This document shows, piece after piece, positions 1-64,000 of a DNA stretch of 64,000 nt; within the stretch, counting starts at the first letter, position 1; the number at the start of each line of letters is the position of its first letter. The notes under the pieces are model-generated. The model saw nothing but the letters and a program-made list of their open reading frames with translations. It searched no databases and was not told where the DNA came from. Location: positions 7,130,001 to 7,194,000 of the forward strand of contig NZ_CP108938.1 in the NCBI RefSeq assembly GCF_036347135.1. Reading direction: 5' to 3'. Both the position numbers and the translations under genes were made by a program. This DNA is from Streptomyces sp. NBC_00775 (GTDB lineage: Bacteria; Actinomycetota; Actinomycetes; Streptomycetales; Streptomycetaceae).

Positions 1-635
1 TCGAAGGCACGACGGCCTCGGTCCCGCCCCAGGGCGGCCGCAAGCACCCGCACCAGGAGTTCATCCAGATCGACACGACGAACGTCCTGTTCATCGTGGG
101 CGGCGCCTTCTCGGGCCTGGAGAAGCTCATCGAGTCCCGCGCCGGCGCGAAGGGTATCGGCTTCGGTGCGACGATCCGCTCGAAGCGGGAGCTGCAGTCC
201 AAGGACCAGTTCGAGGACGTCATGCCCGAGGACCTGGTCAAGTTCGGCATGATCCCCGAGTTCATCGGCCGCCTCCCCGTCATCACCTCGGTCCACAACC
301 TGGACCGCGAGGCCCTGCTCCAGATCCTGATCGAGCCGCGCAACGCCCTGGTGAAGCAGTACCAGCGCCTCTTCGAACTCGACGGCGTGGAACTCGACTT
401 CGAGCGCGAGGCGTTGGAGGCCATCGCCGACCAGGCCATCCTCCGCCAGACCGGAGCGCGAGGCCTGCGCGCCATCATGGAGGAAGTCCTCATGTCCGTG
501 ATGTACGAGGTCCCGTCCCGCAAGGACGTCGCCCGCGTCGTCATCACGGCGGACGTCGTTCACTCGAACGTGAACCCGACGCTGATTCCGCGGGACGCTC
601 GCCGCGGGGGGCCGGGGGAGCAGAAGACGGCGTAG
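1..635 (+). CDS. clpX: ATP-dependent Clp protease ATP-binding subunit ClpX (3' part)
   Basis: This is the C-terminal part of ClpX, the AAA+ unfoldase that recognises substrates and feeds them to ClpP. The gene is cut by the left edge; the frame is open from base 3. Visible landmarks are the IGF tripeptide ([10 protein letters not shown]) that docks on ClpP, the EFIGRLP box with the conserved arginine, and the sensor-2 segment TGARGLR. The tail after about LIPRDARR is short and charged, as in actinobacterial ClpX. The frame has no start in the window because the AAA+ N-half lies upstream; an in-frame GTG at 96 is internal. A strong hairpin follows the stop, so clpX appears to end its transcription unit here. 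Identification rests on family motifs and on the clpX-valS-folC order typical of Streptomyces. Confidence 0.96.
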
Positions 636-650
636 CCGGTACTTGTACGA

Positions 651-691
651 CGAAGGGGGCGCCCAGCGGACTTCGCTGGGCGCCCCCTTCG
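651..691 (+). terminator. Rho-independent-type terminator after clpX
   Basis: An 18-bp inverted repeat (651-668 with 674-691, cgaagggggcgcccagcg and its complement) with a 5-nt loop lies 15 nt after the clpX stop. There is no long T-tract, which is usual for Streptomyces terminators. Confidence 0.8.
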
Positions 692-813
692 TCGATCCAC
701 GCCCGGATCAAGCCACCTTGAGGTCTCCCACTTGTGCGATGCCTGCTCATGGTGATCTTCTCGAACGCCGCGGGGCCGACCACCTCGCGGCAAGTGAAAC
801 GGGAGGGACAGAC

Positions 814-1098
814 ATGAAGATGAGGCGCGCGCTGGCGGCCATGTCCGTGGTTGCCACGGCAGCTGTGACGCCGGTGGTTACGGCCACGGCAGCACACGCG
901 GCACGCAGCACATGCGTGAACTACCTCGGAAACCTGGGGCTTTACCAGATCGGTCCCAAGGTGAAGGAGGCCTGTGGTCACCCGGCGCACGACGGACCCC
1001 TCGGGGATGGCAAGGTGCCCGACCCTGCCTGCTACAACGGCCTCACGGACATAGGCGTGCGCGGGATACACGCCTACAGGGCCTGCGTCCGCGCCTGA
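814..1098 (+). CDS. small secreted protein with four cysteines
   Basis: A 94-residue protein of unknown function. It begins with a classical Sec signal peptide: basic MKMRR, a hydrophobic Ala/Val run to about residue 25, and an AHA-A cleavage site near residue 29. The mature part of about 65 residues has four cysteines (34, 54, 73, 91), suggesting two disulfides outside the cell, and is Gly/Pro rich. The ATG at 814 is chosen because it follows a gggaggga ribosome site and makes a proper signal peptide; the frame is open further upstream to 643 but that part overlaps the clpX terminator. It is a single-gene unit between two hairpins and converges on the next gene. I do not recognise the family. 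Confidence 0.72.
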   Translation: MKMRRALAAMSVVATAAVTPVVTATAAHAARSTCVNYLGNLGLYQIGPKVKEACGHPAHDGPLGDGKVPDPACYNGLTDIGVRGIHAYRACVRA

Positions 1099-1114
1099 CG
1101 TCGGACCGGTCATG

Positions 1115-1151
1115 GCGAGGGCGCCCGACGGGACTCGTCGGGCGCCCTTTT
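1115..1151. terminator. bidirectional terminator between convergent genes
   Basis: A 12-bp perfect stem (1119-1130 with 1136-1147, gggcgcccgacg and complement) is followed by a short T run. It sits between the small secreted protein and the convergent minus-strand gene and could serve both. Confidence 0.75.
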
Positions 1152-1172
1152 GCGCGAAGTGCCGTGCGCTGG

Positions 1173-2111
1173 TCAGATCTTGACGCGGACGTCGTTGCGG
1201 AGCTTGGCGGTCAGCTCGGCCGCCTCGTCGATCGAGGTGGTCTTGCCGGCGGCCAGGCTGACGAAGTCGTACGACAACACGTAGGCCAGGGTGCTGTGGT
1301 CGCCCCAGATGCAGACGGGCATCGTGAAGGTCTTGCCGCTCTCCTTGGTCTCGATGTTCTGGCACTTCATGACGCCGTTGGAGAAGCCGGCAGGGCTGAC
1401 CTTCTGCGGGCTGCCGACGAGCTTGCCGTCGGAGGACGAAGAGTCCTTCGTGGAGTCCTTCTTCATCTGCGCGAACATGGCGTCGACGACCTTCTCCGGG
1501 TCGTCGATGGTGCCGTACACGCCCGCGAACCCGAGGCTCTTGGCGGTGGCACCCGACCCGGAGGTGTAACCCGCGCTGACGTCCTTGGGGTTCTGGACGC
1601 CCCACGACTTCGCGTCCTCGATGTCCTTCTTCGTCATGGTGCCGGAGGACGAGGAGTCGTCCGCCTTCTTGTACTCGCCACCCAGGACTGCCGCCGGCGT
1701 CGTCAGCTTGTGCGCTCCGTCGTCGCCGACCGAGCCGCCACCGCCGCCCCCACCGATCACGAAGTACGCCCCGACGGCGATCGCGGCCACAACCGCCACC
1801 GCGCCGATGATCAGCCCCGTCTTCTTCTTGCCGCCGCCCGGAGCCGGCGGCTGCGGGACGCCGTAGGGCTGCTGGCCGTACGGCGGCTGCTGGCCGTAGG
1901 GGGGCTGGCCGTACGGGGGGGTCTGGGGCGGGACGCCCTGGGGAGCCTGCTGGGGGTAGCCGTAGCCGGGCTGCGCGGGGGGAGCCTGCTGCGGGTAGCC
2001 GTAGCCGGGCTGGGGGGCCTGCGGCGGCTGCTGGCCGTACGGGCCCGGCTGACCGTACGGTCCGGGCTGCTGGGGCTGCCCGCCGTACGGGCCCGGCTGG
2101 TTGTAGCTCAT
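1173..2111 (-). CDS. Pro/Gly/Gln-rich membrane-anchored protein, unknown function
   Basis: A 312-residue protein. The first ~115 residues are a low-complexity cytoplasmic arm of PYGQ, PGYGYPQQ and PPYGQQ repeats. A KKK flank and one membrane segment (GLIIGAVAVVAAIAVGAYFV) follow, then a glycine hinge (GGGGGG) and an extracellular domain of about 150 residues ending NDVRVKI. This build, a PGQ-rich cytoplasmic arm with a single helix and an exported domain, is common among actinobacterial septal and wall-associated proteins, but I cannot name the domain. The ATG at 2111 follows a GGAGGGG site 8 nt away. It is divergent from valS, sharing a 136-bp intergenic region, and converges on the terminator at 1115. 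The LCP-like protein at 55430 carries a similar YDPYG/TGQQ arm. Confidence 0.8.
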   Translation of the reverse strand: MSYNQPGPYGGQPQQPGPYGQPGPYGQQPPQAPQPGYGYPQQAPPAQPGYGYPQQAPQGVPPQTPPYGQPPYGQQPPYGQQPYGVPQPPAPGGGKKKTGLIIGAVAVVAAIAVGAYFVIGGGGGGGSVGDDGAHKLTTPAAVLGGEYKKADDSSSSGTMTKKDIEDAKSWGVQNPKDVSAGYTSGSGATAKSLGFAGVYGTIDDPEKVVDAMFAQMKKDSTKDSSSSDGKLVGSPQKVSPAGFSNGVMKCQNIETKESGKTFTMPVCIWGDHSTLAYVLSYDFVSLAAGKTTSIDEAAELTAKLRNDVRVKI

Positions 2112-2247
2112 TACTGGGTTCCCCTCCAGAAACTTATGTGTTCCTGACATCCTGGCGCACAGGTCACGCGGCCAAGCCCCCGGGGGCCGCACCGTTACGA
2201 ATTAATCGCGTTTCGGGACACGCGTGTGACGCCTCTAAACTGACCCC

Positions 2248-4872
2248 GTGACCGACAACGCTCAGCAGCAGCCGCCAGCATCCACTCCCGAACTGCCGAC
2301 CCAGTACGCGCCGGCCGAGGTAGAGGGGAAGCTGTACGAGCGCTGGGTGGACAAGGGGTACTTCGCCGCCGACGCGAAGAGCGAGAAGCCGCCGTACACC
2401 ATCGTCATTCCGCCGCCGAACGTCACCGGAAGCCTGCACCTCGGGCACGCCTTCCAGCACACGCTGATGGACGCGCTGACGCGCCGTAAGCGCATGCAGG
2501 GGTACGAGGCGCTCTGGCTCCCCGGCATGGACCACGCCGGTATCGCCACGCAGAACAAGGTCGAGCAGCAGCTTGCCGAGGAGGGCAAGTCGCGGCACGA
2601 CCTCGGGCGCGAGGAGTTCGTCGAGCGGGTGTGGCAGTGGAAGGAGGAGTACGGCGGGAAGATCCTCGGGCAGATGCGCCGGCTCGGGGACGGTGTGGAC
2701 TGGGACCGTGAGCGGTTCACCATGGACGAGGGGCTGTCCAAGGCCGTCCAGACCATCTTCAAGAAGCTGTACGACGACGAGCTGATCTACCGCGCCGAGC
2801 GGATCATCAACTGGTGTCCGCGATGCCTCACCGCCATCTCGGACATCGAGGTCGAGTACCAGGAGGACGACGGCGAGCTCGTCTCCATCAAGTACGGGGA
2901 GGGCGACGAGACCCTCGTCGTGGCCACCACCCGTGCCGAGACCATGCTCGGTGACACCGCCGTCGCCGTTCACCCGGACGACGAGCGCTACAAGCACCTC
3001 ATCGGCAAGCGGATCAAGCTGCCGCTGACCGACCGCTCCATCCCCGTCGTCGCCGACACCCACGTCGACCCCGAGTTCGGCACCGGTGCCGTCAAGGTCA
3101 CCCCCGCCCACGACCCGAACGACTTCGCGATCGGCCAGCGCCACGGCCTGGAGTCGATCACGGTCATGGACGAGCGTGCCGTCATCACGGTGCACGGCCC
3201 CTTCGAGGGACTCGACCGCTTCGAGGCCCGTTCCGCCATCGTCGGCGCACTGCGCTCGCAGGGCCGGATCGTCGCCGAGAAGCGCCCGTACGTCCACTCC
3301 GTGGGCCACTGCTCGCGCTGCAAGACGACCGTCGAGCCGCGCCTGTCGATGCAGTGGTGGGTCAAGGTCGCCCCGCTGGCACAGGCCGCCGGTGACGCGG
3401 TCCGCGACGGCCGGGTCGCCATCCACCCCGCCGACATGTCGAAGCGCTACTTCGACTGGGTCGACAACATGCACGACTGGTGCATCTCGCGCCAGCTGTG
3501 GTGGGGCCACCGCATCCCGGTCTGGTACGGGCCGGAGGGGCAGATCGTGTGCGTCGGTCCCGACGAGGAGCCGCCGAGCGGCGAGGGCTGGACGCAGGAC
3601 ACCGACGTCCTCGACACCTGGTTCTCCTCGGGCCTGTGGCCGTTCTCCACGCTGGGCTGGCCGGAGAACACCCCCGATCTGCAGAAGTTCTATTCGACCG
3701 ACGTCCTGCTCACCGGCCACGACATCATCTTCTTCTGGGTCGCCCGGATGATGATGTTCGGCCTGTACGCGATGGACGGCGAGGTCCCCTTCAAGACCAT
3801 CGCCCTCACCGGCCTGGTCCGCGACGAGCGCGGCAAGAAGATGTCGAAGTCCTTCGGCAACGTCGTCGACCCGCTCGACTGGATGGACAAGTACGGCTCC
3901 GACGCCGTCCGCTTCACCCTCGCCCGCGGCGCCAACCCCGGCACCGACGTGCCGATCGGCGAGGACTGGGTCCAGGCGTCCCGGAACTTCGCCAACAAGA
4001 TCTGGAACGCCACCCGCTTCGCCCTGATGAGCGACGCGACGGTCGAGGGTCCGCTGCCCGAGCCGGAGAAGCTGTCGGCGACCGACCGCTGGATCCTGTC
4101 CCGGCTCAACAAGACCATCGCCGAAGTCGACGCGTTCTACGAGGACTTCCAGTTCGCGAAGCTCTCCGACGCGCTCTACCACTTCGCGTGGGACGAGGTC
4201 TTCGACTGGTACCTCGAACTGTCCAAGACGACGTTCATGGCGGGCGGCGAGCCGGCGAAGGTCTCCGGCCGGGTCCTGGGCGAGGTCCTCGACGTCACCC
4301 TGCGCCTCCTCCACCCGATCGTCCCGTTCGTCACGGAGACCCTCTGGACCACCCTCACCGGTGGCGAGTCGGTCGTCGTCGCGGACTGGCCGAAGGACAG
4401 TGGCTTCCGCGACGCCGCCGCCGAGCGCGAGATCGAGACGCTCCAGCAGGTCATCACGGAGGTTCGCCGCTTCCGTGCCGACCAGGGCCTTCAGCCCGGC
4501 CAGCGCGTCCCGGCCCGGCTGACCCTCGACGGGACCGCACTGGCCCCGCACGAGGCGGCCATCCGCCAGCTGTTGCGCCTCCAGCCTGAGGGCGACAGCT
4601 TCTCGGCCACGGCGACCCTGCCGGTCGGGGGCGCCTCGGTGGCGCTCGACCTCTCCGGCACGATCGACGTCGCCGCGGAGCGCAAGCGCCTCGCCAAGGA
4701 TCTCGCCGCCGCCGAGAAGGAGAAGGCCCAGGCGAACGCCAAGCTCGGCAACGAGGCGTTTCTCGCGAAGGCCCCGGACAACGTGGTGGAGAAGATCCGC
4801 ACGCGGCTCGCCAAGGCGGACGAGGACATCGCCCGCATCCAGGAACAGCTGAAGCGCCTGCCGGAGGCGTAG
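2248..4872 (+). CDS. valS: valine--tRNA ligase
   Basis: Cytoplasmic class Ia aminoacyl-tRNA synthetase that charges tRNA-Val, 874 residues, normal for the bacterial enzyme. The signature HIGH motif is present as HLGH (residues 64-67, after PPNVTGSL) and KMSKS is intact at 531-535. In between lies the CP1 editing domain, with [18 protein letters not shown] typical of the Val/Ile/Leu editing pocket. The C-terminal ~65 residues are a Lys/Glu/Ala coiled coil ([20 protein letters not shown]), the tRNA-binding arm seen in ValS. The GTG at 2248 gives MTDNAQQQP and the aligned N-terminus expected for Streptomyces. It is the first gene of a rightward run with folC. I saw no T-box structure upstream. 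Confidence 0.98.
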
Positions 4873-4900
4873 CCGCCATCGACGGTTCCGGGGGCCTCTC

Positions 4901-5145
4901 TTCGCCCCCGCCGCCCCTACCCGTCCCATCCTCCAGGGGCTCCGCCCCTTCGACCCCGTTCGGTTGAGTGTCGGGTGCGGGTGGGCGGGGGCTGGGCTAA
5001 AAGATTGCGCAGTTCCCCGCGCCCCTTCAGGGGCGCGGGGAACTGCGCGACAAGCCCCCACCGACCCGCAGCCGACGAACCCACCCCGGGGTCTGGGGCG
5101 GAGCCCCAGGAACGGGATGGGACGGGTAGGGGCGGCGGGGGCGAA
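4901..5145. repeat. intergenic element with 30-bp perfect terminal inverted repeats (copy A)
   Basis: The 318-bp gap between valS and folC is filled by a structured element. Its ends are a perfect 30-bp inverted repeat: 4901-4930 (begins ttcgcccccgccgcc) and 5116-5145. In the middle is a perfect 20-bp hairpin arm pair (5007-5026, gcgcagttccccgcgcccct, with 5029-5048) separated by only 2 nt. A shorter palindrome, ctggggcggagccccag, lies just inside the right end. The same 30-bp end sequence recurs exactly at 37025/37274 and once at 14827. There is no reading frame of note; the element may act as the valS terminator or be a non-autonomous mobile element. Confidence 0.85.
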
Positions 5146-5190
5146 AACCCCACGCGGTCGGAGAGGGTGGCGGCTCCGTAGACTGGGGGA

Positions 5191-6732
5191 GTGAGCGACC
5201 TCCCCTCGAACCACGGCAGTGAGTCAGACGAGCCGGCCCCCAGCGACCCACTCGGTCTCTTTGACGAGATCGTCGCGGAAGAGACCGACCGCGACCCCGA
5301 CCTCGCGGTGATCGCAGCCGGCAGCCGCACCCTGCGCACCCAGGGCGACCCGGACCGGCAACAGGCGGACGTCCCCGCCCGCCCCACCGACCCTGAGGTC
5401 GACAAGGCACTGCGCGAGGTCGAGGCGGAGCTCGCGAGCCGCTGGGGCGAGACCAAGCTGGAGCCGTCCGTCAGCCGGATCGCCGCGCTGGTGGACGTCC
5501 TCGGGGAGCCGCAGCGCGCGTACCCCTCGATCCACATCACGGGCACGAACGGCAAGACCTCCACCGCCCGCATGATCGAGGCCCTGCTCGGCGCCTTCGA
5601 CCTGCGCACGGGCCGGTACACCAGCCCCCACGTGCAGTCGATCACCGAGCGGATCAGCCTCGACGGGGCGCCGATCTCCGCCGAGCGGTTCATCGAGACG
5701 TACAACGACATCAAGCCGTACGTGGAGATGGTCGACGGCCAGCAGGAGTACCGGCTGTCCTTCTTCGAGGTGCTCACGGGCATGGCGTACGCCGCCTTCG
5801 CCGACGCGCCCGTCGACGTCGCCGTCGTCGAGGTCGGCATGGGCGGCAGCTGGGACGCCACCAACGTCATCGACGCGGACGTCGCCGTCGTCACGCCCAT
5901 CGATCTCGACCACACCGACCGGCTCGGCGAGACCCCGGGCGAGATCGCGCAGGAGAAGGCCGGCATCGTCAAGCAGGACGCCACCGTTATCCTGGCGCAG
6001 CAGCCGGTCGACGCGGCCCAGGTGCTGCTGAAGAAGGCCGTCGAGGTGGACGCGACCGTGGCCCGGGAGGGCCTGGAGTTCGGCGTCGTCGCCCGGCAGG
6101 TCGCCGTCGGCGGGCAGTTGCTCACCCTGCGCGGGCTCGGCGGCGAGTACGAGGAAGTCTTCCTTCCGCTGCACGGCGCCTACCAGGCGCACAACGCCGC
6201 CGTGGCGCTGGCCGCGGTCGAGGCGTTCTTCGGCATCGGCTCCGCGCACACCCAGGGCCTCGACATCGACAACGTGCGGAAGGCCTTCGCCTCCGTCACC
6301 ACGCCGGGCCGCCTGGAGGTCGTACGCCGCTCGCCGACCGTCGTCCTGGACGCCGCGCACAACCCGGCGGGCGCCCGCGCCACTGCCGAGGCCGTGAGCG
6401 AGGTCTTCGACTTCAGCCGGCTGATCGGGGTCGTCGGCGCGAGCGGCGACAAGAACGTACGAGGGCTGCTCGAAGCCTTCGAGCCGATCTTCGCCGAGGT
6501 CGTCGTCACGCAGAACTCCAGTCATCGCGCGATGGACACGGACGAGCTGGCCGGGATCGCCGTCGAGATCTTCGGCGAGGACCGGGTGCAGGTCGAGCCC
6601 CGGCTCGACGACGCGCTGGAGGCGGCGATCACCCTCGCCGAGGAAGAGGGCGAGTATGCGGGCGGTGGCGTCCTCGTCACCGGTTCCGTCATCACCGTCG
6701 GCGAGGCCCGACTGCTGCTGGGGAGGGGCTGA
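5191..6732 (+). CDS. folC: bifunctional folylpolyglutamate synthase / dihydrofolate synthase
   Basis: A 513-residue Mur-ligase-family enzyme that joins glutamate to dihydropteroate and extends the polyglutamate tail of folates. The ATP-binding loop is ITGTNGKTSTAR (GTNGKT at about 118-123). Further landmarks are YTSPHVQSITERI, VEVGMGGSWDATNV, PIDLDHTDRLG and the C-terminal LDAAHNPAGA box. The first ~70 residues are an acidic, poorly conserved extension common in actinobacteria. The GTG at 5191 follows a gggga site. The stop lies 5 nt before the next gene, so folC and the DUF4233 gene are co-transcribed. Archetypal FolC is about 420-450 residues, so the excess is the N-terminal arm. Confidence 0.96.
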   Translation: MSDLPSNHGSESDEPAPSDPLGLFDEIVAEETDRDPDLAVIAAGSRTLRTQGDPDRQQADVPARPTDPEVDKALREVEAELASRWGETKLEPSVSRIAALVDVLGEPQRAYPSIHITGTNGKTSTARMIEALLGAFDLRTGRYTSPHVQSITERISLDGAPISAERFIETYNDIKPYVEMVDGQQEYRLSFFEVLTGMAYAAFADAPVDVAVVEVGMGGSWDATNVIDADVAVVTPIDLDHTDRLGETPGEIAQEKAGIVKQDATVILAQQPVDAAQVLLKKAVEVDATVAREGLEFGVVARQVAVGGQLLTLRGLGGEYEEVFLPLHGAYQAHNAAVALAAVEAFFGIGSAHTQGLDIDNVRKAFASVTTPGRLEVVRRSPTVVLDAAHNPAGARATAEAVSEVFDFSRLIGVVGASGDKNVRGLLEAFEPIFAEVVVTQNSSHRAMDTDELAGIAVEIFGEDRVQVEPRLDDALEAAITLAEEEGEYAGGGVLVTGSVITVGEARLLLGRG

Positions 6733-6737
6733 CCACT

Positions 6738-7115
6738 GTGCGTACGCTCTGTGCTTCGACTCTGATCGGCGAGTTCTTCGTCATCGGCTTCGCCGGGCTC
6801 GTCGCCATGAAGGATCCCGATCTCTCGACGTCCACGGTGTGGACCGTCTGCGGGATCTTCATGGCCGTGAGCGTCCTGCTCTGCGGCATGATCACCCGGC
6901 CCGGCGGTGTCCAGCTCGGCTGGGCGCTGCAGATCGCGCTGATCGCCAGCGGCTTCGTCGTACCGTCCATGTTCTTCCTGGGCGCGATCTTCGCCGCCCT
7001 GTGGTGGGCGTCGGTCCACTACGGGCGGAAGATCGACGAGGCGAAGGCGAGATTCGCCGCGCAGGCGCAGGCGCAGGCGCAGGCACCGGCCGAAGCGGGC
7101 GGCAACCCGGCCTAG
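6738..7115 (+). CDS. DUF4233 family membrane protein
   Basis: A 125-residue integral membrane protein with four predicted helices (TLIGEFFVIGFAGLVAM, VWTVCGIFMAVSVLLCGMI, LGWALQIALIASGFVV, MFFLGAIFAALWWASV) and a short cytoplasmic tail ending in a (AQ)n run. The hydrophobic pattern, length and position immediately after folC match the DUF4233 family of actinobacteria, whose role is unknown. The GTG at 6738 starts 5 nt after the folC stop, indicating translational coupling. The ndk gene follows after 166 nt. Confidence 0.88.
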   Translation: MRTLCASTLIGEFFVIGFAGLVAMKDPDLSTSTVWTVCGIFMAVSVLLCGMITRPGGVQLGWALQIALIASGFVVPSMFFLGAIFAALWWASVHYGRKIDEAKARFAAQAQAQAQAPAEAGGNPA

Positions 7116-7281
7116 GCCCTATGGGCCCGGTCCTTCCCGCCGTCCCCGCCGTCTCCGTTGGCCCCATTGGCCCCGTAGGCCCGAGGCGCGTGCCCGTACC
7201 ACCTGACTCTGTGTAACAACCACCCAGACACGCCCTGTAGCCTCGGTGATCCGCACACTTGTGACCTGAAGGAGCCACCCC

Positions 7282-7695
7282 GTGAGCCAGCGCACCCTCG
7301 TCCTTCTCAAGCCCGACGCCGTCCGTCGCGGCCTGACCGGCGAGATCATCAGCCGTATCGAGCGCAAGGCCGGTTGGCAGATCACCGCGCTGGAGCTGCG
7401 GACGCTGGACCAGGACACGCTGGAGCAGCACTACGGCGAGCACAAGGGCAAGCCGTTCTACGAGCCGCTGGTCGAGTTCATGGCCTCCGGCCCGGTCGTG
7501 GCGCTCATCGTCGAGGGCGAGCGCGTCATCGAGGGCGTACGGGCGCTGGCCGGGCCCACCGACCCGATCGCCGCCGCCCCCGGCTCGATCCGCGGCGACT
7601 TCGGTGTGATCGTCCGCGAGAACCTGATCCACGCCTCGGACTCCGAGGAGTCCGCCGAGCGCGAGGTGAAGATCTTCTTCCCCGGCCGCGGCTGA
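7282..7695 (+). CDS. ndk: nucleoside diphosphate kinase
   Basis: A 137-residue cytoplasmic enzyme that transfers the gamma phosphate of ATP to NDPs. The start RTLVLLKPDAVRRGL and the catalytic-histidine motif NLIHASDSEESA (His117) are intact, and the length is standard. The GTG at 7282 follows a gaaggagcc ribosome site. A hairpin at 7760-7787 ends the unit. It sits between the folate gene pair and the mre cluster, as in other streptomycetes. Confidence 0.98.
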   Translation: MSQRTLVLLKPDAVRRGLTGEIISRIERKAGWQITALELRTLDQDTLEQHYGEHKGKPFYEPLVEFMASGPVVALIVEGERVIEGVRALAGPTDPIAAAPGSIRGDFGVIVRENLIHASDSEESAEREVKIFFPGRG

Positions 7696-7759
7696 GCTCC
7701 GGAGATCAATTTTCCAAGAATTTTCTGAGGGACCGTCACGTCACTCGGATGCCTGACCT

Positions 7760-7787
7760 GGGACGGCCGTAAGTTTTCGGCCGTCCC
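7760..7787 (+). terminator. terminator after ndk
   Basis: A perfect 10-bp stem (7760-7769 gggacggccg with 7778-7787) and an 8-nt loop (taagtttt). No T-tract follows. Confidence 0.65.
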
Positions 7788-7995
7788 GTGGCATATGCGT
7801 GCCGATCGGGGGAACGCGTGCCTCTGATGGACCGTCTCCAGAAGCGGCGCGGCTCATCATCTGCTGACAATGGCGAAGACCCTCGCGCAGTGTTCGTGCA
7901 GGCGCGTCTACGATGGAAGCCTTCACGTCACTGCACCCACCTCGCCGTCCTAAAAAGCCGTCAAAGCTCCACTTGGGAAGGCCAGACGAATCCTG
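7788..7995 (+). promoter_or_regulatory. upstream region of mreB
   Basis: This gap between the ndk terminator and mreB must carry the promoter(s) for mreB. A possible -10 hexamer, TACGAT, lies at 7909-7914, but I could not find a convincing -35 at the right spacing. An open frame of about 79 codons starting near 7788 runs into mreB out of frame and is not considered a gene. No other structure is evident. Confidence 0.35.
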
Positions 7996-9027
7996 ATGGG
8001 GAACTCAATGTCGTTCATCGGCCGTGACATGGCTGTCGACCTCGGGACCGCCAACACGCTGGTGTACGTCAGGGGTCGCGGGATCGTACTCAACGAGCCG
8101 TCCGTCGTCGCGATCAACACCAACACCGGTGGGATCCTCGCGGTCGGCGCGGAAGCGAAGAAGATGATCGGGCGCACGCCCGGCAACATCGTTGCCGTAC
8201 GTCCGCTGCGGGACGGCGTGATCGCCGACTTCGAGATCACCGAGCGTATGCTCCGCTACTTCATTCTGAAGATCCACAAGCGGCGCTACCTCGCCCGCCC
8301 CCGTGTCGTCGTCTGTGTGCCCTCGGGCATCACGGGTGTCGAGCGCCGTGCCGTCATCGAGGCGTCGTCCCAGGCCGGCGCCCGCCAGGTGCACATCATT
8401 GAGGAGCCCATGGCCGCGGCCATCGGATCCGGCCTGCCGGTCCACGAGGCCACGGGCAACATGGTGGTGGACATCGGTGGCGGCACCACGGAGGTCGCGG
8501 TCATCTCGCTCGGTGGCATCGTCACCGCCCAGTCCATCCGCGTCGCGGGCGACGAGCTGGACAACGCGATCATCCAGCACATCAAGAAGGAGTACTCGCT
8601 TCTTCTGGGTGAGCGGACGGCCGAGCAGATCAAGATCACGATCGGTTCCGCGTACGACCTCGACAATGACGAACACACCGAAATCCGCGGCCGGGACCTG
8701 GTCTCCGGCCTGCCCAAGACCGTCGTCATCTCCGCGGCCGAAGTGCGCAAGGCCATCGAAGAGCCGGTCAACGCGATCATCGACGCCGTGAAGACGACCC
8801 TCGACAAGTGTCCGCCGGAGCTCTCCGGTGACGTGATGGACCGCGGAATCGTTCTGACCGGCGGCGGAGCCCTGCTGCGCGGTCTCGACGAGCGGCTGCG
8901 CCGCGAGACCGGAATGCCGATCCACATCGCCGAGGACCCGCTGGACAGCGTGGCGCTCGGCTCCGGCAAGTGCGTCGAGGAGTTCGAGGCGCTCCAGCAG
9001 GTTCTGGACGCCCAGCCGCGCAGATGA
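7996..9027 (+). CDS. mreB: rod shape / spore wall actin-like protein MreB
   Basis: A 343-residue bacterial actin that forms membrane-bound filaments and guides wall synthesis; in Streptomyces MreB acts mainly in spore wall thickening. Actin-fold motifs are visible: phosphate-1 [13 protein letters not shown], phosphate-2 [18 protein letters not shown], and the adenosine motif [15 protein letters not shown]. The internal [12 protein letters not shown] suggests an alternative start 4 codons downstream; the upstream ATG (MGNSMSF) is the usual Streptomyces start. A hairpin at 9043-9076 separates it from mreC, so mreB may be made in excess of the rest of the cluster. Confidence 0.97.
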
Positions 9028-9042
9028 CGTAACACTTCGATT

Positions 9043-9076
9043 CCGCCGTACGAGATGATCCCTTCTCGTGCGGCGG
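9043..9076 (+). terminator. hairpin between mreB and mreC (terminator or attenuator)
   Basis: A 13-bp stem with one G-U pair (9043-9055 ccgccgtacgaga with 9064-9076) and an 8-nt loop, 16 nt after the mreB stop. It could partly terminate transcription and so set the ratio of MreB to MreCD/PBP2/RodA. Confidence 0.6.
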
Positions 9077-9191
9077 ATCGTTGATATCGAGGCATAAGCT
9101 CCCCCATAACACCCGTGGGTTTTCGCGCACTCCGGGGCGTACCTGGGTGAGCCATACATGAATTCCGATAAGGAAGGCACGGCCGCCGCAC

Positions 9192-10130
9192 GTGAGGGAC
9201 ACACGAGAGAGCCGGCTGCTCCTGGTGCTGCTGATCGCCATCGCGTTCGCACTGATCACGGTGGACATCCGCGGTGGGCAGGACTCACCGGTCGACGGTG
9301 CCCGGCAGGCCGCCGCGACGGTCTTCGGCCCGATCGAGAACGGGGTGTCGTCCGCGGTCGATCCCGTCGGCAACGCGGTCGCGGCGGTCCGTGACTCGGG
9401 CGACCGGCACGACCGCATCGCCCAACTCGAGCACGACAACGTCGCGTTGAAGGCGAAGCTCGGCAGCGACGACCGCAACCGCAGCCGTCTCAAGCAGCTC
9501 GACAAGATGATCAAGGTGGCGGGCGAGGGCCAGTACGGCATCAAGGGTGCCGAGGTCATCGCGATAGGAGCGGCCCAGGGCTTCTCCTGGACCGTCACCA
9601 TCGACGTCGGCGCCAACGACGGCGTCAAGCGCGACATGACGGTGCTGAACGGGGACGGGCTGGTCGGGCGGGTCACCACCGTCGGACCGAACACCGCGAC
9701 CGTACTGCTCGCCAACGACCCGGACTTCACCGTCGGCACGCGGATGGAATCGACCGACGAACTCGGCTTCGCCTCCGGGCAGGGCGACCGCCCGCTGCGG
9801 GTGGAGCTGCTCAACGGCAAGGCGAAGATCAAGAAGGGTGACCGTCTGGTCACCTTCGGCTCGCAGGCCGACAAGCCGTTCGTGCCCGGCGTCCCGGTCG
9901 GTGTCGTGTCCCGTGTCGACCCGTCCGGCGGCGGCCTGACCCGCACGATCTACGTCAAGCCGTTCGTCTCGTTCACCAGGCTCGACATCGTCGGCGTCGT
10001 CGTCGAGGCCCCCAGCGGCGACCCGCGCGACACCGTGCTGCCACCGAAACCCAAGCCGACTCCCACACCGACGGTGACCGTCACGGTCACCCCCTCGGAG
10101 TCCGCGCTCATCGACGACCAGCAGCAGTAG
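9192..10130 (+). CDS. mreC: rod shape-determining protein MreC
   Basis: A 312-residue bitopic membrane protein that scaffolds the elongation/spore wall complex outside the membrane. One N-terminal helix (LLLVLLIAIAFALITVDI) is followed by a coiled coil (about 70-105) and the MreC beta domain (IAIGAAQGFSWTVTIDVG, GLVGRVTTVGPNTATVLL). The C-terminus is a Pro/Thr/Val tail. The GTG at 9192 (VRDTRESRLL) is chosen because it gives the conserved N-terminus; an AAGGAAGG site lies about 14 nt upstream. mreD follows after 15 nt. Confidence 0.95.
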   Translation: MRDTRESRLLLVLLIAIAFALITVDIRGGQDSPVDGARQAAATVFGPIENGVSSAVDPVGNAVAAVRDSGDRHDRIAQLEHDNVALKAKLGSDDRNRSRLKQLDKMIKVAGEGQYGIKGAEVIAIGAAQGFSWTVTIDVGANDGVKRDMTVLNGDGLVGRVTTVGPNTATVLLANDPDFTVGTRMESTDELGFASGQGDRPLRVELLNGKAKIKKGDRLVTFGSQADKPFVPGVPVGVVSRVDPSGGGLTRTIYVKPFVSFTRLDIVGVVVEAPSGDPRDTVLPPKPKPTPTPTVTVTVTPSESALIDDQQQ

Positions 10131-10145
10131 GAGGAGCCGAATCCC

Positions 10146-10817
10146 ATGCGTTTCAACCGGATGCTGCTCTCCGCCACCCTCGTGGTCGTCGCCCTGGTGC
10201 TCCAAGTGAGCGTCCTGGCCCGGCTCCACCTCCCGGGCGCCGTCCCGGACCTGGTGCTCCTGACCGTGCTCGCCCTCGCCATGGTCTACGGCCATGTCAG
10301 CGGCGCCCTCATCGGCTTCGGCGCGGGCCTGCTCGCCGACCTCGCCCCGCCCGCCGACCACGCCGCCGGGCGCTACGCCCTCGTGCTGTGCGTCATCGGC
10401 TACCTCGCGGGCCTGGTGAAGCCGGAGAACGGCCAGCTCAAGTCGGCGACCGGCCCGATGGCTGTGGTCGTCGCCGCCGCGGTCGGCTCCACCCTGCTGT
10501 ACGCCGGTGTCGGCGCCCTCGTCGGCGACACCGCCGCCCGCCATGTCGGCCTCGGCAGCCTGCTGTTCACGGCCGCCCTGTACGACCTGCTGCTCGCGCC
10601 CTTCGTGGTCCCGGGGCTGATGGCCCTGGCCCGGCGCTCCGAGAACAACCCGCTCGGCGAGTCCAGTCCGTCCGCCAAGACGGCCGACGTCTCCTCGCGC
10701 TGGCTGTCGTCCGGCACCGGGCTGCGCATCGGCAGCCAGCGCGGCGGGCTCAGAGTGAAGGCCGCCAAGGCGCGGGTCGCCCGGGCGGGACGCATCAAGG
10801 GGGTCAAGCGGCTGTGA
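10146..10817 (+). CDS. mreD: rod shape-determining protein MreD
   Basis: A 223-residue polytopic membrane protein with five to six helices in the first ~165 residues (LLSATLVVVALVLQVSVL, LVLLTVLALAMVYG, ALIGFGAGLLADLAPP and more). It is the membrane partner of MreC. The last ~50 residues are a basic cytoplasmic tail (KAAKARVARAGRIKGVKRL). The ATG at 10146 has an aggaggag ribosome site. Identification rests on position between mreC and PBP2 and on the hydrophobic pattern. Confidence 0.92.
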   Translation: MRFNRMLLSATLVVVALVLQVSVLARLHLPGAVPDLVLLTVLALAMVYGHVSGALIGFGAGLLADLAPPADHAAGRYALVLCVIGYLAGLVKPENGQLKSATGPMAVVVAAAVGSTLLYAGVGALVGDTAARHVGLGSLLFTAALYDLLLAPFVVPGLMALARRSENNPLGESSPSAKTADVSSRWLSSGTGLRIGSQRGGLRVKAAKARVARAGRIKGVKRL

Positions 10818-10957
10818 GGGCCCTGGGGAGCATCGGGGTGAGAGCACCTCAAGCGTCGCTCGTGTCACGGAAGTTGGCCGACAGCGGGGTCGCCGCGCAC
10901 AGGTTCACCGTGTACTCGTATGTCTCGTACACACACTGAGAGGGGGAGGCAGCAGCA

Positions 10958-13219
10958 GTGACCAACATCCCCGAGACCGGTCGGACCCCACGGGTCCAGA
11001 TCCGACTCATCGTCATCCAGATTCTCGTACTCTCCCTCCTCGGCACCCTTGGCGGACGCCTCTGGTACCTCCAGATCCGCAACGGCGACGAGTACGCCAA
11101 GGAAGCCTCCGGCAACCACGTCCAGCAGGTCGTGCAGCCCGCCGTACGCGGCTCGATCCTCGACGCGCGCGGTGTGCCGATCGCCGACAACGAGACCCGG
11201 CTCGTGGTCTCCGCCTCGCGCACCGACCTGCTGAAGATGAAGGACGACGGCAAGGCGGTCCTGACCAAGCTGGCCGGGGTGCTGGGCATGAAGCCCGAAG
11301 AGGTCATCCAGAAGGTCCGGCTCTGCGACTCCAAGACGCCGCAGCCCTGCTGGAACGGCTCGCCGTACCAGCCGATCCCGATCACCGACGAGGCCACCGC
11401 CAAGCAGGCCCTGCAGATCCGCGAGCGCTCCGAGGACTTCCCCGGCATCACCGCCGAGCCCGAGGCCGTGCGCCGCTACGCCGCCCCCGGCAAGTCCAAC
11501 TCCGCGCAGGTCCTCGGCTACCTCTCGCCCGTCACCGACGACGAGATCACCCAGGCCAAGGACTCCGACTCGCCCTACCTCCGTTCCGACCAGGTCGGCC
11601 GCTCCGGCCTTGAGCGCCAGTACGACAAGGAACTGCGCGGCAAGGCGGGCGTCACCCGCTACGAGGTCGACAACCTCGGCCGCGTCATCGGCAAGGCCAA
11701 GAGCGACGCGGCCGAGTCCGGCGCCAACCTCGTCACCAGCATCGACTCCCGGGTGCAGCGCGTCGCCGAGTACGAGCTGAACCAGGCGATGAAGAAGGCA
11801 CGCCAGCAGTACGACAAGATCACCGGCGAGAACTACAAGGCCGACTCGGGCGCCGTCGTCGTGATGGAGGCCAAGACCGGCCGGATCGTCGCCATGGCGT
11901 CCGAGCCGACGTACGACCCGAACGTCTGGGTCGGCGGCATCTCCGCCAAGGACTACAAGGCCCTCACCGGGAAGAACTCCGACTACCCGCTGCTCAACAG
12001 GGCCATACAGGGTCAGTCCGCACCCGGTTCGACGTTCAAGGTGGTCTCCACGGCCGCCGCCGTCCAGGCCGGCTACGAGTGGGACGGCGGCTACCCCTGC
12101 ACCAGCTCGTACTCCGTCGGCGGCCAGGTCTTCAAGAACTTCGAGGGGGAGAGCTTCGGCCCCATCTCGCTCGGCCGCGCCCTGGAAGTCTCCTGCGACA
12201 CCGTCTTCTACGGCCTCGCCGACAACGAGTGGAAGAAGGACGGCGGCATCAACCCCAAGAAGGGGAAGCCGAAGGACTACTTCTTCAAGACCGCCCACCA
12301 GTTCGGCCTCGGCAAGCAGACCGGCGTCGACCTGCCCAACGAGGTCACCGGCCGTGTCCCGGACCGCCAGTGGAAGGAGAGCTACTGGAAGGCCTACAAG
12401 GACACCTGGTGCAAGACCGGTAAGAAGAACGGCACTTACGTCGAGAAGATCGCGTACGAGAACTGCCTCGAGGGCAACAAGATGCGCGAGGGCGACGAGA
12501 TCAACTACTCCATCGGCCAGGGCGACACCCTCGTCACCCCGGTCCAGGAGGCCATGATCTACGGGGCGATCGCCAACGGCGGCACCCTGCACGCGCCGAC
12601 CATCGGCAAGGCGATCGTCAGCGCCGACGGCAAGACCGTCAAGGAGATCAAGCCCAAGGTCAACGGCAAGCTGCCGGTCAGTAAGTCCACGCTCAAGGGC
12701 ATGGACGAGGCCTTCGCGGGCGTCGTCACCCGCGGTACCGCCGCCTGGAAGTTCGGCGGCTGGCCGCAGGACGAGATCGCGCTGCACGCCAAGACCGGTA
12801 CCGCCGAGGTCTACGGCAAGCAGACCACCTCGTGGCTGGCCACGTACACCAAGGACTACACGATCATCATGACGATCGCCCAGGCCGGTACGGGTTCGGG
12901 CGCCTCCGGTGAGGCCGTGCGCAACATCTACAGCGCGATGTACGGCGTCGGCGAGGACGGCACGATCGACAAGTCGAAGGCGCTGCTGCCCACCCCGGAG
13001 AAGAGCCTGCCGAAGATCCAGAGCGACGGTTCGATCGACGCCCCGGCGATCTCCAAGGACCCGGCCAAGGACGTGCAGGCCAGTGAGTCCCCCTCGCCCG
13101 GGGCCACCGACCAGCAGCTGCCCGCCGGCACGACGGCGTCGCCGACCGAGAGCAACCGCAATACCCGTAGGCGTACGGCCCGCCCGAGGAAACGGCGGGG
13201 GACGAGGATCCTGACATGA
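10958..13219 (+). CDS. mrdA: class B penicillin-binding protein 2 (MrdA/PbpA type)
   Basis: A 753-residue peptidoglycan transpeptidase with one N-terminal membrane helix (IQILVLSLLGTLGGRLWYLQI), a pedestal domain containing RGSILDARGVPIADN, and the penicillin-binding domain. The active-site motifs are all visible: STFK at 358-361, the SxN-equivalent SCD at about 412, and KTG at 612-614. The C-terminal ~70 residues are a Pro/Ser/Thr and Arg-rich tail. The GTG at 10958 follows a gggggagg site. The stop overlaps the rodA start by 4 nt (ATGA), so transpeptidase and SEDS glycosyltransferase are translationally coupled, fitting their 1:1 complex. Clinical PBP2 enzymes are about 630 residues, so this one is long. 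Confidence 0.95.
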   Translation: MTNIPETGRTPRVQIRLIVIQILVLSLLGTLGGRLWYLQIRNGDEYAKEASGNHVQQVVQPAVRGSILDARGVPIADNETRLVVSASRTDLLKMKDDGKAVLTKLAGVLGMKPEEVIQKVRLCDSKTPQPCWNGSPYQPIPITDEATAKQALQIRERSEDFPGITAEPEAVRRYAAPGKSNSAQVLGYLSPVTDDEITQAKDSDSPYLRSDQVGRSGLERQYDKELRGKAGVTRYEVDNLGRVIGKAKSDAAESGANLVTSIDSRVQRVAEYELNQAMKKARQQYDKITGENYKADSGAVVVMEAKTGRIVAMASEPTYDPNVWVGGISAKDYKALTGKNSDYPLLNRAIQGQSAPGSTFKVVSTAAAVQAGYEWDGGYPCTSSYSVGGQVFKNFEGESFGPISLGRALEVSCDTVFYGLADNEWKKDGGINPKKGKPKDYFFKTAHQFGLGKQTGVDLPNEVTGRVPDRQWKESYWKAYKDTWCKTGKKNGTYVEKIAYENCLEGNKMREGDEINYSIGQGDTLVTPVQEAMIYGAIANGGTLHAPTIGKAIVSADGKTVKEIKPKVNGKLPVSKSTLKGMDEAFAGVVTRGTAAWKFGGWPQDEIALHAKTGTAEVYGKQTTSWLATYTKDYTIIMTIAQAGTGSGASGEAVRNIYSAMYGVGEDGTIDKSKALLPTPEKSLPKIQSDGSIDAPAISKDPAKDVQASESPSPGATDQQLPAGTTASPTESNRNTRRRTARPRKRRGTRILT

Positions 13220-14415
13220 CCGGAGCGAACAACTTCTCCGTCTCCGGGTACGGGCCCGAGCGCGCGGGCTGGACACGCCTGTTCGCCCGCGACTCGCTGG
13301 CCCGCCGCCTCGACTGGCCGATACTGCTGTCGGCCATCACGCTCTCGCTGATCGGTTCGGCGCTCGTCTACTCGGCGACCCGCAACCGCACCGAGATCAA
13401 CCAGGGCGACCAGTACTACTTCCTCATCCGCCACCTCATGAACACCGGCATCGGCATCGGCCTGATGATCGGCACGGTCTGGCTCGGCCACCGCACCCTG
13501 CGCACGGCCGTGCCGATCCTGTACGGCCTCTCGGTCTTCCTGATCCTCGCGGTGCTGACCCCGCTCGGCGCGACGGTCAACGGCGCACACGCCTGGATCG
13601 TGATCGGCGGCGGCTTCTCCCTCCAGCCCTCCGAGTTCGTGAAGATCACGATCATCCTGGGCATGGCGATGCTGCTGGCGGCCCGGGTCGACGCGGGCGA
13701 CAAGGCCTACCCCGACCACCGCACGGTGCTGCAGTCCCTCGGTCTCGCCGCCGTCCCGATCATGATCGTCATGCTGATGCCCGACCTCGGCTCGGTCATG
13801 GTCATGGTGATCATCATCCTCGGCGTGCTGCTGGCCTCCGGGGCCTCCAACCGCTGGGTGTTCGGCCTGCTCGGCACCGGCGCGCTGGGCGCGATCGCGA
13901 TCTGGCAGCTCAAGATCCTCGACGAGTACCAGATCAACCGCTTCGCGGCGTTCGCCAACCCCGATCTCGACCCGGCGGGCGTCGGTTACAACACCAACCA
14001 GGCGCGTATCGCCATCGGCTCGGGCGGCCTCTTCGGCACGGGCCTGGGCCACGGCTCGCAGACCACCGGCCAGTTCGTCCCCGAACAACAGACGGACTTC
14101 GTCTTCACGGTCGCGGGCGAGGAGCTGGGCTTCGTGGGTGCGGGGCTGATCCTGGTCCTGCTCGGCGTGGTCCTGTGGCGAGCCTGCCGCATCGCCCGCG
14201 AGACGACCGAGCTCTACGGCACGATCGTCGCCGCCGGCATCATCGCCTGGTTCGCCTTCCAGGCCTTCGAGAACATCGGCATGACCCTGGGCATCATGCC
14301 GGTCGCGGGCCTTCCTCTGCCCTTTGTCTCGTACGGCGGCTCGTCGATGTTCGCGGTGTGGGTGGCGGTGGGGTTGTTGCAGTCGATTCGGGTACAGCGG
14401 CCCATGTCGGCGTAG
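13216..14415 (+). CDS. rodA: SEDS family peptidoglycan glycosyltransferase RodA
   Basis: A 399-residue membrane protein with about ten helices of the SEDS (FtsW/RodA/SpoVE) family, which polymerises lipid II. Visible family landmarks include GATVNGAHAWIVIGGGFSLQPSEFVKI, the large loop with YNTNQARIAIGSGGLFGTGLGHG, the FVPEQQTDFVFTVAGEELG segment, and the final GLPLPFVSYGGSSM. Its tie to the upstream PBP2 by a 4-nt overlap and its place in the mre cluster favour RodA rather than FtsW. In S. coelicolor the gene at this place has been called sfr; the name here is inferred from context. Confidence 0.95.
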   Translation: MTGANNFSVSGYGPERAGWTRLFARDSLARRLDWPILLSAITLSLIGSALVYSATRNRTEINQGDQYYFLIRHLMNTGIGIGLMIGTVWLGHRTLRTAVPILYGLSVFLILAVLTPLGATVNGAHAWIVIGGGFSLQPSEFVKITIILGMAMLLAARVDAGDKAYPDHRTVLQSLGLAAVPIMIVMLMPDLGSVMVMVIIILGVLLASGASNRWVFGLLGTGALGAIAIWQLKILDEYQINRFAAFANPDLDPAGVGYNTNQARIAIGSGGLFGTGLGHGSQTTGQFVPEQQTDFVFTVAGEELGFVGAGLILVLLGVVLWRACRIARETTELYGTIVAAGIIAWFAFQAFENIGMTLGIMPVAGLPLPFVSYGGSSMFAVWVAVGLLQSIRVQRPMSA

Positions 14416-14480
14416 GCCTCCGGCGGTTCGGCGGTTGGGGTGGGGGTTGTTCGTCGGCTGCGGGCCGGTGGGGGCTGGTC

Positions 14481-14856
14481 GCGCAGTTCCCCGCGCCCCT
14501 GAAGGCTCGGGGCTCCGCCCCTTCGGCCCCGTTCGGTTGTGTTTCGGCTGGCGGGCGGTGGGGGTTGGGCGCGCAGTTCCCCGCGCCCCTGAAGGCTCGG
14601 GGCTTCGCCCCTTCGGCCCCGTTCGGTTGTGTGTCGGGTGCGGGTGGGTGGGGGCTGGGCGCGCAGTTCCCCGCGCCCCTAAAAACTGCCGGCCCGCCCC
14701 AGGTGCTTTTAAGGGGCGCGGGGAACTGCGCGACCAGCCCCCACCGGCCCGCAGACGACTGTCTCTTAAGGGGCGCGGGGAACTGCGCAGTCTTTTGGGG
14801 GTCTGGGGGCGGAGCCCCCAGGAACGGATGGGACGGGTAGGGGCGGCGGGGGCGAA
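14481..14856. repeat. compound intergenic repeat with 90-bp tandem units and one 30-bp end (copy B)
   Basis: The 513-bp gap after rodA holds a more complex relative of the element at 4901. The 20-bp module gcgcagttccccgcgcccct occurs three times in direct order at 14481, 14571 and 14661, exactly 90 bp apart. It occurs twice inverted at 14712-14731 and 14769-14788, so strong hairpins can form in several registers. The 90-bp units are near-identical in their second halves as well. The right 30-bp end sequence of copies A and C is present exactly at 14827-14856, but no left end is found. The rest of the gap (14416-14480, 14857-14928) shows no gene. Confidence 0.85.
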
Positions 14857-14928
14857 AACCGGGCGTTGTGGGAGGTCCGTGAGGGTTGGGCACTGCCATC
14901 TGGGGGCTGGTGCCACTAGATTCATGTC

Positions 14929-16479
14929 ATGGCGGACACCAAGCGCGAAATCGAGCGGAAGTACGAGGGTCCCCCGGCCGGCGAAGACGTGAGACTGCCG
15001 GACCTGAGCGGCGTTTCCGGAGTCTCGGGCGTCCTCGACAAGGGCGTGGCCGAGCTGGACGCCACCTACTACGACACGCCCGACCAGCGGCTCGCCGCCG
15101 CCTCGCTCACCCTCCGTCGCCGCACCGGCGGCGCGGACGCGGGCTGGCACCTCAAAATCCCCGTCTCCGAGGGCGTCCGCGACGAGATCCACGCCCCGCT
15201 CTCCGACACCGTGCCCCGCTCCCTGACCGGCCTCGTCCGCTCCCGCGTACGCGACGCCGAACTCGTCCCCCTCGTACGCCTCCTGTCGGCCCGGGACATC
15301 CGCCACCTCGTCGACGCCTCCGGCGCCCTCCTCGCCGAGGTCAGCCTCGACCGCGTCCGCGCCGAACGGCTCAGCGGCGGCGAAGGCACCGCGGAGTGGA
15401 CCGAGATCGAGGTCGAGCTCGCGGACGACGGCGACCCCGCCTTCCTCGACAAGGTGGAGAAGAAGCTCCGCAAGGCGGGCCTGAGCCGCTCCTCCTCGCC
15501 CTCCAAGCTGGCGAGGGCGCTGGGGGAGACGGGACAGACGGGGGAGTCGGGGAAGCGCAAGAAGTCCGCAGCCGCCGCAGCCACCACGGCCCCCGCCGCG
15601 GACGCCCCGGTCACCGCGGGCGACCACGTCCTCGCCTACCTCCGCGCCCAGCGCGACGCGATCGTCGAGCTGGACCCCGCCGTCCGCCGCGACGTCTACG
15701 ACTCCGTGCACAGCATGCGCGTCGCCACCCGCCGCATGCGCAGCGCCTTCCGCTCGTACGCGGGCGTCCTCGACCGCACCGTCACCGACCCGATCGGCGA
15801 CGAACTGAAGTGGCTGGCCGGCGAGCTCGGCGTCGACCGCGACCAGGAAGTGCTCACCGAACGGCTGACGGCGGCGCTCGACAACCTGCCCCGCACCCTG
15901 CTCTCCGGCCCCGTCCGCACCCGCCTGCGTACCTGGTCCCACGCCCGCGGCTCCGGATCGCGACGCCATCTGATCGCCGTACTGGACGGGAAGCGGTACC
16001 TCGCCCTGCTGGCCGCGCTCGACGCGACCGTCTCCGACCCGCCGCTGCTCAAGGCGGCCTCCGGAGACCCGGCGAAGGTGATCGCGAAGGCGGTCCGCAA
16101 GGACTTCAAGAAGGTCTCCGACCTGGTCGGACAGGCCCTTGACCGGCCGCCGGGCGCGGACCGCGACCTGGCGATACACGAGGCCCGCAAGAAGGCCAAG
16201 CGCACCCGGTACTCGGCCGAGACGGCCACCCCCGCCCTCGGCAGGCCCGCCGCCGATCTGGTCAAGTCGATGAAGTCCCTGCAGACCCTGCTCGGCGACC
16301 ACCAGGACAGCGTGATGAGCCGCGAGGCCCTGCGCGACCTCGCAGGTCAGGCGCATGCGGCGGGGGAGAGCGCGTTCACCTACGGGGTGCTGTACGGGCG
16401 CGAGGAGCAGCGGGCGGCGGCGGCCGAGGCGGCGCTGCCGGGGGTCTGGGAGGCGATCGAGGGGCAGGGAGCGGTCTGA
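14929..16479 (+). CDS. CYTH and CHAD domain-containing protein
   Basis: A 516-residue cytoplasmic protein. The N-terminal CYTH (triphosphate tunnel) domain carries the ExExK motif as E7-I-E9-R-K11 and further charged strands (LTLRRRTGG, WHLKIPV, TEIEVEL). A linker of about 25 residues precedes the C-terminal CHAD domain, an alpha-helical bundle with repeated histidines and basic residues (VHSMRVATRRMRSAFRSY, IHEARKKAKRTRYSAE, LQTLLGDHQDSVMSR). CYTH enzymes hydrolyse inorganic triphosphate; CHAD domains bind polyphosphate. Together they suggest a role in polyphosphate handling, which is an inference. The ATG at 14929 is the only start giving the ExExK motif at the N-terminus. It is followed 70 nt later by the radical SAM gene. 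Confidence 0.92.
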   Translation: MADTKREIERKYEGPPAGEDVRLPDLSGVSGVSGVLDKGVAELDATYYDTPDQRLAAASLTLRRRTGGADAGWHLKIPVSEGVRDEIHAPLSDTVPRSLTGLVRSRVRDAELVPLVRLLSARDIRHLVDASGALLAEVSLDRVRAERLSGGEGTAEWTEIEVELADDGDPAFLDKVEKKLRKAGLSRSSSPSKLARALGETGQTGESGKRKKSAAAAATTAPAADAPVTAGDHVLAYLRAQRDAIVELDPAVRRDVYDSVHSMRVATRRMRSAFRSYAGVLDRTVTDPIGDELKWLAGELGVDRDQEVLTERLTAALDNLPRTLLSGPVRTRLRTWSHARGSGSRRHLIAVLDGKRYLALLAALDATVSDPPLLKAASGDPAKVIAKAVRKDFKKVSDLVGQALDRPPGADRDLAIHEARKKAKRTRYSAETATPALGRPAADLVKSMKSLQTLLGDHQDSVMSREALRDLAGQAHAAGESAFTYGVLYGREEQRAAAAEAALPGVWEAIEGQGAV

Positions 16480-16549
16480 CGGTGCGGGGTGTCCCTCCGG
16501 CCGCGTTACGCTAGATGGTCACCCCTGTCAGCTCACGAAGGTTCGCGAG

Positions 16550-18508
16550 ATGTCTGCCGAATCCGCTGTATCGGTCTTCCCGCAGCTCGAAGCTCTGCTC
16601 CCGCATGTGCAGAAGCCGATCCAGTACGTCGGCGGAGAGCTCAACTCCACGGTCAAGCCCTGGGACGCCTGTGACGTCCGCTGGGCGCTGATGTACCCCG
16701 ACGCGTACGAGGTCGGGCTGCCCAACCAGGGCGTCATGATCCTCTACGAGGTACTGAACGAGCGCGAGGGCGTTCTCGCCGAGCGCACGTACAGCGTCTG
16801 GCCGGACCTGGAGGCGCTGATGCGCGAGCACCAGGTCCCTCAGTTCACGGTGGACAGCCACCGCCCGGTGAAGGCCTTCGACGTGTTCGGCCTGTCCTTC
16901 TCCACGGAGCTGGGCTACACGAACATGCTGACCGCCCTGGACCTGGCCGGGATCCCGCTGGAGTCCAAGGACCGCACGCTCGACGACCCGATCGTCCTGG
17001 CCGGCGGCCACGCGGCCTTCAACCCGGAGCCGATCGCCGACTTCATCGACGCGGCGATCATCGGCGACGGCGAGCAGGCCGTCCTCGACATGACCGAGAT
17101 CATCCGCGCCTGGAAGGCGGAGGGCCGGCCGGGAGGCCGCGAAGAGGTCCTCTTCCGGCTGGCGAAGACGGGCAACGTCTACATTCCGGCGTTCTACGAC
17201 GTCGAGTACCTCCCCGACGGCCGTATCGCCCGAGTCGTGCCCAACAAGTCGGGCGTTCCGTGGCGCGTGTCCAAGCACACGGTCATGGACCTCGACGAGT
17301 GGCCGTACCCGAAGCAGCCGCTGGTCCCGCTCGCGGAGACGGTCCACGAGCGCATGTCGGTCGAGATCTTCCGCGGCTGCACCCGCGGCTGCCGCTTCTG
17401 CCAGGCGGGCATGATCACCCGCCCGGTGCGTGAGCGTTCCATCACGGGCATCGGCGACATGGTCGAGAAGGGGCTGAAGGCGACCGGCTTCGAGGAGGTC
17501 GGCCTGCTGTCCCTGTCCTCCGCGGACCACTCGGAGATCGGCGAGATCGCCAAGGGCCTGGCCGACCGGTACGAGGAAGACAAGATCGGCCTCTCGCTGC
17601 CCTCCACCCGCGTGGACGCCTTCAACGTCGACCTGGCGAACGAGCTGACGCGCAACGGCCGCCGCTCGGGCCTGACCTTCGCCCCCGAGGGCGGCAGCGA
17701 GCGCATGCGCAAGGTCATCAACAAGATGGTCTCGGAAGAGGACCTCATCCGGACCGTCTCGACCGCGTACGGCAACGGCTGGCGCCAGGTGAAGCTGTAC
17801 TTCATGTGCGGCCTTCCCACGGAGACGGACGACGACGTCCTGCAGATCGCCGACATGGCGATGAACGTGATCGCCGAGGGCCGCAAGGTCTCCGGCCAGA
17901 ACGACATCCGCTGCACGGTCTCGATCGGCGGCTTCGTCCCCAAGCCCCACACCCCCTTCCAGTGGGCGCCGCAGCTCTCCGCCGAGGAGACGGACGCCCG
18001 CCTGGAGAAGCTCCGCGACAAGATCCGCGGCGACAAGAAGTACGGCCGCTCGATCGGCTTCCGCTACCACGACGGCAAGCCGGGCATCGTCGAGGGCCTG
18101 CTCTCCCGCGGTGACCGCCGCATCGGCTCCGTCATCCGCGCCGTCTACGAGGACGGCGGCCGCTTCGACGGCTGGCGCGAGCACTTCTCGTACGAGCGCT
18201 GGATGCGGTGCGCGGACAAGACGCTCCCCGCGTTCGGCGTGGACGTCGACTGGTACACGACGCGTGAGAAGACGTACGAGGAGGTCCTGCCCTGGGACCA
18301 CCTGGATTCGGGGCTGGACAAGGACTGGCTCTGGGAGGACTGGCAGGACGCCCTCGACGAGACCGAGGTCGAGGACTGCCGCTGGACTCCGTGCTTCGAC
18401 TGCGGTGTCTGCCCGCAGATGGACACTCACATCCAGATCGGCCCGACGGGCAAGAAGCTGCTGCCGTTGACGGTGAACAAGCCGGTGACCAGCGGACACA
18501 GTCACTGA
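16550..18508 (+). CDS. TIGR03960 family B12-binding-domain radical SAM protein
   Basis: A 652-residue enzyme of unknown substrate. The first ~250 residues resemble a B12-binding (Rossmann) region (WALMYPDAYEVGLPNQG, VFGLSFSTELGYTNMLTALDL). The radical SAM core follows, with the iron-sulfur motif CTRGCRFC (C277, C281, C284), then the glycine-rich SAM contacts (GLLSLSSADHSE, FAPEGGSERMR). The C-terminal part ends with a cysteine-containing segment, CRWTPCFDCGVCPQM, that could bind a further cluster. Its partner TIGR03936 (29462) is usually found close by in actinobacteria; here nearly 11 kb separates them. The ATG at 16550 was preferred over open frame further upstream, which overlaps the CHAD gene. 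Confidence 0.93.
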   Translation: MSAESAVSVFPQLEALLPHVQKPIQYVGGELNSTVKPWDACDVRWALMYPDAYEVGLPNQGVMILYEVLNEREGVLAERTYSVWPDLEALMREHQVPQFTVDSHRPVKAFDVFGLSFSTELGYTNMLTALDLAGIPLESKDRTLDDPIVLAGGHAAFNPEPIADFIDAAIIGDGEQAVLDMTEIIRAWKAEGRPGGREEVLFRLAKTGNVYIPAFYDVEYLPDGRIARVVPNKSGVPWRVSKHTVMDLDEWPYPKQPLVPLAETVHERMSVEIFRGCTRGCRFCQAGMITRPVRERSITGIGDMVEKGLKATGFEEVGLLSLSSADHSEIGEIAKGLADRYEEDKIGLSLPSTRVDAFNVDLANELTRNGRRSGLTFAPEGGSERMRKVINKMVSEEDLIRTVSTAYGNGWRQVKLYFMCGLPTETDDDVLQIADMAMNVIAEGRKVSGQNDIRCTVSIGGFVPKPHTPFQWAPQLSAEETDARLEKLRDKIRGDKKYGRSIGFRYHDGKPGIVEGLLSRGDRRIGSVIRAVYEDGGRFDGWREHFSYERWMRCADKTLPAFGVDVDWYTTREKTYEEVLPWDHLDSGLDKDWLWEDWQDALDETEVEDCRWTPCFDCGVCPQMDTHIQIGPTGKKLLPLTVNKPVTSGHSH

Positions 18509-18520
18509 CCTGGCGATTTC

Positions 18521-18552
18521 CCGAGGCCCCTGCCCATCGGCGGGGGCCTCGG
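18521..18552 (+). terminator. terminator after the TIGR03960 gene
   Basis: A 10-bp perfect stem (18521-18530 ccgaggcccc with 18543-18552) with a 12-nt loop, 12 nt after the stop. Confidence 0.65.
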
Positions 18553-18608
18553 CGCATGGGTACCCCGGCCCGGCTGTGTGTGATCTGTGGGGGCTAGGAT
18601 CTGCTGCC

Positions 18609-19151
18609 ATGCACAGTGGTGGGGATCACATACAGTCGACCGGGCAGGACGCGGACATCGCGTTCGTCTACGAGCCGACACCGGCCGACTACGAGGCCGC
18701 GATGCGCCGTTACACGTACGGGACCTGGCCCGGGCGAGGGGGCCTGATCGTCTGGCCGGCCCTGATCCTGGTGCTGGTGTTCTTCTTCTGCGAGCTCAGG
18801 GGTTTCGCACCCGCGATGACGGCGATCGTGGTCGTCGCCGGAGTGGTCGCCGGAGTCGTGACCACCCATAAGACCCTGGCTCGCGTCGCGCGGGAGCAGC
18901 ACGCGGACATGGAGGACTACGGGACCTGCCGGACGGTGGTCGGTGACGAGGGGATGACGACCACGGGCGGGTCCCAGGCCAGCACCATCGACTGGCAGGC
19001 GTTCCCCTGGTACGTCGAGACCGGCGAGCTCTTCGTCCTCACGACCCGGCGGACCCGGATCTTCTTCGTCCTGCCCAAGCGCGGAGCCCAGGACCCCGCC
19101 GACGTGGACCGGGTGCGGGCCGTCCTCGACCGCAACCTGCGCCGGTTGTAG
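18609..19151 (+). CDS. YcxB-like family membrane protein
   Basis: A 180-residue protein with a soluble N-terminus of about 45 residues (FVYEPTPADYEAAMRRYT), two adjacent membrane helices (GLIVWPALILVLVFFFC and AMTAIVVVAGVVAGVVT) and a C-terminal beta-rich domain (STIDWQAFPWYVETGELFVL, RRTRIFFVLPKR). That arrangement matches YcxB-like proteins, which resemble bacterial PH domains; function unknown. I chose the ATG at 18609 over an in-frame start 33 nt upstream because the longer N-terminus looks non-coding. It opens the accessory segment and converges on the TerD gene. Confidence 0.78.
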   Translation: MHSGGDHIQSTGQDADIAFVYEPTPADYEAAMRRYTYGTWPGRGGLIVWPALILVLVFFFCELRGFAPAMTAIVVVAGVVAGVVTTHKTLARVAREQHADMEDYGTCRTVVGDEGMTTTGGSQASTIDWQAFPWYVETGELFVLTTRRTRIFFVLPKRGAQDPADVDRVRAVLDRNLRRL

Positions 19152-19262
19152 GTCCGGGGCGAGTCGCACCCGAATCACGGTGCCGAGCGTGATCTCCCGC
19201 GGCCCGGGCGCCACTTGGGTACCGGACCGCGGGGACCCCGTCCTGCCCGCTGATGAGATGAA

Positions 19263-19847
19263 CTACTTGCTGATGGCGAAGCGCATCAGGGCGTGCTCGT
19301 CACCCTGCTTGATCTTCCCCGTCACATTGATCACCTCAAGCTTCCAACTGCCGCCGTCGCGCACGGCCTTGGCCACGGCACAGCCGTTGTCTTGGGTGAG
19401 CAGGCTCGGCCAGATGTCGGCGACCTGCTGAGTGCTGCCCCCGCTCGCGTCGTACACCTTGAAGCTGATGTTGCGCGCCTTCTGGAAGGAGGCGCCCTTC
19501 TTGTACGCGGCGGCGATGAACACTATCGACGTGACGTTGGGCGGCAGCCGCGAGAACTCGACCGTCACCGTCTCGTCGTCGCCCTCACCGCGCCCGGTCT
19601 GGTTGTCGCCGCTGTGAACCAAGGAGCCATTGCCCATGGGGTCGAGGGAGTCGAGGCCCGCCAGACGCACCGGGTCCGCGCCCTGCATGGCGACGGCGAT
19701 CAGGTCGAGGTCGGTGCCGGTCTTGCGGCGGAGCATGCCTACCACTCCGCCGCTGCTGCCGGCGGTCGGGTCCCAGGACACCCCGATGGACAGATGCGTT
19801 ACTCCGTCCAGATCTGCCGGGCCGTCTTCCTTGGAGAGCGTAATCAT
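19263..19847 (-). CDS. TerD family protein
   Basis: A 194-residue protein of the TerD/stress-response family, whose members bind Ca2+ and occur in chemical-stress and defence-linked Ter systems. Family features are LSIGVSWDP near the start, DLDLIAVAMQG, LVHSGDNQTGRGEGDDETVTV with the acidic GDDE calcium site, and the strand-rich end. The ATG at 19847 (MITLSKEDGPA) is preferred; the frame is open upstream, but that part overlaps an arsenite methyltransferase remnant in the same frame and is not expected to be translated as one protein. TerD genes are frequent in Streptomyces, so the link to the CHAT operon upstream on the same strand is only positional. Confidence 0.85.
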   Translation of the reverse strand: MITLSKEDGPADLDGVTHLSIGVSWDPTAGSSGGVVGMLRRKTGTDLDLIAVAMQGADPVRLAGLDSLDPMGNGSLVHSGDNQTGRGEGDDETVTVEFSRLPPNVTSIVFIAAAYKKGASFQKARNISFKVYDASGGSTQQVADIWPSLLTQDNGCAVAKAVRDGGSWKLEVINVTGKIKQGDEHALMRFAISK

Positions 19848-19989
19848 GCGTGGGTCATCCTCTTGGTGGCCGGAATACAACACGCAAAGTGTGCCTGGAA
19901 GTTCTGGGAATCCAAGCGTCGGCCTGGCATAAACCTTCGAAACCATCCACCCATGTCCGTCTATTTCATGCTCGTCGAGTCCCTTGGGT

Positions 19990-20166
19990 TCAGGGCTTGG
20001 TGGCGCGGACGACGGCGGAGTGCATCCCGTCGGCCACCGGGTGGGTGGGGGTGACCTCGACCTGGTGAACCTTGCCGCCTCCAGGCCTTCGCGGTACTCC
20101 GCGAAGGAGAGGGCGCCTGCGACGCAGCCCACGTAGTCGCCGCGCTCGGCCCGCTGTTGGGGCGCG
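19990..20166 (-). pseudogene. frameshifted C-terminal remnant of an arsenite methyltransferase-like protein
   Basis: Two overlapping minus-strand frames together spell the conserved end of ArsM-type methyltransferases. One frame gives QRAERGDYVGCVAGALSF followed by AEYREGLEAARFT. The other frame picks up with KVHQVEVTPTHPVADGMH followed by SAVVRATKP and a stop at 19990. The switch lies near the codons for EAA/GFT, consistent with a single-base insertion or deletion. No SAM-binding N-terminal part is visible upstream, where 20170-20251 is a short run of gaccgac/ctgaccggctg repeats. The stretch 19848-19989 between this remnant and the TerD start shows no gene. The identification is from memory of the family and has not been searched. 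Confidence 0.7.
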
Positions 20167-20251
20167 GCTTGGTGACCGAACTGACCGACCCGACCGGCTG
20201 ACCGACCTGACCGGCTGGTTCCGCGCACCGGTTCGGTGAGGTGACACGGCA

Positions 20252-20773
20252 CTAAGGCTGATCCGGGCCTCCGCCGCCGGGGCCTCCGCCGCCGGTCAGC
20301 ATGGACCACAGAGTGGTGGCGAGTTGCTTGATCAGGCTGTCGCTCGCGGGCTTCTTCTCTATCTCCAGGCTCACTTCGGTCTTGCCGTTCTTGCGATGCA
20401 CCTTGAGATCGATCTTCGTCTGCAGCCAGGCGACGATCGCGGCCAGCACGGCGGCGGAGACGACCAGGGAGTCCGTCACCATACGGTTGTCGACGGGCGG
20501 GTCGTCCAGGATGGACCCCACGGTGTCGGCTGTGTCGGGATCCGTGGCCAGACCGTCGAGAAGGTTCCGTCCCACCGTGACCGCTTGTTCCTCGGACGCC
20601 AGCAGCGAGTCGATTCCGAGGGCCGTGGCGTGCGACAGGACCGCGTCGATGGCCGCCGTGGCGAGTTCCCGGTCGTCGATTCCCGCCGCCCCGACTTCTC
20701 CCTGATCTTCGGTGAATTCCTGGAGACTTCGGACGAGGCTCTGTGCGCTGAGGCCTTCCGGTGTGCTTCGCAT
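20252..20773 (-). CDS. small membrane protein of the TPR-CHAT operon
   Basis: A 173-residue protein of unknown function. An acidic N-terminal helical region of about 95 residues (QSLVRSLQEFTEDQGEVG, ATAAIDAVLSHATALGI) is followed by one membrane helix (DSLVVSAAVLAAIVAWLQ). A basic, strand-forming cytoplasmic segment comes next (KIDLKVHRKNGKTEVSLEIE), then a helix and a Gly/Pro tail. A membrane helix followed by a two-stranded hairpin resembles the small effector-associated component described in actinobacterial NTPase/CHAT conflict systems, but I cannot confirm homology. The ATG lies only 1 nt beyond the CHAT stop (TGACATG), so the two are translationally coupled and probably act together. 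Confidence 0.75.
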   Translation of the reverse strand: MRSTPEGLSAQSLVRSLQEFTEDQGEVGAAGIDDRELATAAIDAVLSHATALGIDSLLASEEQAVTVGRNLLDGLATDPDTADTVGSILDDPPVDNRMVTDSLVVSAAVLAAIVAWLQTKIDLKVHRKNGKTEVSLEIEKKPASDSLIKQLATTLWSMLTGGGGPGGGGPDQP

Positions 20774-20774
20774 G

Positions 20775-23700
20775 TCATCTCCAGTCGCCGGACAACGTCA
20801 GCCCGGCCCAGTGGTAGGGATGGCTCCAGGGCGCCTGTTCGGGATGTCGCATCAGCCGGCGTTGAGCGTCCCAGAACGCTCTCCAGGTCGGTACGGACGG
20901 ATCTCGGGCAAGGCGCCGGTAGAACTCGGCCAGCAACGCCCGGCTGCTCGTTCTGTCCACGTCCCACAGGGCGGCGACCACCGCGTTGGCTCCGGAGATC
21001 ATCAGTGCCCCGGCAAATCCGTCGCGCTCGTCCTTGTCCGCGCTTTCCGTGACCCTGGCCGTGGAACACGCCCTGAGGGTCAGGAGGTCCAGCCTGGCGG
21101 AGTTGGCCAGGATCTGCCGGACGGAGAGAAGGTGATCGAGCCTCTTGCGCAGCGACTGGCGTCGGAAGTCCGCGGGCGGGAGCTCCTGCCCGTCGGACAG
21201 GATCAGCCCCGAGTCGAGTGGATTCGCGGGGTCGAAATAACCGTGGCACGTCAAGTGCATCACGCGTTCATGGCCGAGCCGGCTCAGGACTTCCGACGGC
21301 GTGAGCTCGACGGCGGGGACGGTGTGCACCTGCCACCCCGCGTCCGCGAGCAGGTGCGTGTCATCGAGTTCGGCCGGCTGATCGCCCGTGCCGTCTTCGG
21401 CGCGGGTGGGAACAGCGGCCACGAAGGCGCCCTTGTCTCCGTCACTCCGCGCCTCGGACGCGCGGGCGGTGATGTAGAGCAGAGAGCTGATGTTCGGGAT
21501 GTAACTCACTGCCGTGTGTTCGATGATGTACCGCTGGTCTTTCGGACACTTCAGCGCGTGCAGTGGAATTCCGTGCAGTGGGCCGTCGGGTGCGAGGCAG
21601 ACCAGGCCATCGTTTCCGGCGGCTCGTTCGGAGAAGTCGACCAGCGGGGAGAGTGCGTCGAGGAAGGACAGGTCGCGACGCCACGGCCGATTCCTGTTCA
21701 GAGGTGCGATCGGCGGGAAGACGCTCTCGTCACCGTCGAAGGTGCGCTGGAGTCGTTCCGCGCAGTCGGCGAGTTGTCCTCGCGTGACGGGTGTCTGTGT
21801 CGAGGTGAGGGTGCCGTCAGGGGCGACCTCGAACATCCAGGTCGTCGTCCTGCCGCAGAGGTAGGACACCAGTGACGCGCCGTCGCCGCGCCGCGCGAGC
21901 ATCGCCCTGGATTCCGCCAGCGTCGCCGGCGTGGATTCCCTGAGCCGGACATAGGCCGGTGCCACGGCACGTATGCGCTCGTGCAGTGCGGTCAGCTCAT
22001 CCTGAATGTTCCGCACCCGGTCGGCCCGGTTCGTCCCCCGCACCAGAACGTCATCCGGTGTGTCCAGAAGGTCACGCATCTCGCCCAGCAGCAACTCTTC
22101 GCGATCGGCGAGCTCCGAGGGGACGCCGGCCGGCACGGTCAGCTTGGCGCGTGCGTATCTGGCCAGGATGTACAGCGACTTGGCTTCCTCATGGACATCG
22201 AACGCGAGCTCCGTCGCGTCGCGCTGGTCCGGGAGGGGAACGAGGTCGCCGTGGTCGAAGAGCAGGGTGATGAGCTGCTCGCACAGAATCCTGAGGTATT
22301 CGGTGTCGACTCTGCTCGATGTCCTTCCCTCGCGGCGGATCTCGTCCACGACGCGGGTGCGTGTCGTCCAGAGCAGCTCGAAGGCCCTGACCTTTTCCTG
22401 TTCGCCGCCATGGGCGCAGAGTGTCTCGGCGTACTGGAGCGTCGCTCTCAGTGCCGTCTCGTTCTCCGGCTCCGCCCCGGTGGCGACCTCGTAGAAGTAG
22501 CGAGTGATGTCCATCGCGACAGCGTGGTCGTCTTCCTCGAGGGCATTCGCCAGCAGGACGCCGAGCGCGGCCTCCAGCAGACCGAGCTCGCCCGTGTCCT
22601 GGGCCTGTTGTGCGTCTCGGAAGGCAGCCACCAGCAGCTCGTCGGTGATCCTCTGGGGAATGCCGGCCATCTTGCGGTAGAAGACCGTGGTTGCCTGGTA
22701 GGCGTCTCCTATTTTCTTGCCCGCCTCGAACGCACTGGCATAGAGGTCACTGGCCTCGGCGACTTCACCGCGGCGCCGTGCGTCGTCGCCGAGAGCGAAA
22801 AGGCTGTGCATCTCCTGAGGGCTGCGGGTTCCCAACTGTCGTTGCAGCGCGAGTGCTTCGCGGTACAGGGGCACCGCTTCGTCGGCACGGCCGGCGGCAC
22901 TGAGGATGTGGCCCACATTGTTGAGTGCCGAGGGCAGGAGGCCCGGCAGGAGTTCCGTCCGGGTCCAGTCCAGTAGGCGGTAGCCTTCCCGCGCGGCGCT
23001 TCGATGAAGCCCCGCCTTGGTCAGCGAGGCCATGGCATAGGTGTACGCCGTGAAGACCTCTTGTGTTTTCCCGGCGGCCCTCCCTTCCGTGGCCGCCGCC
23101 AGGTAGCACTCCCGGCCTTCCATGTAGTGACCCAAGTCCTCGTGAAGCAGGCCGAGCAGCGTCCAGATCTCGGCCTTGAGCGCACGGGCTTCGACTACGC
23201 GCTCAGAGACCAGCGTCTCGTGCCACGGGTACTCGAGTGCCGGCTGCAGAACGCTCAGGGCCGCTGCGGACTGGGAGAGCCGGCGGAGACCTTTTGCCCT
23301 TTTGAACCGGGTCCGGGCGTGCCAGATCACGCTGTCGGCGGTCGGCTCGGGCGGTCCGGCCACTTCGCCGGCCGTCCGGAACGCGGAAACGGCGACGGGC
23401 AATAAGTCGATCTCCAGAGAACGCTGCCCGATCATTTCCATGAGCTCGTGCGGCGGGCGCGTCCCCGCGGCGTTCTCGATATCCACCTGAAGGCGCTTCA
23501 AGTGGCGCTCCACCCACGTGTGTTTGCCCTGTGTGTTCCAGTAGGCCATCCACTCCAGACGGGCGAAAACACGGCTCATCGGGTCACCGCTCGCGAATAC
23601 CAACGCGACATAACTTGCGACTTTTTCGCGTTCGAACACCCCGGAGTGCCTTCTCATGATCTCGAAGAACTCCGCCGTGTTCGCGAGGAGGGGCCGGTCG

Positions 23701-24203
23701 CCGGGAACTGTCACCGAACGCAGGTAGCGGTATTTGGCCAGCACACCCGACAACTCGTCCAGTGCCGACAGCAGATCCGGGAAGTTCACCGTTGACCGCT
23801 CACCGTCCGGTGGGGGCGTCCTGTCCGCAAGGGATCGATCTTCTGCCGTACCCCGCGCGCTCCATGCCGTCTCCAGCGTGAGCCTTGCCAGTTCGGCCTG
23901 TGCCGGGCGGCCTTGACTCTCCAGTTCGAGGGAGCGCCGGTGCAATCGGTGGAGCAGCCAGACGACGTAGGGAAGGTCCGCGCTCTCGATCACTGTCACC
24001 ACTTGTGACGGTGACTCCGCCGAGAGGACTCTGCCGATCAATTCCTCCGAAGTCAGGCCCGACTGCATCTCGAAGAGACGCTCTCCTGTGGCCAGGAACA
24101 TGCGGAACAGCTCTTCCGGATCGCGCTCCGTGAACTCGCCGAGCGTCTCGGGGGTGACGGACAACGCCCTCACGAACAGGCGTCGCTCCACGTCATCCAG
24201 CAC
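20775..24203 (-). CDS. TPR-repeat CHAT domain caspase-like protease
   Basis: A protein of about 1142 residues. The C-terminal ~330 residues form a CHAT domain, a clan CD (caspase-like) protease fold. The catalytic dyad is visible: His987 in MHLTCHGYFDP and Cys1046 in LRACSTARV, about 60 residues apart as in the family. Other CHAT landmarks are LAPDGPLHGIPLHAL, GANAVVAALWDVD and the final WAGLTLSGDW. The middle ~650 residues are helical with several recognisable TPR units (AGRADEAVPLYREALALQ, GEVAEASDLYASAFEAG). The GTG at 24203 follows a GGAAGGGGG site and overlaps the upstream gene by 11 nt; an ATG at 24242 would add 13 residues. TPR-CHAT proteins act as proteases triggered by partner proteins (Craspase is one example). 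The trigger and substrate here are unknown. Confidence 0.88.
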   Translation of the reverse strand: MLDDVERRLFVRALSVTPETLGEFTERDPEELFRMFLATGERLFEMQSGLTSEELIGRVLSAESPSQVVTVIESADLPYVVWLLHRLHRRSLELESQGRPAQAELARLTLETAWSARGTAEDRSLADRTPPPDGERSTVNFPDLLSALDELSGVLAKYRYLRSVTVPGDRPLLANTAEFFEIMRRHSGVFEREKVASYVALVFASGDPMSRVFARLEWMAYWNTQGKHTWVERHLKRLQVDIENAAGTRPPHELMEMIGQRSLEIDLLPVAVSAFRTAGEVAGPPEPTADSVIWHARTRFKRAKGLRRLSQSAAALSVLQPALEYPWHETLVSERVVEARALKAEIWTLLGLLHEDLGHYMEGRECYLAAATEGRAAGKTQEVFTAYTYAMASLTKAGLHRSAAREGYRLLDWTRTELLPGLLPSALNNVGHILSAAGRADEAVPLYREALALQRQLGTRSPQEMHSLFALGDDARRRGEVAEASDLYASAFEAGKKIGDAYQATTVFYRKMAGIPQRITDELLVAAFRDAQQAQDTGELGLLEAALGVLLANALEEDDHAVAMDITRYFYEVATGAEPENETALRATLQYAETLCAHGGEQEKVRAFELLWTTRTRVVDEIRREGRTSSRVDTEYLRILCEQLITLLFDHGDLVPLPDQRDATELAFDVHEEAKSLYILARYARAKLTVPAGVPSELADREELLLGEMRDLLDTPDDVLVRGTNRADRVRNIQDELTALHERIRAVAPAYVRLRESTPATLAESRAMLARRGDGASLVSYLCGRTTTWMFEVAPDGTLTSTQTPVTRGQLADCAERLQRTFDGDESVFPPIAPLNRNRPWRRDLSFLDALSPLVDFSERAAGNDGLVCLAPDGPLHGIPLHALKCPKDQRYIIEHTAVSYIPNISSLLYITARASEARSDGDKGAFVAAVPTRAEDGTGDQPAELDDTHLLADAGWQVHTVPAVELTPSEVLSRLGHERVMHLTCHGYFDPANPLDSGLILSDGQELPPADFRRQSLRKRLDHLLSVRQILANSARLDLLTLRACSTARVTESADKDERDGFAGALMISGANAVVAALWDVDRTSSRALLAEFYRRLARDPSVPTWRAFWDAQRRLMRHPEQAPWSHPYHWAGLTLSGDWR

Positions 24204-25335
24204 GGTCGCCCCCTTCCAGGAGTTCGCGAAGAGCGGTGACATCGGCCCGGTCCGAGTCGTCCAGGGCTGTTTCCTCGGCCGCCGACAGATGCCGTTCCGC
24301 CTCTTCGCGCCGGCCGGCGGCCCAGTACACCTGTGCCACGTTGAAGTGGATGTTGTGGGGGATGTCTTCGATGCGCGCCAGCTCGTCGGCGAGGCGAAGC
24401 GCCGCTTCCAGATCTCCCGACACCCAGACCGAGAACATCAACATGGCTTTGTAGTCAGGGCTGTCGGGCAGTTTCTTGACGAGCTCCCGGATCGCCTCGA
24501 CGGTTGCCGGAGACGGGCCCCCACTGCGCGCGACCTCGTCGAGAAGCAGCAGCTTGCGGAGTCCGTACGCCCGCGTGGCCGCGTCGGACGGCCCGCTCAG
24601 TCGCGCCCGCTCCAGTTCCGGCGAGTGGGGGGCGATCTCCTCCAGGGTGCGCAGGAGTGCGGATGCCTCGTCGTCGCGGCCCGTGACCGTGTAGGCGACC
24701 GTCAGTTTTTCGAGCACCTGGGGGTTCTCGGGGGCCGCCGCGTGGGCCCGCTCCAGCACGGTGACCGCCTCGGGCAGGCTGACCGGGCTCGACGGTTCCC
24801 CGGCCAGGGTCAGAAGCAGGCTGCCCAGTTCATGGAGATCCGCCGCACCGCTCTCCCCGTACTGATCCCGCTCGCGGAGCGCGGCCAGACGTACCTGCTG
24901 GAACCTGATCCGCGCCGACTCGGCGGCCCGCCAGTCCCGGAGGTGCCTGAGCCGGTCGCCGGCGAGCGTCTTCAGGGGGCTGTCCTCCGCTTCTGCCGCG
25001 ACCCGTTCCAGCTCCTCCAGGGCCACCGCGGGCAGATCGATCAGCTGGAACAGCACCGCCAGGTTGAGCCGGGCCGACAAGAGGTCCGGATGTCCGTCCA
25101 GCAGGGAGCGGAGGACGGAGATGGCCGACTCGTGGTGGCCCAGCGCCCCGAGGGCCAGAGCCAAGAGGTGCGCTTCCCGTGTACCGCCGCTCTCCGCCGC
25201 TGCCGCGAACTCCGCGAGCAGCGCGTTCCGTTCCGTCGCCGGCAGCGTCGCCAACGAGGTGATCCTCGCGAGGTCCCGCTCGTCCCCGTCTATGAGCCAT
25301 CGGGCGTCCGCGCCGATCAACCGTTCCGTGTCCAC
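24193..25335 (-). CDS. TPR-repeat protein, first gene of the CHAT operon
   Basis: A 380-residue, all-helical cytoplasmic protein built of tetratricopeptide repeats: ALGALGHHESAISVLRSLL, LLSARLNLAVLFQLIDLP, NPQVLEKLTVAYTVTGRDDE and HFNVAQVYWAAGRREEAERH are good TPR matches. No catalytic domain is apparent. The GTG at 25335 follows a ggggggagg site about 11 nt upstream. Its 3' end overlaps the CHAT gene by 11 nt, so it is translated with it. A likely role is as adaptor, sensor or inhibitor of the CHAT protease; this is inferred only from the repeat type and the coupling. Confidence 0.85.
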   Translation of the reverse strand: MDTERLIGADARWLIDGDERDLARITSLATLPATERNALLAEFAAAAESGGTREAHLLALALGALGHHESAISVLRSLLDGHPDLLSARLNLAVLFQLIDLPAVALEELERVAAEAEDSPLKTLAGDRLRHLRDWRAAESARIRFQQVRLAALRERDQYGESGAADLHELGSLLLTLAGEPSSPVSLPEAVTVLERAHAAAPENPQVLEKLTVAYTVTGRDDEASALLRTLEEIAPHSPELERARLSGPSDAATRAYGLRKLLLLDEVARSGGPSPATVEAIRELVKKLPDSPDYKAMLMFSVWVSGDLEAALRLADELARIEDIPHNIHFNVAQVYWAAGRREEAERHLSAAEETALDDSDRADVTALRELLEGGDRAG

Positions 25336-25554
25336 GTGGGCAACATGCCTCCCCCCGGGGTCATGTCACGTCGAGGCCTCAAATATGCCAGAAGGGTTGA
25401 ACCCTGCCTATAGAAAATATGTACGGAATATCATGAGTTCTACGCGTTCAGAGTCGGCCGCACTGGTGTGATGCCACAGCTGACGCCACCTCATGTCCGC
25501 TACCGCGCTTCCTTTTTGGACGACGGTCGGCGGCGGGCCGTTGCGGGGGGCCGC
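25336..25554 (-). promoter_or_regulatory. upstream region of the TPR-CHAT operon
   Basis: The gap upstream of the TPR gene contains an unusually AT-rich patch (about 25407-25435, tagaaaatatgtacggaata) in which a minus-strand -10 such as TATAGG could lie. Between it and the gene is a 13-bp palindrome, agggttgaaccct (25393-25405), a candidate operator. Neither has been tested and the -35 is unclear. 25436-25554 holds nothing further that I can see. Confidence 0.4.
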
Positions 25555-25597
25555 AAGGGGTGTCCGGGGGGCTTCGCGAACCCCTCGGACACCCCTT
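25555..25597 (-). terminator. terminator after the collagen-like gene
   Basis: A 17-bp stem with one mismatch (25555-25571 with 25581-25597, aaggggtgtccg... and complement) and a loop of about 9 nt lies 60 nt beyond the stop of the minus-strand collagen-like gene. It insulates that gene from the TPR-CHAT operon on the same strand. Confidence 0.7.
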
Positions 25598-25657
25598 ATT
25601 GCACCTGTTACCGCAGCCGGCTGACACGCGTGGTGAGAGCCGGCTGCGGTGCGTCCG

Positions 25658-26545
25658 TCACGTGCCGGCGTTGACGACGCCCGGGGACGGCTGCCGAGTC
25701 ACCTTGGTCCAGCGGTTGGGATTGCCCAAGGAGTCGTTGCAGTTCAGGGTGGCGTCGGGTTGGCTGTTGACCGCTAGGCAGGTGGTCTCCCAGACCTGGC
25801 CCGTGGTGGTCATGACGTCGAACTTGATGGGAGTCCCGGTGTTGGCGCCATGTCCGTTGACGGCGACTCCACAGGCGAAGCCGACGACGTCGTCCGCCGG
25901 GTAGTCGGCGTGGGTGCTGAGGTCGGTCCACAGGAAGGGGTGGGCAGTGGTGTCCCTGAGGTCACGGATGCCCGCGTAGGTCTTTCCGCCGCTCAGTGCG
26001 ACCCGCAGTTCGAAGTTGGTCGCGTCCTGCTGGGCGTCGATGTCGGCGCACGGACCGGTGGCTCCTGTCGCGCCCGTGTGACCGGTCGCCCCGGGCCGAC
26101 CCGGCGTGCCCGTGGCTCCAGTAGCCCCTGTGTGGCCGGTGGCGCCCGTGTGGCCGGTGGCCCCGGTCGCCCCGGGCCGACCCGCCGCGCCCGTGGCTCC
26201 AGTAGCCCCCGTCGCGCCCGTGTGGCCGGTGGCCCCCGTGGCCCCGGTCGCGCCCTTGTGGCCCCGCGGGCCCGTCGGGCCTGTCGGCCCCCGCCTGCAG
26301 TCGGCCCTGTCGTGGCCGCCGGCGGGTCCGCTCAGCTCGCGCTTGTGGTGGGGCTTCTTGCACTTGTCGCCGCCGGCGGGGTTCGTCAGGGTCGCGTGGC
26401 CGGTCACGCTCCGCGCTGCCGCCGTGGCGGGGCTGACCACGCCGGTCGCCAGGATCAGCGTCAGCGAGGCGAACATGCCCGCCTTCTTGAATCTCTCTCG
26501 CGCCAGCGGCCCCAGCCGCGATGCCGCCCTGAACTCAGGATTCAT
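25658..26545 (-). CDS. secreted collagen-like (Gly-X-Thr repeat) protein
   Basis: A 295-residue exported protein. After a basic start (RERFKKAGM) comes a signal sequence ([18 protein letters not shown], cleavage after about TAAA). Residues 86-163 (26057-26290) are 26 consecutive Gly-X-Y triplets, mostly GAT and GHT with GRP and GPT, a collagen-like triple-helix track. The C-terminal ~130 residues are a separate non-repetitive domain with four cysteines (GPC, FACGV, TTCLAV, LNCND), probably a trimerisation or binding head. The ATG at 26545 follows an AAGGAG site 9 nt away. In other Gram-positive bacteria such proteins are surface or spore-coat fibres; the role here is unknown. It is a single-gene unit. 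Confidence 0.85.
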
Positions 26546-26848
26546 GTACGTACTCCTTGCTTCGAACGGGTTGGGGGGTGTCCCCGAAGCCGATCGCGAG
26601 CTTGACCCGGGCACGCCGGGCCAACGGGCACAGCCGGTCGGAACGCGCACGTACATCATCAAATCGGATTAATAAAGGCCTCCATATAGGGACATATCAG
26701 CCCTTTGGTTCACGCTTGAACTTGGGTGAGGCCAATTGGGCGCCGTTCCGGCCCGCCCCCGCGCGGACGAAGGCCCTTGAAACCGGCCTGTGCCACATTG
26801 GCGGCCGCCCCTCCGCCAGGCAGCCACCACCCCGGAACCGGTGAGGCC
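26546..26848. promoter_or_regulatory. divergent promoter region (collagen-like gene / GT2 gene)
   Basis: A 303-bp intergenic stretch between divergent genes. It includes an AT-rich block at about 26660-26700 (aatcggattaataaaggcct, then ccatatagggacatatcag) that stands out from the high-GC background and probably carries promoters for one or both sides. I see no reliable -35/-10 pair and no gene. An open frame continues upstream of the GT2 start to 26726, but its codons look non-coding. Confidence 0.4.
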
Positions 26849-28027
26849 GTGAAGCAGCAGACCATCTGCCTCTGCATGATCGTCAAGAACGAGTCGCGTG
26901 TGATCGAACGGTGTCTCGGCTCCGTTCGCCATCTGATCGACACCTGGGTCATCTCCGACACCGGCTCGACGGACGGCACGCGGGATCTGATCCGCAAGAC
27001 GCTCGACGGCATCCCGGGCGAACTCCACGAGGAACCCTGGGTCGACTTCGGGCACAACCGGACCCAGAACATCCGGCACGCCCGCGGCAAGGCCGACTTC
27101 CTGCTCACCATCGACGCCGACCATGTGATGCGCCAGGACGCGCCGTTGCCACGGCTGACGGCGACGTCGTACATGATCCGCTACGACACTCCGGGCACCC
27201 AGCACCGTTTCAAGCACCTGATGCGGGGCGACTGGGCCTGGCGCTACGAGGGCGTCACCCACGAGTACCCGTGCACCGACGAGCCCGACGTCCAGGAGAA
27301 CCTGGACGCGCTGGTGATCGAGGACCACGCCGACGGCGGCTGCCGCAGCGACAAGTTCGAGCGTGACGCGCGCCTGCTGCGGGGCGAGCTCGCCCGCGAC
27401 CCCGCCAATACGCGCACGGTCTTCTACCTGGCCAACACCGAACGCGACCTCGGGCACGCGGAAGAGGCCATCGCCCTGTACGAGCGCCGTGCCGAGATGG
27501 GCGGCTGGGTCGAGGAGGTCTACTGCTCGCTGTTGGAGGCCGGTCTCCTCAAGGCCGAGAGGACCGGCGACTGGCCCGGGGCGATGGACGCCTTCTCCCG
27601 CGCCTGGGAGTCCCGTCCGCAGCGGCTCGAAGCCAGCTACGAACTGGCCTCACGGCTGCGTCTCCAGGGCCGCTATCACACCGCGCACGCCATTCTCGGC
27701 GCCGCCGTGGACAAGCCCGAGCCGGACGACCTGCTCTTCACCAAGGGCTGGGTGTACCGCTGGGGCCTGCTCTTCGAGTTCTCGATCACCGCGTACTGGG
27801 TGGGCGACCACGCCACCTCGATCCGGGCCTGCGACCGGCTGCTGGCCATGCCCGACCTGCCCGAACCGATCCGCGCCCAGACCGAGATCAACCGTGAGTT
27901 CTCGGTCCAGCGCGTAGCCACCGTCCCGCCGCCGTCCACGGGCCGGCGCAGGCCGAAGGCGTCCCGGGCCGGCAAGGCCGCCAAGATCTCCAACATCGCG
28001 AAGGCGGCCAAGGCGGCGAAGGAGTAG
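26849..28027 (+). CDS. family 2 glycosyltransferase with TPR-like C-terminal region
   Basis: A 392-residue cytoplasmic protein. The N-terminal GT-A fold has TICLCMIVKNESRVIERCL, the nucleotide-sugar motif SDTGSTDGTRD and the DxD-type metal motif TIDADH. The C-terminal half is helical with TPR-like units (LANTERDLGHAEEAIALYER, EASYELASRLRLQGRYHTAH), a layout seen in several actinobacterial GT2 proteins. The last ~40 residues are basic and Ala/Lys rich. The GTG at 26849 starts at conserved sequence with a ggtgagg site. The donor and acceptor are unknown. The stop TAG is followed in frame by another 35 sense codons to 28135. Confidence 0.82.
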   Translation: MKQQTICLCMIVKNESRVIERCLGSVRHLIDTWVISDTGSTDGTRDLIRKTLDGIPGELHEEPWVDFGHNRTQNIRHARGKADFLLTIDADHVMRQDAPLPRLTATSYMIRYDTPGTQHRFKHLMRGDWAWRYEGVTHEYPCTDEPDVQENLDALVIEDHADGGCRSDKFERDARLLRGELARDPANTRTVFYLANTERDLGHAEEAIALYERRAEMGGWVEEVYCSLLEAGLLKAERTGDWPGAMDAFSRAWESRPQRLEASYELASRLRLQGRYHTAHAILGAAVDKPEPDDLLFTKGWVYRWGLLFEFSITAYWVGDHATSIRACDRLLAMPDLPEPIRAQTEINREFSVQRVATVPPPSTGRRRPKASRAGKAAKISNIAKAAKAAKE

Positions 28028-28150
28028 GCCCGGGGCGGCAAGGTGATCGAGGCGGGCGGTGGGGAGTTCGAGGACGAGCGGGGCGGGAAGTTGCGGTACT
28101 GGGTGCCCACCGGCCGCATCCATGGCGGCGGCTGACGCGTCTACGTAGGT

Positions 28151-29413
28151 ATGGATCTGGAAAAGGCGCCTGCTGAGCGGCCCGTGGCGCAGGCCGAGGG
28201 GTGCCTGGTCGTCGCGATCCGCATCCCCGTGCGGATCGTGGTGCTCGTGCTGGTCGTGCCGGTGCGGATGGTGTGGGACGCGCTGGTCGTCGGCGGACGG
28301 TTCCTGAGGGACACCCTGCTGCGGCCGCTGGGGCGGGCGCTCGCGTGGGTGGCGTGGGCGGTGTTCGTCTGGCCGTGGGTGGCCTTGTGGCGGTATGTCG
28401 TCGTGCCGGTCGGCAGGGCGCTGGCGTGGCTCGGGAACGTGCTGCTCGTCATCCCCGCGGTGTGGTTGTACGACACGGTCCTGACCCCCCTCGGTCACGC
28501 CATCGCGTGGGTCGCCCAGGGGATCTGGACCGGCCTCACCTGGGTGGTGCGCGGGATCGGGGCCGGACTCTCCTGGGTGTTCGGCGGTATCGCGGCCGGA
28601 CTCTCCTGGGTGTTCGGCGGTATCGCGGCCGGACTCTCCTGGGTGTTCGGCGGTATCGCGGCCGGGCTCGCCTGGGTGTACGCGCGGCTGCTCACGCCCG
28701 TCGGGCATGCGATCGCCTGGCTGTTCAAGGGGATCGGGCTGGTGCTCGCGGCCGTCGGGATCGGGATGTACACCGCCGCTGCCTGGCTGGTGCGGTACCT
28801 CCTCGTCGTACCCGCCCTGTGGTTGTACGAGTGGATCCTCGCGCCCGTCGGCAGGGGCATCGCCTGGCTGGCGCGAGGTCTCGGGTGGCTCATACGGATG
28901 ATCTTCACCGGGATCGGCGCCGCGCTCTACTGGACGGCGCGCGTCCTGCTGGTGCTGCCCGCGCTCGCCGTGTGGCGATGGGTGCTCGTACCGGTCGGAC
29001 GGGTGCTCGCCGTCATCGGCAGGGAGATCGGCGAGGCCCTGGGCCATGCCTGGCGCGTCGCCGGACACCTCTCGCTCGCCGTCGGGCGGTTCCTCGGGCG
29101 ACTCTTCCGGTGGATCTTCGTGGAGCCGGTGCGCTGGGTGTACCGGACCGTGCTGACGCCCGTCGGGCACGTCGTCCGCGACACGGTCCTGCGGCCCGCC
29201 GCCCAGGCCGCGCGCAGCGTGGGAAGGGCGACACGACAGGCCGTGGCCGCCGCCCGCGAGTCCGCCCGGCAGGCCCGCGCCGACTTCCGGCGGATGCTCT
29301 TCGGCGCCCCGCGCGAGCCCGATCCGGTCTCCTTGGGCAAGGCCCGGCGGGAACCAGGAGCCGGTGAGACACGTACTCTAGGTAGCAGTACGACCGCTCT
29401 CACGAAGGACTGA
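28151..29413 (+). CDS. repetitive Trp-rich amphipathic membrane protein
   Basis: A 420-residue protein of unknown function. Nearly its whole length is hydrophobic or amphipathic helix, organised as about seven copies of a unit that begins (V/L)(L/V)xPxG(R/H) and continues with an IAWL-type helix and often a LLVxPAxxLYxW end: LLRPLGRALAW, VVPVGRALAWLG, VLTPLGHAIAWVA, LLTPVGHAIAWLF, ILAPVGRGIAWLA, VLVPVGRVLAVIG, VLTPVGHVVRDT. Within it an 11-residue block (GLSWVFGGIAA) is repeated three times by an exact DNA repeat. The C-terminus is a basic cytoplasmic tail. Frequent Arg/Trp pairs suggest a surface-lying membrane protein rather than a simple channel. The next gene begins within 50 nt, implying co-transcription. 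Confidence 0.78.
   Translation: MDLEKAPAERPVAQAEGCLVVAIRIPVRIVVLVLVVPVRMVWDALVVGGRFLRDTLLRPLGRALAWVAWAVFVWPWVALWRYVVVPVGRALAWLGNVLLVIPAVWLYDTVLTPLGHAIAWVAQGIWTGLTWVVRGIGAGLSWVFGGIAAGLSWVFGGIAAGLSWVFGGIAAGLAWVYARLLTPVGHAIAWLFKGIGLVLAAVGIGMYTAAAWLVRYLLVVPALWLYEWILAPVGRGIAWLARGLGWLIRMIFTGIGAALYWTARVLLVLPALAVWRWVLVPVGRVLAVIGREIGEALGHAWRVAGHLSLAVGRFLGRLFRWIFVEPVRWVYRTVLTPVGHVVRDTVLRPAAQAARSVGRATRQAVAAARESARQARADFRRMLFGAPREPDPVSLGKARREPGAGETRTLGSSTTALTKD
28562..28660 (+). repeat. three exact 33-bp tandem repeats inside the membrane protein gene
   Basis: The units 28562-28594, 28595-28627 and 28628-28660 are identical and begin gccggactctcctgggtgtt. A degenerate part-copy precedes and follows them. 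Being a multiple of three, the array adds or removes 11-residue blocks without breaking the frame, so copy number may vary among strains. Confidence 0.9.
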
Positions 29414-29461
29414 ACGACACTGGGCAAGCGACAGCCCGAAGGCCCGCCGCCCGCACCCGCG

Positions 29462-30280
29462 GTGCAGCGCATCCGACTGCGCTACACCAAGCGCGGCCGC
29501 CTCCGGTTCACCAGCCACCGTGACTTCCAGCGCGCCTTCGAGCGTGCGCTGCGCCGTGCCGAGGTGCCGATGGCGTACTCGGCGGGGTTCACGCCGCATC
29601 CGAAGGTGTCGTACGCCAATGCCGCACCCACCGGTACGGGCAGTGAGGCGGAATACCTGGAGATCGCGCTCACCGAGACGCGTGACCCGGACAAACTGCG
29701 CGAGCTCCTCGACGAGTCGATGCCTGTCGGGCTCGACATCACCGAGGCGGTCGAGGCCCGGACCTCCGGGCTCGCCGACCGGCTCACCGCTTCCGTGTGG
29801 GAGCTGCGCCTCGACGGCGTGGACCCGGCGGAGGCGGAGCGTGCGGTCGAGGTCTTCAAGGCGGCCGACACCGTCGAGGTGCAGCGCAGGACAAAGAACG
29901 GCATGCGGACCTTCGACGCCCGCAGCGCCGTAGTAAGCCTTGAGACAGCCCTGGGGACAGTCCTTGAGACAGACAGTCCACAGGCTGATAGGCCGACCGA
30001 CCAGCCCTGTGCGATACTGCGGCTGGTTGTTCGGCACGTGACGCCTGCCGTACGACCCGACGACGTCCTGTCCGGTCTTCGCGCCGTGGCCGACCTGGCG
30101 CCGCCGGTCGCCGCAGCGGTGACCAGGCTGGCGCAGGGGCTGTTCGATGAAGAGACCGGCACGGTGACCGACCCGCTCGCGCCCGACCGCGAGGCAGTCA
30201 CGGCACTCCCGCCCTCTCACGAAGAGGCGGTCGCCGCATCTGCCGCCGCGAAGGCGCCGGTGCCGGAAGGTCCCGCGTAA
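29462..30280 (+). CDS. TIGR03936 family radical SAM-associated protein (DUF2344)
   Basis: A protein of 272 residues from the GTG at 29462. It starts [20 protein letters not shown] followed by [12 protein letters not shown] and has the [16 protein letters not shown] segment, both characteristic of TIGR03936, the partner of the TIGR03960 radical SAM protein. The role is unknown; the pair often sits beside rne. Upstream the frame stays open to a CTG at 29420 that would add 14 residues (LGKRQPEGPPP...) and has a GAAGGA site; related genes seem to start at this position with GTG or TTG, so a CTG start is possible here. The preceding gene ends only 48 nt upstream and rne follows after 245 nt. Confidence 0.88.
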
Positions 30281-30525
30281 GGACAGATGTCGTAGCGCCG
30301 CCCTCGTATCCGGGAGCCACCTGGGTCGGGCAGCGCACCGACCAGAAGACTTTCGCCAGGCCGTACGCACACATGGCGTACGGAACCGGCGAGACAGGAC
30401 ACAGAGAGCTCCCGTGCGGCGCCCGCGCCCCGGACGGCGGCACCGCGCATCGCGCGAGCCGCGGACGTCACCGGCACTGCCGGACCAGGCGCGGCGCCCG
30501 GGAGCCTGACGGGAGATCCACCCGC

Positions 30526-34512
<3,987 letters not shown>

Positions 34513-34540
34513 GCCTCAAAGGCGCCTGGTCCGTTGTCCT

Positions 34541-34580
34541 GATGCCCTGGGTGCCGCGCGTGCGCGGCACCCAGGGCATC
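34541..34580 (+). terminator. terminator after rne
   Basis: A perfect 18-bp stem (34541-34558 gatgccctgggtgccgcg with 34563-34580) and a 4-nt loop, 28 nt after the rne stop. It separates rne from the ribosomal protein unit. Confidence 0.85.
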
Positions 34581-34631
34581 GGTGTGACGGGTGGGCGTGA
34601 CGGGTGGCACATCCGCGGGGCCCGACCTGGT

Positions 34632-34661
34632 TTGACCCTTTCGGCCGTGGCCCCGTAACCT
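34632..34661 (+). promoter_or_regulatory. candidate vegetative promoter for rplU-rpmA
   Basis: TTGACC at 34632-34637 and TAACCT at 34656-34661 with an 18-bp spacer resemble a HrdB-type promoter. The remaining leader to the rplU start at 34816 is about 150 nt and may contain L21-leader regulatory structure, which I could not resolve. No gene is present in 34581-34815. Confidence 0.5.
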
Positions 34662-34815
34662 TGACCGTCGGCGTGTCCTTCGATGCGCCGCGTCCCGTAA
34701 ACCTTTTTCCTCCCGGTGATGTGCATGCCTCACAGGTCATGCGCTTCGGGAGAGGCCGCTCGCGCAGCGCGTGGCTGGACTGCGGGATTCCGTTCCGAGC
34801 GAGAGAGAGATCCGC

Positions 34816-35136
34816 GTGTACGCCATCGTGCGCAGCGGTGGTCGCCAGCACAAGGTTGCTGTCGGCGACATCGTTGAGGTTGACAAGATTTCCACTGCCA
34901 AGGTTGGCGACACGGTCGAGCTCTCGACCCTGCTCGTTGTCGACGGCGACGCCGTGACCAGCGACCCGTGGGTCCTTGCCGGCATCAAGGTCCAGGCCGA
35001 GGTCGTGGACCACCACAAGGGCGTCAAGATCGACATCCTTCGCTACAAGAACAAGACCGGCTACCGCCGTCGTCAGGGCCACCGCCAGCAGTACACGGCG
35101 ATCAAGGTCACTGAGATCCCCGCGGCTGCGAAGTAA
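34816..35136 (+). CDS. rplU: 50S ribosomal protein L21
   Basis: A 106-residue ribosomal protein that binds 23S rRNA. The sequence [20 protein letters not shown] at the start and the basic [17 protein letters not shown] near the end are characteristic of L21. The GTG at 34816 gives the expected N-terminus; a longer frame from 34771 adds non-conserved residues. rpmA follows after 16 nt. Confidence 0.98.
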
Positions 35137-35152
35137 GGGTAGGGACTGAGAC

Positions 35153-35407
35153 ATGGCACACAAGAAGGGCGCATCGTCCACTCGGAACGGTCGCGACTCC
35201 AATGCTCAGCGGCTCGGCGTGAAGCGCTTCGGCGGTCAGGTCGTCAACGCCGGTGAGATCCTGGTCCGCCAGCGCGGCACCCACTTCCACCCGGGCAACG
35301 GCGTCGGCCGTGGCAAGGACGACACGCTGTTCGCCCTTGACGCCGGTGCGGTGGAGTTCGGTACTCACCGTGGCCGCAAGGTCGTGAACATCGTTCCGGT
35401 CGCCTGA
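35153..35407 (+). CDS. rpmA: 50S ribosomal protein L27
   Basis: An 84-residue ribosomal protein whose N-terminus reaches the peptidyl-transferase centre. [20 protein letters not shown] and the [17 protein letters not shown] segment are diagnostic. There is no N-terminal cleavage extension of the Firmicutes type. It is co-transcribed with rplU and followed by a hairpin before obg. Confidence 0.98.
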
Positions 35408-35450
35408 TCCAGTCCCTTCAGGACTCAGGCTCCGTAGAACAGAGTTCTTC

Positions 35451-35498
35451 GCGAGGCGGACCTCACTTCCCGAGAGGGAAGGCGGGTCCGCCTTTCGC
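35451..35498 (+). terminator. hairpin after rpmA
   Basis: An imperfect long hairpin pairs gcgaggcggacc (35451-35462) with ggtccgcctttcgc (35485-35498) around an inner ttccc/gggaa stem. It could end the rplU-rpmA transcript or attenuate read-through into obg. Confidence 0.65.
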
Positions 35499-35557
35499 GT
35501 GTTGTTAATAGATACAGCGCGCACAAGACATTCCGTAAGTAACTGGAGGCACATCCA

Positions 35558-36994
35558 ATGACCACCTTCGTGGACCGCGTCGAGCTGCATGTCGCCGCGG
35601 GTAGCGGAGGCCACGGCTGTGCCTCCGTTCACCGGGAGAAGTTCAAGCCGCTCGGCGGCCCGGACGGCGGCAACGGCGGCCGTGGCGGTGACGTACTACT
35701 GGTCGTCGACCAGTCCATCACCACGCTGCTCGACTACCACCACAAGCCGCACCGCAGCGCCACCAACGGCAAGCCCGGCGAGGGCGGCAACCGCTCCGGC
35801 AAGGACGGCCAGGACCTGATCCTGCCGGTCCCGGACGGCACGGTCGTGCTCGACAAGGCCGGCAACGTGCTCGCGGACCTCGTCGGCCACGGCACGTCGT
35901 ACGTCGCCGCGGACGGCGGCCGTGGCGGCCTCGGCAACGCGGCGCTGGCCTCGGCCCGCCGCAAGGCGCCCGGCTTCGCGCTGCTCGGCGTGCCCGGCGG
36001 CCTCCAGGACATCGTCCTGGAGCTCAAGACGGTCGCGGACGTCGCCCTGGTGGGCTACCCGAGCGCCGGCAAGTCCTCGCTCATCTCCGTCCTGTCGGCC
36101 GCCAAGCCCAAGATCGCGGACTACCCGTTCACGACGCTGGTGCCGAACCTGGGTGTGGTGACCGCCGGCGAGACGGTCTACACGATCGCGGACGTGCCCG
36201 GTCTGATCCCCGGCGCGAGCCAGGGCAAGGGCCTCGGCCTTGAATTCCTCCGCCACGTCGAGCGGTGCAGCGTGCTCGTGCATGTCCTGGACACGGCGAC
36301 CCTGGAGTCCGAGCGTGACCCGGTCACCGACCTCGACATCATCGAGGAAGAGCTGAAGCAGTACGGCGGCCTCGGCAACCGCCCGCGCATCGTCGTCCTC
36401 AACAAGATCGACGTGCCGGACGGCAAGGACCTGGCCGAGATGGTGCGCCCGGATCTGGAGGCGCGTGGCTACCGCGTCTTCGAGGTGTCCGCGGTCGCGC
36501 ACATGGGCCTCAAGGAGCTGTCCTTCGCGCTCGCCGAGATGGTCGGGCAGGCGCGTGCCGCCAAGCCCAAGGAGGAGGCGACCCGCATCGTCATCCGCCC
36601 GAAGGCGGTCGACGACGCCGGCTTCACCGTGGTCCAGGAGGAGGACGGCCTCTTCCGCGTGCGCGGCGAGAAGCCCGAGCGCTGGGTCCGCCAGACCGAC
36701 TTCAACAACGACGAGGCCGTCGGCTATCTCGCCGACCGCCTCAACCGTCTCGGCGTCGAGGCGGAGCTGATGAAGGCGGGCGCCCGCTCGGGCGACGGCG
36801 TCGCCATCGGTCCCGAGGAGAACGCGGTCGTGTTCGACTGGGAGCCGACCGTCATGGCCGGTGCGGAGATGCTCGGCCGGCGTGGCGAGGACCACCGCCT
36901 GGAGGCTCCGCGTCCTGCCGCGCAGCGGCGCCGCGACAAGGAGGCCGAGCGGGACGAGGCGGAGAAGGAGTACAACGACTTCAAGCCGTTCTAG
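35558..36994 (+). CDS. obg: GTPase Obg/CgtA
   Basis: A 478-residue ribosome-associated GTPase involved in 50S maturation; in Streptomyces it has been tied to the onset of aerial growth. The glycine-rich Obg fold fills the first ~158 residues ([29 protein letters not shown]). The G domain has G1 GYPSAGKSS (166-174), G3 DVPGLI and G4 NKID (282-285). The C-terminal OCT domain ([20 protein letters not shown]) is followed by an acidic/basic tail. The ATG at 35558 has an actggagg site. Confidence 0.98.
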
Positions 36995-37024
36995 GCTGCG
37001 ACGGCTCTGGGGCGGTGAGGGGTT

Positions 37025-37303
37025 TTCGCCCCCGCCGCCCCTACCCGTCCCATCCGTTCCTGGGGGCTGCGCCCCCAGACCCCCAAAAGATTGCGCAGTT
37101 CCCCGCGCCCCTAAAAAACGGTGGGGGCTGGCGTGGGATCGCGGGGCGCAGCCCCGCGCCTTAGGGGCGCGGGGCTGTGACATTTGCGGCTCCGCCGCGG
37201 GGCGCGACCAGCCCCCACCCACCCGCAGCCGACGAACCCACCCACGGGGTCTGGGGCGGAGCCCCAGGAACGGGATGGGACGGGTAGGGGCGGCGGGGGC
37301 GAA
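37025..37303. repeat. intergenic element with 30-bp perfect terminal inverted repeats (copy C)
   Basis: This element occupies most of the 421-bp gap after obg. Its ends, 37025-37054 and 37274-37303, are a perfect 30-bp inverted repeat identical in sequence to the ends of copy A at 4901/5116. Inside are ctgggggctgcgcccccag (37060-37078), one copy of the 20-bp module gcgcagttccccgcgcccct, gcggggcgcagccccgcgcc, and a right-hand ctggggcggagccccag. The order of modules matches copy A, but the internal sequence differs by insertions. No gene is present in 36995-37415. Confidence 0.85.
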
Positions 37304-37415
37304 GAAAGTCGTGGCATGGGCAGGGCAACCAAGGGGCTGGGCCGGGAGTCGTAGTGGGCGCGGATGAGGATCTTCCTTTCCGCGTCCAACTGCCATCCAG
37401 ACGCCCGGAGTCGAC

Positions 37416-38843
37416 GTGTCCGAGTCCGCCCTGCCGAGAACGCGAAGAGTGGTCGTCGTCGCGATCGCCCTGCTCGCCGCCAGCACCACGGCCCTGCCGA
37501 TCGCCCATGCGAGGCCCGTCGCGACGAGTGCGCGGCAGGACTTCAACGGGGACGGGTACGAGGACCTGGCCGTCGCCGCCCCGTACGCGACGGTCGCCGG
37601 CAAGGCGAAGGCCGGCTACGTGGCCGTGCTGTACGGGTCCGCGAGTGGGCTCGGTACCAGCGCCAAGAAGGTGTACACGCAAGCGTCCCCCGGCATCCCC
37701 GGCACGGCGGAGAAGGACGACCTCTTCGGCGACCGGCTCGCCACGGCCGACCTGGACGGCGACGGGTTCACCGACCTCATGGTCGAGTCCGGGGGCGAGC
37801 GCTGGCAGCAGGGCGGTATCGACCGGAAGGGCAGCAGGACCGTGCTGTGGGGCGGCCGGGACGGCTTCACCTCGGGGAAGGTACTGCCCGCCGAGGGCAA
37901 CAGCCCGTACCAGAGCGGTCTGAACGTCACCGGCGACTTCAACGGCGACGGACACCAGGACCTGGCCGACGCCGGTCTCGTGCGGTTCGGGCCCTTCGGC
38001 CGCGACGGCGTCCCCGCCGCCACCCAGACCGTGGACATGGTCGACCCCGGCGACTTGCAGCTGAACGACCTGGCGGCCGGCGACACGGACGGCGACGGCA
38101 TCACCGACCTCGTCCTGAACGCCGGCGCGTACGACCCGGACGACGAGGGCGACCGCGGCGAAACCCTGTACCAGATGCGCGGCAGCGGCGACGGACTGCG
38201 GCCGCCCGCCAAACTGACGGACGCGCAGGGGCAGCCGATCCGCGCGGGGTTGTCCCTGGCGCTCGGCGACGTCAACGGCGACCACCGTGCGGACATCGTC
38301 CGCGGCGGCGACGCGCTCGGCATCATCTACGGCACCGAGAACGGCCCGGCCACCGCCACTCCCCAGGTGATCTCCCAGGACACCCCCGGGGTGCCGGGCG
38401 CCGACGAGACGGGCGACGCCTTCGGCTCGTCGGTCTCGGTCGGGGACGTCAACGGCGACGGGTACGCGGACATCCTGGCGGGCGACCCGTACGAGACCTT
38501 CGGCGGGCTGACGTGGGCGGGCACCTTCGCCGTCGTACCCGGCGGACCGAACGGACCGACCGGCGCCGGCACCAAGGTGTTCAGCCAGAACAGCGCCGAT
38601 GTGCCCGGCACCGCCGAGAAGGGTGACTGGTTCGGCGCGAACACCCACCTCGTCGACGGCAACGGCGACGGCAGGGCGGAGCCGGTCGTCGCGGCATCGG
38701 GGGAGGACGCCGGCGCCGGCGCCGTCTGGGTGTTCCGCTCCACCTCCGCCGGAGCCACGGCCAAGGGCTCCTTCGCCTTCGGCGCCCGCGTCCTCGGTAC
38801 GGTCGCGAGCGGCGCCGACCTCGGTGACACGTTCCCGAACTGA
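37416..38843 (+). CDS. secreted FG-GAP/VCBS repeat (integrin alpha-like) protein
   Basis: A 475-residue exported protein. A Sec signal peptide (RTRRVVVVAIALLAASTTAL, cleavage after IAHA) is followed by about seven FG-GAP blades, each with a calcium loop: DFNGDGYEDLAVAAP, DLDGDGFTDLMVES, DFNGDGHQDLADAG, DTDGDGITDLVLNAG, DVNGDHRADIVRGG, DVNGDGYADILAGDP and DGNGDGRAEPVVAAS. This predicts a seven-bladed beta-propeller outside the cell. Such proteins are numerous in Streptomyces and their ligands are mostly unknown. The GTG at 37416 follows a cggag site; another in-frame start upstream was not supported. No enzyme motif was seen. Confidence 0.88.
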   Translation: MSESALPRTRRVVVVAIALLAASTTALPIAHARPVATSARQDFNGDGYEDLAVAAPYATVAGKAKAGYVAVLYGSASGLGTSAKKVYTQASPGIPGTAEKDDLFGDRLATADLDGDGFTDLMVESGGERWQQGGIDRKGSRTVLWGGRDGFTSGKVLPAEGNSPYQSGLNVTGDFNGDGHQDLADAGLVRFGPFGRDGVPAATQTVDMVDPGDLQLNDLAAGDTDGDGITDLVLNAGAYDPDDEGDRGETLYQMRGSGDGLRPPAKLTDAQGQPIRAGLSLALGDVNGDHRADIVRGGDALGIIYGTENGPATATPQVISQDTPGVPGADETGDAFGSSVSVGDVNGDGYADILAGDPYETFGGLTWAGTFAVVPGGPNGPTGAGTKVFSQNSADVPGTAEKGDWFGANTHLVDGNGDGRAEPVVAASGEDAGAGAVWVFRSTSAGATAKGSFAFGARVLGTVASGADLGDTFPN

Positions 38844-39086
38844 GCGCCCGCTTCGGCCGGTCCGTCGGCGACTGATCTCGGCCGCCCCCACCCCGTGGTT
38901 GCTGCTGACGATCCGTCAATTCCGTCTCGATGCCGGAGAGTTCGGAGAAATGCCCCGGTGTCGCGGCGGGTCGTTCGCTGCTCGCGCAGTTGTCATGCCT
39001 ACGATGCGTTCTGTTCAACAAGCGGGCTGCTGCGCCGTGTGAGCTTCCCGGTGTCCAAGGGGCCACCGACGCAAGGGAGTTCGCTG

Positions 39087-40637
39087 ATGCCCGGAGCAGT
39101 CTCACGCGATCGACGCCACTTTCTCACCGCATCCGCCGCCGTGCTCGGCGCCGCCGCCTCAGCCCAGCTGTGGCTGCCCGGCGTCGCGCGCGCGGCCGAA
39201 ACACCGCTGCCCGACGGGGTGTTCACGCTCGGTATCGCCTCCGGCGATCCGCTGCCCGACGCCGTCGTGCTGTGGACCAGACTCGCCCCCGATCCGCTGA
39301 ACGGCGGCGGCATGCCCGACCGCGCCGTGTCGGTGGAGTGGGAGATCGCCGAGGACAGCCGCTTCAAGAAGCCGGCACGCCGCGGCACCGCCCAGGCACT
39401 GCCCGAGTACGGGCACAGCGTGCACGTGGATGTCCGCGGGCTGCGCCCCGACCGTGCCTACTGGTACCGCTTCCACGCCGAGGGACAGCTGTCGCCGACC
39501 GGCCGCACCCGTACCGCACCGCATCCGCACAGCTCGGGCGGCTCGCTGCGGGTCGCCCTCGCCTCCTGCCAGAACTGGCAGAACGGCTACTTCACGCCGT
39601 ACGCCGACATGCTCGACCAGGATCCCGACGTCGTCCTCTTCGTCGGCGACTACATCTACGAGTCCAAGCCCTCGGCCACCGCCGTACGCCGTCACGAGGG
39701 CAGCGACGAGCCGTACACCCTCGTCCAGTACCGCAACCGCTACGCGCAGTACCGCACCGATCCGCACCTCGCCGCGATGCACGCGAACGCCCCCTGGGTG
39801 GTCACCTTCGACGACCACGAGGTCGACAACGACTTCGCCGGGGAGATCCCGCAGGACCCCGACAAGCAGTCGCACGACGCCTTCGTAGCCCGGCTGACCG
39901 CCGCCTACCAGGCGTACTACGAGCACATGCCGGTGCGGGCCACCGCGATCCCGGACGGGCCGCACATCCAGATGTACCGGCGGCTCGACTTCGGGCGCCT
40001 GGCCCGCCTCAACGTGCTGGACACCCGGCAGTTCCGCAGCAACCAGGCGACCAGCCAGGAAGGCGCCGAGGATCCCTCGCTCACGATGCTCGGCGCCGAG
40101 CAGAAGGAGTGGCTCCTTGACGGCCTGCACCACTCGCCGACGCGCTGGAACCTGATCGCCTCGCAGATCATGATGGCCGAGACCGACCTCCAGGTCGGCG
40201 AGGGCAAGCTCTGGTACTACGACGCCTGGGACGGCTACCAGGCCGAACGCAACGCCCTCATGGAGGAGTTCGCGAGCATCCGCAACCCGGTCGTCATGAC
40301 CGGCGACCGGCACCTCACGATGATCAGCGACCTCAAGGAGGACTTCGCCGACCCGGACTCCGACGTCGTCGGCGCCGAGTTCGTCGGCACCTCCATCTCC
40401 AGCGGCGGCGACCAGGACCAGACGGCCTTCCACGCCGAGTGGGACCCGCGCATGGCGGACAACCCGCACTGGAAGTTCATCGACGCCCACCGCGGCTACC
40501 ACCTCTTCGACATCGACCGCGGCGGCATCGACGCCCAGGTGCGTGTCCCGGAGACGGTGCTCCAGCCGGACGCCGCCTCCAGCACACTGGCCCGGCTGCG
40601 GGTCGAGGCGGGGGAGCCGGGCGTGAACCTGGCCTGA
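39087..40637 (+). CDS. phoD: Tat-exported alkaline phosphatase PhoD
   Basis: A 516-residue secreted phosphodiesterase/phosphatase that releases phosphate from organic esters and wall polymers. The twin-arginine signal is SRDRRHFLTASAAVLGAA with cleavage near ARA-A. The N-terminal PhoD beta domain (GVFTLGIASGDPLPDAVVLW) is followed by the metallophosphatase domain with LASCQNWQNGYF, VGDYIYES, TFDDHEVDNDF and MTGDRHL, which supply the Ca/Fe ligands. The ATG at 39087 follows an aagggag site; the frame is open further upstream but has no signal peptide. No clear PHO box was found upstream. A terminator follows. Confidence 0.93.
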   Translation: MPGAVSRDRRHFLTASAAVLGAAASAQLWLPGVARAAETPLPDGVFTLGIASGDPLPDAVVLWTRLAPDPLNGGGMPDRAVSVEWEIAEDSRFKKPARRGTAQALPEYGHSVHVDVRGLRPDRAYWYRFHAEGQLSPTGRTRTAPHPHSSGGSLRVALASCQNWQNGYFTPYADMLDQDPDVVLFVGDYIYESKPSATAVRRHEGSDEPYTLVQYRNRYAQYRTDPHLAAMHANAPWVVTFDDHEVDNDFAGEIPQDPDKQSHDAFVARLTAAYQAYYEHMPVRATAIPDGPHIQMYRRLDFGRLARLNVLDTRQFRSNQATSQEGAEDPSLTMLGAEQKEWLLDGLHHSPTRWNLIASQIMMAETDLQVGEGKLWYYDAWDGYQAERNALMEEFASIRNPVVMTGDRHLTMISDLKEDFADPDSDVVGAEFVGTSISSGGDQDQTAFHAEWDPRMADNPHWKFIDAHRGYHLFDIDRGGIDAQVRVPETVLQPDAASSTLARLRVEAGEPGVNLA

Positions 40638-40671
40638 GCCCGACCCCGGCCTGAGTGCCTGACTGAGCACG

Positions 40672-40706
40672 TGCCCTGGGACTCACAGGAGTCCCAGGGC
40701 ATTCTC
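40672..40706 (+). terminator. terminator after phoD
   Basis: A perfect 12-bp stem (40672-40683 tgccctgggact with 40690-40701) and a 6-nt loop, followed by a weak T-rich run. Confidence 0.75.
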
Positions 40707-40744
40707 AGCTTGCACTCAGGAATGGTCCTTAACGTCCTCTTACC

Positions 40745-41947
40745 ATGGAGACCGACTGTTCGACACGACACGCGACAGCCGCTGAGACGGCTGCCCCCGC
40801 GCCGCTGCCCTCCGGTACCCGGCTGCTGCACATAGGCCCGCACAAGACCGGGACCACCTCGATCCAGGGCGCGCTGTTCGCCGCGAAAGAGGCGATGGCC
40901 GAGCACGGTGTCGCCTTCCCCGCGCACAGCAGGCATCCCATGGAGGCCGCCCTCGCGGTCTGCGCCCGGCCGGGCATGATGGGTGACACCCGGCCCACCG
41001 AGGGCCACTGGCAGCGCCTGCTGGACGCGGTGCACGCCGGCAAGAAGCAGACCTCGGTGATCAGCAGCGAATTCTTCGCGGACGCGCCCGACGACGAGAC
41101 CATCGCCCGGGTCGTCGACGACCTGGGCCGGGACCGCGTGCACATCCTGGTCACGCTGCGCCCGCTGGCGAAGATCATGCCCTCGCAGTGGCAGCAGTAC
41201 GTGCAGAACGGTCTGCGCATGGGGTACGAGGACTGGCTCGACCACATGCTGCGCAAGGCCCCGTACGAGAAGCCGAACCCGAGCTTCTGGCGCCGCCACC
41301 GGCACGACCGGCTCGTCGAGCGCTGGACGCGGGTCGTCGGCGCCGAGAACGTCACCGTCGTCGTGGTCGACGACCGGGACCGCGGCGGCCTGATGCGCAC
41401 CTTCGAATCCCTCCTCGGACTGCCGGACGGTCTTCTCACCGAGGTGCCGGACACGGCGAACCGCTCCCTCACGCTCGCCGAGACCGAAATGCTCCGGAAA
41501 CTCAACATGGAATTCCGCGGCAATGGACTGCCCGACGAGCTGTATTCCAAGCTGGTGCGCAATGGCGCGGTCATGCATATGAAGAACAGCTGCCGCCCCA
41601 CGGCGGAGGACCCTCGGATCACCACCCCGACCTGGGCCCTGGAAGCGGCGGCCGGAATCGGCGGGGAGATGGCCGAGCGGATCGGCACCATGGGCGTACG
41701 GATCCTCGGTGACCCGGCGCTGCTGTCCGCCGTACCGTCGCCCGGGCAGGAAGATCCCGAGCCGGAGACCGCGCGGATCGACCCCGAGGTGGCCGCCCAG
41801 GCGCTGTACGGAGCGCTCGTCGTGGCGGCCGAGGCACCCCCGGCTCCCCCGGAGCGCCCTGCCGTGCGTACGGTTCACCAGACCTCGTCGAAGGAACTCG
41901 TCAGGGTTCTCGGTCACCGGGTGCTGAAGCGCCTCAAGGGGAGCTGA
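40745..41947 (+). CDS. sulfotransferase-like protein
   Basis: A 400-residue cytoplasmic protein. RLLHIGPHKTGTTSIQGALF (about residues 26-45) is a phosphate-binding loop of the PAPS-dependent sulfotransferase type (KTGTTS). Later, VTLRPLAKIMPSQWQQYVQN contains an Arg/Ser pair of the sort that binds the 3'-phosphate. The C-terminal third is helical and basic (ELVRVLGHRVLKRLKGS). The ATG at 40745 is the first start after the phoD terminator. It heads the wall-polymer cassette, so it may add sulfate to an extracellular glycan; no substrate can be read from the sequence. The next gene is 207 nt downstream. Confidence 0.75.
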   Translation: METDCSTRHATAAETAAPAPLPSGTRLLHIGPHKTGTTSIQGALFAAKEAMAEHGVAFPAHSRHPMEAALAVCARPGMMGDTRPTEGHWQRLLDAVHAGKKQTSVISSEFFADAPDDETIARVVDDLGRDRVHILVTLRPLAKIMPSQWQQYVQNGLRMGYEDWLDHMLRKAPYEKPNPSFWRRHRHDRLVERWTRVVGAENVTVVVVDDRDRGGLMRTFESLLGLPDGLLTEVPDTANRSLTLAETEMLRKLNMEFRGNGLPDELYSKLVRNGAVMHMKNSCRPTAEDPRITTPTWALEAAAGIGGEMAERIGTMGVRILGDPALLSAVPSPGQEDPEPETARIDPEVAAQALYGALVVAAEAPPAPPERPAVRTVHQTSSKELVRVLGHRVLKRLKGS

Positions 41948-42036
41948 GGAGAACTGGGGAGAAACCGCACAAGAAACGTGTGCAGTTACTCACAGCAAAC
42001 CCGGACAATCCGGTCCGGGTTCCCGGAAGTCGCCTG

Positions 42037-42096
42037 CATGCAAGGTGAATAACCGGTTGCGCGCACATATGCAGCAGTGGGCGCTCACCTTGCATG
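42037..42096. promoter_or_regulatory. 12-bp inverted repeat upstream of the CDP-ribitol gene
   Basis: The arms catgcaaggtga (42037-42048) and tcaccttgcatg (42085-42096) are perfect complements separated by 36 nt. The spacing is long for a terminator and suggests two half-sites or an mRNA structure upstream of the start at 42155. Confidence 0.45.
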
Positions 42097-42154
42097 GCAG
42101 TAACCGTAAGTGGGACCATTCCCAGGTTCCCTGTCGCCCCAAGGTAGGTCACCT

Positions 42155-43654
42155 GTGTCTGAGCACTTTGCCAAGCCCCGTACCACCGCAGTGATCCTGG
42201 CCGGCGGCACCGGTCAGCGCGTGGGTCTGTCGATTCCGAAGCAGCTGCTGAAGATCGCCGGCAAGGCGGTCATCGAGCACACGCTGACCACCTTCGAGCA
42301 GGCCGACTCGATCGACGACATCATCGTGCTGATGGCCCCGGGCTATGTCCCGGACGTCGAGAAGATCGTCGCGAAGGCGGGCTTCACCAAGGTGACCCGG
42401 ATCATCGAGGGCGGCTCGACGCGGAACGAGACCACCGAGCGCGCGATCTCCGCCCTCGGCGAGGGCCTGGCCGAGGGCGAGGACCGCAACGTCCTGTTCC
42501 ACGACGCCGTGCGCCCGCTGCTGTCTGAGCGCGTCATAAACGACTGCGTGACCGCGCTGGAGCGCTTCCAGGCCGTCGACGTCGCCATCCCGTCCGCGGA
42601 CACGATCATCGTGACCCGCACGCACGGCGACGACGGCGAGTTCATCACCGAGATCCCGGACCGCTCCCGGCTGCGCCGCGGCCAGACGCCCCAGGCGTTC
42701 AAGCTGTCCACGATCCGCCGCGCGTACGAGGTCGCCGCGAACGACCCGAACTTCCAGGCCACCGACGACTGCTCGGTCGTGCTCAAGTACCTGCCGGACG
42801 TGCCGATCCACGTCGTCGCGGGCGACGAGTACAACATGAAGGTCACGCAGCCCGTCGACGTCTTCATCGCCGACAAGCTCTTCCAGCTCGCCTCCACCGC
42901 CGCGCCCGAGCAGGCCGACGAAGAGGCCTACCGCCTGCTGCTCACCGGCAAGACCGTGGTGGTCTTCGGCGGTTCGTACGGCATCGGTAAGGACATAGCC
43001 GAGCTCGCCGAGGGCTACGGCGCGAAGACCTACGCGCTGGGCCGCTCGACCACCGGTACGCACGTCGAGAACCCGGAGGAGGTCGACGACGCGCTGTCCA
43101 CGGCGTACGCCGAGACCGGGCGCATCGACTACGTCATCAACACCGCGGGCGTGCTGCGCATCGGCAAGCTCGCCGAGACGGACAACGCGACCATCGAGGA
43201 AGCGCTGAAGGTCAACTACCTGGCGCCGGTGCAGATCGCCCGCTCCTCGTACAAGTACCTGGCCGAGACCAAGGGCCAGCTGCTGCTCTACACCTCCAGC
43301 AGCTACACCCGCGGCCGCGCCGAGTACAGCCTCTACTCCTCGACCAAGGCCGCCATGGTGAACCTCACCCAGGCGCTGTCCGACGAGTGGGCCGGCGACG
43401 GCATCCGCGTCAACTGCATCAACCCCGAGCGCACCGCGACCCCGATGCGGACCAAGGCGTTCGGCCAGGAGCCCACGGGTTCGCTGCTGTCCTCCGAGGC
43501 CGTGGCGCGCACCTCGCTCGACGTTCTCGTCTCCGAGCTGACCGGTCACGTCATCGACGTCCGTCAGCAGGACCCGACGGCCGGCGCCGGTCAGGCTTCC
43601 GGTTTCGAGGCGGCCCTGGCCAGCGTTCTGGACCGCCAGGACGGCGTGGCATAA
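42155..43654 (+). CDS. bifunctional cytidylyltransferase/SDR reductase (Bcs1-like, CDP-ribitol synthesis)
   Basis: A 499-residue fusion enzyme. Residues ~1-245 are an IspD/TarI-type cytidylyltransferase (ILAGGTGQRVG at 14-24, FHDAVRPLL, RRGQTPQAFKL, and the D-D-S around ATDDCSVV). Residues ~262-495 are a short-chain dehydrogenase with VVVFGGSYGIGK (GGSYGIG 272-278), NTAGVLRIG and the catalytic YSSTK (Tyr394, Lys398). The same fusion in Haemophilus Bcs1 reduces ribulose 5-phosphate to ribitol 5-phosphate and activates it with CTP, so CDP-ribitol is the likely product. The GTG at 42155 follows an aaggtagg site. It feeds the polymerase-like gene downstream. Confidence 0.87.
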   Translation: MSEHFAKPRTTAVILAGGTGQRVGLSIPKQLLKIAGKAVIEHTLTTFEQADSIDDIIVLMAPGYVPDVEKIVAKAGFTKVTRIIEGGSTRNETTERAISALGEGLAEGEDRNVLFHDAVRPLLSERVINDCVTALERFQAVDVAIPSADTIIVTRTHGDDGEFITEIPDRSRLRRGQTPQAFKLSTIRRAYEVAANDPNFQATDDCSVVLKYLPDVPIHVVAGDEYNMKVTQPVDVFIADKLFQLASTAAPEQADEEAYRLLLTGKTVVVFGGSYGIGKDIAELAEGYGAKTYALGRSTTGTHVENPEEVDDALSTAYAETGRIDYVINTAGVLRIGKLAETDNATIEEALKVNYLAPVQIARSSYKYLAETKGQLLLYTSSSYTRGRAEYSLYSSTKAAMVNLTQALSDEWAGDGIRVNCINPERTATPMRTKAFGQEPTGSLLSSEAVARTSLDVLVSELTGHVIDVRQQDPTAGAGQASGFEAALASVLDRQDGVA

Positions 43655-43677
43655 TTAAAAACGAATAATCGTCTGGA

Positions 43678-43728
43678 ATTCAGGCCTCTGTGCGTGCGCG
43701 TTTACCGCGCATTCGCAGAGGCCTGAAT
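43678..43728 (+). terminator. hairpin after the CDP-ribitol gene
   Basis: Outer 13-bp perfect stem (43678-43690 attcaggcctctg with 43716-43728) and an inner gcgcg/cgcgc stem with a tttac loop. It may stop or attenuate transcription before the next cassette gene. Confidence 0.7.
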
Positions 43729-43730
43729 CC

Positions 43731-43762
43731 GTAAAGTGCACTTTTCGTAAAGTGTACTTTTA
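43731..43762. promoter_or_regulatory. tandem palindromic operator-like sites
   Basis: Two consecutive 16-bp units, gtaaagtgcacttttc (43731-43746) and gtaaagtgtactttta (43747-43762), differ at two positions. The core AAAGTGCACTTT is a perfect palindrome and the second a near-palindrome. They are AT-rich in a very GC-rich region and end 40 nt before the start at 43803, the place where a repressor or activator would bind. Confidence 0.6.
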
Positions 43763-43802
43763 GTACCAAACCGGCACTCACCCCTCAAGAGCAGGTTTCT
43801 CC

Positions 43803-45899
43803 GTGATTTCCACCGCTATTCGCGTTGCCCGGGTGGGCAGCGCGGCCGAGCTGGCAGCGGCGGCCCTCATGATCCTGGGCTTCCCCTGCCTGATGCTGGC
43901 CGCGCTCCTGCCGAGCGTCGCTGCCTTCGCGGCCGCGGCCGCCGTGACGTACCTGGCGGACCACTATCTGCACCGGCGCGGCAGCTATCTGATCAATCGC
44001 CTCAGCAAGGTGCGGGCCGGTCTGTCCATCAGGTTCCTGATCCGGCAGCTGCTCCTTGTGCTGCTGCTGGCACGGCTGGACCTGTCCGACAGCATGGTCT
44101 TCTACGCGGCCATCGCGTGCTTCCTGGCCTTCTACGGCTTCCAGGCCCCGCACGGCGCGCTGATCACGCTGATACGGATGCGCCGCAAGATGCCCGTCGC
44201 CATGCGCAACGTGGACCTGGGCTCGCGCATCCGCATCCCGGACGCGCCGCCGCGCCGCCTGCTCGCCCGGTCCGCCGAGAAGATGCTCCACCTCGACCTG
44301 GTCGCGGTCCTGGGCGTCCTCGTCTCCGGGGCGACCGACAACGACCTCTACGGCTTCGTGGGCATCGGCATCACGATCGTGCTGGCCTTCGGCTACGTCG
44401 CCGCGCTGGTCCCCTTCGTGCGCGGCCGGAAGACCCCGCCGAACGCGGAGACGGTGCTGGCCGCGGTCGATGAGTGGCTGCAGGACTACCGCCCGGAGAC
44501 GGTGCTCTACTTCTCCGGCTCCAAGGACTCCGCGTACCAGGTCAACATGTGGCTGGAGACGATGGAGCAGCTGGACACCAAGCCGCTGATCATCCTCCGC
44601 GAGCGGGCCATCCTGGAGCGCATGGCGCCCACCACTGTGCCGGTCATCTGCGTGCCCGGAGGGGTGCACCTGATGAACATGGACCTGTCCACGGTCCGGG
44701 TCGCGCTCTACGCGGCGAACGTCGGCAAGAACATCCACATGCTGCGCGTGCCGACCATCAAGCACGTCTTCATAGGCCACGGCGACAGCGACAAGCTCGC
44801 CAGCGTCAACCCGTTCAGCAAGGTGTACGACGAGGTGTGGACCGCGGGCCGCGCGGGCCGCGACCGCTACGCCATCGCCGACGTCGGTGTCCGCGACGAC
44901 GACATCGTGGAGGTGGGCCGCCCGCAGCTGGCCCCGATCCAGCCGTGGCGCGGGGTGCCCGAGGGCCGTATCCCCACCGTTCTGTACGCCCCCACCTGGG
45001 AGGGCTGGGACGACAACCCCGGCAACACGTCGATCCTGCTCGCGGGCGAGAACATCGTGCAGCGGCTGCTCGCCGCCGATCAGCCGGTCCGCGTCCTCTA
45101 CAAGCCGCACCCCTTCACGGGCACCCGCAGCGCCGAGGCCAAGGCCGCGCACCAGCGGATCACCGCCCTGGTCGAGAAGGCCGCCGCCGAGCGCGTCGCC
45201 GACCCGCGGTTCGCCGCCGACGCCGCGGCGCAGAGCACGGCCAAGGCCGAACTGGCCCGCATCGAGGCCCGTATCGCGGTGCTGTCCGGTTCCGCCGAGG
45301 CGGGCGACGAGGCCGAGGCCACCCGCGACGGCATGGTCGACACGGCCAAGCACGCCGAGGTCGCCCGGCTGCGCGGCGAGTGGAACGACGCGTACTGGCT
45401 CTCCTTCGGCGCCTGGGAGCACCGGGTCATCACGGGCGCCGAGCCGCGCCTGTACGACTGCTTCAACGTCTCCGACGCGATGGTCTCCGACATCTCCAGC
45501 GTGGTCTCCGACTTCATCGCGAGCGGTAAGCCGTACGCGGTCACGGACTCCGCCGAGCTGGGCGTCGAGGAGTTCAAGCGGCAGAACACCGCGGTGCGCG
45601 CCGCGGTCATCCTGTCCAACTCGGCCGCCGAACTGGGCGAGTTGCTCGCCTCGGTGGCCGACCCGGCCGGCGACGCGCAGGCCGCCGACCGTCAGGAGCT
45701 GAAGCGGTATCTGCTCGGCCCCGACGAGCCGGCGTCCATCGACCAGTTCAACTCCGCGGTGCGGGAGCTGGCGCAGAAGGCCGAGCGGCGCAACCTCGGC
45801 CAGGAAGCGGCCACTTCGGCCGCCGCCGGGGAACTGGCGGACGCGCTGCCCGGCCAGCGGGGGACCGGCGAGACGGACGGCGCGACGGTCACCGGCTGA
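43803..45899 (+). CDS. membrane-anchored polyol-phosphate (CDP-glycerol/ribitol) transferase-like protein
   Basis: A 698-residue protein. The first ~220 residues hold several membrane helices (ALMILGFPCLMLAALLPSV, LLLVLLLARLDLS, MVFYAAIACFLAFYGF, IGITIVLAFGYVAALVPFV). The remaining ~470 residues are a cytoplasmic GT-B domain resembling the CDP-glycerol glycerophosphotransferase family used for teichoic acids: KHVFIGHGDSDK, VLYAPTWEGWDDNPG, RVLYKPHPFTGT and DAMVSDISSVVSDFI are the donor-binding motifs. An Ala/Glu-rich insertion (about 455-525) is not typical. With the CDP-ribitol gene just upstream it probably polymerises or primes a ribitol-phosphate chain; this is inference. GTG start at 43803; a strong terminator follows. 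Confidence 0.85.
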   Translation: MISTAIRVARVGSAAELAAAALMILGFPCLMLAALLPSVAAFAAAAAVTYLADHYLHRRGSYLINRLSKVRAGLSIRFLIRQLLLVLLLARLDLSDSMVFYAAIACFLAFYGFQAPHGALITLIRMRRKMPVAMRNVDLGSRIRIPDAPPRRLLARSAEKMLHLDLVAVLGVLVSGATDNDLYGFVGIGITIVLAFGYVAALVPFVRGRKTPPNAETVLAAVDEWLQDYRPETVLYFSGSKDSAYQVNMWLETMEQLDTKPLIILRERAILERMAPTTVPVICVPGGVHLMNMDLSTVRVALYAANVGKNIHMLRVPTIKHVFIGHGDSDKLASVNPFSKVYDEVWTAGRAGRDRYAIADVGVRDDDIVEVGRPQLAPIQPWRGVPEGRIPTVLYAPTWEGWDDNPGNTSILLAGENIVQRLLAADQPVRVLYKPHPFTGTRSAEAKAAHQRITALVEKAAAERVADPRFAADAAAQSTAKAELARIEARIAVLSGSAEAGDEAEATRDGMVDTAKHAEVARLRGEWNDAYWLSFGAWEHRVITGAEPRLYDCFNVSDAMVSDISSVVSDFIASGKPYAVTDSAELGVEEFKRQNTAVRAAVILSNSAAELGELLASVADPAGDAQAADRQELKRYLLGPDEPASIDQFNSAVRELAQKAERRNLGQEAATSAAAGELADALPGQRGTGETDGATVTG

Positions 45900-45915
45900 C
45901 CCGACTGATCCGGGC

Positions 45916-45963
45916 AAGGGGCCCGGCTCCGAGGAACGTTCCTCGGAGCCGGGCCCCTTTCTC
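45916..45963 (+). terminator. strong terminator in the wall-polymer cassette
   Basis: A perfect 22-bp stem (45916-45937 with 45938-45959, beginning aaggggcccggctccgagga) folds with almost no loop and is followed by a T-rich run. Confidence 0.9.
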
Positions 45964-46157
45964 GCGTGTCCTCTTACGCGTTCTCTTACGTTCTTCTGTG
46001 AGCCTTGGCTGTGAGGAGCCCCCCGAATTCCTGTGACCTGGCTCACGAAATGAGTGGCTCCGGGCAACCAGTCCGTACTTCCAACCGTCTACTAGGTAGT
46101 GATTGCGGTGATTAAGGGGAAATGTTCTGTTAACACTTCCCGCAACAAGGGGGAAAC

Positions 46158-47345
46158 GTGACGCAGCCTGATGTGACCGTCGTCATCGGGGCGTACGAAG
46201 CGATGCCGTACCTGGTCAAGTGCCTTGAGTCGGTGGAGAGTCAGACGCTCGACCCCGCACGGATCGAAGTGATCGCCGTGGACGACGGGTCGACGGACGG
46301 CACGGGGGAGTACCTGGAGAAGTTCGCCGAGCGGGCGGCCATGTCGGTCACGGTGCTCAGCCAGCCCAACTCCGGTGGCCCCAGCGGCCCGCGCAACGTC
46401 GGCCTCGGCAAGGCGCGCGGACGCTACGTCTTCTTCCTCGACGCCGACGACTACTTCGGACCCGAGGCCCTGGAACGCATGGTCGCGATGGCCGACGAGC
46501 AGGGCACGGACGTGGTGCTCGGCAAGGTCGTCGGGGTCAACAGGAGCGCCCCGAAGTCGATGTGGGGCAAGAACCTGCCCCGTACCGACGTCTTCTCCTC
46601 GAACATCAAGTTCACGCTCAGCGCGCAGAAGCTCTTCCGCCGCGAGCTGCTCACCAGGCACGGCATGCACTTCGACGAGTCGCTGAAGACCGGCGAGGAC
46701 GCCCTGTTCACGATGGAGGCCTACCTCCGCGCCAAGGGTGTCTCCGTGATCGCCGACTACGACTGCTACTTCCTGGTCGGGCGCGACGACGGCAAGCACG
46801 CGACCAAGAGCGGCAGTTACGCCCTGCGCTTCGACTCGGCCCGCGCCCTGATGGGCCTGATCGCCGAGCACGTGCCCGCGGGGCCGCGCCGCGACGCCCT
46901 GATGATCCGTCCCTTACTCATCACCCTGCTTCCGCAGTTCGGCCCCGGCTTCCTCAAGCAGAGCGAGAAGACCCGGCGCCACAAACTCGACCTGGCCAAG
47001 CCGCTGTTGGACGCCTACTGGCACGAGGGCGTCGCCGGGCGCCTCAAGGTCCACGAGCGCCTGCGCCTCCACCTCGTGGCCCAGGGCCGGGGCGATCTCC
47101 TCGTCGACGTACTGGAGTTCATCAAGGCGAAGAAGGACCCCGAGGTCCTCCTGGAGTCCCGCGGCCGCAAGGCCTACCTCGCCTACCCCCACTTCCGCGA
47201 CCCGGCCGCGGGCGTCCCGGACAGCTGCTACGTCCCGACCGGCCGCGAAACGGCCACCATCGAAGGCTTCAGGCCCCGCACCACACTCATCCCGCGACTG
47301 CGGCGGGTGGCCCGGCGGGTGCTGAAGCCGCTGCGCGCGGCCTGA
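46158..47345 (+). CDS. family 2 glycosyltransferase (wall polymer decoration type)
   Basis: A 395-residue cytoplasmic enzyme with a GT-A catalytic domain: VTVVIGAYEAMPYLVKCLES, VDDGSTDGT, NSGGPSGPRNVGLGKARGRY, the DxD motif FLDADDYF, and SLKTGEDALFTMEAYLR supplying the catalytic Asp. The C-terminal ~170 residues are helical and basic, ending RRVARRVLKPLRAA, which may hold it at the membrane. The overall shape resembles the enzymes that put sugars on poly-ribitol-phosphate in other Gram-positive bacteria. It starts with GTG at 46158 after a clear aaggggg site, in its own unit between the terminator at 45916 and proB. Confidence 0.86.
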   Translation: MTQPDVTVVIGAYEAMPYLVKCLESVESQTLDPARIEVIAVDDGSTDGTGEYLEKFAERAAMSVTVLSQPNSGGPSGPRNVGLGKARGRYVFFLDADDYFGPEALERMVAMADEQGTDVVLGKVVGVNRSAPKSMWGKNLPRTDVFSSNIKFTLSAQKLFRRELLTRHGMHFDESLKTGEDALFTMEAYLRAKGVSVIADYDCYFLVGRDDGKHATKSGSYALRFDSARALMGLIAEHVPAGPRRDALMIRPLLITLLPQFGPGFLKQSEKTRRHKLDLAKPLLDAYWHEGVAGRLKVHERLRLHLVAQGRGDLLVDVLEFIKAKKDPEVLLESRGRKAYLAYPHFRDPAAGVPDSCYVPTGRETATIEGFRPRTTLIPRLRRVARRVLKPLRAA

Positions 47346-47528
47346 CGCCCAAAGCCCCGACGTGCCCCGACGTCCGAAGCCCCGACGTCCGAAGTCCCGG
47401 CGTGTGCGGCCCGTGAGCGGGTGACTACGCGGCGGCGTCCGCCTGCTGGACCGACGGGCCATCACCCTTCCCCTTCGCGTAGATTGCCGGACGGGGCACC
47501 CGGACCTACGCGAGGGGACACACAGCAG

Positions 47529-48680
47529 GTGGCAGGGGCAAGGCAGACCGTGACGCACGCCCACAGGATTGCCGTGGCGCAGGCCCATCGGATCGTCGTC
47601 AAGGTGGGTTCCTCTTCGCTGACCACCGCTTCGGGCGGCCTCGACGCGGACCGGGTCGACGCCCTCGTCGACGTCCTCGCCAAGGCCCGCAGCGGCGGCG
47701 AGAGGGAGATCGTCCTCGTCTCGTCCGGCGCCATCGCCGCCGGCCTCGCACCGCTGGGGCTGCGCCGCCGCCCCAAGGACCTCGCCCGGCAGCAGGCCGC
47801 CGCCAGCGTCGGCCAGGGCCTCCTGGTCGCCCGCTACACCGCCTCCTGCGCCCGCTACGGCATCCGCGTCGGACAGGTGCTCCTCACCTCCGACGACACC
47901 AGCCGCCGCGCCCACCACCGCAACGCCTCCCGCACCCTCGACAAGCTCCTCGCGATGGGCGCCCTGCCCGTCGTCAACGAGAACGACACCGTCGCCACGG
48001 ACGAGATCCGCTTCGGCGACAACGACCGCCTCGCCGCGCTCGTCGCCCATCTCGTACGGGCCGATCTGCTCGTCCTGCTCTCCGACGTGGACGGCGTGTA
48101 CGACGGCGACCCCAGCAAGCCCGGTACGTCGCGGATAGCGGAAGTACGCGGCCCCGAGGACCTCGCGCACGTCGAGATCGGTAGCGCCGGCAAGGCGGGC
48201 GTCGGCACCGGCGGCATGGTGACCAAGGTCGAGGCGGCCCGGATCGCCGCGGCCGCGGGCATCCCGGTGGTGCTGACCAGCGCGATCCACGCCGCCGACG
48301 CCTTCGCGGGCGGGGACACCGGCACGTACTTCCACCCCACGGGCAAGCGGTCCGCCGACCGGCTGCTGTGGCTTCAGCACGCCTCCACCCCGCAGGGCGC
48401 GCTCACCCTGGACGACGGGGCCGTGCGCGCGGTCGTCGAACGGCGCACCTCGCTGCTGCCGGCCGGCATCGCGGCCGTCGAGGGCGACTTCACCGCGGGC
48501 GACCCGGTCGAGCTGCGCGACAGCACGGGCCGGGCGGTGGCACGCGGGCTGGTGAACTTCGACGCCAAGGAGATTCCGCAGCTCATCGGCCGTTCGACCA
48601 GGGAACTGGCGCGCGAACTGGGCCCCGCGTACGAGCGCGAGGTCGTGCACAGGGACGACCTCGTGCTCCTGGAGCCGTAG
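47529..48680 (+). CDS. proB: glutamate 5-kinase
   Basis: The first enzyme of proline synthesis, phosphorylating glutamate, about 383 residues. The amino-acid kinase domain shows IVVKVGSSSLT, VLVSSGAIAAG, VNENDTVATDEIRFGDND, LLSDVDGVYDGDP and GTGGMVTKVEAA. The C-terminal ~110 residues are the PUA domain present in long-form ProB. The GTG at 47529 was chosen for its gagggg ribosome site; an in-frame GTG at 47550 would remove 7 residues. proA lies 0.8 kb downstream with one small gene in between. Confidence 0.95.
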   Translation: MAGARQTVTHAHRIAVAQAHRIVVKVGSSSLTTASGGLDADRVDALVDVLAKARSGGEREIVLVSSGAIAAGLAPLGLRRRPKDLARQQAAASVGQGLLVARYTASCARYGIRVGQVLLTSDDTSRRAHHRNASRTLDKLLAMGALPVVNENDTVATDEIRFGDNDRLAALVAHLVRADLLVLLSDVDGVYDGDPSKPGTSRIAEVRGPEDLAHVEIGSAGKAGVGTGGMVTKVEAARIAAAAGIPVVLTSAIHAADAFAGGDTGTYFHPTGKRSADRLLWLQHASTPQGALTLDDGAVRAVVERRTSLLPAGIAAVEGDFTAGDPVELRDSTGRAVARGLVNFDAKEIPQLIGRSTRELARELGPAYEREVVHRDDLVLLEP

Positions 48681-48920
48681 GACATGCCACGGCGACCGTA
48701 GGACGTCCGGTCGCTCATCCGTCAGACAACCGTTCTGCGGCACCCCGCGGCATCCATAAAACAGCTGTCCACTACACCCGTAAACGGCCGATTCCCCCGC
48801 CTCCACTGGGGGACGTTCCGTAAAACCGCCACGCGACGGCTCCCCACCTGCTCAACTTTGTGGCAGGGAGACCCCGGTATTCGGTACGACTATTACGACC
48901 ATTGCGTAAAGGAGGCCGTC

Positions 48921-49409
48921 GTGAGACGAGTGCGCCCTGGGGCGGCGGCGTCCCGCGGTGGTGCCGCCTCCCGTACGGGTGGTGTCGCCTCCCGTGCGGC
49001 GGGTGAGGAGCGGGCCCTGACGAGCGTCGCGGCCGGTGACAGGTACGAGGGCGAGGAGCCGGCGGACCAGCCCCGGCTGTGGCACGTCACGCTGAGTGTC
49101 TCGGGCGGTGAGGCCCCGCTGAAGGAAGTCAGGCGCGGTCTTGAACAGCTGGCCCACGACCACCCCTTTCTGCTGACCAGCCGGTACGCCAACGACCACG
49201 CGGAGATCCGCTACTGGGAAGAGGCCCGCGACCTGCACGACGCGGCCGCCGTCGCGCTGCGGCTGTGGGGCGAGCACCGCCAGACCGCCAAGCTCCCGCC
49301 CTGGGAGATCGTCGGCCTGGAGGTCATCGACCGCGAGACCTACCACCAGCGGATCGCGGAGGGGTATGGGCCACTTCCGGCCACCCCTGTCGGAGTTCAC
49401 CCCTTTTGA
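48921..49409 (+). CDS. conserved hypothetical protein between proB and proA
   Basis: A 162-residue protein I do not recognise. The first ~50 residues are basic and low complexity ([20 protein letters not shown]). The rest looks like a small alpha/beta domain: [60 protein letters not shown] and [17 protein letters not shown]. The GTG at 48921 follows a near-perfect aaaggagg site. It lies in the proBA run, which suggests shared expression but says nothing about function. The 240 bp upstream (48681-48920) hold no other gene. Confidence 0.8.
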
Positions 49410-49470
49410 TGGTGTCTCGGGGTGTGGGACAGCGGCTGAACGGACCCGTTCGGAGCACTACCCTTCCCTC

Positions 49471-50757
49471 ATGACCACGCTCTCGCCGTACGACTCGATG
49501 TCCCCGGTCACCCAGGCCGCCTACCGCGCGAAGGCCGCCGCCGCCGACCTGGCGCCCCTCCCGCGGGCCGAGAAGGACGACGCGCTGCTCGCCATCGCGG
49601 ACGCGCTGGAGGTCCGTACGAGCGAGATCGTCGCCGCCAACGCCAAGGACATCGCCAAGGCACGCGAGGCCGGCACCAGCGAGACCGTCATCGACCGGCT
49701 CACGCTCACGCCCGAGCGCGTGCGCGCGATCGCCTCGGACGTGCGCGACGTCGTGGCGCTGCCCGACCCGGTCGGCGAGGTCGTCCGCGGCTCGACCCTC
49801 CCCAACGGCATCGACCTGCGCCAGGTCCGCGTCCCGCTCGGCGTCGTCGGCATCATCTACGAGGCCCGCCCGAACGTGACGGTCGACGCCGCCGCCCTGT
49901 GCCTGAAGTCCGGGAACGCGGTCCTGCTGCGCGGCTCGTCGTCCGCCTACGAGTCGAACACGGCCCTCGTACGGGTCCTGCGCGATGCCGTGGGCGGCGC
50001 CGGGCTGCCCGCCGACGCCGTCCAGCTCGTGCCCGGCGAGGGCCGCGAGTCCGTGCGCGAGCTGATGCGCGCCCGCGGCCTCGTCGATGTCCTCATCCCG
50101 CGCGGCGGCGCCTCGCTGATCCGCACGGTCGTCCAGGAGTCCACCGTCCCGGTCATCGAGACCGGTACCGGCAACTGCCATGTGTACGTCGACGCGAACG
50201 CCGACCTCGACATGGCGATCGACATCCTGATCAACTCGAAGGCCCAGCGGCCCAGCGTCTGCAACTCCGCCGAGACGCTCCTGGTGCACCAGGACATCGC
50301 CCCGCAGTTCCTGCCGCGCGCCCTGGACGCCCTCGCGGACGCCGGGGTCACCGTGCACGCCGACGAGCGCGTCCTGGCCTACGCCAAGGACTCCAAGGCC
50401 ACCGTCGTCGAGGCGACCCTGGAGGACTGGGAGACCGAGTACCTCTCGTACGACATCGCCGCCGCCGTCGTCGACTCGCTCGACAAGGCCGTCGATCACA
50501 TCCGGCTGTGGACCTCCGGCCACACCGAGGCCATCGTCACCACCTCGCAGCAGGCGGCCCGCCGCTTCACCCAGCTGGTCGATTCCACGACGGTCGCCGT
50601 GAACGCCTCGACGCGCTTCACCGACGGCGGCGAGTTCGGCTTCGGCGCCGAGATCGGCATCTCCACGCAGAAGCTGCACGCGCGGGGGCCGATGGGGCTG
50701 CCGGAGCTCACGAGCACCAAGTACATCGTCACGGGGGACGGGCACATCCGGCGCTGA
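49471..50757 (+). CDS. proA: glutamate-5-semialdehyde dehydrogenase (gamma-glutamyl phosphate reductase)
   Basis: The second enzyme of proline synthesis, reducing glutamyl phosphate with NADPH, 428 residues. It is an aldehyde-dehydrogenase-fold protein: [49 protein letters not shown] and the catalytic-cysteine motif [11 protein letters not shown] (Cys264) are intact. The end SRKLHARG-type segment appears as [20 protein letters not shown]. The ATG at 49471 is preferred; the frame remains open upstream but overlaps the preceding gene. Confidence 0.97.
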
Positions 50758-50957
50758 CGCGGGAAGCCCGCGGCGCCGGGGCAGGAAGCGGCCGGCGCCG
50801 AGGTGTGGAGCGAGTCCGGCGCAGGGGCGTGGAGCGTGGTCCGCGGCGTGCGCCCCGTGGCGCGGGGCCGGTCGTGCGCGGCGCGCGGCCCGGGTGAGGC
50901 GCGTCTCGTCAGGTGGATGAATTTCCATACCGTCTGCCCAAAATGACCCCCCAGGTC

Positions 50958-50963
50958 TACTCT
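50958..50963 (+). promoter_or_regulatory. -10 hexamer of a probable leaderless promoter
   Basis: TACTCT lies exactly 6 nt before the GTG at 50970, so transcription would begin at or beside the start codon. The same hexamer with the same 6-nt spacing precedes the paralogous gene at 51735. The -35 is weak. Confidence 0.5.
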
Positions 50964-50969
50964 GGATCC

Positions 50970-51587
50970 GTGCCGGAGGACGTGGGGGGCACGCCGTTCC
51001 CTGACGGCTGGGAGCCCGACGACGACCGCGACCGCGGGGGTGCGGACGAAGAGTTCGCCTCCGTGGTCTTCGACGAGGACTTCGTACGGGCGGCGGTGAT
51101 TCACGAGCCGACCGCCGTGGAGAGACTCCTGGCAGCCGCCCAGGCCCGCGCGGAGGCCTCCGAGGCCGAAGCACGCCGGGCGCACGCCCGGGGCGCACGC
51201 GGCGACGACGAGCGCTACGAGGACGGCTTCGGGCCCGATGACCATGGCGATTTCGGCCACGATCCCGATCTGGACGATCTGGACGACACCGAGGTCCTGG
51301 GTGGCCGCTATGGCGTGCCGGGTGCGTACGGCAGGGCCTATGGGAAGCAGACCCGCTGGCGCCGCCCCGTCGCCTGGATCCTCGCTCTCGTGATGGGCGT
51401 CGGCATGGTCGCCCTGGCCTTCACCGCGGTGTACCGAGGGGCGTCCTCGGGCCGCCAGGACCAGGTTCCGCCCCCGGCCTCCACGGGCCTGGAACAGGGC
51501 CAGGACAAGGTCACCGGCAGCACCGGCCCGTCTGCTTCGGCCGACTACTCCCAGCCGGCGGTGTCGGCGGTCCCTCGAACGCCCTGA
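50970..51587 (+). CDS. membrane protein with acidic cytoplasmic arm (paralogue 1)
   Basis: A protein of about 205 residues, function unknown. The N-terminal ~130 residues are acidic and include EFASVVFDEDFVRAAVIHEP, nearly the same as the EYRSVVFDESFVRAARLQEF segment of the next gene, so the two are paralogues. One membrane helix follows (VAWILALVMGVGMVALAFTAV), then a short exported Ser/Pro tail. I start it at the GTG at 50970 by analogy with the downstream gene; GTG 50913 and ATG 50943 are in-frame alternatives. Placement between proA and the M48 protease is typical of Streptomyces. Confidence 0.72.
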   Translation: MPEDVGGTPFPDGWEPDDDRDRGGADEEFASVVFDEDFVRAAVIHEPTAVERLLAAAQARAEASEAEARRAHARGARGDDERYEDGFGPDDHGDFGHDPDLDDLDDTEVLGGRYGVPGAYGRAYGKQTRWRRPVAWILALVMGVGMVALAFTAVYRGASSGRQDQVPPPASTGLEQGQDKVTGSTGPSASADYSQPAVSAVPRTP

Positions 51588-51722
51588 CGACGATCCCTCG
51601 AACGAGTGAACGGCAGTCCCTCGAACGGCGGAACGATGATCACTTGAACGGTGTGACGACCCTGGTGAGAACCTGTCAGAACTTGTCGTGTACCACCGCG
51701 TTTACCTGGGCTCCCGGAGACC

Positions 51723-51728
51723 TACTCT
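51723..51728 (+). promoter_or_regulatory. -10 hexamer of a probable leaderless promoter
   Basis: TACTCT lies 6 nt before the ATG at 51735, and a TTTACC (51701-51706) at 16-bp spacing could serve as -35. No Shine-Dalgarno sequence precedes the start, supporting a leaderless mRNA. Confidence 0.55.
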
Positions 51729-51734
51729 GAATGT

Positions 51735-52802
51735 ATGGGCGGGCCTGGAGACCCACCTGAGGGGACACCCGAGGGCGCTCCCGCTGGTGGTGAGGACGAG
51801 TACCGATCCGTCGTCTTCGACGAGTCGTTCGTCCGTGCTGCCCGCCTCCAGGAGTTCTCCGCCCAGGAGCGCATGGCCGACCACGCCCCGGCCGTACGCC
51901 GTCGCCCCGCCCTCCGGCGCGGGCTCTCCCGGCAGGCGCTGATCCTCGTCCTGCTGATCGCCATAGCCTTCGGCACCGCGATCTACATGGGCGTACGTCA
52001 CCCGTACCAGGCCCCCACCGCCCAGCCCCCCGAGCCGCTGCGGATGACGGTCATACCGCTGGCCCCGCAGACCGCCGTGCCCGGCTCCACGAGCGCCGAC
52101 GAGCTGTACGCGCACAGTCCGGCCGCCCAGTTCCGCATCGGCGCCGAGGGCATCACGCTGCCCGCCTCCCGGCGCACCGCGCACTTCTCCGACAGCCAGG
52201 TCGTCACCGCCCTGACCACGGCGAAGGACTACCTCGTCGAGTCCTCCCTCGACCCGGACGTGCTCACCGGCGGCACCACCCGGCCCGTACGGATCCTGCT
52301 CGACCCGCAGCAACTCGACCAGTTCGACCAGAGCTTCGACCGGCCGACCGCCGACGGGCGGCACGCGCCCACCGGCTGGCTGGTCCGCTTCGACGCGAGC
52401 CGCACCCAGCTCGCCGACAGCAGGATCCGCGTGCAGGGCTCCCTTCAGGCCGCCGAGTTCGACTCGAACACCCTTGAGGTCATCGCCGACCACACCTTCG
52501 TGTACGCGCTGAAGCCGACGGGCTCGGACGCGAACGCCCAGGTCTCGCTGTTCACCGTCCGGCGCGAGCTGCACTTCCGCTTCGACCGCGACGACCTGCG
52601 CATGCACCAGGCCGAGCTGCTCGTCTCCTACGTCCAGGCCGGTCCGCTCACCTGCTCCGACGACTCGGTGGGCCGGCTGCGCCCGCTGCTCGCGGGACAG
52701 ACGGCGAAGGCGGGCGGCCCGGCCGGCACCGACCCGTACGCCACCGGGAGCGCGACGGCGCTGTGCGGATCGCTGGCGACGAGCGCGCAGCCGAAGCTCT
52801 GA
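51735..52802 (+). CDS. membrane-anchored exported protein (paralogue 2)
   Basis: A 355-residue protein, function unknown. The cytoplasmic arm carries the shared motif EYRSVVFDESFVRAARLQEF, followed by a basic stretch and one membrane helix (ALILVLLIAIAFGTAIYMGV). The exported domain of about 270 residues is mixed alpha/beta with LPASRRTAHFSDSQVVTALT, KDYLVESSLDPDVL and RPVRILLDPQQLDQFDQSFD; two cysteines near the end (LTCSDD, ALCGS) could pair. It converges on the M48 protease gene with a gap of only 53 nt, in which I see nothing. Confidence 0.85.
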   Translation: MGGPGDPPEGTPEGAPAGGEDEYRSVVFDESFVRAARLQEFSAQERMADHAPAVRRRPALRRGLSRQALILVLLIAIAFGTAIYMGVRHPYQAPTAQPPEPLRMTVIPLAPQTAVPGSTSADELYAHSPAAQFRIGAEGITLPASRRTAHFSDSQVVTALTTAKDYLVESSLDPDVLTGGTTRPVRILLDPQQLDQFDQSFDRPTADGRHAPTGWLVRFDASRTQLADSRIRVQGSLQAAEFDSNTLEVIADHTFVYALKPTGSDANAQVSLFTVRRELHFRFDRDDLRMHQAELLVSYVQAGPLTCSDDSVGRLRPLLAGQTAKAGGPAGTDPYATGSATALCGSLATSAQPKL

Positions 52803-52855
52803 CGTCAGCAGGCTGTCGCGCTCCCGGTGGTGTGCCCCCCGGTGGTGTACCCCGG

Positions 52856-54007
52856 TCAGCCGTTGCCGTTGGGGCTCTCGTCGTCGGGAGCGTCGGTGAC
52901 GTCGGTTTCGGTGGCCGTGTCGGTCCCGGTGGTGCCCTGTGGCGGCGTGTCCTTCGGCGAGCCGCCGCTCGCGAAGCCGCCGAAACCGCGTCGTACCCGG
53001 CCGCCGAGGTCTCCCGCACCGCCGGCGATGTCGCTGACCAGCTTCATCAGCGGGTCCTTGGAGTTCTTCACGTCGCTGGCGTAGCTGGCCGCCGACTGCC
53101 GGAAGGAGTCCGAGACCGAGGTGTCCTTGTCCTCGCTGCGGCGCGGGTAGTGGCCGTCCATGAGCCGCTGGTAGTCGCGGGACTCGGCCCACTTCTTCAG
53201 CTCGCCCGCGCGAACGGTGGTGAAGGGGTGCGTGCGGGGGAGGGTATTGAGGATCTTGAGCACGGAGTCCCGCAGGTCGCCCCCGGCCTCGTACTCCTCG
53301 GCCTGCGCGAGGAACGCGTCCACGTTCATCTCGTGCAGGTGATTGCCTCCCGCGAGTTTCATCAGGCCGCGCATCGAAGCCTTCAGATCCTGCCCGACAA
53401 GGAGCCCCGCCCGGTCGGCCGACAGCTCCGACTTGCGGAACCACTCGCGCAGCGCGGTCACGATCGCCATGATCGCGATGTTGCCCAGCGGGATCCAGGC
53501 GACCCGGAGCGCCAGGTTGGTGAGGAACAGCAGGATCGTGCGGTAGACCGCGTGGCCGGACAGCGCGTGGCCGACCTCGTGCCCGACGACCGCCCGCATC
53601 TCCTCCTCGTCCAGCAGCTCGACGAGCCCCGTCGTCACGACGATGATCGGCTCGTCCAGGCCGATGCACATCGCGTTCGGCTGCGGGTCCTGGGTGACGT
53701 ACATCGGCGGGACCTTCTCCAGGTCCAGGATGTAACACGCGTCCCGCAGCATGTCGTTCAGGTGCGTGAACTGGGCGTCCGAGACGCGCACCGAGTCGGA
53801 CAGGAACAGCAGCCGCAGGCTGCGTTCGGGCAGCAGGGCGCTGAGCGCCTTGAAGACCGTGTCGAAGCCGCTGAGCTTGCGCAGGGCCACCAGGGCCGAG
53901 CGGTCCGCCGGGTGCTCGTACGCCCGCGAGGAGATCCCCTCGAAGCGCCTGCGCTGCCTGCTCGGCACGTTCTCGTGGCCGTTCTGGTCGTGGCCGTCGT
54001 CGGACAT
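52856..54007 (-). CDS. M48 family membrane metalloprotease
   Basis: A zinc protease of 383 residues (387 if the upstream ATG at 54019 is used). HEVGH at about 143-147 binds zinc; the third ligand is the glutamate of the RKSELSADRAG segment. VPPMYVTQDPQPNAMCIG and PIIVVTTGLVELLDEEEMRA are typical M48 sequence. One or two hydrophobic helices (YRTILLFLTNLALRVAWIPL and GNIAIMAIVTALREW) place it in the membrane. The C-terminal ~90 residues are Gly/Thr/Asp rich and disordered. The ATG at 54007 (MSDDGHDQ) has a GGGGGA site 6 nt away, better than the ATG 12 nt upstream. The likely role is membrane-protein quality control. Confidence 0.9.
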   Translation of the reverse strand: MSDDGHDQNGHENVPSRQRRRFEGISSRAYEHPADRSALVALRKLSGFDTVFKALSALLPERSLRLLFLSDSVRVSDAQFTHLNDMLRDACYILDLEKVPPMYVTQDPQPNAMCIGLDEPIIVVTTGLVELLDEEEMRAVVGHEVGHALSGHAVYRTILLFLTNLALRVAWIPLGNIAIMAIVTALREWFRKSELSADRAGLLVGQDLKASMRGLMKLAGGNHLHEMNVDAFLAQAEEYEAGGDLRDSVLKILNTLPRTHPFTTVRAGELKKWAESRDYQRLMDGHYPRRSEDKDTSVSDSFRQSAASYASDVKNSKDPLMKLVSDIAGGAGDLGGRVRRGFGGFASGGSPKDTPPQGTTGTDTATETDVTDAPDDESPNGNG

Positions 54008-54110
54008 GTGTTCCCCCATGTGCGTCTGAGTGCCTTATGTGCCCCCAAGGCAGAGCCCAGCCTAGGCGGAGATACCGTGGACGGGCAGTACAGAGAAGGA
54101 GTCGTCCGCC

Positions 54111-54269
54111 ATGGAGCACATCCCCGCAGCCGCCTGGCTCACCGAGGCCGCGAGCGCGGCAGACAAGCAGGGCCCGGGCAACCTGCTCCGCGTCGTGCTG
54201 ATCGTGATGATCGTCGGGGTGGCCCTGGCCGCCTGGTTCCTGCTGCGTGGGTACAAGCGCGACGACTGA
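54111..54269 (+). CDS. small single-pass membrane protein
   Basis: A 52-residue protein beginning MEHIPAAAWLTEAASAADKQ, then one membrane helix (LRVVLIVMIVGVALAAWFLL) and a basic end RGYKRDD. The ATG has a gaaggag site about 9 nt upstream. It is divergent from the M48 protease gene and precedes another single-pass mini-protein. Function unknown; the basic C-terminal residues predict an N-out orientation. Confidence 0.72.
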   Translation: MEHIPAAAWLTEAASAADKQGPGNLLRVVLIVMIVGVALAAWFLLRGYKRDD

Positions 54270-54399
54270 GCGTCCGCCGGCGAAGGGGGGCACGGCAACC
54301 GGCGTCCCCAACGGCGGAGTCGGCGTGATCGCGGCCGAGGCACCCGCATACGATGGGCCGACGTCTTTATCCCGCCCACACCGGATAGGTCCTGCCGAG

Positions 54400-54561
54400 A
54401 TGAGCTTCCACAGCACCGCTGCACAGTTGGTCACCGTCGCCGCCGAGGGCGAGAACGGTGGCAACCACGAGAGCCTCAGCCCGTACCTGACCGGCGGCGG
54501 CGCCCTCTTCATCCTGCTTCTGCTGCTGTGGATCACCACGCGCTTCAACCGCGACCGCTGA
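54400..54561 (+). CDS. small single-pass membrane protein upstream of nadD
   Basis: A 53-residue protein: MSFHSTAAQLVTVAAEGENG, a Gly/Ser linker, one helix (GGALFILLLLLWITTRF) and NRDR. The length, single helix and basic end mirror the protein at 54111, suggesting the two are related or work together. The ATG at 54400 gives the compact form; the frame is open to 54247 but the extra residues look non-coding. nadD starts 69 nt downstream. Confidence 0.72.
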   Translation: MSFHSTAAQLVTVAAEGENGGNHESLSPYLTGGGALFILLLLLWITTRFNRDR

Positions 54562-54630
54562 GCCCCACCGGGCCCGCTCAGGGCCCCTGTCGGCCGGAGC
54601 CCGTAGGCCGGGCCGGTAGGGTCTGCACGC

Positions 54631-55410
54631 ATGGGAGAGCACGACATGCCTACCGGTCCGGCGAGTGACACGGAGAGCGGCGCCGCCGGCGCCGCCACGC
54701 GTGTCGCGAGCGGCGTGGCCAACGGTGGTGCGAGCGGCGTGGCCAACGGTGGTGCGAGCGGCGCGGCCGACGGTGGCGCGGTGCGGCGGCTGACGACCGG
54801 CCCCGGCAACGGCCCCTCGAATCCGGGCAAGCGCCGCCTCGGCGTCATGGGCGGAACGTTCGACCCGATCCACCACGGGCACCTCGTGGCGGCCAGCGAG
54901 GTCGCCGCGCAGTTCCACCTCGACGAGGTGGTGTTCGTGCCGACCGGGCAGCCGTGGCAGAAGACCGACCGCAAGGTCACCCCGGCCGAGGACCGCTATC
55001 TGATGACGGTCATCGCGACCGCCGAGAACCCCCAGTTCTCGGTGAGCCGCATCGACATCGACCGCGGCGGCCCGACCTACACCACGGACACCCTGCGCGA
55101 CCTGAAGGCGCTCAACCCCGACGCCGACCTCTTCTTCATCACGGGCGCCGACGCGCTCGGCCAGATCCTCACCTGGCGGTACACGGAAGAACTGTTCTCC
55201 CTCGCGCACTTCATCGGGGTCACCCGGCCCGGCCACACACTGACCGACCCGGGGCTTCCCGAGGGCGGTGTCTCGCTCGTCGAGGTCCCCGCGCTCGCCA
55301 TCTCGTCCACAGACTGCCGTGCGAGAGTCGCCAAGGGCGATCCCGTCTGGTATCTGGTGCCGGACGGTGTGGTGCGCTACATCGATAAGCGCGAGCTGTA
55401 CCGCGGCTAG
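54631..55410 (+). CDS. nadD: nicotinate-nucleotide adenylyltransferase
   Basis: A NAD-biosynthesis enzyme that joins nicotinate mononucleotide to AMP, 259 residues as annotated. The nucleotidyltransferase signature [11 protein letters not shown] begins at residue 74; [23 protein letters not shown] and [10 protein letters not shown] also match. The enzyme core is about 190 residues, so the first ~65 residues are an unusual Ala/Gly/Asn extension containing a tandem repeat. A start closer to the core cannot be excluded because GTG codons occur inside the extension (for example in GVANGG). A TAGGGT hexamer 8 nt before the ATG raises the possibility of a leaderless mRNA. Confidence 0.92.
54706..54777 (+). 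repeat. three 24-bp tandem repeats in the nadD N-terminal extension
   Basis: The units 54706-54729 and 54730-54753 are identical (start gcgagcggcgtggccaacgg) and 54754-54777 differs at three positions. They encode [12 protein letters not shown] octapeptides. Confidence 0.88.
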
Positions 55411-55429
55411 TGAGCCGAGAGGGGCACCG

Positions 55430-57205
55430 GTGAACGACCGATACGACGGATACGCGGGCGGCGACCAGTACGAGCTCGTCGGCTACGACGAGTTCGGGCA
55501 GCCTGTGTACCGACAGGTGCCGCAGCAGCCTGCCCAGGGGTACGACCCCTACGGCGGCCAGCAGCAGGGCTACGGCTACGACCCGTACGCCACGGGTCAG
55601 CAGCAGCCTGTCCAGCCGTACGACACGGGCCAGCAGCCTCCTGTGTCGCCGTATGACACCGGTCAGCAGCGAACCGTGTCGCCCTATGACACCGGTCAGC
55701 AGCCCCGGGTCCCCTCCTACGACCCGTACGGCGCGGGCGCGCCCGGAGCCGCCGGGACCACCTCGACCGGGTACGACCCCTACGGGCAGACCGCGGGCAC
55801 GGCCGGTGCCGCGAGTACCGGTCAGCAGCCCCGGGTCGCCGAGCAGACCGCCTACATCCCGCAGCAGGCCGGACCCGCCGAGGGCGGCGAACCCCGCTCC
55901 GGTCAGCCCCGGGCCGACCGGGACTACCGCACCGAGCAGTTCGCCTTCGTCGAGGAGCAGGAGGCCGACTCCGAAGACGTCATCGACTGGCTGAAGTTCA
56001 CCGAGAACCGCACCGAGCGCCGCGAGGAGGCCAGGCGCCGTGCCCGCAGCCGGATCGTCGCCCTGGTCGTGGTGCTCGCCCTGGTCGCGGTCGGCGGCGT
56101 CGGCTACCTCTGGTACGCGGGCAAGCTGCCCGGCACGTCCTCGGCGAGCAAGTCCGGTACGAAGACCGCCGTGGGTGCCCAGAACCGCGACGTGATCGTC
56201 GTCCACCTGCACAACACGAAGGGCGGCGGCACCTCCACGGCGCTGCTCGTCGACAACACCACCACCAAGCAGGGCACCACCGTGCTGCTGCCCAACTCCC
56301 TTGCCCTGGCGGACGACAGCGGCTCGACGACCACGCTCGCCAAGTCCGTCGACGACGACGGCTCCTCGGGGACCCAGGACTCGATCGACACGGTGCTCGG
56401 TACCAACATTCAGGGCACCTGGCGCCTCGACACCCCCTACCTGAACAACCTCGTCGAACTCGTCGGCAACATCGACGTCACCACCAACGCCAATGTGCCG
56501 GACCCCAACTCCAAGAAGAAGGGCGATTCGCCCCTCGTGAAGAAGGGTGAGGACCAGACCCTCAGCGGCAAGATGGCGGTCGCCTACGCCACCTACCGGG
56601 CCTCCGGCGAGGCCCAGAACGCGCAGCTGGAGCGGTTCGGTCAGGTCATGCAGGGCGTGCTGCGCAAGCTGTCCTCCGACAAGCAGGCCGCGACCACCAC
56701 CGTGCAGACCCTGGCGCAGATCCTCGACCCGTCGCTGACCGACCAGGACCTCGGCGCCTTCCTCGCCAAGCTCGCCGACCTCGCCAAGGGCGGCGACTAC
56801 AAGACGGCGCTGCTGCCCGTGCAGCAGGACGGCACCCTGAGCGACAGCGCCAGCAACAGCGTGATCAAGGACGTGCTTGGCGGTACCGCGAAGAGCCCCG
56901 ACGCCAGCGCCGCCGTCCGCGTCGGGATCAAGAACGCCACCGGCAACAAGGCGGCCACCGAGCAGGCCCGCGTCGTCCTGGTCAACGGCGGCTACACCTT
57001 CCTCGACTCCGGTACGGCCGGCACCGCCCAGAGCGTGTCCCAGATCACCTACGCCGACGCCGCCAAGAAGAGCGACGCCGTCGAGGCCGCCAAGACCCTG
57101 GGCCTGCCCACCAGCTCGGTGAAGAAGGGCACGGTCACCTCCAACGCGGACGTGTCCGTGGTCCTCGGCCAGGACTACAAGGTGACCAGCAGCTCGACGG
57201 GGTGA
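55430..57205 (+). CDS. LCP-like protein with LytR C-terminal domain
   Basis: A 591-residue membrane protein. The first ~145 residues are a cytoplasmic low-complexity arm of GYDPYG, QPYDTGQQ and SPYDTGQQ repeats. One helix follows (about 205-228, IVALVVVLALVAVGGVGYLWY). The exported part has a divergent LytR-CpsA-Psr-like domain (DVIVVHLHNTKGGG, QDSIDTVLGTN, TPYLNNLVELVGNIDV) and a C-terminal LytR_C domain (VRVGIKNATGNKAATEQARV). The usual arginine cluster of active LCP phosphotransferases is not obvious, so the catalytic role is doubtful. The GTG at 55430 follows gagagggg and starts 19 nt after the nadD stop. Confidence 0.85.
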   Translation: MNDRYDGYAGGDQYELVGYDEFGQPVYRQVPQQPAQGYDPYGGQQQGYGYDPYATGQQQPVQPYDTGQQPPVSPYDTGQQRTVSPYDTGQQPRVPSYDPYGAGAPGAAGTTSTGYDPYGQTAGTAGAASTGQQPRVAEQTAYIPQQAGPAEGGEPRSGQPRADRDYRTEQFAFVEEQEADSEDVIDWLKFTENRTERREEARRRARSRIVALVVVLALVAVGGVGYLWYAGKLPGTSSASKSGTKTAVGAQNRDVIVVHLHNTKGGGTSTALLVDNTTTKQGTTVLLPNSLALADDSGSTTTLAKSVDDDGSSGTQDSIDTVLGTNIQGTWRLDTPYLNNLVELVGNIDVTTNANVPDPNSKKKGDSPLVKKGEDQTLSGKMAVAYATYRASGEAQNAQLERFGQVMQGVLRKLSSDKQAATTTVQTLAQILDPSLTDQDLGAFLAKLADLAKGGDYKTALLPVQQDGTLSDSASNSVIKDVLGGTAKSPDASAAVRVGIKNATGNKAATEQARVVLVNGGYTFLDSGTAGTAQSVSQITYADAAKKSDAVEAAKTLGLPTSSVKKGTVTSNADVSVVLGQDYKVTSSSTG

Positions 57206-57381
57206 CGGACGCCACGTCCCGGGGCGGATCGACGGCTCGCCCCGGGTGGCTGGCGGCCCGCCACGGTGATCGACGGCCCGTCCCGGGGGCGCCCGGGGCA
57301 GGGCAAAGGAAACGCGTGGGGTGTCGTCGGCGGTCCGTGAGACCCTTGAGTCATTACTGACCGCCGACGGAAAGCCGCGTA

Positions 57382-57825
57382 GTGACCGCCACGGACCGCT
57401 CCATCGAGCTCATCACCGCCGCCGCACAGGCGGCCGCCGACAAGCTCGCGCACGACATCATCGCCTACGACGTCAGCGATGTGCTCTCCATCACCGACGC
57501 CTTCCTGCTGGCGTCGGCGCCCAACGACCGCCAGGTCAAGTCGATCGTCGACGAGATCGAGGAGCGCCTGAACAAGGAGCTCGGCGTCAAGCCGGTGCGC
57601 CGCGAGGGCGACCGCGAGGCCCGCTGGGTGCTGCTCGACTACGTCGACATCGTGGTGCACGTGCAGCACAGCGAGGAGCGTGTCTTCTACGCCCTGGAGC
57701 GGCTCTGGAAGGACTGCCCGGAGCTGGAGCTGCCCGCCGACGCCAAGGCGACCCGCGGCAAGGCCGCCGAGCACGCCAAGTTCCAGGCCGAGGAGGACTC
57801 CGCCGAACTGGGGGAGCTGCGGTGA
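57382..57825 (+). CDS. rsfS: ribosomal silencing factor RsfS
   Basis: A 147-residue protein that binds L14 on the 50S subunit and blocks subunit joining when nutrients are low. The family pattern is clear: AAADKLAHDIIAYDVSDVL, FLLASAPNDRQVKSIVDEIE, RREGDREARWVLLDYVDIVV and VFYALERLWKDCPE. The GTG at 57382 gives the right N-terminus. The stop overlaps the next start by 4 nt (GTGA), so the phosphatase is translated with it. The nadD-LCP-rsfS-phosphatase order is conserved in actinobacteria. Confidence 0.96.
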   Translation: MTATDRSIELITAAAQAAADKLAHDIIAYDVSDVLSITDAFLLASAPNDRQVKSIVDEIEERLNKELGVKPVRREGDREARWVLLDYVDIVVHVQHSEERVFYALERLWKDCPELELPADAKATRGKAAEHAKFQAEEDSAELGELR

Positions 57826-58484
57826 CCGCCGAGGCCGGGAAGAAGCCGGGCCGGGGCCGCCGCGTCATCCTCTGGCGGCACGGCCAGACCTCCTGGAACG
57901 TGGAGCGCCGCTTCCAGGGCTCCACGGACGTCGAGCTCACCGAGACGGGCGTGGGCCAGGCCCGCCGCGCCGCCCGGCTGCTCGCCTCGCTGAAGCCCAA
58001 CGCGATCGTCGCCTCGGACCTCAAGCGGGCCGCCAACACGGCCGCCGAGCTGTCCGCCCTCACCGACCTCGACGTCACCCACGACGAGGGCCTGCGCGAG
58101 ACCTACGCCGGCGTCTGGCAGGGGCTGACGCACGAGGAGATCATCGCCCGGCACGGCGACGAGTACTCCGCCTGGAAGCGCGGTGAGCCGGTGCGGCGGG
58201 GCGGGGGCGAACTGGAGAGCGAGGTCGCCGACCGCGCCGCCCCCGTGGTGCTGCGGCACGCGGACAAGCTCCCCGAGGACGGCACCCTCGTGGTCGTCAG
58301 CCACGGCGGCACGATCCGCACCACCATCGGCCGTCTCCTCGGCCTGGAGTCCCAGCACTGGGAGAGCCTCGGCGGCCTCTCCAACTGCTGCTGGTCCGTC
58401 CTCGGAGAGGGCGCTCGAGGCTGGCGACTCCTGGAGCACAACGCCGGCACTCTGCCGGAGCCGGTGCTCGGCGACGACGACTGA
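57822..58484 (+). CDS. histidine phosphatase family protein (phosphoglycerate mutase-like)
   Basis: A 220-residue enzyme. The phosphohistidine motif is ILWRHGQTSWNVERRFQG, and the second catalytic histidine lies in VVVSHGGTIRTTIG. ETYAGVWQGLTHEEI supplies the acid residue. In mycobacteria the gene in the same place next to rsfS encodes glucosyl-3-phosphoglycerate phosphatase; that function is possible here but not shown by the sequence. GTG start at 57822, overlapping rsfS by 4 nt. Confidence 0.92.
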   Translation: MTAEAGKKPGRGRRVILWRHGQTSWNVERRFQGSTDVELTETGVGQARRAARLLASLKPNAIVASDLKRAANTAAELSALTDLDVTHDEGLRETYAGVWQGLTHEEIIARHGDEYSAWKRGEPVRRGGGELESEVADRAAPVVLRHADKLPEDGTLVVVSHGGTIRTTIGRLLGLESQHWESLGGLSNCCWSVLGEGARGWRLLEHNAGTLPEPVLGDDD

Positions 58485-58622
58485 GCGGTGCCGAGCCGGT
58501 GCCGAGCGGCGCCGGTCGGCCCCCTGTCCGGTCCCGCGGGCCCGTCAGGACCGGATTTCACTTTCCGGCTGGTCGCAGGCTAAAGTTCTTCTTGTTCGCC
58601 CCGCAGGGCGGGAAGAACGCAA

Positions 58623-58695
58623 GGGGCTATAGCTCAGTTGGTAGAGCGCCTGCATGGCATGCAGGAGGTCAGGAGTTCAATTCTCCTTAGCTCCA
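58623..58695 (+). tRNA. tRNA-Ala (GGC), copy 1
   Basis: A 73-nt cloverleaf with acceptor stem ggggcta/tagctcc, D arm gctcagttggtagagc, anticodon stem cctgc/gcagg with loop atggcat (anticodon GGC, alanine), T arm aggagttcaattctcct and discriminator A. The CCA end is not encoded. A candidate -10 (taaagt, 58581) lies upstream. A terminator follows at 58736. Confidence 0.97.
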
Positions 58696-58735
58696 CAGAT
58701 TGACTCTCTTGAGTTGTCAAAGATCAGTGGTGAAG

Positions 58736-58766
58736 ATCCCGTTCCCCTCAGGGGAGCGGGATTTTT
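58736..58766 (+). terminator. T-tailed terminator after tRNA-Ala copy 1
   Basis: A 12-bp stem with one G-U pair (58736-58747 atcccgttcccc with 58751-58762), a 3-nt loop and a TTTTT tail. It overlaps the last codons of the convergent regulator gene. Confidence 0.88.
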
Positions 58767-59659
58767 CGTGTCCCTGCGACCGCCTGAGCATGTGTCGGTG
58801 GCCACAACCGCTCCCGCCGGTCCCGAAGAAGAGCCAGCGCCCGTCTCGCCTCCTCATCGGCCGGTGTGTACGCCACGATCCGGCACTCCGCCATCCCGTC
58901 GACGGACAGCGACACCGAGGTCATCCGCATCTCGCCCGCCGCCTCGTGCCGGAACGTCTTCACGCGCGGTCCCGGCGGCAGGACGTTCCCGCCCGCCCAC
59001 AGCTCGGCGAAGCGCGGGCTGGCGGCCGACAGCCTGCGTATGAACTCCTCCCAGGCCGGCTCGCCGACATGTCTGCCGTACGAGGACCGCAGCGTCGCCA
59101 CCATCAAGGGCAGTTCGGAGTCCCGGAACACCACGGGGCAGCTGGGCTCGGGCACGGTGAACAGCGTCCACAGCACGTTGGGAATGCCGATGTCGAGGGT
59201 CTGCGGCACGAAGAACAGGTCGCGGAAAGGGGGGTTGGTGGCGAGGATGTCGTACCGCGAGTTGTAGACCGCGGCCGGACGCGGGTCGAGGGTGTCGATG
59301 ATGCCCTGGATCTCGTCGTCCACCGTCTGCGCGGGGAGCTGGGAATCGGGCTCGTAGGGCACCTCGGCCAGGTGATACAGGTGCTCGCGCTCGGTCTGGT
59401 CGAGCCGCAGCGTGCGCGCCACCGCGTCCAGCACCTGAGGCGAGGCGTTGATCGGGCGCCCCTGCTCGAGCCAGGTGTACCAGGTGACGCCTACGCCGGA
59501 GAGCTGCGCGACCTCCTCGCGGCGCAATCCCGGCGTGCGGCGTCGTAAGCCCGGTGGCATTCCCACGTCGGCGGGTGTCACCCGCGCCCGCCTGCTGCGC
59601 AGGAAAGCGGTCAGCTCCGGCCGGCGGCGCTGTGTCCTGTTCACCGGCTTCGTGTTCAT
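58748..59659 (-). CDS. helix-turn-helix regulator with MmyB-like ligand-binding domain
   Basis: A protein of 303 residues from the ATG at 59659 (310 from the GTG at 59680). The N-terminal XRE helix-turn-helix is RRRTPGLRREEVAQLSGVGV followed by TWYTWLEQGR. The C-terminal ~180 residues match the PAS-like MmyB domain (GIIDTLDPRPAAVYNSRYDI, EEFIRRLSAASPRFAELW, HEAAGEMRMTSVSLSVDG), thought to bind a fatty-acid-like ligand. Regulators of this family usually control the gene next to them in opposite orientation, here the MFS exporter. The intergenic region of about 120 bp should carry the operator. Confidence 0.88.
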   Translation of the reverse strand: MNTKPVNRTQRRRPELTAFLRSRRARVTPADVGMPPGLRRRTPGLRREEVAQLSGVGVTWYTWLEQGRPINASPQVLDAVARTLRLDQTEREHLYHLAEVPYEPDSQLPAQTVDDEIQGIIDTLDPRPAAVYNSRYDILATNPPFRDLFFVPQTLDIGIPNVLWTLFTVPEPSCPVVFRDSELPLMVATLRSSYGRHVGEPAWEEFIRRLSAASPRFAELWAGGNVLPPGPRVKTFRHEAAGEMRMTSVSLSVDGMAECRIVAYTPADEEARRALALLRDRRERLWPPTHAQAVAGTRKIPLP

Positions 59660-59778
59660 CGGCTTCACATCCCCCGTCACTCATCGTGCGCGCCGAACCC
59701 GTCCGCTGCCAGGTGCTGTCAGTACCAGCATCGGCGGGCTCTCGTTACCCGTATCCGGCCGGCATCACGCTCGATCGC

Positions 59779-61248
59779 ATGACGACGACAACCCCCGCGG
59801 GAACAGGTCCCGCACGCGGTCCAAGTCCTGAGACCAGTAAAGACCCCGGCACTGACAATCGGCCCGGACGGCTGCTCGCGGTCGTGCTCGCGGGCCAGTT
59901 CATGGCATTGCTCGACGTCTTCATCGTGAACGTCGCGGTGCCCACGATCGGTTCCGAACTCCACGCGTCCGGCGCCGGACTGCAGCTGGTGGTCGCCGGA
60001 TACTCCATCTCGTACGCCGTGCTGCTGATCACCGGAGCGCGGCTGGGTGACCGGCTCGGCCACCGACGGGTCTATCTGGCCGGCCTCGCGCTGTTCACCG
60101 CGGCCTCGCTGGCCTGTGGACTCGCCCGGGGAACAGGGGAGTTGATCGCCTTCCGGCTGGTCCAGGGCGCCGGATCGGCCGTGATGATCCCGCAGGTGCT
60201 CAGCCTGATCCAGCGCAACTTCACCGGCGAGGCACGGGCCCGCGCCCTCGGCGCCTACTCGGCCGTCCTCGCCACCGGCGCCGCGGCCGGACAGGTGCTG
60301 GGCGGCGTCCTGGTCAGCGCCGACCTGTTCGGCACCGGCTGGCGGCCGGTGTTCCTGGTGAACGTGCCGGTGGGCGTCGTACTCATGGCCGTCGGCCGCC
60401 GGGTACTGCCGCGGGACGACGTACACGCCCTTGAGCGCTCGCGCGGTCTCGACCTGCCCGGGCTCGTTCTGCTCGCCGCCGCCGTCTCCCTCTTCACCGT
60501 GCCGCTCGTGCTCGGGCAGGAGGAGGACTGGCCGCTGTGGTCCTGGCTGTCGCTGGGTGCGGCCGCGGTGTTCTTCGTCGCGTTCTGTCTGTACGAGTCC
60601 CGGCTGGCCCGGCGGGGCGGGGCGCCGCTGATCGCGCCGAGGGTGCTGCGCCACCCTGGCATCGGCCTCGCGGTCTTCCGGCTGCTGGCCGTGATGGCGG
60701 TCAACGCGGGATTCCTGTTCGCGCTCACGCTGCATGTCCAAGGCGGCCTCGGCTACAGCGCCCTGCGCGCGGGACTCACCTTCGCGCCGACCGCGGTGGT
60801 CTTCGGCCTGGTCGGTCTGACCTGGCGCAACTGGCCCGCCACCTGGCAACGGGCCTTGATACCGGCCGGGTTCATGATCGCCGCCGTCTCGGTGGCCGGC
60901 GTCGGACGCGTACTGAAGGACGGAGGGGACGGCGGCCTGTGGCTCTACGTCGCGTTCGCGGGTGTCGGCGCGGGCCTCGCGCTCGGTTTCAGTCCCACGC
61001 TCGCCAAGGCCCTGGCCACGGTGCGGCCCGAGGACGCGGCGGATGCCAGTGGGCTGCTCGTCACGGTCACCCAGCTCGGTCAGCTGATCGGTGTCGCGGC
61101 CTTCGGCACACTCTTCTTGAACCGGCTTGAGTCACTTGGGGCCCCGGGGGCGTATACCTCTGCGGACGCGCTCCTCGCGTGCACGTATGCGCTGGCCGCG
61201 ACGGCCACGCTGGGTGCCGTGTCCGGACTGGTACGAAGGCGTCGCTGA
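59779..61248 (+). CDS. MFS transporter, DHA2-type drug exporter
   Basis: A 489-residue membrane protein with about 14 helices, typical of the DHA2 drug:H+ antiporters. Helix 1 contains MALLDVFIVNVAVPTIGSEL, motif A is GARLGDRLGHRRVYLAG and motif C lies in VLATGAAAGQVLGGVLV. The last membrane helix ends in the basic tail LVRRRR. The ATG at 59779 is the first sensible start. It is divergent from the MmyB-type regulator, which probably represses it until a toxic ligand appears. Confidence 0.92.
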   Translation: MTTTTPAGTGPARGPSPETSKDPGTDNRPGRLLAVVLAGQFMALLDVFIVNVAVPTIGSELHASGAGLQLVVAGYSISYAVLLITGARLGDRLGHRRVYLAGLALFTAASLACGLARGTGELIAFRLVQGAGSAVMIPQVLSLIQRNFTGEARARALGAYSAVLATGAAAGQVLGGVLVSADLFGTGWRPVFLVNVPVGVVLMAVGRRVLPRDDVHALERSRGLDLPGLVLLAAAVSLFTVPLVLGQEEDWPLWSWLSLGAAAVFFVAFCLYESRLARRGGAPLIAPRVLRHPGIGLAVFRLLAVMAVNAGFLFALTLHVQGGLGYSALRAGLTFAPTAVVFGLVGLTWRNWPATWQRALIPAGFMIAAVSVAGVGRVLKDGGDGGLWLYVAFAGVGAGLALGFSPTLAKALATVRPEDAADASGLLVTVTQLGQLIGVAAFGTLFLNRLESLGAPGAYTSADALLACTYALAATATLGAVSGLVRRRR

Positions 61249-61317
61249 CCGTATTGCTCCGGCCGTGGCAGAATCAAACGGCCGGAAGGGGGCGCGGCCC
61301 GACGGGAGGGAGAAGCG

Positions 61318-61491
61318 ATGCCTGCGAGCATCCTCGAGGAGGTCCATGATCGCCTCGAAGTGGCACCGAAACGGAAGAAAGCCACTCTTCTCAACTGCCC
61401 TTCCTGCGGATCGGTCCACGTCGCCCAGGTCCTCGGTGACAACGGTGGGATCTCCTACGTGTGCACGGCCTGCGGCCACAGCTGGAGCTGA
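61318..61491 (+). CDS. small zinc-ribbon protein 1
   Basis: A 57-residue protein. After a basic helix (EVAPKRKKATLL) come two CxxC pairs, NCPSCGS and VCTACGH, about 30 residues apart, the pattern of a zinc ribbon. The ATG at 61318 follows gggaggga. The next zinc-ribbon gene starts 3 nt after its stop, so the pair is one unit. Function unknown; nucleic-acid binding or a structural role are equally possible. Confidence 0.78.
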   Translation: MPASILEEVHDRLEVAPKRKKATLLNCPSCGSVHVAQVLGDNGGISYVCTACGHSWS

Positions 61492-61494
61492 TCG

Positions 61495-61728
61495 ATGGGT
61501 GCACACAGGCGGAAGTGCGATTGGTGCGGCAGTGGTACGCCAATCGTCCGCGACATGGAACCGGTCAACCACGACTACCAGTACTGGTGCGAGGAGTGCG
61601 CGCGGGCGCTGATCATAAAAGGCGACCCCATCGAGACGTACCGCGAGCTGGAGGGCGAGCCGATCTACGGGCGGCTCCTCGACGAGCACTGCACGCTCAA
61701 ACGGTTCTACTCGTTCGCCACAGCCTGA
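61495..61728 (+). CDS. small zinc-ribbon protein 2
   Basis: A 77-residue protein with CDWCGS near the start and CEECAR about 25 residues later, again a four-cysteine zinc site, followed by an acidic helical tail (DPIETYRELEGEPIYGRLLD). The ATG at 61495 is directly downstream of the first zinc-ribbon gene. The last 32 nt overlap the convergent glycosyltransferase gene. I do not recognise the family. Confidence 0.78.
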   Translation: MGAHRRKCDWCGSGTPIVRDMEPVNHDYQYWCEECARALIIKGDPIETYRELEGEPIYGRLLDEHCTLKRFYSFATA

Positions 61729-62893
61729 CCCCGATCAGGGTCAGGAACGCCAGACCGGCTGCCACGTAGAGGGCCGACAACGTCAACTCGCCGCCCGTCT
61801 GGTGCAGTTCGAGCCTGCCCGGCCCATGTGGCACCCACCACAGCGCGTACGTGCAGAAGGCCAGGGCGGTGCAGACGGCGGCCGTCCGGTTCGTCGTCGC
61901 GAGGACCAGGACCATGGGCACGCACCACACCCAGTGGTGCGACCACGACACGGGACTCACCAGCAGCGCTGTCACCGCGCAGGCGACCGTCGCCCAGTCC
62001 CGCCGCCCGCGCAGCTCGGCGGCCACGGCGACCGCCAGGCCCGCGGCGCCCGCCAAGGCCGCCGCCGCGATCCACCGGGTGCCGGGCTCCGTGGTGTGCA
62101 GCAGCCGGGCCAGGACGCCGCGCAGCGACTGGTTCGCGGTGTCCTCGACGAGCCCGACCCGACCGGCCTCGAAGACCATGCGCGTCCAGAAGCGCCAGGA
62201 GTCGTGCGGCAGGACGGCGGCCGCCAGCAGCGTCGCCCCGGCGAACGCGACGGCGGCCCCGCGCGCGTGCCGCAGCCACCGCCCTCCGGAGCCCCGCCTT
62301 GTGTGCTCCACGACACCGGCGACCAGGAGGAACACCGCGAAGAGTGCGGGCGTCAGCTTGATCGCCGCGGCGATTCCGATGCCCACACCGGCGCAGCGAT
62401 GTCCGGGCCGCCGTGACAGGTCCCACAGCACCAGGACGGCCAGCAGCAGATTGACCTGGCCGTACCGCAGTGTCGTCCAGACCGGTTCGCACCACACGGC
62501 GGCCGCCGCGATCCACCAGACGCACTCCACGCGCGCGTGGCCCACGAGGCGCAGCGAGAGGGTCACGAACACCACAAGAAGGGCCAGGTTTCCGGCCGTC
62601 GCCAGTGTGCGCATGCCCGCCGTGTCCAGCAGCGTCAGTGGTGTGAACAGCAGCGCCGCGAACGGCGGGTACGTGGTGGGCAGATGGGCCTCGGTCGTGC
62701 GCAGCGCGTAGAGGTCACCGCCCGCGCGGACCGTCTCACCCTCCGCGCGGTACACCATCAGGTCGATCATCGACACGTGTGCGGCCCGCTGCGCGCACCA
62801 GAAGGCCGCGAACGACAGCAGGCACACCCCCAGGGCGACGGGCGCACGGCGGCGGACACGGGGGAGCGCGATCACGGTCACGAAGGCCGACAC
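61697..62893 (-). CDS. GT87 family (DUF2029) polyprenyl-dependent mannosyltransferase-like protein
   Basis: A 398-residue membrane protein with about ten helices. MIDLMVYRAEGETVRAGGDL and YALRTTEAHLPTTYPPFAAL hold the family's early acidic and TYPPF motifs; RYGQVNLLLAVLVLWDLSRR and GIAAAIKLTPALFAVFLL are the other hallmarks. These enzymes use polyprenyl-phospho-mannose to extend lipoglycans outside the membrane. I start it at the GTG at 62893 (VSAFVTVIALPRV); the frame is open to 63052, but that part crosses the tRNA-Ala gene and cannot be coding. Confidence 0.87.
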   Translation of the reverse strand: MSAFVTVIALPRVRRRAPVALGVCLLSFAAFWCAQRAAHVSMIDLMVYRAEGETVRAGGDLYALRTTEAHLPTTYPPFAALLFTPLTLLDTAGMRTLATAGNLALLVVFVTLSLRLVGHARVECVWWIAAAAVWCEPVWTTLRYGQVNLLLAVLVLWDLSRRPGHRCAGVGIGIAAAIKLTPALFAVFLLVAGVVEHTRRGSGGRWLRHARGAAVAFAGATLLAAAVLPHDSWRFWTRMVFEAGRVGLVEDTANQSLRGVLARLLHTTEPGTRWIAAAALAGAAGLAVAVAAELRGRRDWATVACAVTALLVSPVSWSHHWVWCVPMVLVLATTNRTAAVCTALAFCTYALWWVPHGPGRLELHQTGGELTLSALYVAAGLAFLTLIGVRLWRTSRTV

Positions 62894-62925
62894 TAGCCCC
62901 CGAATCCGTACAGAAGGGAAACGAT

Positions 62926-62954
62926 TTGGTGGTGCACCCGGGGGACCGTGTAAT
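62926..62954 (+). promoter_or_regulatory. promoter of tRNA-Ala copy 2
   Basis: TTGGTG (62926-62931) and TGTAAT (62949-62954) with a 17-bp spacer resemble a HrdB promoter and point to a start about 60 nt before the mature tRNA. Confidence 0.55.
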
Positions 62955-63019
62955 GTTGGCGTCGCCGCCGGGGAAACCGGGCGACACGGTCGATATGCGG
63001 CTTCGCCGCATGGCCACAA

Positions 63020-63092
63020 GGGGCTATAGCTCAGTTGGTAGAGCGCCTGCATGGCATGCAGGAGGTCAGGAGTTCAATTCTCCTTAGCTCCA
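63020..63092 (+). tRNA. tRNA-Ala (GGC), copy 2
   Basis: Identical over all 73 nt to the gene at 58623, with the same GGC anticodon. The identity extends to a few flanking bases (aa before, caga after). A hairpin follows. Confidence 0.97.
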
Positions 63093-63102
63093 CAGACGTT
63101 GA

Positions 63103-63133
63103 AAGCGGGCCACCCGATCAGGGTGGCCCGCTT
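63103..63133. terminator. bidirectional terminator between tRNA-Ala copy 2 and the convergent gene
   Basis: A perfect 13-bp stem (63103-63115 aagcgggccaccc with 63121-63133) and a 5-nt loop gatca. It lies between the tRNA and the minus-strand stop at 63142. Confidence 0.85.
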
Positions 63134-63141
63134 CTTCGTGT

Positions 63142-64000
63142 TCAGCGGCCGCTGCCGAGCGCGCGGCGGCCGCGCCCCTGGGACAGGACCGGCAGGTTGT
63201 TGCGCGCCGGCGCGGCGGACCGGGTGTCCTCCTCGATGCGCAGCGCGAGCGCCGGGCAGCGGCGCACGGCGCGCAGGGCCTTCGCCTCCGCGTACCGGGG
63301 CACCTGCGCCTGCGCGACGGTCGGGAAGCCGTCGGCGCCCAGTTCGAAGACCTCCGGGAGGATGTCCGCACACAGCCCATGGCCACGGCACAGCGTCCAG
63401 TCGACGTAGATCTTCTGACGGCTGGGACCGGCCTCCTGCTGCCCCTGGCCGCCCGGGATACCCGTCGGGGCCTGGCCGCCCTCGAAGAGCGGCAGAACGC
63501 CCTCCACGGGCCTTCCGCAGCCGTTGCCGAGGACATGCGCGGCCAGGTCGTCCGTGAACGCCTTGATGGTCGACTCGATGAACATCGCCGAGCCGTCCGG
63601 GTGCGAGCAGGCGCCGCGCCGCTTCACGGCCTTGGCGACCTGCTTCACGGCCTCCAGAGCGGCCGGCCCGCCGCCGTTGAGGATGTCCTCCAGGCCGCGC
63701 GCCGCGGCGGGCAGACCGAGGTAGCAGGGACCGCACTGTCCCGCGCTCTCCTCGGCCAGCCATTGCGCCACCCGCAGTGATTCACCCAGCGGGCACGTCT
63801 GCTGGGTGATCGGGAGGATCGCGCCCGCGCCGAGCGCACCGCCCACCGCGTCCAGGGAGTTGCGCGAGACGATCGCCTCGTTGACCGTCGCCGCGTCCAG
63901 CCACTTGCCGTGGTAGCCGCCGGTCAGCACACCCTGCGGCATGGGCGGGGCGCCGGCCAGCTGGAGCACGTACCGCAGCGGCACACCGGTCGGGACCTCG
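63142..64000 (-). CDS. NADH dehydrogenase NuoF-like protein fused to a ferredoxin (3' part)
   Basis: The C-terminal ~285 residues of a gene that runs off the right edge. The upstream part resembles the end of NuoF: the SLBB-type segment (MPQGVLTGGYHGKWLDAATV), the 4Fe-4S site with CPLGES and ESAGQCGPCYLG, and GACSHPDGSAMF. After a linker comes a separate small ferredoxin domain, VDWTLCRGHGLCADILPEVF with a later RRCPA cysteine, giving a single-cluster motif. Such fusions couple NAD(P)H to ferredoxin-linked electron transfer in actinobacteria. The frame is still open at base 64000, so start and FMN/NADH domain are outside the window. Confidence 0.85.
   Translation of the reverse strand, partial: EVPTGVPLRYVLQLAGAPPMPQGVLTGGYHGKWLDAATVNEAIVSRNSLDAVGGALGAGAILPITQQTCPLGESLRVAQWLAEESAGQCGPCYLGLPAAARGLEDILNGGGPAALEAVKQVAKAVKRRGACSHPDGSAMFIESTIKAFTDDLAAHVLGNGCGRPVEGVLPLFEGGQAPTGIPGGQGQQEAGPSRQKIYVDWTLCRGHGLCADILPEVFELGADGFPTVAQAQVPRYAEAKALRAVRRCPALALRIEEDTRSAAPARNNLPVLSQGRGRRALGSGR

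Follow-up and report, generated by a model that had tools for sequence, protein, structure and literature searches.

Three minus-strand genes lie packed together in a 64,000-nt stretch, here called the window, of the 11.1 Mb single-contig genome of Streptomyces sp. NBC_00775. Are they neighbours by chance or a unit, is such a unit of a known kind, and what might it do? Their borders, and the features to which the argument refers, are collected in Table 1.

Table 1. The three genes and their main features (window positions)
Feature	Position	Strand	Details
Gene 1, stand-alone TPR protein, candidate sensor or brake	24193..25335	-	GTG start; 380 aa; TPR models up to E 4.2e-17
Gene 2, TPR-CHAT protease	20775..24203	-	GTG start; 1142 aa; PF12770 E 3.1e-41; TPR_12 E 9.5e-13
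CHAT protease domain of gene 2, residues 868-1140	20784..21602	-	Pfam match PF12770
Predicted catalytic His987 of gene 2	21243..21245	-	codon CAC (numbering from GTG start); His in 14/14 complete copies
Predicted catalytic Cys1046 of gene 2	21066..21068	-	codon TGT (numbering from GTG start); Cys in 14/14 complete copies
Gene 3, divergent EACC1-like small protein	20252..20773	-	ATG start; 173 aa; family-level PF19953 evidence
Hydrophobic helix of gene 3, ~residues 99-117, possible membrane span	20423..20479	-	19-residue hydropathy 2.06; helix 102-117 in low-confidence model

The gene borders given in the initial annotation were all reproduced from the sequence, as were the 11-nt overlap of genes 1 and 2 (24193-24203) and the single base (20774) between the stop codon of gene 2 and the ATG of gene 3. 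Gene 1 has, besides its TPR models, a weak match to TPR-S (PF20308, E 4.2e-5, below the Pfam family cut-off). A promoter scan found none, and the three terminator-like sites detected are no excess over the mean of 3.1 in shuffled sequence. A long G+C-rich inverted repeat at 25557-25595, after a collagen-like gene, was seen by eye and is not in the terminator scan. Third-position GC of the trio is 0.81-0.85 (values of 0.85 or less occur in 11 of the 48 genes called in the window), which is a weak hint of recent arrival.

Recurrence of the trio and its genomic site

A search with gene 3 found it in 7 of 199 genomes of the genus, the own genome included, and the protease was found (E 1e-30) in 6 of the 199, all of them among those 7. 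At six loci in five other genomes (L017-L022) the protease gene is immediately flanked by gene 3 on its 3′ side and by a TPR-type gene on its 5′ side. A gene-3 profile has matches in 9 of 392 genomes of the genus and, class-wide, in 2 of 394, both of the own genus, though this latter sample understates the spread (there are Actinomadura proteins, a complete Actinomadura copy and Kitasatospora remnants). The profile search of the genus yielded four new loci, three of them complete trios (L066, L067, L068) and one a 504-aa protease ORF with no TPR match (L065). When named genomes were scanned with a closer alignment of gene 3, 11 loci emerged, nine of them new; the other two, L117 and L124, were treated as duplicates of L065 and L068 and counted once. 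Four of the nine are complete trios, those of Streptomyces sp. CB01373, Streptomyces sp. JHA26, Actinomadura meyerae and S. benahoarensis.

Decayed copies take several forms. The TPR gene is present just as a 143-aa piece in S. natalensis and S. chattanoogensis, all three genes are broken pieces in Kitasatospora aureofaciens, a gene-3 remnant stands alone in K. griseola and S. viridochromogenes, and on the Streptomyces megaplasmid NBC_01483 a long protease ORF is accompanied by a gene 3 that is split and by a fragment of the TPR gene. The 22 distinct loci examined, own locus included, thus comprise 14 complete non-redundant copies, 7 that are partial or broken, and one counted as being without the trio (L023 of genome G158, where a gene-3 match of E 1.5e-4 carries an internal stop and the stretch has no protease or TPR match). 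Complete copies occur in Streptomyces and Actinomadura. Left out of the 22 is a protein without a locus, P0006 of Streptomyces sp. R35, in which a CHAT piece runs into a gene-3 piece (282 aa in all, ~94% identical to the window's gene 3); it is probably a deletion remnant of a close cassette copy.

In all 14 complete copies the gene order is identical, with gene 1 directly 5′ of the protease gene and gene 3 directly after it. The spacing is variable. With the starts as chosen, the 11-nt overlap of genes 1 and 2 recurs in L021 and L022 and is 4 nt in L017, L019 and L067, and the 1-nt gap between protease gene and gene 3 recurs in L022, other values being -4, -4, 34, 38 and 43 nt. The proteases of the 13 other complete copies are 25-34% identical to that of the window, no pair among the 14 reaches 90% identity, and one genome (G159) carries two divergent copies. 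The nearest relatives of both gene 3 and the protease are Streptomyces proteins. TPR repeats are recognized in gene 1 (Pfam, E 0.001) in 7 of the 10 other copies scanned; for L017, L019 and L022 gene 1 was accepted on the weaker evidence of position and alignment. Pairwise distances of the three proteins are correlated (Mantel r 0.89 for TPR and CHAT, 0.83 for CHAT and small protein, 0.73 for TPR and small protein, p 0.0001 each, with shared host ancestry still included in these values), and this correlated divergence of sequences fits a trio inherited as a unit without proving contact between its products. No fourth gene recurs: the 127 flanking genes that a simple script called contain no family shared between loci, save four common to L017 and L019. 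The trio is therefore one conserved cassette and no chance cluster, and the expectation that the three families would be neighbours in other genomes is borne out.

The window's copy is flanked on one side by a penicillin-binding transpeptidase gene, a gene for a protein of FtsW/RodA type, and CYTH-CHAD and radical SAM genes, and on the other by DUF2344 and RNase E/G genes. The interval between the radical SAM and DUF2344 genes (window 18508-29462) measures 0.7 to 14.6 kb in ten other genomes, and its cargo changes from one to another, including glycosyltransferases and, in one genome, an integrase and a resolvase; the own trio, used as tblastn query, had no match in the interval in any of the ten. 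One of them (G013, L155) keeps the collagen-like, GT2 and 420-aa genes in the window's order, without the YcxB-like gene, the TerD gene or the trio. The site, between core genes, is one of variable insertion, and the cassette counts as accessory. The TerD-domain gene just mentioned (window 19263-19847) is on the same strand as the cassette and ~400 nt 3′ of it; a search for shared neighbours did not find it in the flanks of other cassette copies. At the same site in another genome (G011, L156 7008-9149) a TerD domain is fused to an Mrr-type restriction endonuclease (PADLOC type IV restriction, E 4.6e-58).

Fold and dyad of the protease

A CHAT domain with a His/Cys dyad, as characterizes peptidase family PF12770, is present in gene 2, and the dyad reported in the initial annotation proved intact, its two residues being kept in every complete copy. 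Among solved folds, the structure model of the protease (mean pLDDT 71.5) is closest to Csx29/TPR-CHAT of Craspase and to separase. Both have a catalytic Cys with which Cys1046 aligns, so that the alignment by which the proposed dyad could have been refuted leaves it standing. The profile of the whole protease, compared with solved sequences, has TPR proteins among the best 60 of 90 matches. With the CHAT part alone, separase and TPR-CHAT are retrieved at E-values that are modest (0.0014 to 0.05).

Separase is the eukaryotic cohesin protease, and the cassette differs from it in that no securin-like partner was identified. With Craspase the likeness that had been drawn holds in part. The cassette's protease has the TPR plus CHAT architecture and fold of TPR-CHAT/Csx29, as far as the available text of PMC9729208 describes these, at ~14-15% identity in structural alignments. 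Unlike Craspase, neither gRAMP/Cas7-11 nor Csx30 was seen near the cassette, and a Pfam scan of the trio and its neighbours, covering ~10.9-34.5 kb of the window, found no gRAMP/Cas7-11 or other CRISPR effector. What remains of the comparison is the protease fold.

The small protein and its kinship to EACC1

Is gene 3 related to a known family? Alone it matches PF19953 (EACC1) with E 0.012, below the Pfam cut-off, and NCBIfam offered nothing useful for it. Its family says more. A database search with 13 gene-3 members retrieved at least 32 proteins (7996 candidates scored), and when 40 members were scanned singly, at E up to 0.1, 23 matched PF19953, the best at 1.4e-5. One member, P0012 of Actinomadura miaoliensis, carries PF19953 and is named EACC1 by NCBI. 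The 40-row family profile, compared with 30 canonical EACC1 sequences of the genus, gave a probability of 92.9 and a score of 47.4; the reversed profile scored 11.0, the best of 100 column shuffles 17.25, and none of the 100 shuffles did as well. Because of the members' matches, the naming of P0012 and the profile comparison, gene 3 is taken here as a divergent EACC1, an assignment made at the level of the family, with the own protein below the cut-off.

An alternative is that gene 3 is unrelated to EACC1 and shares with it just a pattern of helix plus beta-hairpin, in which case the cassette would be a separate kind of system. The weak match of the own protein fits this, as does the extent of the profile alignment, which is limited to residues 64-165 and leaves the first 60 residues outside. 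At E 0.1, moreover, 17 of the 40 members have no PF19953 match, 7 match PF25181 (Phage_Bbp19, best E 1.4e-4), and the gene order is the reverse of that in EACC1 systems. However, such an alternative has to account for the 23 members that do match, for P0012 and for the far lower scores of reversed and shuffled profiles, and it is considered distinctly doubtful.

With gene 3 read as a divergent EACC1, the closest known kind of system is the EACC1-caspase conflict system (‘System 4’), predicted by Kaur et al. 2020 (PMC7159879), in whose available text EACC1 serves as the marker, is described as having a single TM helix, and is encoded 5′ of a gene with an N-terminal caspase and a variable C-terminus. 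The word CHAT is absent from the main text of that paper. The initial annotation did not recognize the combination as a named system; this has to be revised, since the third protein, as a divergent EACC1, ties the cassette to these predicted systems. As there, an EACC1-type small protein is encoded beside a caspase-superfamily protease, the CHAT gene being 1 nt away in the window and directly preceding gene 3 in the other complete copies, and occurrence is patchy in filamentous actinobacteria. Unlike the published arrangement, the EACC1-like gene is 3′ rather than 5′, the protease domain is a C-terminal CHAT rather than an N-terminal caspase followed by variable C-terminal domains, and a dedicated TPR gene has been added and placed first. 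Because of the reversed order and the C-terminal CHAT, the cassette is filed as a variant and not as a standard member.

That EACC1 stands beside a caspase-type protease is a known pattern, since a C14 caspase follows 10 of 13 canonical EACC1 genes in the sample (3 of 3 in the own genome and 7 of 10 elsewhere, the latter being the 11 plus-strand loci of 30 from outside the own three, less L045, which ran off its locus). No CHAT follows a canonical EACC1 gene among the matches listed, within the lengths read, short loci being able to hide a CHAT farther on. The three own-genome EACC1 genes are above the Pfam cut-off, and each is followed by its C14 caspase (one fused to DnaJ domains).

The initial description of gene 3 as a small membrane protein is uncertain. 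There is a hydrophobic helix, with a best 19-residue Kyte-Doolittle mean above the 1.6 that 29 of 40 family members reach, but the apolar stretch is short. In the gene-3 family the longest stretch free of polar residues has a median of 11 residues, vs 14 in canonical EACC1, whose hydropathy is likewise borderline (median 1.62). Members of the gene-3 family are acidic ahead of the helix (median net charge -11) and basic in the 20 residues that follow it (median +3). From these sequence properties a membrane anchor is borderline.

Candidate functions of the cassette

The reading preferred here, at a probability of roughly 60%, is that the cassette is an accessory, self-contained conflict cassette, for immunity or regulated cell death, and a variant, with three genes and a CHAT protease, of the predicted EACC1-caspase systems. 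Its observed basis is the conserved trio, the intact caspase-like dyad, the EACC1 homology of gene 3, the patchy spread and the frequent decay of copies; from this we infer function and mechanism. Several points count against it: nothing ties the cassette to phages (a search of phage records gave no gene-3 match), gene 3 is below the EACC1 cut-off and has 60 N-terminal residues without assignment, and gene order and position of the protease domain are unlike those of published EACC1 systems. In PADLOC none of ten flanking genes has a match, and the trio has weak ones at best (E 0.0013 and 0.0038).

The conflict cassette could work as follows. Gene 1 and the TPR array of the protease itself would keep the protease off and recognize a signal of invasion, gene 1 serving as sensor or brake in the way that partners hold TPR-CHAT and separase. 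The EACC1-like protein would accompany the protease as a scaffold or a component at the membrane side. On activation the protease would cleave itself, one of its partners in the cassette or a common host protein, and the cleavage would stop the infected compartment, with arrest or death as the outcome. As no fourth gene recurs, the substrate is most simply sought within the cassette (the protease itself, gene 1 or gene 3) or in the core proteome. The suicide or signalling role suggested initially is plausible.

Filamentous actinobacteria are multicellular, and CHAT proteins besides that of the cassette are widespread in the genus, occurring at E 1e-20 in 84 of 121 genomes; both facts would suit a protease of development or stress signalling with no part in defence. 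A core developmental gene is not expected to be as rare and patchy as the cassette, however, and neither the variable insertion site nor the many decayed copies favour such a role, which is regarded as quite unlikely.

Bacterial gasdermin-protease pairs, in which a caspase-like protease gene lies beside a gene for a possibly membrane-acting protein, provide another model. The cassette has this same adjacency; it differs in that its candidate membrane-acting protein is EACC1-like. By analogy with those pairs the protease might cut gene 3 and free its hydrophobic helix to damage the membrane, the TPR protein being sensor or brake. The position of gene 3 directly after the protease gene, the conservation of its helix and the lack of a recurrent fourth gene are what such a membrane killer would lead one to expect. 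However, the apolar run is short, no cleavage site was identified, and no gasdermin is among the Pfam families listed for the 40 members (the gene 3 model, built from 13 sequences with a mean pLDDT of 51.3, is too poor for a fold search or comparison). The proposal is unlikely. Improbable too, if more far-reaching, is its extension to a gasdermin-like death switch on a new scaffold, in which the TPR protein would sense infection and free the separase-fold CHAT, and the EACC1-like substrate would be cut to give a membrane-acting fragment. Were it true, EACC1 would be a protease-gated effector and not a passive constant component, and many EACC1-caspase pairs would have to be recast.

Text searches of the open-access literature turned up no experimental paper on EACC1-caspase systems, the relevant papers among those listed being, as far as their available text goes, Kaur et al. 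2020 and its 2021 sequel (PMC8195603), and no such three-gene cassette appears in the open-access titles and abstracts listed on CHAT with TPR, Streptomyces or anti-phage defence. In the literature searched, then, the conflict cassette looks like an undescribed one, akin to a predicted kind of system. It joins two lines of work, on EACC1 conflict systems and on TPR-CHAT proteases. The former were predicted in 2020, and here is a small, tractable place in which to ask what EACC1 does; the latter are understood, in fold and in activation, from work on Craspase and separase, and with no other recurrent partner the cassette offers a route to how a CHAT protease is switched without CRISPR.

How widely CHAT and EACC1 are paired was judged from the downstream side of 35 CHAT loci, 6 of them from the own genome, which has nine CHAT matches, and 29 from other genomes, chosen as the strongest Pfam matches and not at random. 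An EACC1-like small ORF within 200 nt downstream (E <0.001) is present in two of the 35, both in the own genome: the cassette itself and L069/L078. A third CHAT locus, L070, has an EACC1-like downstream ORF at E 0.0015, without Pfam support. In L069/L078, near 9.386 Mb, the CHAT gene (L078 3630-6638) is followed at 0 nt by a gene for a 118-aa, weakly EACC1-like protein (PF19953, E 0.019), and because a second CHAT gene of the same genome adjoins such a gene, the pairing may be wider than this cassette.
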